Below, piece by piece: positions 1 through 39,211 of a stretch of 39,211 nucleotides of DNA. Location: contig JAUZOA010000047.1 of NCBI GenBank assembly GCA_030706685.1, forward strand, positions 1 through 39,211, read 5' to 3'. Position 1 is the first letter of the stretch. Every line of letters begins with the position of its first letter. The notes under the pieces were generated by a model. The model ran no database searches. It saw only the letters and a list, made by a program, of their open reading frames with translations, and was not told the DNA's origin. The translations under genes and the position numbers were made by a program. The DNA comes from Bacteroidota bacterium. Its GTDB lineage: Bacteria; Bacteroidota; Bacteroidia; Chitinophagales; Chitinophagaceae.

Positions 1-1436
1 TGTTTGAAAAGCTCCTGGGCTTTGTCTTTATTACCGGCAGCTTCATTAGCCATGGCTTGCCAATATTTGGTATAGATGGTGGTGGGATTGGCTTTTTCAA
101 AATGACTGATCGCGTCTGTGTACTTCTTTTCTTTCATACTAATGTAGCCGAGAGCCATTTCGTAATCCTGCAGTTTTGTAGGGCTCTTTACCGGTTCCAG
201 CGTAGTTTTCATTTCCTCTGCTTTTGCTTTGGCATCATCCAGTTTTCCTTCGACGGCACTGGCCAGCGACCACCAATATGAAAGACTCGCTTTCTGTATG
301 GCCTGTTCCGGCGCCCCCACTTCAGCGGCCACCTGGTCGGAAGGGCCCTGCATCATAGCAATTATTTCTTTCAGGCGCGCTGCATCGCCGTAATGAAAAC
401 AGGTCATGGCACAGGAATACAGGTAATTTAATTTATCGCTGGAGATCTTGCTTGGTGAAGCGCCGGACGCGTCAACCTTTGCCGCGGCATCCATGAAACT
501 CTTCAACGCCGCATTGTGATCACCGGCGTACAAATAAGTATTGCCTATATCCAGCATGGCCCCAAGATTATTATTGTCATGTTCAGCGGCTTCCATATAA
601 TCATTCCTTGCTTCGTCATATTTACCGAGGAAGCTATTGATATGCCCTTTTTTATAATAAGAATTGGGCTCATCGGGATTAAGTTCAATCGCTTTCATAT
701 ACGCGGCTCTTGCTTTCTCCAAATCATCCTGTGCCCGGTAGCAATCACCCAGCGCTATTTGCGCGTTGGGGTTTTTAGGGGTCAGTTCCACTACTTTGAG
801 CGCGTTCTCTTCAGCTTTTTTAAAATCCCTGGGCTCGCTGAACAGGTAAGAAATTCCCAGAGAGTTATACCCGCCAATCCATTTGGGATCCAGTTCAATC
901 GCTTTTTTAAAAGCCGCTCTTTCTTTATCCGTTTGGTTCGCGGCCTGGTAAGTGAACCCAAGATCTACTTGCGCGCGGGCAGCAGCCGGGTAAGCCGCAA
1001 CTATCTTTTGAGCCGTTTCCAATCTTTTATTCCAGTCGTTGGTCACAAATGTATTCTGAAGATCATAATATAATTTCTCCCATTCGCTGGCGCCTTCGAG
1101 ATGCGCTTTTGCCTTTGCCAGGTCGTCCATGAATTCTTTTGGTGATGTTCCAAGACCAGTCCTGTACAAATAAGCGACGGCAAGATTGGAGTCGATTTCA
1201 ATGGCTTTGGTAAACATTTCCTTTGCTTTCGATGTGCTGCCTTCATCCAGCAAAGCCAGCCCCTGCTGAAAAGCGGCTTTGGCCTTATCGGATTTTGAGG
1301 TAACAGGAATATCGGTGGTAACCTGTATGCCCGCTGTTTTTTCATGGCTTTTGCAGGCAACAAAGGAGAAAATAGCCACCAGCGTAAAAATGAGAGCCAG
1401 CAACACAATCATTAAAAGACTCTGTGTTCTTTTCAT
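1..1436 (-). CDS. TPR-repeat lipoprotein, 3' end cut by window edge
   Basis: I read this frame by hand on the minus strand: it opens with ATG at 1436-1434 and stays open for about 478 codons to the window edge. The N-terminus (MKRTQSLLMIV...) is a hydrophobic signal with lipobox FVAC, lipidated Cys at residue 28. The mature part is a chain of helical 34-residue-type repeats with TPR signatures such as 'KAFEKAIELDPKW' style segments (for example AAFKKAIELDPKWIGGYNSL and AYMKAIELNPDEPNSYYKKG). TPR arrays are protein-interaction scaffolds; nothing indicates the partner. It would sit on the periplasmic or outer leaflet side of a membrane. No catalytic domain is visible in the part present. The gene is isolated from the next one (ends at 1608) by a 170-base gap with a small hairpin. 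A different-frame reading at 1043-1408 is a shadow of this gene. Confidence 0.85.
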   Translation of the reverse strand, partial: MKRTQSLLMIVLLALIFTLVAIFSFVACKSHEKTAGIQVTTDIPVTSKSDKAKAAFQQGLALLDEGSTSKAKEMFTKAIEIDSNLAVAYLYRTGLGTSPKEFMDDLAKAKAHLEGASEWEKLYYDLQNTFVTNDWNKRLETAQKIVAAYPAAARAQVDLGFTYQAANQTDKERAAFKKAIELDPKWIGGYNSLGISYLFSEPRDFKKAEENALKVVELTPKNPNAQIALGDCYRAQDDLEKARAAYMKAIELNPDEPNSYYKKGHINSFLGKYDEARNDYMEAAEHDNNNLGAMLDIGNTYLYAGDHNAALKSFMDAAAKVDASGASPSKISSDKLNYLYSCAMTCFHYGDAARLKEIIAMMQGPSDQVAAEVGAPEQAIQKASLSYWWSLASAVEGKLDDAKAKAEEMKTTLEPVKSPTKLQDYEMALGYISMKEKKYTDAISHFEKANPTTIYTKYWQAMANEAAGNKDKAQELFK

Positions 1437-1481
1437 TTTTTTAAATTTAAACAGTTAAATAATTATTGAAGGGGCGGGTTT

Positions 1482-1501
1482 GCATGACCGATTGGTCATG
1501 C
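1482..1501. repeat. Perfect 8-bp hairpin upstream of TPR gene
   Basis: GCATGACC and GGTCATGC form a perfect inverted repeat with a 4-base loop. It lies 46 bases upstream of the TPR start and downstream of the YcxB-like gene. No T-run follows on the minus strand, so it is as likely an operator or small hairpin as a terminator for the upstream gene. Confidence 0.4.
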
Positions 1502-1607
1502 CGGCGTTTTAATAGAGGGGGGTAAAGTCTTCTAAGTAAAAGAAAAGGTACGGAAATAAGCGGGATATAAAGAAATTTTGATTGATGAGGGTATGCTTAT
1601 CCATTCT

Positions 1608-2126
1608 TCAGGGAAAGAGGCCGATATGCTCCCTGATAAGGATCCTGAAGTTTTCAAGCTCCCCCTCATTTTTAAATGCTCTCTTTGGAATAATATGAGC
1701 GTCATTCAATGTTACATAAAGCAATAAAAAGGATTTTGTCTCTCTCCATTTGATAAAATAACGCCATGGGGTGGTCATATTCAATCCTTTTCCTGCTTTT
1801 GCCATTCCCCAGTGAGTAAAATGGTATGTCAGATTTTTAAAAAACTGTGGTTTTAACTGATAAATCAGCAGGGAACCCAGCAGGCCAAAAACTAAGAAGA
1901 AAAGAGCCGGAAAGAGAGGTAAAAACAGGATGGGCAGAATCACCCTATACCATTCGTATTCATGTTTGTGCGGCGATATAAGATTGAGTAAGGCCGAAAC
2001 GCCACCTAAAATAAATATAAACAGGAATAATCTTTTGATAGTCTTCATGCGGATGCCCAGGAATAACATTGCCTTGAAATACTCCCGGTAACTCAGGCTA
2101 TAATTGATTGAAAAAGTAATATCCAT
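1608..2126 (-). CDS. YcxB-like membrane protein
   Basis: A 172-residue protein with two clear membrane segments: one near residues 32-48 and a longer one near 62-90 (ILPILFLPLFPALFFLVFGLLG). It is followed by a soluble C-terminal part (TPWRYFIKWRETKSFLLLYVTLNDAHIIPKRAF). That layout, with a Trp/Lys-rich strand leading into an 'IPKRAF' strand, is characteristic of the YcxB-like domain family, whose biochemical role is unknown. The start is the ATG at 2126; a second Met sits at residue 19 but the first keeps the amphipathic N-terminus typical of the family. It stands alone between sucC and the TPR gene, on the same strand as both. Family assignment is by pattern and is moderately secure; function is not inferred. 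Confidence 0.75.
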   Translation of the reverse strand: MDITFSINYSLSYREYFKAMLFLGIRMKTIKRLFLFIFILGGVSALLNLISPHKHEYEWYRVILPILFLPLFPALFFLVFGLLGSLLIYQLKPQFFKNLTYHFTHWGMAKAGKGLNMTTPWRYFIKWRETKSFLLLYVTLNDAHIIPKRAFKNEGELENFRILIREHIGLFP

Positions 2127-2215
2127 CGGGAAATCATAAAATGTCTTATGCCGGACGGTGAAAGTAAAGCCTGGCCCGGCATTTCGTGCTCCGTATTCCT
2201 TATTTCGGTTTGATA

Positions 2216-3427
2216 TTACGCTACCGCTTTTTTCACCAGTTCCGCGGCTTCACTCAACAGGATAGCTGATTGCACTTTCAAACCGCTTTCATCAATCAGT
2301 TTCTTTGCTTCTGTTGCATTGGTGCCCTGCAGGCGGACAATGATGGGGATTTTTATATTGCCGAGATTTTTATAAGCATCAATGACACCCTGCGCTACAC
2401 GATCGCAACGAACAATACCACCGAAGATATTAATGAGAATAGCTTTTACTGCGGGATCCTTCAGGATGATCTTGAAACCGGCTTCCACTGTCTGTGCATT
2501 GGCAGTACCGCCTACATCGAGAAAATTGGCCGGTTCACCGCCGCTGAGTTTGATCATATCCATTGTGGCCATGGCAAGACCCGCGCCATTTACCATGCAA
2601 CCCACATTGCCATCCAGTTTCACAAAATTCAGGTTGTATTTACCGGCTTCTACTTCTGTCGGGTCTTCTTCGGTTATGTCCCTGAGGGATGTAAGATCGG
2701 CATGACGGACCAACGCATTATCATCCAGGTTCATTTTGCAATCCACCGCTACGATCTTGTCATCTGCCGCTTTGAAAAGAGGATTTATTTCCAGCATCGA
2801 GCAATCCAATCCTACATAGGCATTATATAAATTGGTAACAAACCGGGTGCAATTCTTAAACGCTTCGCCGCTCAGGCCAAGATTGAAAGCGATCTTCCTG
2901 GCCTGGAACCCCTGCAAGCCGCCGGATGGGTGCACCCATTCTTTAAATATTTTTTCAGGAGTATGATGGGCTACCTCTTCAATATTCATTCCTCCTTCGG
3001 TGCTATACATGATCACATTCTGTCCTTTGCTGCGATCAAGAAGAATAGATAAGTAAAATTCTTTTCTCTGCCCCGGGCCATCGTAATACATATCCTGGGC
3101 CACTAATATTTTATTGACTACTTTGCCGGCCGGTCCTGTTTGAAGTGTGACCAGGGTACCACCCAGCAATTTCTTGGCGATGTCAATGACGTCATCGAGG
3201 TTCTTGCCTACTTTCACGCCATTGATCCCTGTCTCTTTCACGATTCCTTTTCCCCGCCCGCCGGCATGTATTTGCGCTTTTACTACTGCGAAGTTGCTGC
3301 CATAAAGTGTCTTGATCTGGCGGTAGGCTTCTTCAGCTTCGTGTACGGTTCCGCAGGCAAAGCCTTCCTGTACGGTTACATTATATTTTTTTAGTAATTC
3401 CTTGGCCTGGTATTCGTGAAGGTTCAT
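2216..3427 (-). CDS. sucC: Succinyl-CoA synthetase (ADP-forming) beta subunit
   Basis: The protein is 403 residues, close to the family norm of about 390-405. It begins MNLHEYQAKELLKKY, the standard SucC start. The ATP-grasp fold is marked by KAQIHAGGRGKG at residues 50-61 (nucleotide-binding Gly loop), by LEINPL and the VDCKMNLDDNA segment (Mg2+-binding region), and by the C-terminal succinyl-phosphate/CoA-side motif FGGIVRCD. It catalyses succinyl-CoA + ADP + Pi to succinate + CoA + ATP in the TCA cycle, together with the alpha subunit SucD. No sucD is adjacent here, which is common in Bacteroidota. A near-consensus -7 box (TATCTTCG on the minus strand, 3450-3443) lies about 15 bases upstream of the ATG. 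Assignment is firm. Confidence 0.97.
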   Translation of the reverse strand: MNLHEYQAKELLKKYNVTVQEGFACGTVHEAEEAYRQIKTLYGSNFAVVKAQIHAGGRGKGIVKETGINGVKVGKNLDDVIDIAKKLLGGTLVTLQTGPAGKVVNKILVAQDMYYDGPGQRKEFYLSILLDRSKGQNVIMYSTEGGMNIEEVAHHTPEKIFKEWVHPSGGLQGFQARKIAFNLGLSGEAFKNCTRFVTNLYNAYVGLDCSMLEINPLFKAADDKIVAVDCKMNLDDNALVRHADLTSLRDITEEDPTEVEAGKYNLNFVKLDGNVGCMVNGAGLAMATMDMIKLSGGEPANFLDVGGTANAQTVEAGFKIILKDPAVKAILINIFGGIVRCDRVAQGVIDAYKNLGNIKIPIIVRLQGTNATEAKKLIDESGLKVQSAILLSEAAELVKKAVA

Positions 3428-3598
3428 ACAAAAAATTTGCGGCGAAGATAATGAAACTGTTTATAGGGTCTCACCCCAACGATATACTTTATTATAGAAG
3501 ATTTCACACCTCCCTCTTCAAAAGGAGAGAGGATGAAACCTCTTTAATATTTCTAAGATGATTGAATAAGGTTTGTCAGTGAAGATGTATCTTTCATT

Positions 3599-4405
3599 AT
3601 GCAACGCTTGTTTATTGTTTTTTACTTCATTCTTTTGTCCTGCCAGGCGACGAAGAAAATGCATTGGCCGGAGAGAAGCTCAGCGCTTACCGGTAACGAA
3701 TTTTATCACCAGGCATTTGCCATGAAATGGAAGGAGCGGGATTCTTTTGCTGTAAAAGAGATACTGGCGGGCAATGTTCCCGGGTTTCTGAAAAAATTTG
3801 TTGCTGTACATGTTTCAGCAGTGGATTCATCAACAGGCAAACTAATTGAGGCGACCTATTATGCAGCGCCGGATTATCTCAGCATTGGCAGCGATAAGGA
3901 CTGGGCAAGGATCAATATTACCCCGATGGCGGCGCAAAGGATCGCGGACAGCTTCCATTGTTTTTTGCCTACCCCGAAAATGGTAGATGATATTTATAAA
4001 GCGGCCAAACTGAAATTGGAGCCGGTTCCTTTATATGCTTTTCGCGACAGTACACCTGTCATGTGGCATCATCATCTTATCGTAGAAGGGCAGCGGAAAG
4101 GAAGAAAAGGTTTGATCGCCGGTATTCAAAAAGATGTGGTCATCAGCGGGAAAATAACCAGAGACCCCAGGCCGGATCGGGTGGCAATCTATGGCTGGCA
4201 TAAATTGGATGGGACTCCTATTCAGCCTTTGTATACAGGGCATATTAACTGGTGGGTGGATTACAGCCAGGGTATTCGTTTGATATATCAAAAAATAAAG
4301 GTCAATGGAAAATGGATGGACTATACGGACGTGTTGAAAGACCCTGTTTTGCAACGATTGATCTGCAACGAAGAGTTCTGTGACTTTTATAGATACAACT
4401 ATTAG
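3599..4405 (+). CDS. Secreted lipoprotein of unknown function
   Basis: The protein is 268 residues. It starts MQRLFIVFYFILLSCQ, a short signal with lipobox LLSC (lipid Cys at residue 15), so it should be an exported lipoprotein. The mature domain is mixed alpha/beta with several aromatic and charged clusters (MWHHHLIVEGQRKGRKG; TGHINWWVDYSQGIRLIY) and ends in a Cys/Tyr-rich tail (LICNEEFCDFYRYNY). I do not recognise the family. The HHH triplet and the WW/DYSQGIR segment could be active-site or ligand features, but there is no diagnostic motif. The gene is monocistronic-looking: it is divergent from sucC and separated from the nucleoside phosphorylase by an inverted repeat and a TTC microsatellite. 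The start choice rests on the lipobox position. Confidence 0.8.
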   Translation: MQRLFIVFYFILLSCQATKKMHWPERSSALTGNEFYHQAFAMKWKERDSFAVKEILAGNVPGFLKKFVAVHVSAVDSSTGKLIEATYYAAPDYLSIGSDKDWARINITPMAAQRIADSFHCFLPTPKMVDDIYKAAKLKLEPVPLYAFRDSTPVMWHHHLIVEGQRKGRKGLIAGIQKDVVISGKITRDPRPDRVAIYGWHKLDGTPIQPLYTGHINWWVDYSQGIRLIYQKIKVNGKWMDYTDVLKDPVLQRLICNEEFCDFYRYNY

Positions 4406-4419
4406 GATGTAGGATGTTA

Positions 4420-4490
4420 GATGTACGATGTACGCCTCTCCGAAATCAGAATCATTTTTCAATCTTTAAGACTGGCGTACATCGTACATC
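4420..4490. repeat. Perfect 17-bp inverted repeat (intergenic)
   Basis: GATGTACGATGTACGCC at 4420-4436 is the exact reverse complement of GGCGTACATCGTACATC at 4474-4490, with 37 bases between the arms. The left arm is preceded by overlapping GATGTA-type words (aggatgtaggatgttag). It lies just after the stop of the lipoprotein gene and could act as a terminator-like hairpin or be a dispersed intergenic repeat. Confidence 0.6.
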
Positions 4491-4498
4491 CCATTTGA

Positions 4499-4516
4499 TT
4501 CTTCTTCTTCTTCTTC
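4499..4516. repeat. TTC trinucleotide microsatellite
   Basis: Six consecutive TTC units lie directly upstream of the nucleoside phosphorylase promoter region. Simple repeats near a -33 region can vary in length and change promoter spacing; nothing here shows that it does. Confidence 0.6.
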
Positions 4517-4532
4517 TTTACCCAAATTTCTG

Positions 4533-4540
4533 TACGTTTG
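4533..4540 (+). promoter_or_regulatory. Candidate Bacteroidota -7 box for nucleoside phosphorylase
   Basis: TACGTTTG matches TAnnTTTG exactly and ends 19 bases before the ATG at 4560. The -33 element (TTTG) at the expected distance is not convincing, since that position falls in the TTC repeat. Confidence 0.5.
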
Positions 4541-4559
4541 CCGTCTTATTTTATTTAGT

Positions 4560-5387
4560 ATGAGCAGTAAGAAAGTATTGAAGGAGCTTAACGAAGCGGT
4601 AAAATTTTTACAAAAGCAATATAAGCATACGCCACAAGTGGGTATTGTCCTTGGCAGTGGCCTGAGCAGTTTTACAGATGAGATTGAAATAGAAAAAGAA
4701 GTGGCGTATGAAGATATTCCTCATTTTCCTGTTTCCACGGTGGAAGGTCATAAAAGCAAGATGATCTTTGGCAAGCTGGGTGGCAAAAGGGTGGTAGCTA
4801 TGGCCGGGCGGTTCCATTTTTATGAAGGGTATGAGGTGGAGGAAGTGGTATTTCCTATCCGGGTAATGAAGCTGCTGGGAATTGAAACAATTTTGCTGTC
4901 CAATGCCGCGGGCAGTGTCAATCCTTCGTACAAGGTAGGCGACCTCATGATCATTAATGATCATATCAGTTTATTTACACCCAATCCACTGGTCGGAAAG
5001 AATATGGCGGAGCTGGGCCCGCGGTTTCCCGATATGAGCGAGCCTTATAAGCAACACCTTATTCAAAAAGCGAAGACGATCGCCATCAATAATAATTATG
5101 ATTTAAAGGAAGGCGTATACCTGGCCGTTACGGGCCCGACATTTGAAACAAGAGCGGAATACAAAATGATCCTTACTTTGGGCGCCGATGTAGTAGGCAT
5201 GAGCACGGTGCAGGAAGCTATTGTTGCCAATCATATGGGTTTGGATGTATTCGCCATGAGTGTGGTGACGGATATTGGTATCCGGGAGGATCACAATATT
5301 ATTACACATGAAGAAGTACTGGAAGCTGCCAAGCATGCTGAGCCCAGGCTGGCTTTCATTTTTAAGGAACTGATAGCAGCTATTTAA
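4560..5387 (+). CDS. punA: Purine nucleoside phosphorylase, trimeric type
   Basis: The protein is 275 residues, typical of the trimeric (human PNP/MTAP-type) family. The phosphate-binding loop GSGLS is at residues 32-36. It is followed by EGHKSK, the AGRFHFYEGY phosphate/ribose segment, SNAAGSVNPSYKVGDLMIINDHI, TGPTFETRAEYK, and GADVVGMSTVQEAIVA, which carries the conserved Met of the nucleoside site. It carries out phosphorolysis of inosine/guanosine to the free base plus ribose-1-phosphate in cytosolic purine salvage. It stands alone with its own -7 box. Specificity for guanine-type purines is the family norm for this trimeric class. The assignment is firm; the exact gene name (punA versus a deoD-like label) is conventional. 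Confidence 0.95.
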   Translation: MSSKKVLKELNEAVKFLQKQYKHTPQVGIVLGSGLSSFTDEIEIEKEVAYEDIPHFPVSTVEGHKSKMIFGKLGGKRVVAMAGRFHFYEGYEVEEVVFPIRVMKLLGIETILLSNAAGSVNPSYKVGDLMIINDHISLFTPNPLVGKNMAELGPRFPDMSEPYKQHLIQKAKTIAINNNYDLKEGVYLAVTGPTFETRAEYKMILTLGADVVGMSTVQEAIVANHMGLDVFAMSVVTDIGIREDHNIITHEEVLEAAKHAEPRLAFIFKELIAAI

Positions 5388-5419
5388 CAATTCTGATATC
5401 GCATTGTATTTTTGCAGGA

Positions 5420-5464
5420 CTAATTTTGAACGCTAATTTGAACGTGAATTGGGACGCGAATTTT
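5420..5464 (+). repeat. Degenerate ~12-base direct repeats in porin leader
   Basis: Successive units CTAATTTTGAACG, CTAATTTGAACG, TGAATTGGGACG and CGAATTTT run head to tail with a period of 12-13 bases. The first contains an exact TAnnTTTG box. They may be iterated promoter elements or regulator half-sites. Confidence 0.5.
5421..5428 (+). promoter_or_regulatory. Candidate -7 box for the porin gene
   Basis: TAATTTTG is an exact TAnnTTTG match in the first of the degenerate repeats, about 100 bases upstream of the predicted signal peptide. No clear TTTG is found at -33. Confidence 0.45.
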
Positions 5465-5533
5465 AAAAAAGGACAGCGGAGATGGTAATGATGATTTTAA
5501 ACCCTAAACCTTTCAATCATTAATTTCTTTACC

Positions 5534-7558
5534 CTGGCGAATAAGTTTACATACCTCTTACTGATCTGCTTTTTCTTTTTTTCGGTGAATGCATTTTCGC
5601 AAAGAGGCATCCAGGGAATTAAGGACAAGCTTTCGGGCTTCTCTACTATCCGGAGTGGTTCTGGTGCTAAGGGAGGCGACAGCCTCAAACGAAGAGACAA
5701 GAATGAAGACTCCATTACAATACGGTTTCGCTATCTCGATTCTACCCGTAATTACTTATTGGACTCTTCTGTTACCGATTTCACACGCCGGTTCCCGATA
5801 CCGGCTACCAATATTTATTTAGGTAATACAGGTACCGCATCAAAGTCAATATTATTTTCCCCGATTTTAAAGCCGGGCTGGGATCCCGGCTTTCATGCTT
5901 TTGATGTCTATAAATGGTCGCTGGAAAAAGTGAGGTTCTTTAGTACTACCCGCCCCTATTCAGAATTGAATTACCAGTTGGCCAGCAAGGCCGAGCAGCT
6001 TATCGAGGTACTGCATACGCAAAACGTCAAGCCCAATTGGAATTTTTTGTTTCAATACCGGCTCATCAATGCCCCGGGTTCTTTTCAAAATCAAAAAACG
6101 AATCACAATAATTATCTCGTCACCTCCCGGTTTCAGTCGGTAAACCAGCGGTATAACAATTATTTTGTATTGCTTGGAAACAAATTGCAGTCGGGTGAAA
6201 ACGGGGGAATCAAAGATAATTACATCAACGATCCTGATTTCAACGACCGGTTCATTATTCCTACCAAGCTGGGCGGGGCTGCCTCCAGTACAAGGAATTT
6301 CTTCAGCACGGATGTAGGAACCGGCAACCGTTACAATGAATTTACCGTACTGCTCCGGCAACAATACGATTTTGGGAGAAAAGATTCATTGGTTACCGAC
6401 TCTACTGTAATTCCTTTGTTTTATCCCCGTCTCCGGTTTGAGCATACTTTTCAATATGGCAAGTATCAATACGAATACAGGGACTATCTCGGTGACTCCG
6501 CTTATTACCACGACAACTATGCGATTACACTCCTCCCTCCTGGTGATACAGTATTCAGAAAAGATCAATGGAAAGAAATCACCAATGATTTTTCCATCTA
6601 CCAGTTTCCCGACGCAAAGAACCTTCACCAGTTCATTAAGCTGGGGGCAGCCCTGCAAAACCTTTCGCAGCTATTGCCCGTCAAAAAAACCTATTATAAT
6701 GTATATGGCCATGCCGAATACCGTAATAAGACACGCAACCAGAAATGGGACCTTGAGGCGAACGGGAAATTATATTTCGTGGGTTTGAATGCCGGCGATT
6801 ACAATGCCTATGCCAGCCTGCAAAGGTCTACCGGTAAGAAAGTACCCGGTTATGTTCAATTTGGTTTTGAGAATGTAAACAGGACGCCTTCCTTTATTTA
6901 TAATACCAACAGCGACTTTTACCAGGGGCAGCCCGCACTCACGAATTTTAAGAAGGAAAACACCACTCACTTGTCGGCATCTCTTTATCAACCCTCCCTG
7001 AAATTAAGATTGTCGGGTCATTATTATTTAATGACTAACTATACTTATGTCACTCATTATTATCAATTGGAGCAGGATAATTCTCTTTTCAATGTGTTGC
7101 TGATCTCACTTGAAAAAACTATAAAGGTGGGTAAGCATTGGAACTGGCATGCGGATATTTATTTTCAGCAAGTCGTCGGCAATGCCCCGGTCAATCTTCC
7201 TTTGATCTATACCCGTAATCGTTTCGCCTATGAAGGAAATTTAGGTTTCAAGAATCTTGATATAGCCCTGGGTATTGAGGCACGCTATAATACACCCTAT
7301 AAGGCAGATGGCTATTCGCCCGTACTTGGGCAATTCTTCTACCAGGAGGATACCCGCCTCGATAACCCGCTGCCGGATATTACGGCTTATGTTCATTTCC
7401 GGATTCGCCCGTTTAAGGCTTATTTCAGGGTTGAAAATCTCAATACAGCCCGCTCCAATGGCGGTTTTGGGTTTACCAACAATAACTTCGCCGTGCCGGG
7501 TTATCCTTATCCCGGTCTCATTCTAAGACTGGGGGTTTACTGGAGTTTTGTCAATTGA
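5534..7558 (+). CDS. Putative outer membrane porin
   Basis: From the conventional GTG at 5585 this is 657 residues, but that start would cut off the signal peptide. The same frame is open back to a TAA at 5498-5500. It encodes a classic Sec signal from a CTG at 5534 (read as MANKFTYLLL, a Phe-rich core, then SVNAFSQ before the mature RGIQG). ATT at 5519 is another possible start; there is no ATG. The mature protein is rich in alternating Tyr/Phe/Asn strands and ends in RLGVYWSFVN, an aromatic-terminated final beta strand as in BAM-assembled barrels. Length, the PGYPYPGLILRLGVYW ending and overall composition fit the Bacteroidota 'putative porin' family. The substrate is unknown. It is separated from the metal island by about 240 bases and probably has its own promoter. 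Confidence 0.82.
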   Translation: MANKFTYLLLICFFFFSVNAFSQRGIQGIKDKLSGFSTIRSGSGAKGGDSLKRRDKNEDSITIRFRYLDSTRNYLLDSSVTDFTRRFPIPATNIYLGNTGTASKSILFSPILKPGWDPGFHAFDVYKWSLEKVRFFSTTRPYSELNYQLASKAEQLIEVLHTQNVKPNWNFLFQYRLINAPGSFQNQKTNHNNYLVTSRFQSVNQRYNNYFVLLGNKLQSGENGGIKDNYINDPDFNDRFIIPTKLGGAASSTRNFFSTDVGTGNRYNEFTVLLRQQYDFGRKDSLVTDSTVIPLFYPRLRFEHTFQYGKYQYEYRDYLGDSAYYHDNYAITLLPPGDTVFRKDQWKEITNDFSIYQFPDAKNLHQFIKLGAALQNLSQLLPVKKTYYNVYGHAEYRNKTRNQKWDLEANGKLYFVGLNAGDYNAYASLQRSTGKKVPGYVQFGFENVNRTPSFIYNTNSDFYQGQPALTNFKKENTTHLSASLYQPSLKLRLSGHYYLMTNYTYVTHYYQLEQDNSLFNVLLISLEKTIKVGKHWNWHADIYFQQVVGNAPVNLPLIYTRNRFAYEGNLGFKNLDIALGIEARYNTPYKADGYSPVLGQFFYQEDTRLDNPLPDITAYVHFRIRPFKAYFRVENLNTARSNGGFGFTNNNFAVPGYPYPGLILRLGVYWSFVN

Positions 7559-7624
7559 CACATGGGTTTTTACTAAAACATTGCTATTTAACTTTCCGGC
7601 ATTTTAATTTCTTAGGCATTCGAT

Positions 7625-7632
7625 TATCTTTG
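7625..7632 (+). promoter_or_regulatory. Candidate promoter of the copper cluster
   Basis: TATCTTTG is an exact TAnnTTTG match, 165 bases upstream of the first HMA gene. That gives a long leader (roughly 7638-7796), which contains the 10-base direct repeats at 7755-7776 and a 53-codon open frame from the ATG at 7641. Confidence 0.45.
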
Positions 7633-7754
7633 TTAAGGGTAATGAATAAGATAATCGCTTCAATTACACTTCTTTGTTACCCAACAGTAATAAAAAGCAA
7701 ATCGTTGCAGCAGGAAGGAAGTGAAAATGGTCTCCTGGTAATTAAGAAAGAAAG

Positions 7755-7776
7755 GACTTGTTCAAAGACTTGTTCA
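7755..7776 (+). repeat. Tandem 10-base direct repeat in leader
   Basis: GACTTGTTCA occurs at 7755-7764 and again at 7767-7776, a 12-base period, ending 20 bases before the HMA gene start. Direct repeats are the usual layout of AraC-family sites, and an AraC-type regulator is encoded in the same cluster, but a regulator site this far downstream of the proposed promoter would be unusual. Confidence 0.35.
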
Positions 7777-7796
7777 TTAACGGCAAACCATATGAT

Positions 7797-8336
7797 ATGA
7801 AGAAACTGATGAGTATAATCCTGGGCTTATTAATGGGGATAGCCTTGCAGGCGCAATTCACCAAAGCGACGCTGCAGGCCACGGGCCTTACCTGTGCTAT
7901 GTGCAGCAATGCTATCAATAAAGCGCTGAAGACAAAACCCTTTATTGAGTCCGTCAAACCCGATATAAAGAATTCTTCATTCGATATTACATTTAAGGAG
8001 AATGCCGATGTGGATATTGATGCAATAAGAAAAGCGGTGGAAGATGCAGGTTTTGGTATAGGCGGTCTCAGGTTGACAGCGAATTTCAGCGAAGTGAAGA
8101 TCGGAAATGATAAACATGTACAATTAGGAGATAAGCATTTTCATTTCCTGCATGTAGACAGCCAGGTATTGAACGGGGAGCAAACTATCACGATAATAGA
8201 CAAGGATTTTTTAACAGAGAGACAGTTCAAAAAATTCAGCGCTGAAACAAAAATGAAATGTTTACAGCCGGGCAAAGCAGGTTCCTGTTGCCCGGGTGTT
8301 GCTGCAGGTACGAGAATTTATCATGCTACTATTTAA
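7797..8336 (+). CDS. Secreted heavy-metal-associated (HMA) domain protein
   Basis: The protein is 179 residues from the ATG at 7797. An upstream TTG at 7758 would add 13 hydrophilic residues before the signal peptide, so I reject it. The signal peptide (MKKLMSIILGLLMGIALQAQ) leads into an HMA fold, TLQATGLTCAMCSNAINKAL, with metal-ligand Cys at residues 33 and 36. The C-terminal half is a separate beta-rich part with His-containing KHFHFLHV and a GSCCPG pair, ending GTRIYHATI. HMA domains bind Cu(I) or similar soft metals through CxxC. Exported to the periplasm, it would act as a metal chaperone or buffer. It is the first gene of the copper block and is followed 63 bases later by a thioredoxin-like gene that could keep its cysteines reduced. 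Metal identity is inferred from context. Confidence 0.85.
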   Translation: MKKLMSIILGLLMGIALQAQFTKATLQATGLTCAMCSNAINKALKTKPFIESVKPDIKNSSFDITFKENADVDIDAIRKAVEDAGFGIGGLRLTANFSEVKIGNDKHVQLGDKHFHFLHVDSQVLNGEQTITIIDKDFLTERQFKKFSAETKMKCLQPGKAGSCCPGVAAGTRIYHATI

Positions 8337-8399
8337 AAATGAGAAATTCTCTTTTCTAATCTTATGGAGACATCCTCTTATCTGATTAATATTTAACCC

Positions 8400-8894
8400 A
8401 TGAATTCTAAAAAACCTATTCTTGTTTTAAGCCTGTTGTTTTTTTTCAACGGTTTATATGCGCAACAGTTGCCCAATATCACGGATAATCGTGTGCAGAT
8501 CAAGTTGCCAACGGTGAAGGGAGATTCACTTTCACTGGCGTCCTTAAAAGGGCAGGTGATCCTCCTGGACTTCTGGGCGAGCTGGTGCGGTCCTTGCCGG
8601 GCGTCCAACAAGCAGTTAGTAAAATTGTATGCCAGGTATAAAGCAAAAGGCTTTGAGATATTCAGTGTTTCATTGGACCAGGATAAAAGAGACTGGCAAA
8701 AAGCTATCGCAAAAGATAAGATATCCTGGCTACAGGTAAATGACCCAAGAGGATGGAATGCACAGACAGCTATTGATTGGAATATTTCTCAAATACCCAC
8801 CTCTTTTCTTATCAATAAAAAAGGAGATGTGGTGAGCATTGATCCCGAAGGGAGAGAACTGGAAGAAAGCGTAAAGAAACTTTTGACGGAATGA
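8400..8894 (+). CDS. TlpA/ResA-like periplasmic thioredoxin
   Basis: The protein is 164 residues with a signal peptide ending near GLYAQ (about residue 21). The thioredoxin fold carries LLDFWASWCGPCRASNKQ, the redox active site WCGPC, and the cis-proline loop SQIPTSFLINKKG. The N-terminal extension (VKGDSLSLASLKGQV) is the AhpC/TSA-like entry strand typical of TlpA-class membrane-facing thioredoxins. It is expected to reduce disulfides in the periplasm. In this context the likely clients are the Cys-based metal ligands of the neighbouring HMA, HMBD and HYC_CC_PP proteins, or apo-cytochromes; that is inference. It precedes the outer membrane protein gene by only a few bases, so the two are co-transcribed. 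Confidence 0.92.
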   Translation: MNSKKPILVLSLLFFFNGLYAQQLPNITDNRVQIKLPTVKGDSLSLASLKGQVILLDFWASWCGPCRASNKQLVKLYARYKAKGFEIFSVSLDQDKRDWQKAIAKDKISWLQVNDPRGWNAQTAIDWNISQIPTSFLINKKGDVVSIDPEGRELEESVKKLLTE

Positions 8895-8901
8895 TCAACT
8901 T

Positions 8902-9741
8902 TTGGTTTTGAAACAATCTCTTTTTTTTATATCCCTTTTAGTTGGTGTAGCGACGAAAAGCCAGGAGTTGTATGTATATACGGAACCGGCATCTAATATT
9001 CCCGCCTATTCATTATCAGTAAAACTCAGTGCGGATTATATGCCTCCGCAGCCCTGGCATGACAGGTTCATGCAGCGATATGTTCCCGAGATCAGGTTTG
9101 GCGTAAATAAGAAATGGAATATAAATGCCGGTGGCTCATTCGGGGATATGCACACTAATAATTTTGCCTGGGAATCATTATTCCTTTATAGTAAATACAG
9201 GTTTCTCTCAAAAGATAAGGTACATGAACATTTCCGAATGGCAGCATTCGCTGAAGCTTCCTACAGCCGTGTCCCTTTTCACCAGGACGAAGTGAATCTC
9301 GAGGGCGATAAAAGTGGCGTAACAGCCGGGGTGATAGCGACACAGTTGTGGAATAAGTTTGCCTTATCGGCTACCATAAGTCATACACAGGTACTGGATA
9401 AATCAAGAAACGACAAGATAATCGTTTATAACCCCTCACGTATTTACCAGGTCATAAGCTATTCCCTGTCGGGGGGATATTTGCTGCTTCCGTTGGAATA
9501 CAGGGACTACCGGCAAACCAACCTGAATCTTTACGCGGAATTGCTGTCACAGCAATCATTGGACAGGAAGGCTTATTATATTGACCTTGCGCCCGCTGTA
9601 CAATTGATCTTTAACAGCACAACAAAATTCAATATCGGGTATCGTTTCCGGTTGAGCGGAACGATGCAAAGAATGGCAACGACCAGCTGGCTCATCAGTG
9701 TGGAAAGAATATTTTTGAATTCCCTGAAGAAAAGGAAATAA
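8902..9741 (+). CDS. Outer membrane beta-barrel-like protein in copper cluster
   Basis: The protein is about 279 residues with a TTG start (8902, or TTG at 8908, which gives MKQSLFFISLLVGVATKSQ); there is no ATG near the N-terminus. The signal peptide is followed by an acidic/aromatic start (ELYVYTEPASNIPAYSLSVKL). The rest is an alternating-strand region with repeated Tyr/Arg/Phe pairs (YRFRLSGTMQRMATTSWLISVERIFL), consistent with a small outer membrane barrel of 10-12 strands. I do not know a named family with confidence; similar proteins accompany copper genes in Bacteroidota as far as I recall. The gene's last base overlaps the start of the HMA-AraC regulator (TAATG), implying coupled translation. 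A role in outer membrane metal traffic is a guess from context. Confidence 0.75.
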   Translation: MVLKQSLFFISLLVGVATKSQELYVYTEPASNIPAYSLSVKLSADYMPPQPWHDRFMQRYVPEIRFGVNKKWNINAGGSFGDMHTNNFAWESLFLYSKYRFLSKDKVHEHFRMAAFAEASYSRVPFHQDEVNLEGDKSGVTAGVIATQLWNKFALSATISHTQVLDKSRNDKIIVYNPSRIYQVISYSLSGGYLLLPLEYRDYRQTNLNLYAELLSQQSLDRKAYYIDLAPAVQLIFNSTTKFNIGYRFRLSGTMQRMATTSWLISVERIFLNSLKKRK

Positions 9742-10304
9742 TGGAAGTTCATATCAGGAATATGGTTTGCGGGCGGTGTATGAAGGCTGTGACGGTTATT
9801 TTTCAAAATGCCGGGGCCGGAATACAGGAGATGCGTCTCGGTATGGTAAAGACCCCGGAGGAACTTACGCTGGAACAAATTCAACAAATAAGAACAGAAC
9901 TGGAAGCAGAAGGGTTTGAGTGGCTGGAAGATCAGAAGGTAAAACTGGCGGAGCGTATAAAACAACTCATCGTGGAGCTTGTACACTACGGCGAACTGGA
10001 TGAGATGAAAAATAATCTTTCCGACTGGCTCGCTGCCCGGTTACATAAAGACTATCATTACATGGGTAAGATTTTTTCTTCCGTAGAAGATACCACTATC
10101 GAACAGTATTTTATTTTGCAGAAAATAGAGAAAGTAAAAGAATGGCTGGTGTATGATGAATTTACAGTAAGTGAAATGGCGTTCAAATTAGGTTACAGCA
10201 GCGTAGCACATCTCTCCGGCCAATTCAAAAAAATAACAGGCTTTACTCCCACACAATATAAACAGTTGAAAGATCACCACCGTAAGCCCATCGATAAGCT
10301 GTAG
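9741..10304 (+). CDS. HMA-like/AraC fusion transcriptional regulator
   Basis: The protein is 187 residues. Residues 1-75 resemble a degenerate HMA ferredoxin-like domain: MEVHIRNMVCGRCMKAV with Cys10 and Cys13 in an M-x-C-x-x-C setting, then an EEL...IRTELEAEGFEWL helix. Residues from about 78 to 180 form the AraC-type double helix-turn-helix, seen in TIEQYFILQKIEKVKEWL, FTVSEMAFKLGYSSVAHLSGQFKKITGFTPTQYKQL. This would be a one-component regulator that binds a soft metal at its N-terminus and DNA at its C-terminus. AraC proteins normally have a cupin or other sensor, so the small HMA-type sensor is distinctive, though I recall similar short Bacteroidota proteins. The start overlaps the stop of the preceding gene by one base (TAATG). 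It is the only transcription factor in the island and so the likely controller of it. Confidence 0.88.
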   Translation: MEVHIRNMVCGRCMKAVTVIFQNAGAGIQEMRLGMVKTPEELTLEQIQQIRTELEAEGFEWLEDQKVKLAERIKQLIVELVHYGELDEMKNNLSDWLAARLHKDYHYMGKIFSSVEDTTIEQYFILQKIEKVKEWLVYDEFTVSEMAFKLGYSSVAHLSGQFKKITGFTPTQYKQLKDHHRKPIDKL

Positions 10305-10388
10305 GATGAAATTATGTAACAAAAACCACTAATTCTGTAACCGGCTTCCCGGCGTCATGAAGGAGATTTGTATCGTATTATCAAACTA

Positions 10389-11123
10389 ATGACACACGAA
10401 TACAAAATAACCGGGATGACCTGCAACCATTGTGTTGCCAAAGTAAAAAACGAACTGTTGAAGCTCGGCAATGTAATCTCCGCTGATATACAACTAAGCT
10501 CACCGGAGGCCATTATTTCAATGACAAAACATATCGGAACAGCCACTTTACAACAGGCCGTTAGTAAAGCCGGGGATTATACCATCGCTGAATCCGGAAG
10601 TCCCCGCACTGGCAGGCATGCTCATGCCGGAGCTGCAACGGAGGAGAAGCCTTCTTATTTTCCAATATTGCTCCTATTTGGTTTTATAACAGGGATCACT
10701 TTACTGGTGCAGGCGGGAAAAAGTTCTTTTGACGGGATGCAATGGATCACTGATTTCATGGCGGGCTTCTTTCTCGTTTTTTCTTTTTTCAAGCTGATGA
10801 ACCTGGAAGGATTTGCAGAAGGATATAGCCATTATGATGTGGTAGCAAAGAGATTTGTTGCCTGGGGTTATATTTATCCCTTTATTGAACTTCTTCTTGG
10901 CATTGCATTCCTTATGCGATTTGAACCCCTGGTTACTAATATGGTTACCTTCGTTGTAATGAGTATAAGTACCTATGGGGTAGTAAAAAATTTGTTAAGG
11001 AAAACTCCTTTTCAGTGTGCATGTCTTGGTACGATAATTAAATTGCCGTTAAGTAAGCTTACCTTGCTGGAGGATCTGCTGATGGTAGTCATGAGCCTGT
11101 TGATGGTCGTTAAAATACTATAA
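10389..11123 (+). CDS. HMA domain-MauE/DoxX-like membrane protein
   Basis: The protein is 244 residues from the ATG at 10389. A TTG at 10368 just after AAGGAG would add seven residues and cannot be excluded. Residues 1-70 are a cytosolic HMA domain, EYKITGMTCNHCVAKVKNEL, with Cys12 and Cys15. After a His-rich linker (RHAHAGAA) come about five membrane segments of the MauE/DoxX-like redox-associated class, with a FQCACLG Cys pair in a loop. Such proteins are thought to move electrons or metal across the membrane, in the manner of MerT-type or methylamine-dehydrogenase maturation proteins. Here a role in delivering or sequestering Cu(I) at the inner membrane is plausible. The 10-codon ORF MKEICIVLSN at 10357-10389 overlaps this ATG by one base (TAATG). 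Confidence 0.85.
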   Translation: MTHEYKITGMTCNHCVAKVKNELLKLGNVISADIQLSSPEAIISMTKHIGTATLQQAVSKAGDYTIAESGSPRTGRHAHAGAATEEKPSYFPILLLFGFITGITLLVQAGKSSFDGMQWITDFMAGFFLVFSFFKLMNLEGFAEGYSHYDVVAKRFVAWGYIYPFIELLLGIAFLMRFEPLVTNMVTFVVMSISTYGVVKNLLRKTPFQCACLGTIIKLPLSKLTLLEDLLMVVMSLLMVVKIL

Positions 11124-11124
11124 T

Positions 11125-11190
11125 ATGTTCAGGTTTCTCTGGAGAATATTCAAAGCTATTTTTGTAAGGAAGAAGGATTGCTGCAAGTAA
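11125..11190 (+). CDS. Possible 21-residue basic peptide ending DCCK
   Basis: A small open frame begins with ATG one base after the stop of the HMA-MauE gene and ends at TAA 11188-11190. The peptide has an aromatic/hydrophobic amphipathic front (MFRFLWRIFKAIF) and a basic, vicinal-cysteine tail (VRKKDCCK). Its position fits translational coupling, and a CC pair suits a cluster full of soft-metal ligands. It is far too short to judge coding potential from composition, so this may be chance. No family is recognised. Confidence 0.35.
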   Translation: MFRFLWRIFKAIFVRKKDCCK

Positions 11191-11223
11191 GTGAGCATTA
11201 TCAGGGGTTTGCCTGATTTAAAT

Positions 11224-11257
11224 TTTGAATAATATGAGAGAAATAGTTCTAATTTTG
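11224..11257 (+). promoter_or_regulatory. Candidate promoter of the HYC_CC_PP gene
   Basis: TTTG at 11224-11227 and TAATTTTG at 11250-11257 are separated by 22 bases, a good match to the Bacteroidota -33/-7 layout (TTTG, 17-23 bases, TAnnTTTG). The ATG at 11271 follows 13 bases later. This suggests the downstream efflux genes can be transcribed separately from the upstream HMA genes. Confidence 0.55.
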
Positions 11258-11270
11258 ACCTGATGTTCCA

Positions 11271-11669
11271 ATGAAAAAGGTCATTATAGCCATATTATCC
11301 GTTTTATACTTAAGTACTTCCAGCGGTGCTATGGTGAACCTGCACTACTGTATGGGCAGGCTGACCAATTGGACTCTTGGTCATGATAAATCCGATATAT
11401 GCAGCAAATGCGGGATGAAGAAATCCGCAAAGAATAATAATGATTGCTGTAAAGACGAGCACAAATTCCTCAAAAATAATTCCGACCAGAAAACTGCTGA
11501 ATCGGCCTTTCAACAGGCAGAGCTGTCCGTTGCTGCTTTACCTGCTTCATTCATTGAAATTGCCTTCCATGATTTTCCTTCGTTGACAGAAGAAAAACCT
11601 GTCTGCAATGCCCCACCCCGAAGTAATGGGGTAGCCACTTATATCCGCAACCGCGTTTTCCTTATTTGA
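11271..11669 (+). CDS. HYC_CC_PP-type secreted Cys/His protein
   Basis: The protein is 132 residues with a signal peptide (MKKVIIAILSVLYLSTSSGA). The mature N-terminus MVNLHYCMGRL carries the HYC motif at residues 25-27. It continues with DICSKCGM (CxxC at 44-47), NDCCKDEH (CC at 59-60 with a following His) and a late VCNAPPR (the PP). This ordered HYC / CxxC / CC / PP pattern defines the Bacteroidota HYC_CC_PP family, which is repeatedly found next to copper efflux genes; its biochemistry is not established. The density of Cys and His in an exported protein argues for periplasmic soft-metal binding. It has its own promoter-like sequence and is followed by a weak hairpin before the next gene. 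Confidence 0.85.
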   Translation: MKKVIIAILSVLYLSTSSGAMVNLHYCMGRLTNWTLGHDKSDICSKCGMKKSAKNNNDCCKDEHKFLKNNSDQKTAESAFQQAELSVAALPASFIEIAFHDFPSLTEEKPVCNAPPRSNGVATYIRNRVFLI

Positions 11670-11692
11670 TATTGATCTTTTTACCGGGGCCG

Positions 11693-11737
11693 GGCATTCC
11701 AATGCCGGGCTAATGGCATTTCTATTCAATATTTTTT
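11693..11737 (+). terminator. Weak three-arm hairpin after HYC_CC_PP gene
   Basis: GGCATT (11693-11698), AATGCC (11701-11706) and GGCATT (11715-11720) allow only one real stem (the last two, 8-base loop), since the first pair leaves a 2-base loop. A T-rich stretch ending in TTTTTTA follows about 10-15 bases later. It may attenuate or terminate transcription partially; the evidence is weak. Confidence 0.3.
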
Positions 11738-11804
11738 ACCTGATCATTGTAAGAGCAATCAGTAATAAAAAAATCAATCATTATTCACATTAAAAGCAGA
11801 AAAT

Positions 11805-12230
11805 ATGAAAAAGTTAATCATCTTGGCCGCCACCTTCTTTATCACTTCGCCAGTCATCTTTGCCCAGGGAAAAGCTGGTAAAAAAGATACCACCGTCCAT
11901 GCCTCCTACTACACTTGTCCCATGCACCCCGATGTGGTAAGCAGTAAGCCCGGGAAATGTCCTAAATGCGGAATGGACCTGAACCTTTCAACCAAAGAAC
12001 AAATGAAGCTGAACGTAACGAAGACATATGCCTGTCCCATACATGTGGATGTGACAAGCAACAAACCCGGGAAATGTCCCAAATGCGGGAAGATCATGAC
12101 GCTTTCACCCAAGGAAAAAATGAAAGCAGAAGCCGTGAAACTATATACCTGTTCCATGCACCCCGATGTAACCAGTGATAAACCCGGGAACTGTCCTAAA
12201 TGCGGGATGGCTTTAACAGAAAAAAAATAA
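11805..12230 (+). CDS. Periplasmic triple heavy-metal-binding-domain protein
   Basis: The protein is 141 residues with a signal peptide (MKKLIILAATFFITSPVIFAQ). The mature protein consists of three tandem HMBD repeats with a 38-39 residue period: about 37-59 (YTCPMHPDV...KCPKCGM), 76-98 (YACPIHVDV...KCPKCGK) and 114-136 (YTCSMHPDV...NCPKCGM). Each keeps Cys-x2-His and CPKC ligands. The middle copy has lost the Met of CPMH (CPIH), the following Pro, and the Met of CGM (CGK), so its metal site may differ. The domain normally occurs once at the N-terminus of CusB-type adaptors or P-type ATPases. A free-standing triple array looks like a periplasmic Cu/Ag buffer or shuttle, perhaps filling the place of CusF, which is absent here. 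That role is inference. Confidence 0.88.
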   Translation: MKKLIILAATFFITSPVIFAQGKAGKKDTTVHASYYTCPMHPDVVSSKPGKCPKCGMDLNLSTKEQMKLNVTKTYACPIHVDVTSNKPGKCPKCGKIMTLSPKEKMKAEAVKLYTCSMHPDVTSDKPGNCPKCGMALTEKK

Positions 12231-12277
12231 AATGCTCCCAATTGTAACATCAAGCAATAACGTGTAAAAATTCAGCA

Positions 12278-12907
12278 ATGAAAAAATATCGTTTCGCCGC
12301 CATAGCAATAGCCCTGGTAATCTTTAGCGCCTGCAACAGCCATGACAATAAATCACCGGAAAGTAAAGGGATGGATAATAAAAAGACAGATACAGCACAA
12401 CAAGCTGCCGCGACAAACGAAAAAGAGGTAAAAGTTATCACGGCTATTTACCCGCAGCTTGATGCCGGAGCGGCCGCTTCGATAAAAGCAATCGTTGATC
12501 ATTACCTGCATATAAAAAATGCATTGACCAGTGACAATGGAAGCGAAGCGGCCGGGGGCGGCAAAGCGATGGAAGAAGTCATCCGCAAAATGGATAAGTC
12601 TTTGTTTACCGTGGAGCAAAAGAAAATTTATGATAACATCGCGGAGGACTTGCAGGAACACGCCGAACATATTGGAAAGAATGGGGATAATGTAAAACAC
12701 CAGCGGGAACATTTTGCCATGATGAGTGATGATGTTTATGACCTCGTAAAAGCTTTTGGCGCCGGCCGGCCCATCTACCAGGACCATTGCCCCATGTACA
12801 ATGAAGGCAAGGGTGCTATATGGTTAAGTGAGAGCAAAGAAATCAAAAATCCTTATTACGGCAATAAGATGATCACCTGCGGCAGCGTGGAAGAAATGCT
12901 GCGATAA
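12278..12907 (+). CDS. DUF3347-type lipoprotein
   Basis: The protein is 209 residues with an N-terminal lipobox FSAC (Cys19), so it is exported and lipidated. After a low-complexity Lys/Asp/Gln linker the domain from about residue 60 reads IKAIVDHYLHIKNALTSDN...IRKMDKSLFTVEQKKIYDNIAEDLQEHAEHI...QREHFAMMSDDVYDLVKAFG, then YQDHCPMYNEGKGAIWLSESKEIKNPYYGNKMITCGSVEEML. That helical part plus the HCPMYN...GAIWLS...NPYYGNKMxxCG ending is the DUF3347 signature, a domain often attached to or next to CusB adaptors. The HCPM and MxxCG residues are reminiscent of the HMBD ligands and may bind Cu(I). It directly precedes the CusA-type pump gene by about 30 bases and is likely co-transcribed with it. Confidence 0.85.
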   Translation: MKKYRFAAIAIALVIFSACNSHDNKSPESKGMDNKKTDTAQQAAATNEKEVKVITAIYPQLDAGAAASIKAIVDHYLHIKNALTSDNGSEAAGGGKAMEEVIRKMDKSLFTVEQKKIYDNIAEDLQEHAEHIGKNGDNVKHQREHFAMMSDDVYDLVKAFGAGRPIYQDHCPMYNEGKGAIWLSESKEIKNPYYGNKMITCGSVEEMLR

Positions 12908-12940
12908 ACCAGGTAAAATGTTCAACCTAATAATAAGGCA

Positions 12941-14227
12941 ATGATTCCAAAAATAATTTCCTGGTCATTAAAGAACCGTTACATCGTGCTCTTGCTCGCG
13001 GCAGGGTTATTTGCCTGGGGAATAATGAATGTGAAGAAAAACCCGATTGACGCTATTCCCGATCTCAGCGAAAACCAGGTGATCGTCTTTACCGAATGGA
13101 TGGGGCGTAGCCCGCAGATCATGGAGGACCAGGTTACTTATCCATTGGTCAGCAACCTGCAGGGAATTCCGAAGGTGAAAAACATAAGGGGCACATCTAT
13201 GTTCGGGATGAGTTTTGTCTATGTCATTTTTGACGATGATGCGGATATATACTGGGCAAGAACCCGTGTGCTGGAAAGATTGAATTATGCGCAACGTTTA
13301 TTGCCCAATGGGGTAACACCCGCACTGGGTCCCGACGGAACAGGCGTCGGCCACATATTTTGGTACACACTCGATACAAAGAACCTTGATCTTGGTGAGC
13401 AACGCGCATTACAGGATTGGTATATTAAACTGGCTTTGCAAACAGTGCCCGGCGTATCCGAAGTATCTTCTTTCGGGGGTTTTGAAAAACAATACCAGTT
13501 GATCGTTGATCCGGTAAAACTCCAATTCTATAATGTATCACTGATGGATGTGATGAATAAAGTAAGAGCCAATAACAATGATGTGGGGGGAAGAAAATTT
13601 GAAATGAGCGATATGGCTTATATCATCCGGGGACTTGGTTACATCAAAAACAAAGAAGATATAGAAAGCATTGGCGTCGCCAATTATAAAGGGATACCGG
13701 TAAGGATAAAAGATATAGGCACCGTGCAGATGGGCGGTGATCTGCGGCTTGGCATATTTGATGAGAATGGCGAAGGTGAAGTAGTCGGGGGTATCGTCGT
13801 AATGCGCTATGGGGAAAATGCCGACAAAGTGATCGATGCGGTAAAAGAAAAAATGAAAGACGTGGAAAAGGGCCTGCCGGAAGGAATAACGTTTAAAATA
13901 GCCTATGACAGGGGTGAACTGATCAAAGCGTCCGTCAGCAATATCAAGTCCAGGCTGATCGAAGAAATGGCCGTGGTAGCCCTTATCGTAATCATTTTTT
14001 TATTTCATTGGCGAAGCGCCCTGAGCATCATTATCCAGATACCTATTACTATCGCTGTCAGTTTTATCCTGTTGAATATGCTGGGTATTTCTTCCAATAT
14101 TATGTCGCTGACAGGTATCGCCCTGGCCATCGGGGTAATTGTTGATAATGGCATCATCATGAGCGAGAATGCTTATCGTCATTTATCCGATTGGCATAAG
14201 AACCGGTCACAAAACCTTAACTCATGA
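12941..14227 (+). CDS. cusA: CusA-type RND efflux pump, N-terminal half (split gene)
   Basis: The protein is 428 residues, covering TM1, the first porter domain and TM2-TM4 of a heavy-metal RND pump. Family landmarks are KKNPIDAIPDLSENQVIVFTEW, GRSPQIMEDQVTYPL, PDGTGVGHIFWYTL, SFGGFEKQYQLIVDP, and the TM4 signature GIALAIGVIVDNGIIMSENAYRHL with Asp402 and Glu409. That pattern is the Cu/Ag (CusA/SilA) class rather than the divalent-cation class. Reading stops at TGA 14225-14227 in the cytoplasmic loop after TM4, where a normal pump of about 1050-1080 residues would continue into TM5. The remainder is encoded by the next ORF, which starts at the overlapping ATG (ATGA). Either the two halves assemble, or this is a one-base frameshift; see findings. 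Confidence 0.9.
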   Translation: MIPKIISWSLKNRYIVLLLAAGLFAWGIMNVKKNPIDAIPDLSENQVIVFTEWMGRSPQIMEDQVTYPLVSNLQGIPKVKNIRGTSMFGMSFVYVIFDDDADIYWARTRVLERLNYAQRLLPNGVTPALGPDGTGVGHIFWYTLDTKNLDLGEQRALQDWYIKLALQTVPGVSEVSSFGGFEKQYQLIVDPVKLQFYNVSLMDVMNKVRANNNDVGGRKFEMSDMAYIIRGLGYIKNKEDIESIGVANYKGIPVRIKDIGTVQMGGDLRLGIFDENGEGEVVGGIVVMRYGENADKVIDAVKEKMKDVEKGLPEGITFKIAYDRGELIKASVSNIKSRLIEEMAVVALIVIIFLFHWRSALSIIIQIPITIAVSFILLNMLGISSNIMSLTGIALAIGVIVDNGIIMSENAYRHLSDWHKNRSQNLNS

Positions 14228-16164
14228 AAAAACTCTTCAAACGGGCAACCCGCAGGAATACTGATCACCGCATCCCGGAACCGGAAAGAATGCGATTGAT
14301 TGAAAAAGCCTGCCAGCAGGTATCCCGGGGAGTATTCTTTTCAACGGTTATTATTATTACATCTTTTCTCCCCGTGTTTTTATTGACAGGACAGGAAGGA
14401 AAGCTGTTTCATCCGCTGGCATTCACCAAAACTTTCATAATGATCGTGGATGCTTTGCTGGTGATAACATTGGCGCCGGTATTGATCTCCTTTTTTATGA
14501 AAGGAAAATTCCGCCCGGGAAAAGTTAACCCCGTCAATCGCTTGCTCGAAAGGATCTACGAACCGGTCATACGTGCGTGTATCAAATGGAGGAAGACAAC
14601 CCTGGCGATTAATATCATTGCCCTTGCAATAAGCATCCCTATGTTGATGAGCCTGGGAAGGGAATTCATGCCGCCGTTGGACGAAGGATCCATCCTTTTT
14701 ATGCCGGTTACCCTGCCCGATGTTTCCAACAGTGAAGTCAAAAGAATACTCCAGGTCCAGGACAAGATCATCAAATCAGTTCCCGAAGTAAAAAATGTAC
14801 TGGGAAAAGCCGGGAGGGCTAATACCGCTACGGATAATTCTCCTGTCAGTATGATTGAAACGATCATTTTACTCAAACCTCAAAGTGAATGGCGCAGGGG
14901 GATTTCCAAAAATGATATCATCAATGAACTGAATGCAAAACTCCAGATACCCGGCGTGACAAATGGCTGGACACAACCGATCATTAACAGGATCAACATG
15001 CTTTCTACAGGTATCCGTACCGATGTAGGATTAAAAGTGTACGGGCAAGACCTGGATACGATCTATGCCTTCGCACAAAAGATGAAAAAAGAGCTGGAAG
15101 GCATCAAGGGCATCAAAGACCTCTATGTAGAACCTATTACCGGTGGAAAATATATTGATATCATCGTGAAAAGAGATGAGATCAGCCGCTATGGATTGAG
15201 TGTTGACGAAGTGAACAACGTGGTGGAAATCGCCCTGGGTGGTATGCGTCTTACCACTACGGTGGAAGGAAGACAGCGGTTTTCTGTCAATGCAAGGTTT
15301 GGACAGGATTTCAGGAACAGCCTGGAAGCAATAAAGAGGTTGCAGGTGCAAACCACGCAATACGGCCCCATTCCGTTGGAAGCGGTTGCTGATATCAGGA
15401 TCACCGAAGGTCCGCCAATGATCAATTCAGAAAATGCAATGCTCCGGGGAACCGTTTTATTTAATGTAAGAGAAAGGGATCTTGGGAGCACCGTGAACGA
15501 AGCCAAAGAAAAATTGAATAATGTGATCACCAAGCTGCCCAAAGGATATTTTATGGAATGGAGCGGCCAATACGAAAACCTGATCAGGAGCGAACAGACA
15601 TTGAAGATGATCCTGCCGGTTGTACTGGTCATCATTTTTCTCTCGATGTATTTCGCTTTTCATTCGGCAAGAGAAGCTTTTCTTAGCCTTATTTCCATTC
15701 CATTTGCACTGATAGGAGGCGCTTTCATGATTTATTTCTGGGGAGTGAATTTATCAGTGGCTGTAGCGGTAGGTTTTATCGCTTTGTTTGGCCTTGCCGT
15801 GGAGACGGGAATTGTGATGGTGATCTATCTCAATGATGCAATGCAGCAACTCGTGGAGAAAAAAGGCAATTCCAAAGAAGCCATCACCCGCCAGGATTTG
15901 AAAGAATATGTAATCGCCGGGGCGGCAAAACGGTTAAGGCCTAAACTGATGACGGTAAGTGTTTCATTGTTTGCGTTAATACCCATTTTATGGAGTCATG
16001 GCGTGGGGAGTGATGTGATGAAACCCATTGTTTTGCCGATGGTAGGAGGGGTGCTCACTTCTGCTACACATATCCTGCTGGTCACACCGCTTATTTTTTT
16101 AATGGCTAAAGAATACGAGCTGAAAAAACAGGGAAAGATAGATGTGCTGGAGACAAAACACTAA
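14224..16164 (+). CDS. cusA: CusA-type RND efflux pump, C-terminal half (split gene)
   Basis: The protein is 646 residues. It begins with a basic leader (MKKLFKRATRRNTDHR) and then picks up the pump exactly where the N-terminal half leaves off: ERMRLIEKACQQVSRGVFFSTVIIITSFLPVFLLTGQEGKLFHPLA (TM5-TM6). The second porter domain follows with INMLSTGIRTDVGLKVYG, ALGGMRLTTTVEG and GPPMINSENAM. Met259, Met341 and Met399 lie in this domain and are candidates for the Met-based Cu/Ag path, though an alignment is needed to say which match known ligands. TM7-TM12 follow, with GFIALFGLAVETGIVMVIYL and a C-terminal GSDVMKPIVLPMVGGVL. Together the halves total 1074 residues, the normal CusA size. It drives proton-coupled export of Cu(I)/Ag(I) with the adjacent CusC- and CusB-type proteins. 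The start at 14224 overlaps the stop of the first half. Confidence 0.9.
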   Translation: MKKLFKRATRRNTDHRIPEPERMRLIEKACQQVSRGVFFSTVIIITSFLPVFLLTGQEGKLFHPLAFTKTFIMIVDALLVITLAPVLISFFMKGKFRPGKVNPVNRLLERIYEPVIRACIKWRKTTLAINIIALAISIPMLMSLGREFMPPLDEGSILFMPVTLPDVSNSEVKRILQVQDKIIKSVPEVKNVLGKAGRANTATDNSPVSMIETIILLKPQSEWRRGISKNDIINELNAKLQIPGVTNGWTQPIINRINMLSTGIRTDVGLKVYGQDLDTIYAFAQKMKKELEGIKGIKDLYVEPITGGKYIDIIVKRDEISRYGLSVDEVNNVVEIALGGMRLTTTVEGRQRFSVNARFGQDFRNSLEAIKRLQVQTTQYGPIPLEAVADIRITEGPPMINSENAMLRGTVLFNVRERDLGSTVNEAKEKLNNVITKLPKGYFMEWSGQYENLIRSEQTLKMILPVVLVIIFLSMYFAFHSAREAFLSLISIPFALIGGAFMIYFWGVNLSVAVAVGFIALFGLAVETGIVMVIYLNDAMQQLVEKKGNSKEAITRQDLKEYVIAGAAKRLRPKLMTVSVSLFALIPILWSHGVGSDVMKPIVLPMVGGVLTSATHILLVTPLIFLMAKEYELKKQGKIDVLETKH

Positions 16165-16173
16165 GTATTGCAA

Positions 16174-17442
16174 ATGACAAACCAGGTTTTTATGAAACGT
16201 ATCACGATCTTTTTTGGAATGATTTCAATCGTAGCAGCTTCTGATGGACAGGAGATACTTACCATCAGCCAGGTCAATACGGCCATTGAAAAAAACCATC
16301 CTGCGTTGAAAATGCTGGATGCCGAAGCCCGTTCGATGGATGAAGCTGCCAAAGGCGCCTATAGCTGGATGCCACCCGAACTGGGAGCAGGATTTTTCTT
16401 AACGCCTTATGATCCTGCCCGGTGGAAATCGATGAATGGACAACCGGGTATGGGTATGTTCGCGATCTCGGCACAGCAAATGTTTCCGGCCAGGAAGAAA
16501 CAGGAAGCCGAATATGCTTATATGAACACGCAGTCTTCTGTTGAAAAACAAAAAAAGGATGTAGTGATGAATGAATTGCTTTATACAGCGAGAAAGAATT
16601 ATTATGAATGGATCGTGCTGGAAAAAAAACGGAAAGTGCTGGAAGAGAATAATAAACTACTCCTGTTTATGATGCAGAGCGCGGAGATACGGTATAAGAA
16701 CGGCCTTGGAAAGATCAGCGCTTATTACAAAGCCAAAGCCGCACAGGCTACTATCGAAAACATGAAACTCATGCTCGAAAATGATATCACCCAGAAAAGA
16801 ATTGCCATCAATACAGTCATGAACAGCCCGGCGGACGGATTATTTTCAGTGGATACCAATTATGTATGGGTTGATTTTAATAAGGATATGTTTGACTCTG
16901 CTTCTTTAATGGCAAGACGAAGTGATATAAAAGTGATCAGCCGCAGCATTGAAGTCAATAACCTGCAACGCCAGTCGGAACTCGCAAAGCTGAAACCTGA
17001 ATTCGGCATTCGCTACGAGCATATGATGGCATGGGCTAAACAGCCCTGGCAATTTTCCTTAATGGGAATGGTGAAACTTCCTTTGGCTAAGTGGTCATCA
17101 AAAATGAACAAGGCAAAAGCGGAAAGCTTAGTCTGGGAAAATGAGGCATTGAAGAACCAGCAACAGATGATCGTTAATGAATCCATGGGTATGGCCCATT
17201 CAACTTTCGCGGAACTCGAATCAAAAAAGAAACAGATGAATTTGTATGAGACCCGGATTATTCCTGCATTAAGAAAGAATTTTCAGACTATGCAACTGGC
17301 GTATGAGCAGAACACCGAAGAATTGTTTGAGCTTTTTGATGCCTGGGAAGCATTGAACATGACGCAGATGGAATATTTCGACCAGTTGCAGAAAGCCCTG
17401 CAGATGCAGGCTGAGTTGATGAAAATACTTGAGATCAAATAA
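16174..17442 (+). CDS. cusC: CusC/TolC-type outer membrane efflux channel
   Basis: The protein is 422 residues from the ATG at 16174; an internal ATG at 16192 gives the neater signal peptide MKRITIFFGMISIVAASDGQ and is a real alternative. The rest has the OEP/TolC architecture: long amphipathic helices rich in Gln/Lys/Glu/Ala (EKKRKVLEENNKLLLFMMQSAEIRYKNGLGKISAYYKAKA) in two repeat halves, with short beta-strand segments between. This forms the trimeric outer membrane channel of the tripartite RND pump. An unusual content of Met (FFLTPYDPARWKSMNGQPGMGMFAISAQQMF) fits Cu/Ag traffic but may be chance. It lies between cusA and the first cusB, ending 7 bases before the latter's ATG. The channel assignment is firm; specificity comes from context. 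Confidence 0.88.
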   Translation: MTNQVFMKRITIFFGMISIVAASDGQEILTISQVNTAIEKNHPALKMLDAEARSMDEAAKGAYSWMPPELGAGFFLTPYDPARWKSMNGQPGMGMFAISAQQMFPARKKQEAEYAYMNTQSSVEKQKKDVVMNELLYTARKNYYEWIVLEKKRKVLEENNKLLLFMMQSAEIRYKNGLGKISAYYKAKAAQATIENMKLMLENDITQKRIAINTVMNSPADGLFSVDTNYVWVDFNKDMFDSASLMARRSDIKVISRSIEVNNLQRQSELAKLKPEFGIRYEHMMAWAKQPWQFSLMGMVKLPLAKWSSKMNKAKAESLVWENEALKNQQQMIVNESMGMAHSTFAELESKKKQMNLYETRIIPALRKNFQTMQLAYEQNTEELFELFDAWEALNMTQMEYFDQLQKALQMQAELMKILEIK

Positions 17443-17449
17443 AGAGGGT

Positions 17450-18712
17450 ATGAAAAATCTTTTTTATAAAGCCTTACCTGTTGTTCTGCTCCTGCTTGTG
17501 GCTGGCTGTGATGAAAAAAAGAAGGCAGGCAGTTCAATGCAGGAACCAACTGCGAAGCCTGTGATAAATAAAACAGGATATACTTGCCCGATGCATCCCC
17601 AGGTGCATAGTGATACGGCAGGGGCCTGCCCCATATGCGGAATGAATCTTGAGCCTGTTAAATCTCCCGGCAGGGAAAAGGAAGTTTCATTGAATACTTT
17701 ATTGAAGCCGGTAAACCAGCAGGTGGTCGCTTCTGTGCCGATGGTGCATATGGCAGCGCGGACGGAAGATATTGAAATGGACGCCTATGGATTTTTAACT
17801 TATGATACAAGATATACCGGCGCCGTATCAGCAAATGTCAATGGAAGGATCGAAAAACTGTATGTAAAATACCGTTACCAGGAAATAAAGCAGGGTCAGA
17901 AGATCATGGATATTTACAGTCCTGAATTAATGACTGCGCAGGAAAATCTTTTATTTGTTTTAAAAAATGACAGGGATAATGAGGTATTAATCGATGGCGC
18001 GAAGCAGAAATTATTGTTGCTCGGAATGAGTGAGGCGCAATTGCAACAGGTGATGCAAAGCGAAAGGGCTGTCAATGCCATATCGGTTTACAGCCGTTAT
18101 TCCGGGCATATTCATGAAAGCGATAATGCCGCCGGCGCAAATAATGAAAGCCTTGCTGCGAAAGATCTTTTAATGACGACGCAGGAACTGCCAGTCAAGG
18201 AAGGGATGTATGTACAAAAAGGGGAAAATGTTTTTTCTGTATATGATCCGGCCAAAGCATGGGCCGTGCTGAACATCTTTGCCGGCCAGGCAGCATTGAT
18301 TCATACAGGAGATAAAGTGCGTGTTATACCGGAAGTCGCCCCGCAAAAGGATTTCAGGGCTGTAATCAATTATATTGAACCATTTTACCGGGAAGGAAGT
18401 AAAACACTGACGGCAAGAGTATACTTTGATAATAGACAGTTACGGCTGCCAATAGGCAGCCAGGTAAAGGCCACAGTATTTGCCGGGCAACGCCTGGCTG
18501 ATTGGCTGCCCGAGGAAGCTGTGCTGTCACTTGGCCTCGATAAAATTGTGTTTGTAAGAAACGGGGAATCGTTCGTGGCAAGAAAAATTGAAACCGGTAT
18601 CGTGAATAAGCACCTGGTACAGGTAGTAGGAGGCCTGGATAAGAACGAAGCCGTGGTGGCCAACGCCCAATACCTTGTAGATAGTGAGAGTTTTATTAAA
18701 ACAAACAAGTAG
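17450..18712 (+). CDS. cusB: CusB-type periplasmic adaptor 1, with N-terminal HMBD
   Basis: The protein is 420 residues from the ATG at 17450, chosen because it opens directly into a lipoprotein signal (MKNLFYKALPVVLLLLVAGC, lipid Cys20) and follows AGAGG; a TTG at 17429 lies inside the previous gene. An HMBD with ligands Cys46, His49, Cys60 and Cys63 (YTCPMHPQV...ACPICGMNLEPV) precedes the adaptor core. In the core, NVNGRIEKLYVKYRYQEIKQGQKIMDIYSPELMTAQENLLFVL marks the barrel-sandwich and hairpin region, and the beta-barrel/MP domain follows to GLDKNEAVVANAQYLVDSES. It links the inner membrane pump with the outer membrane channel and, through Met/Cys ligands, can hand Cu/Ag to CusA. It is directly followed by a second, different adaptor 2 bases after its stop. 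Confidence 0.9.
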   Translation: MKNLFYKALPVVLLLLVAGCDEKKKAGSSMQEPTAKPVINKTGYTCPMHPQVHSDTAGACPICGMNLEPVKSPGREKEVSLNTLLKPVNQQVVASVPMVHMAARTEDIEMDAYGFLTYDTRYTGAVSANVNGRIEKLYVKYRYQEIKQGQKIMDIYSPELMTAQENLLFVLKNDRDNEVLIDGAKQKLLLLGMSEAQLQQVMQSERAVNAISVYSRYSGHIHESDNAAGANNESLAAKDLLMTTQELPVKEGMYVQKGENVFSVYDPAKAWAVLNIFAGQAALIHTGDKVRVIPEVAPQKDFRAVINYIEPFYREGSKTLTARVYFDNRQLRLPIGSQVKATVFAGQRLADWLPEEAVLSLGLDKIVFVRNGESFVARKIETGIVNKHLVQVVGGLDKNEAVVANAQYLVDSESFIKTNK

Positions 18713-18714
18713 TC

Positions 18715-19917
18715 ATGAAAAAATATTTGACGATAACCTTAGTGACGACGCTTGTTTTTGTATCCTGCAAAAACAAAAAGACGGCGATTGTAAACAATGA
18801 TGAGTACTATACCTGCAGCATGCATCCGCAGATCAAACAGGATAAGCCCGGTACCTGCCCCATCTGCCACATGGAATTGATACAGGTAAAGAAGACGCAG
18901 CAGTCGGAGGATGAAATAGTACTGAACGATGACCAGGTGAGCCTGGGTAATATTCAAACCGATACGATCCGTAATGGAACGATGGGTGACAAAGTTATTG
19001 TAACAGCCACTCTTGCTGCTGATGAGACAAAGGTTAACAGCGTAAATGCCAGGATCGCGGGCCGTATTGACAGGTTATATTTTAAAAACACCGGTGAATA
19101 TGTTCCGCATGGAGCTCATTTATATGACCTGTACAGTGAAGAGCTCAATAATGCCAAACAGGAATACATTGCCGCGCTGGAAAGACAGCAGACAATGGAT
19201 AATTCGATCATTGATTTCAATAAGTTGTTGCAAAGCGCCAAAACAAAATTATTATTATGGGGAATGAATGAAGCGCAGGTAAATGAACTGGCAAAGACAA
19301 AAAAATCATCGCCGCTGACAGCTTACTATAGTACAGCATCAGGCTTTATTACAGCATTACCGGTGATCGAGGGCCAGTATATAACGGAAGGCAGTACCGT
19401 AATAAAACTCGCTGACCTTTCTACCATCTGGGCGGAAGCGCAGGTCTATGCTTCGCAATTGCCGGAATTGGATGATAATGCCACCGTGATAGTTCAGTTA
19501 CCCGACCTGCCCGGCAAAGAATTCAGGGGGAAAGTGGAACTTGTCAACCCGGAAATAAATCCTGATACAAGAGTCAATCTTATCCGGGTGTCTATTTCTA
19601 ATCACGATAATATTTTCAAACCGGGAATGCCTGCTTATGTCATTTTTAAAAGCCCGGAAAGGAAGACTTTGTCATTACCGGTTGATGCCGTATTGAGAGA
19701 TGGAAAAATGGCCATGATCTGGGTGAAAAGCGGTGTCAATACTTTCAAAAGTAAAATGGTAGAAACGGGATTGGAAAACGGGAATCGTATTGAAATAAAA
19801 TCAGGACTGCAGGAGGGCGATATAGTTGTAACCAGCGGTGCTTACCTGCTGCAAAGCGAATATATTTTTAAAAAAGGGAATACTATAATGGCAGGGCACG
19901 ATATGAAAAATATGTAG
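18715..19917 (+). CDS. cusB: CusB-type periplasmic adaptor 2, with N-terminal HMBD
   Basis: The protein is 400 residues with a lipoprotein signal ending FVSC (Cys18). The HMBD has Cys34, His37, Cys48 and Cys51 (YTCSMHPQI...TCPICHMELI); the usual CGM is CHM here. The adaptor core includes ARIAGRIDRLYFKNTGEYVPHGAHLYDLYSEELNNAKQEYIAALER, LADLSTIWAEAQVYASQLPEL, and a C-terminal GLENGNRIEIKSGLQEGDIVVTSGAYLLQSEYIF. It is clearly homologous to the preceding adaptor but far from identical, so it is an old duplication or a recruited partner rather than a recent copy. Two adaptors for one pump recall TriAB-type systems. It could also serve the downstream RND pump, although that has its own adaptor. It is followed by the P-type ATPase gene 28 bases later. 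Confidence 0.9.
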   Translation: MKKYLTITLVTTLVFVSCKNKKTAIVNNDEYYTCSMHPQIKQDKPGTCPICHMELIQVKKTQQSEDEIVLNDDQVSLGNIQTDTIRNGTMGDKVIVTATLAADETKVNSVNARIAGRIDRLYFKNTGEYVPHGAHLYDLYSEELNNAKQEYIAALERQQTMDNSIIDFNKLLQSAKTKLLLWGMNEAQVNELAKTKKSSPLTAYYSTASGFITALPVIEGQYITEGSTVIKLADLSTIWAEAQVYASQLPELDDNATVIVQLPDLPGKEFRGKVELVNPEINPDTRVNLIRVSISNHDNIFKPGMPAYVIFKSPERKTLSLPVDAVLRDGKMAMIWVKSGVNTFKSKMVETGLENGNRIEIKSGLQEGDIVVTSGAYLLQSEYIFKKGNTIMAGHDMKNM

Positions 19918-19944
19918 TAACAATGGTTCCCAAAAGAACAGGAT

Positions 19945-21966
19945 ATGGAACATCAACATCACGCTAATCATCAACAAAGTGAGGCCTCACTGGATCATGC
20001 CGGACACTCCATAACAGCCGCGGGGCATGACCATCATGCTATGATGATCGCTGATTACAGGAAAAGGTTTTATGTGGTGCTGGTATTGACCATTCCTGTG
20101 ATGCTTTTATCCGAAATGATACAGCATTGGCTGGACATTCATATCCGTTTTCGCAGCTCAGAATATGTATTGCTCTTTCTTTCTTCTGTTGTGTTTTTTT
20201 ATGGAGGCTGGCCTTTTCTAAAGGGCTGGTCGGGGGAAATGAAGGCGAAAAGCCCCGGCATGATGACATTGATAGGCTTTGCCATCACGGTGGCATATAC
20301 CTATAGCGTAGCAACAGTACTCGGCCTGAAGGGCATGGATTTTTTCTGGGAACTGGCCACACTTATCCTGATCATGCTATTGGGTCATTGGATAGAAATG
20401 AGATCGGTTGCAGGGGCATCAAAGGAGCTTGAACTGCTGGTGCAACTGATGCCCGATGATGCCCACCTGGTACATGGCGATCATATTATGGACGTCAAAA
20501 CAATAAGCCTGAGGGAAAATAATATTATCCTGGTTAAACCCGGCGAGAAGATAGCAGCCGATGGCCTTATCACTGAAGGAGAAACTTATCTCAATGAATC
20601 CATGCTCACCGGCGAATCTAAACCCGTAAAGAAAAATACCGGCGACAAAGTAATTGCAGGTTCTATTAATGGCAACGGCGCTGTTAAAGTATCCGTATTG
20701 CATGGTTCAAAAGATTCCTACCTCTCTCAGGTAATAAAACTGGTGCAGGATGCGCAGCAATCAAAATCAAAAACTCAATTACTGGCAGATAAAGCAGCAA
20801 AGTGGCTTACCATCATTGCTATCATAGCCGGTATCGCTACATTTTTAACCTGGTATTTATCAGGCAGGGACATTGCATTTTCTATTGAAAGAATGGTGAC
20901 GGTTATAGTTATTTGCTGCCCTCATGCACTGGGGCTTGCCGTTCCGTTGGTGGTGGCTAAATCAACAGCTTTATCCGCGCAACATGGGTTGCTGATTAAA
21001 AACAGGACAGCATTTGAAAATTCAAGAAAAGTAACAACCATTGTATTTGATAAAACGGGTACACTTACTATCGGAAAGTTTGAGGTATCCAAAATCGTTT
21101 CATTAAAAAACAGCGTTCCTGAAAACGAAATCATACGGCTGGCAGCCGCCTTAGAGCAAAAGTCAGAACACCCTATTGCAACAGGTATTCTTCAAAAGGC
21201 GAAAAACTTATCTGTGACTATCCCATCAACAGAAAATTTCAATGCCATCACAGGGCAGGGGGTAGAAGCTATAGTAGAAGGTAAAAAGATATGGGTGGTT
21301 AGTCCCGGCTATTTAAAAGAAAATAATATCGCTCTACCTGCTGGCTTTACACCCAATGCAACGGAAACGATTGTATTTGTAATTAGTAATAACGAACTGG
21401 TCGGATATATTGCGTTATCGGATGAGATACGGCCCGAATCAGCCGCCGCCATCAGAACTTTAAAGCAAAACAAAATCCAATCAATGTTGGTTACCGGCGA
21501 TAACAATAAAGTGGCCAAAAGTGTAAGCGAAACCTTAGGTATCGATAGTTTTATTGCCGAAGTATTACCGCACCAGAAATTAGAGAAGATAAAAGAGTTA
21601 CAGCGTAAAGGTGAATTTGTTGCCATGACAGGAGACGGTGTAAATGATGCACCTGCATTGGCACAGGCCGATGTAGGCATTGCTGTAGGATCGGGAAGTG
21701 ATATCGCCGCTGAAACGGCGGGAATAGTTTTGGTCAACAGTAATCCAAAAGATATCGTAAGCTTACTTCTTTTCGGAAAAGCTACATACAGGAAAATGAT
21801 CCAGAACCTGGCCTGGGCGACAGGATATAATATTGTTGCCCTGCCGCTGGCCGCAGGTGTTTTATATAAAACGGGCATTCTTTTGAGCCCGGCTGCCGGC
21901 GCCGTATTGATGACAGTCAGCACCATAGTGGTAGCGATTAATGCAGGTTTTTTACGAATTAAATAG
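19945..21966 (+). CDS. copB: CPH-type (P1B-3, CopB-like) copper-translocating ATPase
   Basis: The protein is 673 residues. It has no HMA domain; instead the first 32 residues hold nine His (MEHQHHANHQ...DHAGHSITAAGHDHHAM). Visible ATPase motifs are TGES (222-225, actuator), CPH (325-327, in VICCPHALGLAVPLVVAKSTALS, the membrane metal site), DKTGT (369-373, phosphorylated Asp369), the SEHPIATGI nucleotide-site HP motif, and MTGDGVNDAPALAQADVGIAVGSGSD (hinge). CPH defines the P1B-3 class, in which characterised members export Cu(II)/Ag(I) and carry His-rich N-termini. It removes copper from the cytosol to the periplasm, where the Cus-type pump can take over. The ATG at 19945 is preceded by AGGA. 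It is the last gene of the copper block before a 170-base gap. Confidence 0.95.
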   Translation: MEHQHHANHQQSEASLDHAGHSITAAGHDHHAMMIADYRKRFYVVLVLTIPVMLLSEMIQHWLDIHIRFRSSEYVLLFLSSVVFFYGGWPFLKGWSGEMKAKSPGMMTLIGFAITVAYTYSVATVLGLKGMDFFWELATLILIMLLGHWIEMRSVAGASKELELLVQLMPDDAHLVHGDHIMDVKTISLRENNIILVKPGEKIAADGLITEGETYLNESMLTGESKPVKKNTGDKVIAGSINGNGAVKVSVLHGSKDSYLSQVIKLVQDAQQSKSKTQLLADKAAKWLTIIAIIAGIATFLTWYLSGRDIAFSIERMVTVIVICCPHALGLAVPLVVAKSTALSAQHGLLIKNRTAFENSRKVTTIVFDKTGTLTIGKFEVSKIVSLKNSVPENEIIRLAAALEQKSEHPIATGILQKAKNLSVTIPSTENFNAITGQGVEAIVEGKKIWVVSPGYLKENNIALPAGFTPNATETIVFVISNNELVGYIALSDEIRPESAAAIRTLKQNKIQSMLVTGDNNKVAKSVSETLGIDSFIAEVLPHQKLEKIKELQRKGEFVAMTGDGVNDAPALAQADVGIAVGSGSDIAAETAGIVLVNSNPKDIVSLLLFGKATYRKMIQNLAWATGYNIVALPLAAGVLYKTGILLSPAAGAVLMTVSTIVVAINAGFLRIK

Positions 21967-22076
21967 TAACGGCAGCTAACTTATTATAATCAATGTATAG
22001 GAGATTTTTAATTTTTTATCCTGCTTATTTCTTTCCTTTTTGGCGACCAACGGGAATAAACAGAAATTTAAAGGCT

Positions 22077-22084
22077 TAATTTTG
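22077..22084 (+). promoter_or_regulatory. Candidate -7 box for the TonB receptor gene
   Basis: TAATTTTG is an exact TAnnTTTG match 53 bases upstream of the ATG at 22138. It is followed after two bases by the palindrome at 22087-22105, so that site would overlap the transcription start. No TTTG sits at the expected -33 distance. Confidence 0.55.
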
Positions 22085-22086
22085 TT

Positions 22087-22105
22087 GTCTTTATTTAATA
22101 AAGAC
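22087..22105. promoter_or_regulatory. Operator-like 9-1-9 palindrome
   Basis: GTCTTTATT T AATAAAGAC is a perfect inverted repeat with a single central base. It lies immediately downstream of the -7 box of the TonB receptor gene, where a bound dimeric repressor would block initiation. There is no T-run of terminator type beyond it. The regulator is not known; Fur-superfamily and MarR-type proteins use AT-rich palindromes of this size. Confidence 0.6.
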
Positions 22106-22137
22106 AGGCGTTATATCAATTTATTATTTACAGGAAT

Positions 22138-24288
22138 ATGAAGGGAATTATTTTTTTTGCTATCCTACTGTTTACTGCGACTGATGTACCGGCACAATAT
22201 AGCTTTAAAGCAATCATAAAAAGTGAAAAAGAGCCATTGGCCGGGGCAACGGTATCTATAAAAGAAATGAACAAAACCGCGATAGCGGATAGTACAGGTT
22301 TGGTTATTATCCATGATATCCCTGCCGGGAAGCATACGGTAGTATTTACGTATGCAGGATATAAAGAAATGGAAAAAGTGTATGATTTCCCATTGCCGGC
22401 AACGGATACAATCCTGGTTTTTTTGGAGCGGGAGGAAGGAGGACTTGAAGAAGTGACGGTAAATAGTACACGCTCCAACAGGAGTATCAACAGCACCCCA
22501 ACGAGGGTTGAAGTCATTGCCAGTGAAGAAATCAGGGAAGAAGCCACTATGAGACCGGGTGATATAAAAATGTTGTTGAGTGAAAGTACAGGCATTCAGA
22601 CACAACAAACTTCCGCTACAAGCGCCAACGCGGGTATCCGGATACAGGGCCTGGATGGTCGCTATACCCAAATTCTGAAGGATGGATTCCCACTATATGC
22701 CGGCGCGGCTACCGGCCTGGGTCTTTTACAAACTCCACCCCTGGATTTAAGACAGGTTGAAATAATAAAAGGAGCCGCATCCACTTTGTATGGAGGCGGG
22801 GCTATAGCGGGCCTGGTGAATTTAATTTCTAAAATACCGGCTGAACACCGCGACCTGAATTTCCATTTCAATATAACATCTGCCGGGGGTATTGATATCA
22901 ATGGGTTTTATGGAGAACGGTTTAAAAAAACAGGCATCACATTATTTGTTTCGAGAAATAGTAATAAAGCGTATGACCCCGCCAATATTTCTTTTTCCGC
23001 CATACCCAAATTTGAGCGCTATACTATTAACCCGAAATTATTCATCTATTTCAACCCAAAAACACAGCTAAGTTTTGGGGTGAATACAAGTTTTGAAAAC
23101 CGCCTGGGCGGAGACATGAAGTTTATAGCAGGGGATGGCGATAGTATACATAGTTATTTTGAACGTAATCAAACCCAACGCATAGCGACCCAGCTTACAG
23201 CAACCCGCGAGGTCAGTGAAAAAGGCAGGTTTACCTTGAAGAATAGTGTTAGTTATTTTAATCGTATTATCAGCAGCAAGGGTTATGAATTTGATGGCAC
23301 ACAATACAGCAGCTTTACGGAAGCGAGTTATGCCGGCAAAATAAAAGAATCAGACTGGGTAGCCGGCGTAAACGTTCTGACTGATCATTTTGAAGAAAGG
23401 GCGATGCTTAGAAATTACAACCAAAACACTTTTGGAGCTTTTGTGCAAAACACCTGGAATGCTTTGGACCGGCTTACTTTAGAAACAGGAGTAAGAGGAG
23501 ATTATATAGCCGGCTATGGGTTTGCGTTATTGCCCCGCGTTTCGGCCCTGTTTAAGATTACATCCAGGCTGGCCAGCCGCATCGGCGGCGGTTTTGGGTA
23601 TAAGCCTCCCACCATTTTTACCGAAGAAAGCGAAAGGCTTTTATACAGGAATGTTTTACCGGTCAATTCAGAAATCAATAAACTGGAAAGAAGTGTGGGC
23701 GCCAATTGGGATATCAGTTATCACACATCTTTTGATGAAATAACTTTCAGCATCAACCAATTCTTTTTCTACACGTATTTAAAAAAACCTTTGTTCCTTG
23801 AAATGATACCGGGTGGTTTGTACCAGTTTCAAAATATCCCGGGGCATATTGATACCCGGGGAGGGGAGACCAATATTAAACTGGGCTATGATGATATTGA
23901 TTTGTACCTCGGGTATACTTACACCGATGCGCAAGTTCATAATAACGGAATGACCTATCAAAATCCATTAACCCCCAAACACCGTTTCAATGCCGCTCTT
24001 GTTTACGAGATAGAAAATAAATGGAAAATCGGGTCAGAGCTATATTATTTCAGCCGGCAAGAGCTAACGGATGGAAGTACAGGCAGGGATTATTGGCTGG
24101 CGGGACTGGTGGCGGAGAAAGTATGGAAGAAATTTTCCTTGTACATCAACTTTGAAAACTTCGGGGATATCAGGCAGACCAGATTTGAAAGCATTTATAC
24201 AGGCTCGGTCACCAACCCTGTTTTTAAAGATATCTATGCGCCATTGGATGGATTTGTGATGAATGGGGGTTTTAAGATCCGGCTATAG
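22138..24288 (+). CDS. TonB-dependent outer membrane receptor
   Basis: The protein is 716 residues. After a signal peptide ending near VPAQYSFK comes an N-terminal carboxypeptidase-regulatory-like beta domain (PLAGATVSIKEMNKTAIADSTGLVIIHDIPAGKHTVVFTYAGYKE). The plug domain follows (TPTRVEVIASEEIREEATMRPGDIKMLLSESTGIQTQQ...IRIQGLDGRYTQILKDGFPLYAG...VEIIKGAASTLYGGGAIAGLVNLISK). The barrel ends in NGGFKIRL, an aromatic/hydrophobic terminal strand. It would take up a metal complex or other ligand using TonB energy. The plug lacks obvious Cys/His metal clusters. It lies between the copper ATPase and a divalent-metal RND system under its own palindrome-marked promoter, so regulated metal or metallophore import is suggested, but the substrate cannot be read from sequence. 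Confidence 0.93.
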   Translation: MKGIIFFAILLFTATDVPAQYSFKAIIKSEKEPLAGATVSIKEMNKTAIADSTGLVIIHDIPAGKHTVVFTYAGYKEMEKVYDFPLPATDTILVFLEREEGGLEEVTVNSTRSNRSINSTPTRVEVIASEEIREEATMRPGDIKMLLSESTGIQTQQTSATSANAGIRIQGLDGRYTQILKDGFPLYAGAATGLGLLQTPPLDLRQVEIIKGAASTLYGGGAIAGLVNLISKIPAEHRDLNFHFNITSAGGIDINGFYGERFKKTGITLFVSRNSNKAYDPANISFSAIPKFERYTINPKLFIYFNPKTQLSFGVNTSFENRLGGDMKFIAGDGDSIHSYFERNQTQRIATQLTATREVSEKGRFTLKNSVSYFNRIISSKGYEFDGTQYSSFTEASYAGKIKESDWVAGVNVLTDHFEERAMLRNYNQNTFGAFVQNTWNALDRLTLETGVRGDYIAGYGFALLPRVSALFKITSRLASRIGGGFGYKPPTIFTEESERLLYRNVLPVNSEINKLERSVGANWDISYHTSFDEITFSINQFFFYTYLKKPLFLEMIPGGLYQFQNIPGHIDTRGGETNIKLGYDDIDLYLGYTYTDAQVHNNGMTYQNPLTPKHRFNAALVYEIENKWKIGSELYYFSRQELTDGSTGRDYWLAGLVAEKVWKKFSLYINFENFGDIRQTRFESIYTGSVTNPVFKDIYAPLDGFVMNGGFKIRL

Positions 24289-24425
24289 TAAAAATCTTTA
24301 GTAGAACACCCCTTCTTACACCCGCAACCGGTCCACTGAATATCTCCATTTTAAAAGGCATTTATTTGGTTTCCCGCTTTTTGTTAATGACTTACAAATC
24401 TGGAAACCGGGTTACGCTTTCTATA

Positions 24426-24433
24426 TACTTTTG
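24426..24433 (+). promoter_or_regulatory. Candidate -7 box before the small secreted protein gene
   Basis: TACTTTTG matches TAnnTTTG exactly and ends 14 bases before the ATG at 24448. A short 7-base inverted repeat GGTTTCC (24368-24374) / GGAAACC (24402-24408) lies upstream, where a regulator could bind. Confidence 0.5.
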
Positions 24434-24447
24434 CGTTAATATCCAAT

Positions 24448-24840
24448 ATGTTCAGGCACATACTGTCTCTTATATTGCTACTTTCTCATGTCAATTTCTT
24501 TATGTTTATCGCGCAGGTAGATGAGGTAGACGCCTATGATGCAAACGGGTGCAGGATCAACGATATCAACAGCCTTGTGGAATATGTCCATGACGTAATA
24601 TTGCATCAAAAAGGCAAGCCGCGACCCGACGAGGACGATGATAATGCGCGTTATTATCACCTTGTTAAGGCATTCGATTCTTCTTTTTCCCAGCAGGTAA
24701 TAGCGTCGGAACATAACCCGGTTAATCCAAAAGACAAGGACCGTTTCCCTGGCCTGAGTACGGGCCAGCCTGACCCTGTTTTTTATGATGTAGTGACGCC
24801 TCCCCCGGAGCCAATTTCAAAAGCCAGGTTACTGCTCTAA
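24448..24840 (+). CDS. Small secreted protein preceding czcCBA-like genes
   Basis: The protein is 130 residues. A hydrophobic N-terminus (MFRHILSLILLLSHVNFFMFIAQ) is a signal peptide or anchor. It is followed by an acidic, low-complexity mature region: VDEVDAYDANGCRINDINSLVEYVHDVIL, RPDEDDDNARYYHLVKAFDSSF, and a Pro-rich tail VTPPPEPISKARLLL. One Cys and several Asp/His are present; the DEDDD run could bind divalent cations weakly. I do not recognise a family. It has its own -7 box and is followed 92 bases later by the outer membrane channel gene of the second RND system. The position suggests a periplasmic accessory of that pump, but this is context only. Confidence 0.7.
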   Translation: MFRHILSLILLLSHVNFFMFIAQVDEVDAYDANGCRINDINSLVEYVHDVILHQKGKPRPDEDDDNARYYHLVKAFDSSFSQQVIASEHNPVNPKDKDRFPGLSTGQPDPVFYDVVTPPPEPISKARLLL

Positions 24841-24920
24841 GAATACTTCGTGGCGGTAAAAAAAATACCGGTGGCGTCAATGAAGATCCATCAAACTTGC
24901 TTGCCATTTTTATTAATTAA

Positions 24921-24936
24921 TTCATTTCGAAATGAA
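24921..24936. promoter_or_regulatory. Perfect 16-bp palindrome over the czcC-like start codon
   Basis: TTCATTTCGAAATGAA is fully self-complementary and includes the ATG at 24932-24934. It could be an operator or a start-site-occluding element. A self-complementary stretch with no loop does not form a good RNA hairpin, so protein binding is the more reasonable reading, and chance is possible. Confidence 0.3.
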
Positions 24937-26215
24937 AAAAAGCGTACCCGCCTTTGGAGGCTGGCTGATAGCTATAATTATTATATTATTTAATTCCAAC
25001 CTGTCGAATGCACAGGACACAACCCGGTTGTCACTGCCGGAAGCTGAAAAAATATTTCTCCAGAAAAATCTTTCTTTACTCGCGGCCCAATATAATATCG
25101 ACGCAAGCAAGGCATTGATACAACAGGCCCGGCTTTGGGACAATCCCTACCTGGTAACTGATCAGAACGTATATGATGGAAAATTTTTTCGCCATGACAG
25201 TAATAACGGGCAGGTATATATACAGGTTCAGCAATTGATCAGGACAGCCGGCAAGATCAGGAAGCAAACCCAGTTGGCGACCGATAATGCAGTATTGGCA
25301 CAGGAACAATTTGATGACCTCTTGCGCAGCCTGCAATATGCGTTACGGGGTGATTTTATTGAAACGGAACATTTGCTGGAACAAAAGAAAGTGTATGACA
25401 TTGAAATCACGCATGTGGACCGGCTGGTAAAGGGGATGGAAGAAATATATAAAGTTGGTAATATTTCACTGAAGGATTACATGAGACTGAAAGCAACGCT
25501 CTTCAGTTTGCAGAATGAATTAGTGAATGTCCAATCACAGTTAATCCCTGTGCAGGCCGAAATAAAATTATTGCTGCAGGCTACCGATAGCTCTTTTGTG
25601 TTGCCGGTAATGAATTATTCGTTTCCTGTCCTGGCAAACAGTCAGCTTCCTGTGCCTGATACTTTAGTCGCCCTGGCGATGAATCAGCGCCCCGATGCAA
25701 GAATAGAAAAGACAACGTTGCTATATGAACAGCATAATCTGGTCTATCAAAAAGCTCTGGCCAAACCGGATATTACAGTCGGACCCGAATATGACAGGCT
25801 GAGTACCTATACGCCCAATTATGTGGGCCTCTCCGTGTCATTACCGCTGAATATCTTCAACAGGAACCAGGGGAATATCAAAGCTGCGAAGTTTAACGTG
25901 CAGCAGCAGCAAACCCAGGTGGACTACCAGGCCGGGAAAATAAAGAACGAAGTCATGACGGCCCTGCAGAAGGTCAATTATTTCCGGCAAATCAATAATC
26001 AGGAACAACGTGAGTTTTCCGGTAATTATGACAAATTATTCCAGGGCATGCTGGATAGTTATGGAAACAGGCAGATCAGCCTGCTGGAACTGACTGATTT
26101 TATTGATTCGTATAAGGATATTAAATTAAAACTGGTTGAACAACACAACAACCTGCTTGCGGCGATTGCTGAATTGAATTATACTGTAAACTATACCGTT
26201 ATTCCACTACAATAG
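24932..26215 (+). CDS. czcC: CzcC/TolC-type outer membrane efflux channel
   Basis: The protein is 427 residues with a signal peptide ending SNLSNAQ. The OEP family pattern is clear: LSLPEAEKIFLQKNLSLLAAQYNIDASKALIQQARLWDNPYL, then long coiled amphipathic helices, a second repeat with PDARIEKTTLLYEQHNLVYQKALAKPDITVGPEYDR, and VGLSVSLPLNIFNRNQGNIKAAKFNVQQQQ, the CzcC-class signature (LPLNIFNRNQG). It forms the trimeric outer membrane duct for the second tripartite pump. The adaptor gene follows after 10 bases and the pump after that, the usual czcCBA order. A palindrome covers the start codon. Confidence 0.9.
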   Translation: MKKSVPAFGGWLIAIIIILFNSNLSNAQDTTRLSLPEAEKIFLQKNLSLLAAQYNIDASKALIQQARLWDNPYLVTDQNVYDGKFFRHDSNNGQVYIQVQQLIRTAGKIRKQTQLATDNAVLAQEQFDDLLRSLQYALRGDFIETEHLLEQKKVYDIEITHVDRLVKGMEEIYKVGNISLKDYMRLKATLFSLQNELVNVQSQLIPVQAEIKLLLQATDSSFVLPVMNYSFPVLANSQLPVPDTLVALAMNQRPDARIEKTTLLYEQHNLVYQKALAKPDITVGPEYDRLSTYTPNYVGLSVSLPLNIFNRNQGNIKAAKFNVQQQQTQVDYQAGKIKNEVMTALQKVNYFRQINNQEQREFSGNYDKLFQGMLDSYGNRQISLLELTDFIDSYKDIKLKLVEQHNNLLAAIAELNYTVNYTVIPLQ

Positions 26216-26225
26216 AAAATTAATT

Positions 26226-27341
26226 ATGCTAATTAAAAAAACTTTCCCGGTATTTCTTTTTGGTGCGGCGATCTGCGTGTGCATGATTTCGTGTAAGCCA
26301 GGAAATGATGATGGGAACAAGGAAAATGCGAAAATTTGTGTGACCGATTCTATGGCCAACCTGGTAAAGATTGATTCAGCCCGCCTGACTTACATAAGCG
26401 ATGAGGTAAAATTAAGCGGAGAGGTTAGTTTCAATGATAATAAAGTCGTAAAAGTATTTCCTTTCAGCAGCGGCCAGGTCATAAAAGTGATGGTTTCTCT
26501 TGGCGATAAGGTGCACAAAGGACAGACCCTGGCTATTATTAAAAGCGCCGATGTATCCGGGAATTACAGCGACCTGTCGCTGGCTAACACTGATGTAACC
26601 ATTGCCAAAAAACAACTGGACAATACGGAATCATTATTTAAAAACGGCATTGCCAGCGAAAGAGAATATACGGAGGCCAAAGAAAATTACAATAAAGCCG
26701 TTGCGAATGCCGCCAAATTAAAAACACAGATTTCCATTAATGGAGGCGGTCAGACCTCCACGGATGGCACTTACACGGTGAAGGCGCCGATTGAGGGGTA
26801 TGTAGTGGATAAGAATGCCGAGGAAGGAAGTTTTATCCGCGGGGATAATAGCCAGGCCATTTTTACGGTGGGGGATATTAACGATGTATGGATCTGGGCC
26901 AATGTATATGAAAGCGATGTCGCTAAAGTAAAAGAAGGGTATAATGTGGATGTAACCACAGTCGCCTGGCCCGGGAAGGTATTTAAAGGAAAAATTGATA
27001 AAGTAAACCAGGTGCTGGATCCCCAGGCCAAGGTAATGAAAGTGAGGATTGCATTAAATAACAGCAATCACGAGCTGAAGCCGGAAATGTTTGCCAATGT
27101 ACTGGTGCAAAATAAAGAACAGCAACAGATGGTCACGATATCTCACTCGGCGGTTATTACAGAAAACGGGAAAAACTTTGTGATCATCTACCACGATAAA
27201 TGCAATCTTGAATTGAAACAAATCGAGATATTAAAATCTGTAGGAGATAATACGTTTGTCTTAAAGGGGCTGCAGCCGGGAGATAGAATTATTACAGAGC
27301 AACAGATACTTTATTACCGGGCCCTGATTGGTGAATACTGA
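26226..27341 (+). CDS. czcB: CzcB-type periplasmic adaptor
   Basis: The protein is 371 residues with a lipobox MISC (lipid Cys23). Core segments are LSGEVSFNDNKVVKVFPFSSGQVIKVMVSLGDKVHKGQTLAIIKSADV (barrel-sandwich half), an alpha-hairpin with DVTIAKKQLDNTESLFKNGIASEREYTEAKENYNKAVANAAKLK, VKAPIEGYVVDKNAEEGSFIRGDNSQAIFTVGDINDVWIWANVYESDVAKVKEG, and the final RIALNNSNHELKPEMFANVLV beta-barrel part. This is the standard RND membrane fusion layout. Unlike the two upstream adaptors it has no HMBD, and it has a single free CVTDS cysteine near the mature N-terminus plus a late HDKC. It couples the CzcA-like pump to the CzcC-like channel. Confidence 0.92.
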   Translation: MLIKKTFPVFLFGAAICVCMISCKPGNDDGNKENAKICVTDSMANLVKIDSARLTYISDEVKLSGEVSFNDNKVVKVFPFSSGQVIKVMVSLGDKVHKGQTLAIIKSADVSGNYSDLSLANTDVTIAKKQLDNTESLFKNGIASEREYTEAKENYNKAVANAAKLKTQISINGGGQTSTDGTYTVKAPIEGYVVDKNAEEGSFIRGDNSQAIFTVGDINDVWIWANVYESDVAKVKEGYNVDVTTVAWPGKVFKGKIDKVNQVLDPQAKVMKVRIALNNSNHELKPEMFANVLVQNKEQQQMVTISHSAVITENGKNFVIIYHDKCNLELKQIEILKSVGDNTFVLKGLQPGDRIITEQQILYYRALIGEY

Positions 27342-27425
27342 TGAAACAAACCTGGTAGCAGCAAGACAGAAAAAAATTAATTGAATGCTTCAACCCGCGG
27401 CAATCTAAAGCAGGTACAAAACCAA

Positions 27426-30400
27426 ATGAAGAAGTTTATTAAAAATATTATCCATTTTTCACTGCGGCACCGCTATTTTGTATTTTTCATGACCGGCGTA
27501 TTGGTGGTGCTGGGAGTATGGGCGTATAAAGAGACACCGATCGAAACTTTCCCGGATATCACGAATACGCAAATCATTATCATTGCCCAATGGCCGGGAC
27601 GAAGCGCAGAAGAAGTGGAGAAGTTTGTTACGATTCCATTGGAAACAGTATTGAATTCTGTGCAGAAAAAATCCAACCTCCGTACTACTTCTGCATTCGG
27701 GCTTTGTTATATACGCATCATATTCGATGATGGCGTGGATGATGCATTCGCCCGGCAACAGGTGCAAAGCAGGATCGGCGGCGCCGATCTCCCGGATGGT
27801 ATAAAGCCCGACATTCAGCCTCCTTATGGTCCTACCGGTGAAATTTACCGGTACACATTGAAAAGTAAAATCTATTCGATCCGTGATCTGACTACGTTGC
27901 AGGACTGGGTTTTGGATCGCCAGTTCAAATCAGTTCCGGGTGTAGCAGATGTAAACAGCTTTGGCGGCGAAGAAAAAGTGTATGAAGTGAGTGTGAACCC
28001 CGATCTTCTTACAAAATACAACCTCTCCTCACTCGATATATATAATGCGATCAGTAAAAGCAATGTCAACGTCGGGGGTGATGTCATTGAAAGAAACGGT
28101 CAATCCTACCTCGTAAGAGGCATCGGCCTGCTGAGCAGTATCAGTGACATCCAGAATATCATGATCAATAAGGTGAATGGGGTTCCGTTGCTGGTGAAGA
28201 ATGTGGCGGAAGTTATTGAAGCCGGGAAACCCCGGCTGGGATGGGTTACGCGGGATAAAGGGGGCAACCGTGAAGATGATGTAATTGAGGGCATTGTTGT
28301 TATGCGGAAAGGAGAGAACCCGGGTGAAGTATTAAAAGGCGTGGAAGAAAAAGTGAAAGAACTCAATACTTCCATTTTGCCCAAGGGAGTGAAGGTAGAT
28401 ACATTTTATGACCGTACTGAGTTGATGGATTACGCGCAGGATACGGTCATTCATAATTTGATTGAAGGCATCATCCTGGTTACACTGATCGTTATGCTGT
28501 TCATGGCGGATTGGCGCACGACCGTTACCGTGAGTATCATCATTCCCCTGTCCCTGCTCTTTGCCTTTATATGTATGCGGCTAAAAGGAATGACGGCCAA
28601 TTTGCTGAGTATGGGCGCGGTCGATTTCGGGATCATCATTGATGGCGCCGTGGTGATGGTAGAAGGATTATTTGTAGCCCTTGATCACAAGGCAAAGGAA
28701 GTGGGCATGGAAAAATTCAACAAGCTGGCCAAACTCGGCCTGTTCAAAAGCACCGGTACCGAAATGGGCAAAGCGATTTTCTTCAGTAAAGTGATCATTC
28801 TCACCTGCCTGGTTCCCATTTTTGCTTTTCAGAAAGTAGAGGGTAAAATGTTTTCGCCGCTGGCTTATACACTCGGTTTTGCATTATTGGGCGCCTTGTT
28901 ATTTACATTAACCCTGGTACCCGCTCTTTCCAGTATATTATTGAAGAAAAATGTAAGGGAAAAGCATAATATCCTGGTATCATTTTTTGAAAGAGGAGTT
29001 GGGAAGCTCCTGAACTGGGTTTACCGTCACCAGAAAAAGAGTATTCTTATTGCAGTGGTCATTATGGCCATGACTTTTTTCTCTTCTAAATTCCTGGGCA
29101 CTGAATTTTTGCCTGAATTGAATGAAGGAGCCTTATGGGTGGAAGCCGAATTGCCCATGAGCGTTTCCTTGTCGGAAGCCAAATCGGTGAGCGATGAAAT
29201 GGTCAGCATTTTATCAAAATTTCCTGAAGTGCAAAAAACGCTCTCCCAGATTGGCAGAACTAATGACGGCACGGATCCAAAAGGTTTCTTCAATGTACAG
29301 ATACAGGTCGATCTCTTTCCCAAGAAAAAATGGAAGCGGCATATCAGCGAAGAGAAACTGATCAGTGAAATGGATGAACAATTGAATAAGATGCCTGGCC
29401 TGGTATTAAATTATTCCCAGCCGATACGGGATAACGTGGAAGAAGCGGTCGCCGGTGTAAATGCCGCCCTCGCGGTTAAGATATTCGGTTCGGATTTTAA
29501 TACATTGGACAGCCTGGCCAAGGAAGTGGAAGGGCAGCTTAAAACGGTGAGAGGCATCGAAGATCTTGGCATTGAAAGAAACCTTGGTCAGCCCGAGTTC
29601 CGCATTCAGTTGGATCAGCAAAAAATGGCGCTATATGGCATTACTACTGCTGATGCCAACGCTGTCATAGAAATGGCTATCGGGGGCAAAGAAGCAACAG
29701 AGCTGTATGAAGGCGAACGAAAGTTTGACATAAGGATCAGGTACCAAAAAGAATACCGTGCTACGCAGGACGCAATAGAACAACTGATGGTGCCCACCAA
29801 CGATGGCGCTAAAGTACCCCTGAAGGAAATAGCGAATATTCAGACATTAACAGGCCCTGCCTTTATCTACCGGGATAACAATGCAAGATATATTGCCGTT
29901 AAGTTTTCCGTGCGGGGAAGAGATCTTGGCGGCACCATCAAGGAAGGCCAGGAAAAAGTAAAAACAGCTATTCATTTACCCGACGGTTATCGAACTACCT
30001 GGAATGGCGAATTTGAAAACCAGCAACGTGCCAGCAAAACATTAGGTCAGGTGGTGCCTATTTGTTTATTGCTCATTTTCCTGATACTGTTCATTACGTA
30101 CGGCAATGTAAAAGACGCGATCCTTACATTGATGAATGTGCCATTTGCGTTAATTGGTGGAATATTAGCGCTCCATCTTACCGGTTTGAATTTTAGTATC
30201 TCTGCAGGAATTGGTTTTATCGCCTTATTCGGGGTTTGTATTCAGAACGGGGTGATATTAATATCTGTATTTAGAAAAAATCTCGATGCAGGCATGCACC
30301 TGGAGCAAGCGATCAAGTATGGAGTGGCTTCGAGAGTAAGACCGGTAGTCATGACGGCATTAATGGCAATGATCGGGCTGATGCCCGCCGCTATCTCAAA

Positions 30401-30602
30401 AGGAATCGGCAGCGAATCACAGAAACCGCTTGCCATCGTGGTAATAGGGGGACTGGTAACGGCTACCATACTTACATTATTGATACTGCCGGTGATTTAT
30501 TCGCTTGTATTTAAGCTGGTGCACAACCGGCAAAACAGGAGATTATTGCGGAAGGCAGGCCTGGTAAGTAAATTGCCCGGCGAGAATGACAGTAATCAAT
30601 AA
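27426..30602 (+). CDS. czcA: CzcA-type heavy-metal RND efflux pump
   Basis: The protein is 1058 residues from the ATG at 27426; a TTG at 27381 would prepend 15 polar residues before the natural MKKFIKNIIHFSLRHRYFVFF start, so I reject it. The full pump is present: KETPIETFPDITNTQIIIIAQWPGRSAEEVEKFVTIPLE, the first porter domain, then TM4 with MGAVDFGIIIDGAVVMVEGLF. In TM4, Asp400, Asp406 and Glu413 form the D-x5-D-x6-E proton/cation triad known from CzcA-class exporters of Zn(II), Co(II), Cd(II) or Ni(II). TM5-TM6, the second porter domain and TM7-TM12 follow, ending FKLVHNRQNRRLLRK. This is clearly different from the split CusA-type pump, whose TM4 reads AIGVIVDNGIIMSEN. It is the last gene of the island and runs into a convergent gene. 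Confidence 0.94.
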   Translation: MKKFIKNIIHFSLRHRYFVFFMTGVLVVLGVWAYKETPIETFPDITNTQIIIIAQWPGRSAEEVEKFVTIPLETVLNSVQKKSNLRTTSAFGLCYIRIIFDDGVDDAFARQQVQSRIGGADLPDGIKPDIQPPYGPTGEIYRYTLKSKIYSIRDLTTLQDWVLDRQFKSVPGVADVNSFGGEEKVYEVSVNPDLLTKYNLSSLDIYNAISKSNVNVGGDVIERNGQSYLVRGIGLLSSISDIQNIMINKVNGVPLLVKNVAEVIEAGKPRLGWVTRDKGGNREDDVIEGIVVMRKGENPGEVLKGVEEKVKELNTSILPKGVKVDTFYDRTELMDYAQDTVIHNLIEGIILVTLIVMLFMADWRTTVTVSIIIPLSLLFAFICMRLKGMTANLLSMGAVDFGIIIDGAVVMVEGLFVALDHKAKEVGMEKFNKLAKLGLFKSTGTEMGKAIFFSKVIILTCLVPIFAFQKVEGKMFSPLAYTLGFALLGALLFTLTLVPALSSILLKKNVREKHNILVSFFERGVGKLLNWVYRHQKKSILIAVVIMAMTFFSSKFLGTEFLPELNEGALWVEAELPMSVSLSEAKSVSDEMVSILSKFPEVQKTLSQIGRTNDGTDPKGFFNVQIQVDLFPKKKWKRHISEEKLISEMDEQLNKMPGLVLNYSQPIRDNVEEAVAGVNAALAVKIFGSDFNTLDSLAKEVEGQLKTVRGIEDLGIERNLGQPEFRIQLDQQKMALYGITTADANAVIEMAIGGKEATELYEGERKFDIRIRYQKEYRATQDAIEQLMVPTNDGAKVPLKEIANIQTLTGPAFIYRDNNARYIAVKFSVRGRDLGGTIKEGQEKVKTAIHLPDGYRTTWNGEFENQQRASKTLGQVVPICLLLIFLILFITYGNVKDAILTLMNVPFALIGGILALHLTGLNFSISAGIGFIALFGVCIQNGVILISVFRKNLDAGMHLEQAIKYGVASRVRPVVMTALMAMIGLMPAAISKGIGSESQKPLAIVVIGGLVTATILTLLILPVIYSLVFKLVHNRQNRRLLRKAGLVSKLPGENDSNQ

Positions 30603-30747
30603 AGGGGTTTATATTTTGATTGCTGCAAAATAGCAGGTTTAAGTTTGCAAGGCTTAAATTAAAATAACAGCGATTGAATGGCTCAACGAAATGCGCAAGG
30701 ATCAGCAAGCCGGATAATGAGCTTGCATCTTAGCGAAACTTAGCGTA
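30603..30747. other. Convergent intergenic region with weak hairpins
   Basis: This 145-base gap separates the + strand island from the - strand flank. It contains two small inverted repeats, TTTAAG/CTTAAA (30638-30643, 30653-30658) and GCAAGC/GCTTGC (30705-30710, 30721-30726). Either might contribute to bidirectional termination; neither is strong. Confidence 0.4.
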
Positions 30748-31527
30748 TCAAGAATGTTTCCACGTAATCCTTCTGCCGACCAGTAATTTGAAAACAAAAC
30801 CATCGGTGGCTTTGGTCAATCCGAAACCCGGCCCTACATTGATCTCCCACTTGGGATCAACATAGAGATCAGCGACGATAAAAAGGGCATGATTTTGTTC
30901 GCTGATCCCGGGAACCTGGTCGAGTTGCCCAATATTACCATAGTATTCCAGCCCCAGCGCCACTTTTTTGAAAGTGTACGAAGTTTTTAAATTTGGCTCA
31001 AAGCCGGGTGTATGATCATGGCTGGTGCCCTTCAGCCCGATACCCAGTGTAGGATTGAAGGCGATATAAAAATTCCTGAATTGTTTATCAATGATCGGCC
31101 TGATTTCAACACTCCAGGTATCGGAAGAATATTCCTGTCTTTGATAACCGAATTCAGTGGATAAGCTTACGCCTACCGGCCATTTCCATTTTTCAGGCAC
31201 GCTGATGCGCGGGCGGATATGCGAGCCGATCACTTTATAACCGTAAGGGTTTGTATAATTGGTGAAAAGGTAAAAACCGACCTCGAAATTTTCAGTAATG
31301 CCATGTGTGATCTCCAGGGTTTCATGAAGGGCGTGATAGGTAGGACGGACTCCCTCGACAATATTCTTTTCTCCATTAAAAGTAAAATTGCTGTGCAGCT
31401 CGAAAATGGTATTGCCTTTTTCCATGGTGGGAGCGGAGTATACCTGGATCTCATAATTATCCTGCGAAAATGCGTTCACGCTCATGAAAAGCAGGAGGAC
31501 GGCAGTTAGTTTTCCCGTATTTATCAT
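30748..31527 (-). CDS. Outer membrane protein of unknown function
   Basis: The protein is 259 residues with a signal peptide (MINTGKLTAVLLLFMSVNAFSQ). The mature protein starts DNYEIQVYSAPTMEKGNTIFELHSNFTFNGEKN and continues in alternating beta strands (HETLEITHGITENFEVGFYLFTNYTN, WPVGVSLSTEFGYQRQEYSSDTWSVEIRPIIDKQF, FALNPTLGIG-like segments), ending VGRRITWKHS. The pattern resembles the transporter-like barrels loosely grouped with the phenol-degradation meta-pathway outer membrane family. It is the last gene of a minus-strand run: the cupin gene ends 4 bases before its start. The substrate is unknown. It shares style, but no obvious sequence identity, with the outer membrane protein at 8902-9741. 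Confidence 0.75.
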   Translation of the reverse strand: MINTGKLTAVLLLFMSVNAFSQDNYEIQVYSAPTMEKGNTIFELHSNFTFNGEKNIVEGVRPTYHALHETLEITHGITENFEVGFYLFTNYTNPYGYKVIGSHIRPRISVPEKWKWPVGVSLSTEFGYQRQEYSSDTWSVEIRPIIDKQFRNFYIAFNPTLGIGLKGTSHDHTPGFEPNLKTSYTFKKVALGLEYYGNIGQLDQVPGISEQNHALFIVADLYVDPKWEINVGPGFGLTKATDGFVFKLLVGRRITWKHS

Positions 31528-31530
31528 ATA

Positions 31531-31845
31531 TTATTTATAGTCTTCCCTGGCAGGGCTGAATGCGTCAATCAATTTGCAATGGGTTTTGGCAATCGCCGAA
31601 TGAGGTGTATGAGACGGGATAATATGGTACATTCCTGCGGTCAGGGAACAGGATTTTCCACCGATGATCATATCCAGTTGCCCTTCGATGATGTAAGTGA
31701 TCTGTTCATGTACATGGTGATGCTCGGGTAAATGGCTGCCGGCCTTTATTTCCACATAACCAAAGGTCATGTTGGCGCCGTGAGCGTAATAACCGGTGAT
31801 ACCGGCCACGATTTCTTTGGGAGGAATATTTTTGATGAGTTGCAT
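31531..31845 (-). CDS. Small cupin-domain protein
   Basis: The protein is 104 residues forming a single cupin barrel. Motif 1 is GSHLPEHHHVHEQITYIIEGQLDMIIGG, with the metal-ligand His cluster and Glu, and motif 2 is LTAGMYHIIPSHTPHSAIAK, with the late His. This covers the conserved G-x5-H-x-H-x3,4-E-x6-G pattern. There is no signal peptide, so it is cytosolic. Small cupins of this type bind Fe, Mn, Ni or Zn and act as sensors or simple dioxygenases/isomerases; the actual activity cannot be read. It lies 15 bases after the methyltransferase gene and 3 bases before the outer membrane protein gene, so it is in one operon with both. Confidence 0.88.
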   Translation of the reverse strand: MQLIKNIPPKEIVAGITGYYAHGANMTFGYVEIKAGSHLPEHHHVHEQITYIIEGQLDMIIGGKSCSLTAGMYHIIPSHTPHSAIAKTHCKLIDAFSPAREDYK

Positions 31846-31860
31846 GAGGCAATGTAAGAA

Positions 31861-32487
31861 TTATTTCTTTTGAAAAGCACAGAATAGAAAATTCTGGATA
31901 GTGCCGAAGGGGGTTGGGTGAGCGGTCTCCGTGCATTTTATTCTTTTAAAGGCAACCTCAAATCTCGCAGACATGGATGTTTCTGAATATTGTTTTATTT
32001 CCAGGCCGCTGCATTTTCGCGGTCCCTGTTCGGAAAATGTACCTAATACCAGGTAACCGTTTTGTTTAATGGCATTTTCCGCGATGGAAACATATTTATT
32101 GATCTTTTCCTCTGATGTCAAAAAATGAAAGGCCGCCCTGTCATGCCAGAAATCAAATTGAACCGGTGGTTCAAACTCTGTAATGTCTGAAACAATCCAG
32201 TGAACCTTCCCGGCTCTTTCACCTAATCTTTTTTTAACTCTTTCAATAGCATTGGCCGAAATATCCAGCACCCAGACATTTTGATAGCCTTTATCTAAAA
32301 GTACATCCACGAGGTGACTGTCTCCGCCACCAATATCAATAATATGGGCTGTTAATGGCAATTTGAATAACCCGAGAAATTCAACCGAGGTATCGGGGTA
32401 GGGTTGAAACCAGCTTAGTTCTTTCTCCCCTTTGGTCTCATATATATTTTCCCAATGCCTCTTATTGTCATTATTCCCGGTGTTCAT
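31861..32487 (-). CDS. Class I SAM-dependent methyltransferase
   Basis: The protein is 208 residues. It starts with HWENIYETKGEKELSWFQPYPDTSVEFL, followed by SAM-binding motif I AHIIDIGGGDSHLVDVLLDKGYQNVWVLDIS (Gly-rich loop and acidic strand-end). Then come a motif IV-like FDFWHDRAAFHFLTSEEKINKYV and a later NGYLVLGTFSEQGPRKCSGLEIKQYS segment. This W-E-x-x-Y / HDRAxFHFL / GPxKCSGL combination belongs to a Bacteria-wide subfamily of unknown substrate, sometimes near metal or metalloid resistance genes. It is co-transcribed with the cytochrome-like lipoprotein upstream (15-base gap) and the cupin downstream. Methylation of a small thiol or metalloid is an attractive but unproven guess. Confidence 0.9.
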   Translation of the reverse strand: MNTGNNDNKRHWENIYETKGEKELSWFQPYPDTSVEFLGLFKLPLTAHIIDIGGGDSHLVDVLLDKGYQNVWVLDISANAIERVKKRLGERAGKVHWIVSDITEFEPPVQFDFWHDRAAFHFLTSEEKINKYVSIAENAIKQNGYLVLGTFSEQGPRKCSGLEIKQYSETSMSARFEVAFKRIKCTETAHPTPFGTIQNFLFCAFQKK

Positions 32488-32502
32488 GTGAACAAAGGTA
32501 GT

Positions 32503-33018
32503 TTACATTCTTTGTTTCTTCGCTGCTTCCTGTTGTATGGGTTTGAAATCCTGGTTGACTACCGGCAGGCTGGTAGGTATAATCACCACATTGAATCCAT
32601 GATCGGTTGCCTTATGACAGGTATTACAGGTATTGGTCAGCAGCGTGAAACTGCTGGTAAACTGTTGCAGGTTTTTTTGCTGAATGGCATTGTTTATACT
32701 GTCCAGGGGAGGTTTGATCATGCCGATTGCTTTTATTTCGGAACGTTCAGTGCAATAGGCTTGAATATCATCCAGGGATTCCAGTATCTCGTGCACTTCA
32801 AAATCGGCTAATGGCCAGTTTTGATTTTGACCCGCGAACCAGAGTTTGGCATGATGTGTTTGAATACCTGTCATGAATTCACCCAGGCCCGGCTTGTAAG
32901 TTTCCTTCAACTGCTTTTGCAGGCTGTCAATGGTTGCCTGCATTTTTTCTGCCTCTTTGTTTGGCCGGTTACAAGAGGCAATAAGGATGACTATTGTTAT
33001 AAATGCAAAGAATTTCAT
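32503..33018 (-). CDS. Cytochrome c'-like lipoprotein with C-terminal CxxCH
   Basis: The protein is 171 residues with a signal and lipobox IASC (Cys16). A helical stretch follows (KEAEKMQATIDSLQKQLKE, a short coiled-coil), then FMTGIQTHHAKLWFAGQNQNWPLADFEVHEILESLDDIQ, and then LTNTCNTCHKATDHGFNVV. The heme c attachment site Cys131-x2-Cys134-His135 sits near the C-terminus of a four-helix-like domain, the arrangement of cytochrome c' / c-556. It would hold one covalent heme on the periplasmic side. The paired His at 55-56 and Trp/His segments could be axial or surface features. It is the third gene of a minus-strand run between the ATP-grasp-like gene (30-base gap) and the methyltransferase. 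Confidence 0.82.
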   Translation of the reverse strand: MKFFAFITIVILIASCNRPNKEAEKMQATIDSLQKQLKETYKPGLGEFMTGIQTHHAKLWFAGQNQNWPLADFEVHEILESLDDIQAYCTERSEIKAIGMIKPPLDSINNAIQQKNLQQFTSSFTLLTNTCNTCHKATDHGFNVVIIPTSLPVVNQDFKPIQQEAAKKQRM

Positions 33019-33048
33019 ACTTGCTCATTGAATAAAAATCACTTGAGA

Positions 33049-34245
33049 TCACTTTTCAAATAAACAATAACTTCCGCCCACCCATTCCTTATCCTTATTA
33101 TATCGTACACCGATCATCTTTCCTTTGCTGAGACGGGCCAGGTTGTTGGCGGGAACCGGTCTCGCAGTTCCATCTTTCCAGAAATAAAATAGCCGGATCT
33201 CGCATTTGGCCGGTACATCCGGTGTTTCAACAGCATCAGCATATTTTACTTTGCGTTGCAATATCCAGTTTTCCGGGTCCTTTACCTTATCAATATCCTT
33301 TTGCGTTACATCAATGACCACTCCCTGGCCGGCAAAAGAGAACAATGGCTTCAATACATAATTCTCCAGGTCGGCAGGAATTTGTTTTACCTCGTTCAGG
33401 AAAAATGTTTTCGGCACATACGGATGGCGGATAAAAGGCAAGGTATACTTGCTGATCCGGTAAAACCAGTTGGGATGGGGCGCCCATTCCACATCCAGGT
33501 CTTCAAATAAGATATTTCCTTTTTTCACTACTTCCGCGGGTTGGTGCTGCAGGTCATCGAAGATGAGACGGTTGTAAATGCGTTTTACCTGCGTCTTCAT
33601 CCCGTTATGGGTGTAGAATAATTTCCGCCCTTCTTTTATTAATTCTGTAAGACAAACCGTCCTGATGCCTGTATAATCTTCGGTACAATAAAAATCAATT
33701 CTTGTTTTTTGTTGATGGGGAAAAATTTCTAATAATATCACATTCTCCGGTGCTTGCTTACCGAGAATGATCTCCTTTAATTCTTTGATATATGTTTCGT
33801 GGCTATGTCCGCCGAGATAGGCTTCAAAATGAGCGGGCACAGGAAAGTGCCTTCGAAAAACATCATCCAGCAAAACCTGGTAGGCAAACATGGAAGGGAA
33901 GCCCTGCATTTCGATCAATTGCGGTTCGTATTCACCCTCTTCATTGATACAAACTCCGAAATCAAAAGCGATAAAATGGGAATGATCATTTTCCCCCGGC
34001 ACGTACAGGTTTTTCGGGATAGCATTTTTTGTCAGCTCTTTAAATTTCGGGTCAACAATAATGTCAATAATGCTTTCACAGGCTGCTGACAATTTTGTTG
34101 AAAAACCTTTGGGAACAAAAACTGCTGTTTCGGCGACCCTGAATTCAATGGTACCCGGGTGTGCATGATTGAGATCATCTAAAAATGCCTGGTACTTCTC
34201 AACAGAGAAATTCTTATTGAATTCTTTTCGCAAAGCTGGTATCAT
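33049..34245 (-). CDS. ATP-grasp-like enzyme of unknown substrate
   Basis: The protein is 398 residues, cytosolic. The C-terminal half has ATP-grasp landmarks: DLENYVLKPLFSFAGQGVVIDVTQ (Lys plus Gly-rich small loop), DPENWILQRKV (hinge-like strand), PAKCEIRLFYFWKDG (Arg strand) and LARLSKGKMIGVRYNKDKEWVGG in place of the usual D-x-N Mg2+ motif. The N-terminal half has HFIAFDFGVCINEEGEYEPQLIEMQGFPS, a strand-rich domain with acidic residues. This looks like the family related to glutathionylspermidine-synthase/peptide-ligase ATP-grasp proteins, which join a carboxylate to an amine using ATP. It lies downstream of a class I glutamine amidotransferase-like gene on the same strand, which suggests a shared pathway. 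Family assignment is moderately sure; substrate is unknown. Confidence 0.75.
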   Translation of the reverse strand: MIPALRKEFNKNFSVEKYQAFLDDLNHAHPGTIEFRVAETAVFVPKGFSTKLSAACESIIDIIVDPKFKELTKNAIPKNLYVPGENDHSHFIAFDFGVCINEEGEYEPQLIEMQGFPSMFAYQVLLDDVFRRHFPVPAHFEAYLGGHSHETYIKELKEIILGKQAPENVILLEIFPHQQKTRIDFYCTEDYTGIRTVCLTELIKEGRKLFYTHNGMKTQVKRIYNRLIFDDLQHQPAEVVKKGNILFEDLDVEWAPHPNWFYRISKYTLPFIRHPYVPKTFFLNEVKQIPADLENYVLKPLFSFAGQGVVIDVTQKDIDKVKDPENWILQRKVKYADAVETPDVPAKCEIRLFYFWKDGTARPVPANNLARLSKGKMIGVRYNKDKEWVGGSYCLFEK

Positions 34246-34302
34246 GAAGACCTTTTGTTAAGACGGGATCAAGTTACTAGCGTCGGGCAGCTTTACCAAA
34301 CT

Positions 34303-34400
34303 ATTTTTAAGAAGCGTCAGACCGCTGGCAGGCGTCTGACCGCTTCTTAAAAATAATTATTCTTTGTAGGCCTTGTGCCATCGGTCTGACGCTTCCTAAG
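34303..34400. repeat. Three-arm inverted repeat between GATase-like and ATP-grasp genes
   Basis: The left arm 34303-34325 (ATTTTTAAGAAGCGTCAGACC...) pairs with 34332-34354 in an almost perfect hairpin, with a one-base shift and a 6-base loop. A third partial copy at 34383-34399 (GGTCTGACGCTTCCTAA) also pairs with the left arm, without the shift, over the GGTCTGACGCTTC part. It covers the stop codon of the GATase-like gene. The A/T-rich ends would serve as a bidirectional terminator, and the alternative pairings are mutually exclusive. Confidence 0.6.
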
Positions 34401-35238
34401 CAAACTCCGGCATACCTACCGCGGAATTTAAAAAATTGAAGAGGACCCGGGAATAAGTCCACATGATCTTGTCGGGGTCATTCAGGTGTTCCAGCATATT
34501 GACCAATTTTGCTTCACCATAACTTTCGATGACTGTTTTTCTTTTTTCTTCCGTTTGCAGGTGAAGGCTCATACCTACTGCATCAGCTTCGGGGTGAAAC
34601 TGGGTGCCGATCATATATTCATTGAAACGAATGCCCATCACCGCTCTTTCATAAGGCACATGGGGCCTGTCCTTTTCAATACAAAGAACCTGTGCGCCCA
34701 TTCTTTTTAATTCATGATGATTAGGTTGAATGAGCTGGTAATCGCGGCTGTCCACGGCATAGAAAGGATCGCGAAGGCCATCAAAAATAGATTCCTCCTT
34801 TCCGGCTTCAAGCATGTGAACGGGAAACACGCCAAACGCAGTGGATTTTCTTTTGCAGAGAATACCCGCATTGAAATAACGGCTGGCCAACTGGAAAGAA
34901 TGACAAATAAAGAAGATATATTTTTTCTGTGTATTGGAGGGATTGTCGTTCCAGCGAAGCATTTCCTTCACCCATTTGCACCAACTGATATCCCAGTCGT
35001 CAAAACGGGAAGAAAGAGGATCGCCGGGCCCGCCGCTGGAGATATAAATGTCGAAAGTAGTGCCGGGTAATTCATTTTTCAACCTTACTTCAAACTCTTC
35101 ACTTTCCGCGATCATACCACTGCTTTCTTTCCATTGTTCAATGATCTGGCGGATACAGCGCATACCCTGGTTGGGCTTGCCTTCATTCAGGTCGAGGATC
35201 GCTATGCGAATAGGCCGATTTTCGCTGGTAATCATCAT
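34396..35238 (-). CDS. Class I glutamine amidotransferase-like protein
   Basis: The protein is 280 residues, cytosolic. The class I GATase fold is seen in IRIAILDLNEGKPNQGMRCI, an oxyanion-loop segment TTFDIYISSGGPGDPLSSRFDDW, the nucleophile strand KKYIFFICHSFQLASRYF (Cys in the position of GxCxG/GICFGHQ), and the catalytic His-Glu GTQFHPEADAVGMSL near residue 215. The nucleophile elbow is unusual (ICHSFQ for GxCxGxQ). GATases hydrolyse glutamine to supply ammonia to a partner synthase. The next gene downstream is ATP-grasp-like and may be that partner. An exact TATGTTTG box (minus strand 35247-35240) almost abuts the first ATG, so the mRNA may be leaderless or start at the second Met. Confidence 0.82.
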   Translation of the reverse strand: MMITSENRPIRIAILDLNEGKPNQGMRCIRQIIEQWKESSGMIAESEEFEVRLKNELPGTTFDIYISSGGPGDPLSSRFDDWDISWCKWVKEMLRWNDNPSNTQKKYIFFICHSFQLASRYFNAGILCKRKSTAFGVFPVHMLEAGKEESIFDGLRDPFYAVDSRDYQLIQPNHHELKRMGAQVLCIEKDRPHVPYERAVMGIRFNEYMIGTQFHPEADAVGMSLHLQTEEKRKTVIESYGEAKLVNMLEHLNDPDKIMWTYSRVLFNFLNSAVGMPEFA

Positions 35239-35239
35239 G

Positions 35240-35247
35240 CAAACATA
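35240..35247 (-). promoter_or_regulatory. Candidate -7 box, possibly giving a leaderless mRNA
   Basis: On the minus strand TATGTTTG matches TAnnTTTG exactly and ends one base before the ATG at 35238. With the usual distance the transcript would begin within the first codons, at or near the second ATG (35235). Confidence 0.4.
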
Positions 35248-35489
35248 ATAATTTTTTAACGCTGGTTCATGTCGTTTATTTTACAAAGTTTCCACGAATG
35301 TGGATTATATGATTCAGAATAAGGGGATTGATGGAGGCAGAAGTAAAATTACTATTATGCTTTCATGCTGCAGCTTTATTCAGGATCGGTTTGCTGCTGA
35401 TTTTTACCACCCCTCCTTTGTCGGCGCAGATTCAAGAAGAGTGGGTTTATAATTTGGCTAAAATATAAAATGCAATTTTCAAAATCCGG

Positions 35490-35596
35490 TAGTGTACCAG
35501 TTTGGTTTCACGCGGCGTTCGCAGCGGCCTCGCGACGCGGCGAGCATTGCTCCGTTGCGATCGCTGCGTGAAATATATTTCCAAACTGGTACACTA
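35490..35596. repeat. MITE-like 107-base inverted-repeat element
   Basis: Perfect 16-base termini TAGTGTACCAGTTTGG (35490-35505) and CCAAACTGGTACACTA (35581-35596) enclose a second inverted repeat TTTCACGC (35506-35513) / GCGTGAAA (35566-35573). The core is notably GC-rich (cggcctcgcgacgcggcg) beside AT-rich flanks. It begins 24 bases after the stop of the amidohydrolase gene. It could be a non-autonomous mobile element, a REP-like unit or an intergenic terminator. No flanking target-site duplication is obvious. Confidence 0.65.
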
Positions 35597-35620
35597 TCTA
35601 AGATCCTGTCAATCTTTTTT

Positions 35621-37252
35621 TTATTTTTTCTCATACACTTTCGCCCCGCCCAAAAAAGTTTTCAATACATTCACCTGCAGCAATTCTTTTTCATCCGCTT
35701 TCATGATATCTTTATCCAGGATAATAAAGTCGGCAAACTTTCCCTTTTCCAAAGAACCTTTTTCATTTTCTTCAAAATTGGCTTTGGCAGCCCAGATGGT
35801 CATGCCGCGCAATGTTTCTTCTCTTGTCAACGCGTTTTCCATTTGATAACCGCCACCGGGCCATCCTTTGGCATCCTTGCGTACAACGGCAGCATAAAAT
35901 GTTTTAAAAGGGGAGATATCTTCTACCGGGAAATCCGTGCCCAGCGGTATCCACCCGTTTTGCTGTAATAATTGTTTATACGCATAAGCGCCTTTCACTC
36001 TTTCATTGCCAAGACGGTCGCCGGCCCAGTACATATCGGATGTGGCATGAGTAGGTTGTACGGATGGAATAATTGAATTGGCCCCGAATAAATCAAAATC
36101 ATTTTTATTAATCACCTGCGCATGTTCGATACGCCAGCGGAGATCATTCTTGCCTTTTAAATATTTTGCATAAATCTTCAGCATGACCCGGTTGCCGCTA
36201 TCACCAATAGCATGGGTGCACATTTGCCATCCTTTCGCTGAAATAATATTGGCAACGGAATCAAAATGCGCAGGCGGACTTAATAAGAAGCCTGACCACC
36301 CCGGTTTATCCGAATAGGGCTCCAGCAAACAGGCCCCCCTTGATCCCAAAGCGCCATCGGCATATACTTTAAATGCGCAAACATGAAGATGATCCGTTTT
36401 TATTTTTCCGTTTGAAAAAGCGAAATCAAAATTCTTTTTATCATCACTGAGCATGGCATAAATCCGCATAGCGAGCCCGCCCGTCTTTTGCAGGCTGTCG
36501 ATAAAAAGAATCCGGGGATAGTCAAGACCACAATCGGTAACGGTTGTGAGCCCCACTGCAAAACAATTCTTTTGCGCGTCCAGTAATGCTTCTTTTATTT
36601 CGGCCGCGGTAGGGGCAGGTATTTTCGAAGAAACTAATCCGACAGCATTGTCAACCAAAATCCCTGTAAGCTTCCCGTCTTTGGTTTCAATTTCACCTCC
36701 CGGAATTTTATCACCCGCTTTTATGCCTGCTATGTCCAGCGCTTTTTGATTAGCGATCGCCGCATGACCATCTATTCTTTGTAGTAAAACCGGGCGGCCG
36801 GGAAATAATTCATCTAATTGTTTATTATCCGGGAACTCTTTAACTGGCCAGTCATTCTGGTCCCAGCCTCGGCCCAATAACCATCCATCAGGATTTTCGC
36901 CGGCAAACTTTTTAGTTCTTGCCAGCACTTCATCCCAGCTATTGGTCTCAACAAGATTTACTCTTTGGAGACTGCTGCCATATCCAACAAAATGCGCATG
37001 TGCGTCTATAAAGCCGGGATAAATGAATTTACCATCGGCATCCAGCTTTTCCTTTGCATCGTACTTTTCTTCTAACTCAGTTTTCTTACCGGTGGCTATG
37101 ACTTTTCCATCTTTCACCGCTATGGCTTCAGCAACCGAAAAGGAAGAATCAACGGTGTAGATAGAAGCGTTATAGACAAGAAGATCAATTTTTTCCTTTT
37201 GCGAACAGGAAGCAAATAGTAAAATAACCAGGCTGATGAGGAGAGTGCGCAT
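35621..37252 (-). CDS. YtcJ-like amidohydrolase lipoprotein
   Basis: The protein is 543 residues. The signal MRTLLISLVILLFASC has a lipobox with Cys16, so the enzyme is exported. The amidohydrolase fold of the YtcJ/amidohydrolase-3 type shows FIYPGFIDAHAHFVGYG (metal-binding His85 and His87), WLLGRGWDQNDWP, LLQRIDGHAAIANQKALDIAGI, AFKVYADGALGSRGACLLEPY, WQMCTHAIGDSGNRVMLKIYA, RIEHAQVI, IPLGTDFPVEDISPFKTFYAAV and ASGK-like ENEKGSLEKGKFADFIILDKDI. These cover the His, Lys/Asp and Asp metal ligands of the superfamily. It probably hydrolyses C-N bonds in N-substituted amides or amino-acid derivatives in the periplasm. It is 23 bases downstream of the amidase gene and is likely co-transcribed with it. 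Confidence 0.92.
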   Translation of the reverse strand: MRTLLISLVILLFASCSQKEKIDLLVYNASIYTVDSSFSVAEAIAVKDGKVIATGKKTELEEKYDAKEKLDADGKFIYPGFIDAHAHFVGYGSSLQRVNLVETNSWDEVLARTKKFAGENPDGWLLGRGWDQNDWPVKEFPDNKQLDELFPGRPVLLQRIDGHAAIANQKALDIAGIKAGDKIPGGEIETKDGKLTGILVDNAVGLVSSKIPAPTAAEIKEALLDAQKNCFAVGLTTVTDCGLDYPRILFIDSLQKTGGLAMRIYAMLSDDKKNFDFAFSNGKIKTDHLHVCAFKVYADGALGSRGACLLEPYSDKPGWSGFLLSPPAHFDSVANIISAKGWQMCTHAIGDSGNRVMLKIYAKYLKGKNDLRWRIEHAQVINKNDFDLFGANSIIPSVQPTHATSDMYWAGDRLGNERVKGAYAYKQLLQQNGWIPLGTDFPVEDISPFKTFYAAVVRKDAKGWPGGGYQMENALTREETLRGMTIWAAKANFEENEKGSLEKGKFADFIILDKDIMKADEKELLQVNVLKTFLGGAKVYEKK

Positions 37253-37275
37253 TAGTAATTATTAATTAGGAATTA

Positions 37276-38922
37276 TTAATTCATGAATTTCGCAGGATGA
37301 AGCTTATTAAAATTCGTCTTATCCTGGAAAACTTTCGCGGCCGCTAAGATAGCAGCTTCATCGTATAATTTGCCGATAAGCGTTATACTCTGGGGATTGC
37401 CATTATTGCCAAACCCGATTGGCATGCATACAACAGGATTGCCGGTAAGATTGGTGATCGCCAGTTGCCTTCCGCCAAAAGTCGGTACGATCAATACATC
37501 ATAATTCTTCATGAAATCATAAATGCCTTTACAAAGATTATAGCGGTAGCGGTTGGCATTGATATATTCCACGGCGGGTATCAGTCGTGCGGCCCTGAAA
37601 CTATTTGGCCAGAAATCCTTGTCCTGTCTTTCGATCAGGTCATCCCGGTTGGTTCTTGTCAGTTCATCAAAAGCAGCAGCGCTTTCCGCGTTCAGTATAA
37701 TACTGACAAGATTATTGGGATATAAAGTAGAATCGGGAAATGTTACTGCCTCTACATTGGCTCCCTGCGATTTATAAAAATCGATCACTTTCCATTCCGG
37801 GGCGTCTTTATTCAGTCGCCGGAAATAATTTTCCGCATAGGCGATCTTTAATTTTTTAAGATCGGTTTTCGGATTATAATTGAAAGCATGATCCACAGCG
37901 CCGGGATCTTTCCCATCAGTGCCTTTGAGATAATAAAAAACGATGGCATCCTCTTCAGCGCTTCTGCAAATGGGCCCTGCTTTATCCAAACTCCAGCAAA
38001 GCACCATAGCCCCCGATCGGCTTACGGAACCAAAGCTGGGCCGCAGGCCTGTAGCCCCGCAACGGGTCGATGGAGAAACGATTGATCCTAATGTTTCGGT
38101 GCCGATCGCGAAAGGAAGCAATCCCGCGGCCACGGACGCGGCGGAACCTGCGGAGGAACCACTCGAACCCTGTTTAAGGTTCCAGGGATTTTTTGTTTCC
38201 CCGCCAAACCATTTATTATTATTGGCCAATGCGCCTAATGAAAGCTTGGCGCATAATACAGCCCCGGCTTTTCTCAATTGCTGGTAAACGAAAGCATCAT
38301 TGTCAATCACCTGGTCTTTATAAGGAGTAGTGCCCCAGGTAGTCTTATAACCTTTTACGGCAAACAAGTCCTTTAATCCATAGGGGATACCATGAAGCAA
38401 ACCACGATAGATCCCTTTTTTCAATTCATCGTCCGCCTGTTTTGCCTGCTGCATAGCCAGCTCTTCTGTGAGCGTAATTACAGATTCTAATGTATCTCCC
38501 CATTTTTTTAACCGGTCTATAAAAAACTTTGTCAATTCAACAGAACTGATCTTTTTATTTTTTACCAGGAATGCTAATTGAGGGATAGAAAAAAAAGCGA
38601 GTTCATTTTTATTGGCCGGCATTTGCACCGCAGGCAATTCCCAGTTGATTTTTTGTTGTTGAGTGGGTATTGTATTTCCCATTGGCAAAGGATTAAAAGC
38701 AAAAGGATATGGTATATCATTCGTGGGCAGGGTTTGATGCATGCCTTTATAAAGAGAATAGCTGAAGCGGAGCTGCCCGATCATGGAATCAGCTTCGGCA
38801 TCGGTAAAATCAAGATCATAGAGTTTTGCCGTATTCCGGATAAGCTGGATGGAATCTGTTTTTGTTTGCGCGGAAGAAAGAATAAAAGAAAAAATACAAA
38901 GTATCCCAATAGCGTGTTTCAT
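37276..38922 (-). CDS. Exported amidase-signature amidase
   Basis: The protein is 548 residues from the ATG at 38922; an upstream TTG at 38928 is rejected because the ATG opens straight into the signal peptide MKHAIGILCIFSFILSSAQ. The amidase signature family is clear: GIPYGLKDLFAVKGYKTTWGT (catalytic Lys184), KNPWNLKQGSSGSSAGSAASVAAGLLPFAIGTETLGSIVSPSTRCGATGLRPSFG, which holds the two catalytic Ser of the Lys-Ser-Ser triad (GSSGSS and TLGSIVSPS). The fingerprint SRSGAMVLCWSLDKAGPICRS follows. It hydrolyses amides or cleaves peptide-amide bonds; with the amidohydrolase lipoprotein it forms a periplasmic amide-degrading pair. Substrate is unknown. Confidence 0.94.
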   Translation of the reverse strand: MKHAIGILCIFSFILSSAQTKTDSIQLIRNTAKLYDLDFTDAEADSMIGQLRFSYSLYKGMHQTLPTNDIPYPFAFNPLPMGNTIPTQQQKINWELPAVQMPANKNELAFFSIPQLAFLVKNKKISSVELTKFFIDRLKKWGDTLESVITLTEELAMQQAKQADDELKKGIYRGLLHGIPYGLKDLFAVKGYKTTWGTTPYKDQVIDNDAFVYQQLRKAGAVLCAKLSLGALANNNKWFGGETKNPWNLKQGSSGSSAGSAASVAAGLLPFAIGTETLGSIVSPSTRCGATGLRPSFGSVSRSGAMVLCWSLDKAGPICRSAEEDAIVFYYLKGTDGKDPGAVDHAFNYNPKTDLKKLKIAYAENYFRRLNKDAPEWKVIDFYKSQGANVEAVTFPDSTLYPNNLVSIILNAESAAAFDELTRTNRDDLIERQDKDFWPNSFRAARLIPAVEYINANRYRYNLCKGIYDFMKNYDVLIVPTFGGRQLAITNLTGNPVVCMPIGFGNNGNPQSITLIGKLYDEAAILAAAKVFQDKTNFNKLHPAKFMN

Positions 38923-39103
38923 AAGCAAATAGTTTCAGGAAGGCAAATTACAGCAATAAATCTTTAGTAGCTATTGCCCGGGGTATGCATCAATTATTTA
39001 TTATTGGGCATACTCAACCTGGGTTGCCCTTCACTGAGGCAGCCTCGTAATAATGAGTAATCAATAATGAATAATAAACTACACAAAACTCATATTATCC
39101 CTC
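38923..39103. other. Intergenic region upstream of amidase gene
   Basis: This is a 180-base AT-rich gap. It contains near-matches to the -7 box on the minus strand (TAATTTG, reverse of 38943-38949) and short repetitive words (gagtaatcaataatgaataataaac) typical of intergenic sequence here. No gene is supported. Confidence 0.4.
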
Positions 39104-39211
39104 TCACGCCATCGCCAGTATTTTCGCCGCTCCCGCATATTTTACCTGGTCGGGTTCATCGGTTCCGCTCATCACGCCAAAGCAAATACCAATAGAAAGT
39201 ATAAGACTGAA
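39104..39211 (-). CDS. C-terminal 35 codons of an unidentified gene
   Basis: On the minus strand the frame is open from the window edge to a TGA at 39106-39104. The visible end reads ...FSLILSIGICFGV, MSGTDEPDQVKYAGAAKILA, then MA. The composition is protein-like and the frame is uninterrupted, but 35 residues are too few to name a family. The rest of the gene lies beyond the window. Confidence 0.5.
   Translation of the reverse strand, partial: FSLILSIGICFGVMSGTDEPDQVKYAGAAKILAMA

Follow-up and report, generated by a model that had tools for sequence, protein, structure and literature searches.

Does a heavy-metal efflux pump whose gene is divided between two overlapping reading frames work as two polypeptides, or is the division a mistake in the sequence? 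This question is raised by a CusA-type pump in the window, i.e. the whole stretch of 39,211 nucleotides that was analysed here (contig C169). The window carries a copper/heavy-metal operon and belongs to a draft genome of 5.74 Mb in 226 contigs. An earlier note on this DNA had described the pump as two ORFs of 428 and 646 residues joined by the bases ATGA. It proposed an RND protomer of two polypeptides and held a frameshift or an assembly error to be equally likely. Based on sequence comparison we consider it very probable that the locus encodes a working Cu(I)/Ag(I) pump of the CusA family (HME-RND) whose protomer consists of two polypeptides.

The divided pump and its operon

The two ORFs are located on the forward strand at positions 12941-14227 (428 aa, here referred to as the N half) and 14224-16164 (646 aa, the C half). 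Both start with ATG and neither contains a second in-frame stop. Bases 14224-14227 read ATGA, the stop codon of the N half (14225-14227) overlapping the start codon of the C half. Coordinates, overlap and the absence of other stops were verified as originally described.

Comparison with the E. coli CusA chain assigned residues 8-430 to the N half (E 1.8e-127) and residues 431-1042 to the C half (E 2.4e-161). The halves covered positions 1-433 and 428-1043 of TIGR00914 (1051 positions) as well as 1-419 and 421-1020 of PF00873 (1021 positions), and together they match the full-length profiles of CusA/CzcA HME-RND transporters. With TIGR00914 the N half scored 475 bits and the C half 606 bits, each below the whole-protein cut-off of 701 since each is a part of the protein. 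CusA is covered end-to-end and without a gap, and the pump is therefore complete and cut once, in the TM4-TM5 loop. A break in the loop after TM4 was what the earlier note had proposed, and the split falls in the same loop in 75 of 77 related loci. CusA/CzcA transporters have one polypeptide per protomer; the two conserved ORFs are a variant feature of the pump described here.

The predicted membrane helices agree with this division, four being assigned to the N half and eight to the C half, with TM1-TM12 numbered by analogy with CusA. The AlphaFold models of the isolated halves were of moderate confidence (mean pLDDT 67) and were used for helix counts only. Superposition on CusA was poor for the N half (TM 0.40, rmsd 13) and better for the C half (TM 0.68). 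According to ORF, profiles, CusA alignment and model, the N-terminal polypeptide would contain TM1, the first periplasmic region and TM2-TM4, and its residue 402 is the equivalent of D405. The C-terminal polypeptide would contain a basic leader, TM5-TM12 and the second periplasmic region, together with the equivalents of the methionine triad, E625, E939, K984 and T987. The leader MKKLFKRATRRNTDHR ahead of ERMRLIEKACQQ was found as stated before; it comprises codons 1-21 of the C half (14224-14286, forward strand) and has a net charge of +5 over its first 20 residues.

All further genes of the operon considered here are on the forward strand as well. A protein of three heavy-metal-binding (HMBD) repeats (11805-12230, Pfam) and a DUF3347 protein (12278-12907, Pfam) precede the pump, the latter directly upstream. 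The HMBD-repeat gene contains a 117-nt direct repeat. Downstream follow an outer membrane factor (16168-17442; ORF with Pfam OEP, start codon assigned mechanically), two CusB-like periplasmic adaptors (17429-18712 and 18715-19917, profile matches, the second 28% identical to the first) and a copper-translocating P-type ATPase (19945-21966, profile match to TIGR01511). Adaptors and outer membrane factor are thus present in the same operon as the pump, as is typical of CusCBA systems. This arrangement is widely shared: in the 59 distinct split loci that leave 5 kb of room, the outer membrane factor follows the pump in 56, and the factor and two adaptors follow in this order in 54. The two unlike adaptors in tandem possibly form a heteromeric adaptor ring.

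A second heavy-metal (HME) pump is present in the window at 27381-30602. It is a single ORF and carries E, N, E and Q at the positions of the triad and E625. The remaining RND matches in the source genome are single frames of 1011 aa or longer (1024-1195 aa).

Distribution and conservation of the split

The earlier note had suggested asking whether the loop is covered by one ORF or two in CusA homologues of relatives. In a scan of named genomes, both halves were present in 77 of the best 80 of 566 relatives; 75 of the 77 were split into two ORFs and two were continuous, a fraction that is not a phylum-wide rate, the relatives having been picked by similarity to the window. The remaining three loci begin no more than 165 nt from the end of a contig. 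Among the hosts in which split copies occur are Chitinophagaceae, Sphingobacterium, Pedobacter, Mucilaginibacter, Flavobacterium, Chryseobacterium, Epilithonimonas and Cyclobacteriaceae, and among the matches listed several genomes have two or three such copies. At E 1e-150 the pump was not found in any of six other genomes of the genus.

Two censuses were made. Across the phylum (392 genomes, three best candidates scored per genome), the 31 best places, at 56-100% identity, were distributed over 26 genomes and all had C-half frames of 643-728 aa; as these places, too, were picked by similarity to the window, they give no phylum-wide rate. The weaker matches among those listed were frames of 1031 aa or more with the exception of G328, G286 and G350:C77. 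In G328 and G286 the pump is cut by contig ends. In G350:C77 (L163, 1088-2932) a C-terminal pump part of 42% identity was observed, and the preceding 1087 nt contain no N half. Within the order (298 genomes, N half as query, five best candidates scored per genome), 80 places reached 59% identity or above, of which 74 were split and six continuous. Two of the 82 places listed were left out, namely G838, a single frame at 51% identity, and G837, which has only 271 residues.

Furthermore, we analysed 14 plasmid records, all deposited as complete and drawn from 30 listed among 3222. Twelve of them, all from Bacteroidota, carry the split pump, one from Pelobacter carries a continuous one, and in L098 each half has a frame of its own, the C half being interrupted by another frame break. 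One of the twelve (L103) has a further break in the N half. Two adjacent CDS named "efflux RND transporter permease subunit" are annotated over the halves in eight records, and four records have no CDS over the pump, possibly because the annotators took it for a pseudogene. At the low end of the loci L097 and L104, two Adhaeribacter plasmids carry in addition a CusA/CzcA gene of 4395 nt (about 1464 aa), which is longer than a normal pump and perhaps represents a fusion with another component.

For the counts of junctions, residues and tree rows, 11 duplicate loci were removed to obtain a set of distinct loci, and L035, L072, L098, L125 and L128 were left out, the script having found no adjacent N half. 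In L125 and L128 the N half sits at the opposite end of the operon.

Purifying selection acts on both halves, with dN/dS of 0.010-0.037 for either of them in ten close pairs. The proteins of the window share 82-91% identity with those of ten near relatives, at pN of 0.06-0.13 and pS of 0.71-0.83.

In CusA, according to the excerpts of PMC8092243, M573, M623, M672 and E625 bind copper and D405, E939 and K984 form the proton relay. The methionine triad together with E625 was found in all 116 distinct split loci, which is the CusA-like signature of Cu(I)/Ag(I) pumps. The substrate would accordingly be Cu(I)/Ag(I), in view of the triad and the neighbouring copper ATPase. The window has all three residues of the proton relay. 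D405, E939 and T987 are each present in 115/116 loci, the exception being a gap; M1009 is likewise found in 115/116 and K984 in 112/116, with a different residue in two. The transmembrane methionine pairs 410-501, 403-486 and 391-1009 are not all retained. Only 391-1009 is complete in the window, where isoleucine occupies the positions of 403 and 501, so that two of the three pairs are half lost. Among 19 fused rows, methionine is present in five at 403 and in nine at 501. As D405 is located on the N half and E939, K984 and T987 on the C half, neither chain should be able to carry the proton relay alone.

The junction and competing explanations

The exact ATGA overlap is found in only 23 of the 114 junctions measured (14224-14227 in the window, forward strand). 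These counts do not include L103, with its extra frame break, and L084, for which no start was found. In distinct loci of the usual gene order, counted from the first base of the stop codon of the N half, the C-half ATG is positioned at -20 to +15 nt in 106/114 cases and at +4 to +15 nt in 71/114; as start we used the in-frame ATG closest to that stop codon, a rule which favours short distances. In 82 of the 114 loci there is a single candidate in-frame ATG before the conserved ER motif. Five loci have the C-half start at least 100 nt past the N-half stop. The relation between the frames of the two halves varies (49, 45 and 20 of 114 loci), and all three stop codons are used to end the N half. 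Extra DNA between the halves was observed in L022 (5731-5925, palindrome-rich), L087 (5591-5690) and L109 (1275-1473). On visual inspection, about 60 nt of related sequence just ahead of the C-half start are common to L087 and L109.

Some loci are rearranged altogether. In G198 and G214, members of two other families of the phylum, the order is C half, outer membrane factor, two adaptors and N half (L177, G198:C67:62000-71500; L178, G214:C7:25000-34000). The N half is a complete ORF of 421-422 aa in both. In G361 (C5; L122/L162) a 231-aa ORF with a Pfam methyltransferase domain is located between the two halves, which are intact (N half of 464 aa, C half of 652 aa).

The start of the C half looks real. 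Excerpts of PMC6847099 name adenines at -3, -6, -12 and -13 as determinants of initiation in Flavobacterium johnsoniae, of a phylum without Shine-Dalgarno (SD) sequences. In 106 loci the 20 nt upstream of the C-half ATG are A-rich. The fraction of A at -13 to -10 was 0.76, compared with 0.28 and 0.22 at internal Met codons of the two halves; it was 0.61 at -6 and 0.53 at -3. The true start of the N half, which served as positive control (101 loci), had a weaker signal (0.47 at -13 to -10). Equivalent places moved 9-27 nt upstream gave 0.32-0.50, and part of the A excess may be due to an N-half tail rich in Lys, Asn and Gln. An SD-like motif precedes the C-half start in 3/106 loci. The window has AAAA at -13 to -10 (14211-14214, forward strand), but T at -6 and C at -3. 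To judge from the context in relatives, the C-half ATG appears to be a genuine start, and from the overlap a coupled translation at ATGA is plausible in the source genome. Leaders of at least 10 residues are present in 100 of 115 C halves; 63 of these have a net charge of +3 or more and 88 contain Phe or Trp. The fused outgroup loops, among those listed, have no counterpart of the basic leader.

How likely is it, then, that the split is not what it seems? A mistake in sequencing or assembly, or a frameshift that recently turned this copy into a pseudogene, would be in keeping with a draft contig, one of 226, and with the four plasmid records in which no CDS covers the pump, as if it had been judged broken. 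Against this, the identical split recurs in 75/77 related loci, in 74/80 places of the order census and in 12 plasmids deposited as complete. The frames and spacings of the halves differ among loci, the halves are reversed in two genomes, and selection against amino acid change is seen on both sides of the junction (dN/dS of 0.010-0.037 in the close pairs; pN far below pS with the relatives of the window). By the earlier note's own test, in which relatives proved overwhelmingly split and not continuous, the equal weight once given to this explanation did not hold, and we now regard it as very improbable. Still less probable is that a single polypeptide is produced after all, through readthrough of the stop or a programmed frameshift where the halves meet. 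The frames do overlap in the window, and a run of A starts with the final base of the stop codon of the N half. However, where the C half leads and is separated from the N half by three genes (G198, G214), or where a whole ORF intervenes (G361), neither process can give one chain. Variable frame relations, the use of all three stop codons and a C-half start context typical of a true start argue against it as well.

The halves could also be separate proteins that act on their own or with other RND proteins and are not partners in a protomer. They are separate genes, several genomes hold two or three split copies, and the G350 locus has a C-terminal part of 42% identity but no N half in the preceding 1087 nt. 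Yet the proton relay is divided between the halves (D405 versus E939 and K984) and conserved, the N half precedes the C half in 77/80 loci while the other three lie within 165 nt of a contig end, and even the loci of reversed order keep both halves in one operon-like row. We therefore find this explanation, too, very hard to credit. The protomer of two polypeptides is supported by the conserved split, by selection and by the reversed gene order. Comparative data strongly support the view that the split is an old and conserved trait of this bacterium and many relatives rather than a sequencing mistake.

For a pump of two polypeptides the following mechanism can be proposed. Both chains would be translated from one operon, and in the source genome the 4-nt overlap probably couples the start of the C half to the termination of the N half. 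The 428-residue chain would provide TM1-TM4 and the first periplasmic region, the 646-residue chain TM5-TM12 and the second. Each chain would insert separately into the inner membrane, with the basic leader of the C half remaining cytoplasmic. In the membrane the chains would associate into one CusA-like protomer (4+8 TM helices), and three protomers would dock with the products of neighbouring genes, the outer membrane factor and the two CusB-like adaptors. It is a speculative and rather unlikely extension that the fission is itself maintained for a function, with the basic and often aromatic leader gained by the C half serving targeting or assembly, the halves being movable within the operon and, in genomes with two or three split copies, the halves of different copies cross-pairing into mixed pumps, so that few genes would yield them.

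Evolutionary history and comparison with known systems

Five changes of the split or fused state were required on a quick tree of 133 C-half rows. In careful mixture-model trees of 43 and 51 hand-chosen rows, a branch with support 100/99 separated the fused outgroup from the continuous relatives and all chosen split rows. The 51-row tree, with three more continuous copies, required seven changes, and well-supported branches force at least six of them. With the fused outgroup as root, the trees fit, by parsimony, one ancient fission followed by five or six re-fusions. The re-fused copy L146 keeps leader-like residues in its loop. The placement of L129 is unsure, as it has a long branch and no resolution in the quick tree. 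L103 was left out of the large tree. L081, which was labelled fused solely through a contig end, was left out of the trees and is counted among the 19 fused rows mentioned above.

A pump cut through its membrane domain, off the repeat border, offers a natural test of membrane insertion, of partner finding and of coupling to proton transport, the last because the proton relay itself spans the cut. The several re-fusions and the reversed gene order provide matched natural comparisons. For annotation the split pump is a warning, since its genes can resemble frameshifted pseudogenes and yet are conserved.

Among the papers listed from the open-licence PMC literature, a scope in which subscription papers are mostly not included, none on a split RND efflux pump was seen. 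The excerpts of PMC8092243, PMC6847099, PMC11213822, PMC6260751, PMC6281302 and PMC4026382 describe no split pump.

E. coli CusA is by sequence of the same family as the pump over the whole length and shares with it the methionine triad, E625, D405/E939/K984/T987, K482 and the pair M391-M1009. It differs in being one chain where two are found here, and the window lacks Met at the positions of 403 and 501. The closest outgroup found consists of fused CusA-like pumps of the same phylum and of Pelobacter (L130-L133, L099). Each of them is one frame of about 1049 aa; they share 53-54% identity with the C half and have the same methionine triad.

As a rule, an RND efflux pump is one chain whose domains are intertwined. 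MdtBC is an RND pump with two full-length permeases, and TriABC has two adaptors (TriAB), a feature which the operon of the split pump shares. To our knowledge, neither has a protomer divided into two chains. The nearest precedent we know of is the naturally divided SecD/SecF, a member of the RND superfamily with 12 TM helices that some bacteria distribute between two polypeptides and others combine in one fused chain. SecDF is no metal pump, and its division is 6+6 at the border of the internal repeat, whereas the pump described here is cut 4+8, inside the first repeat.
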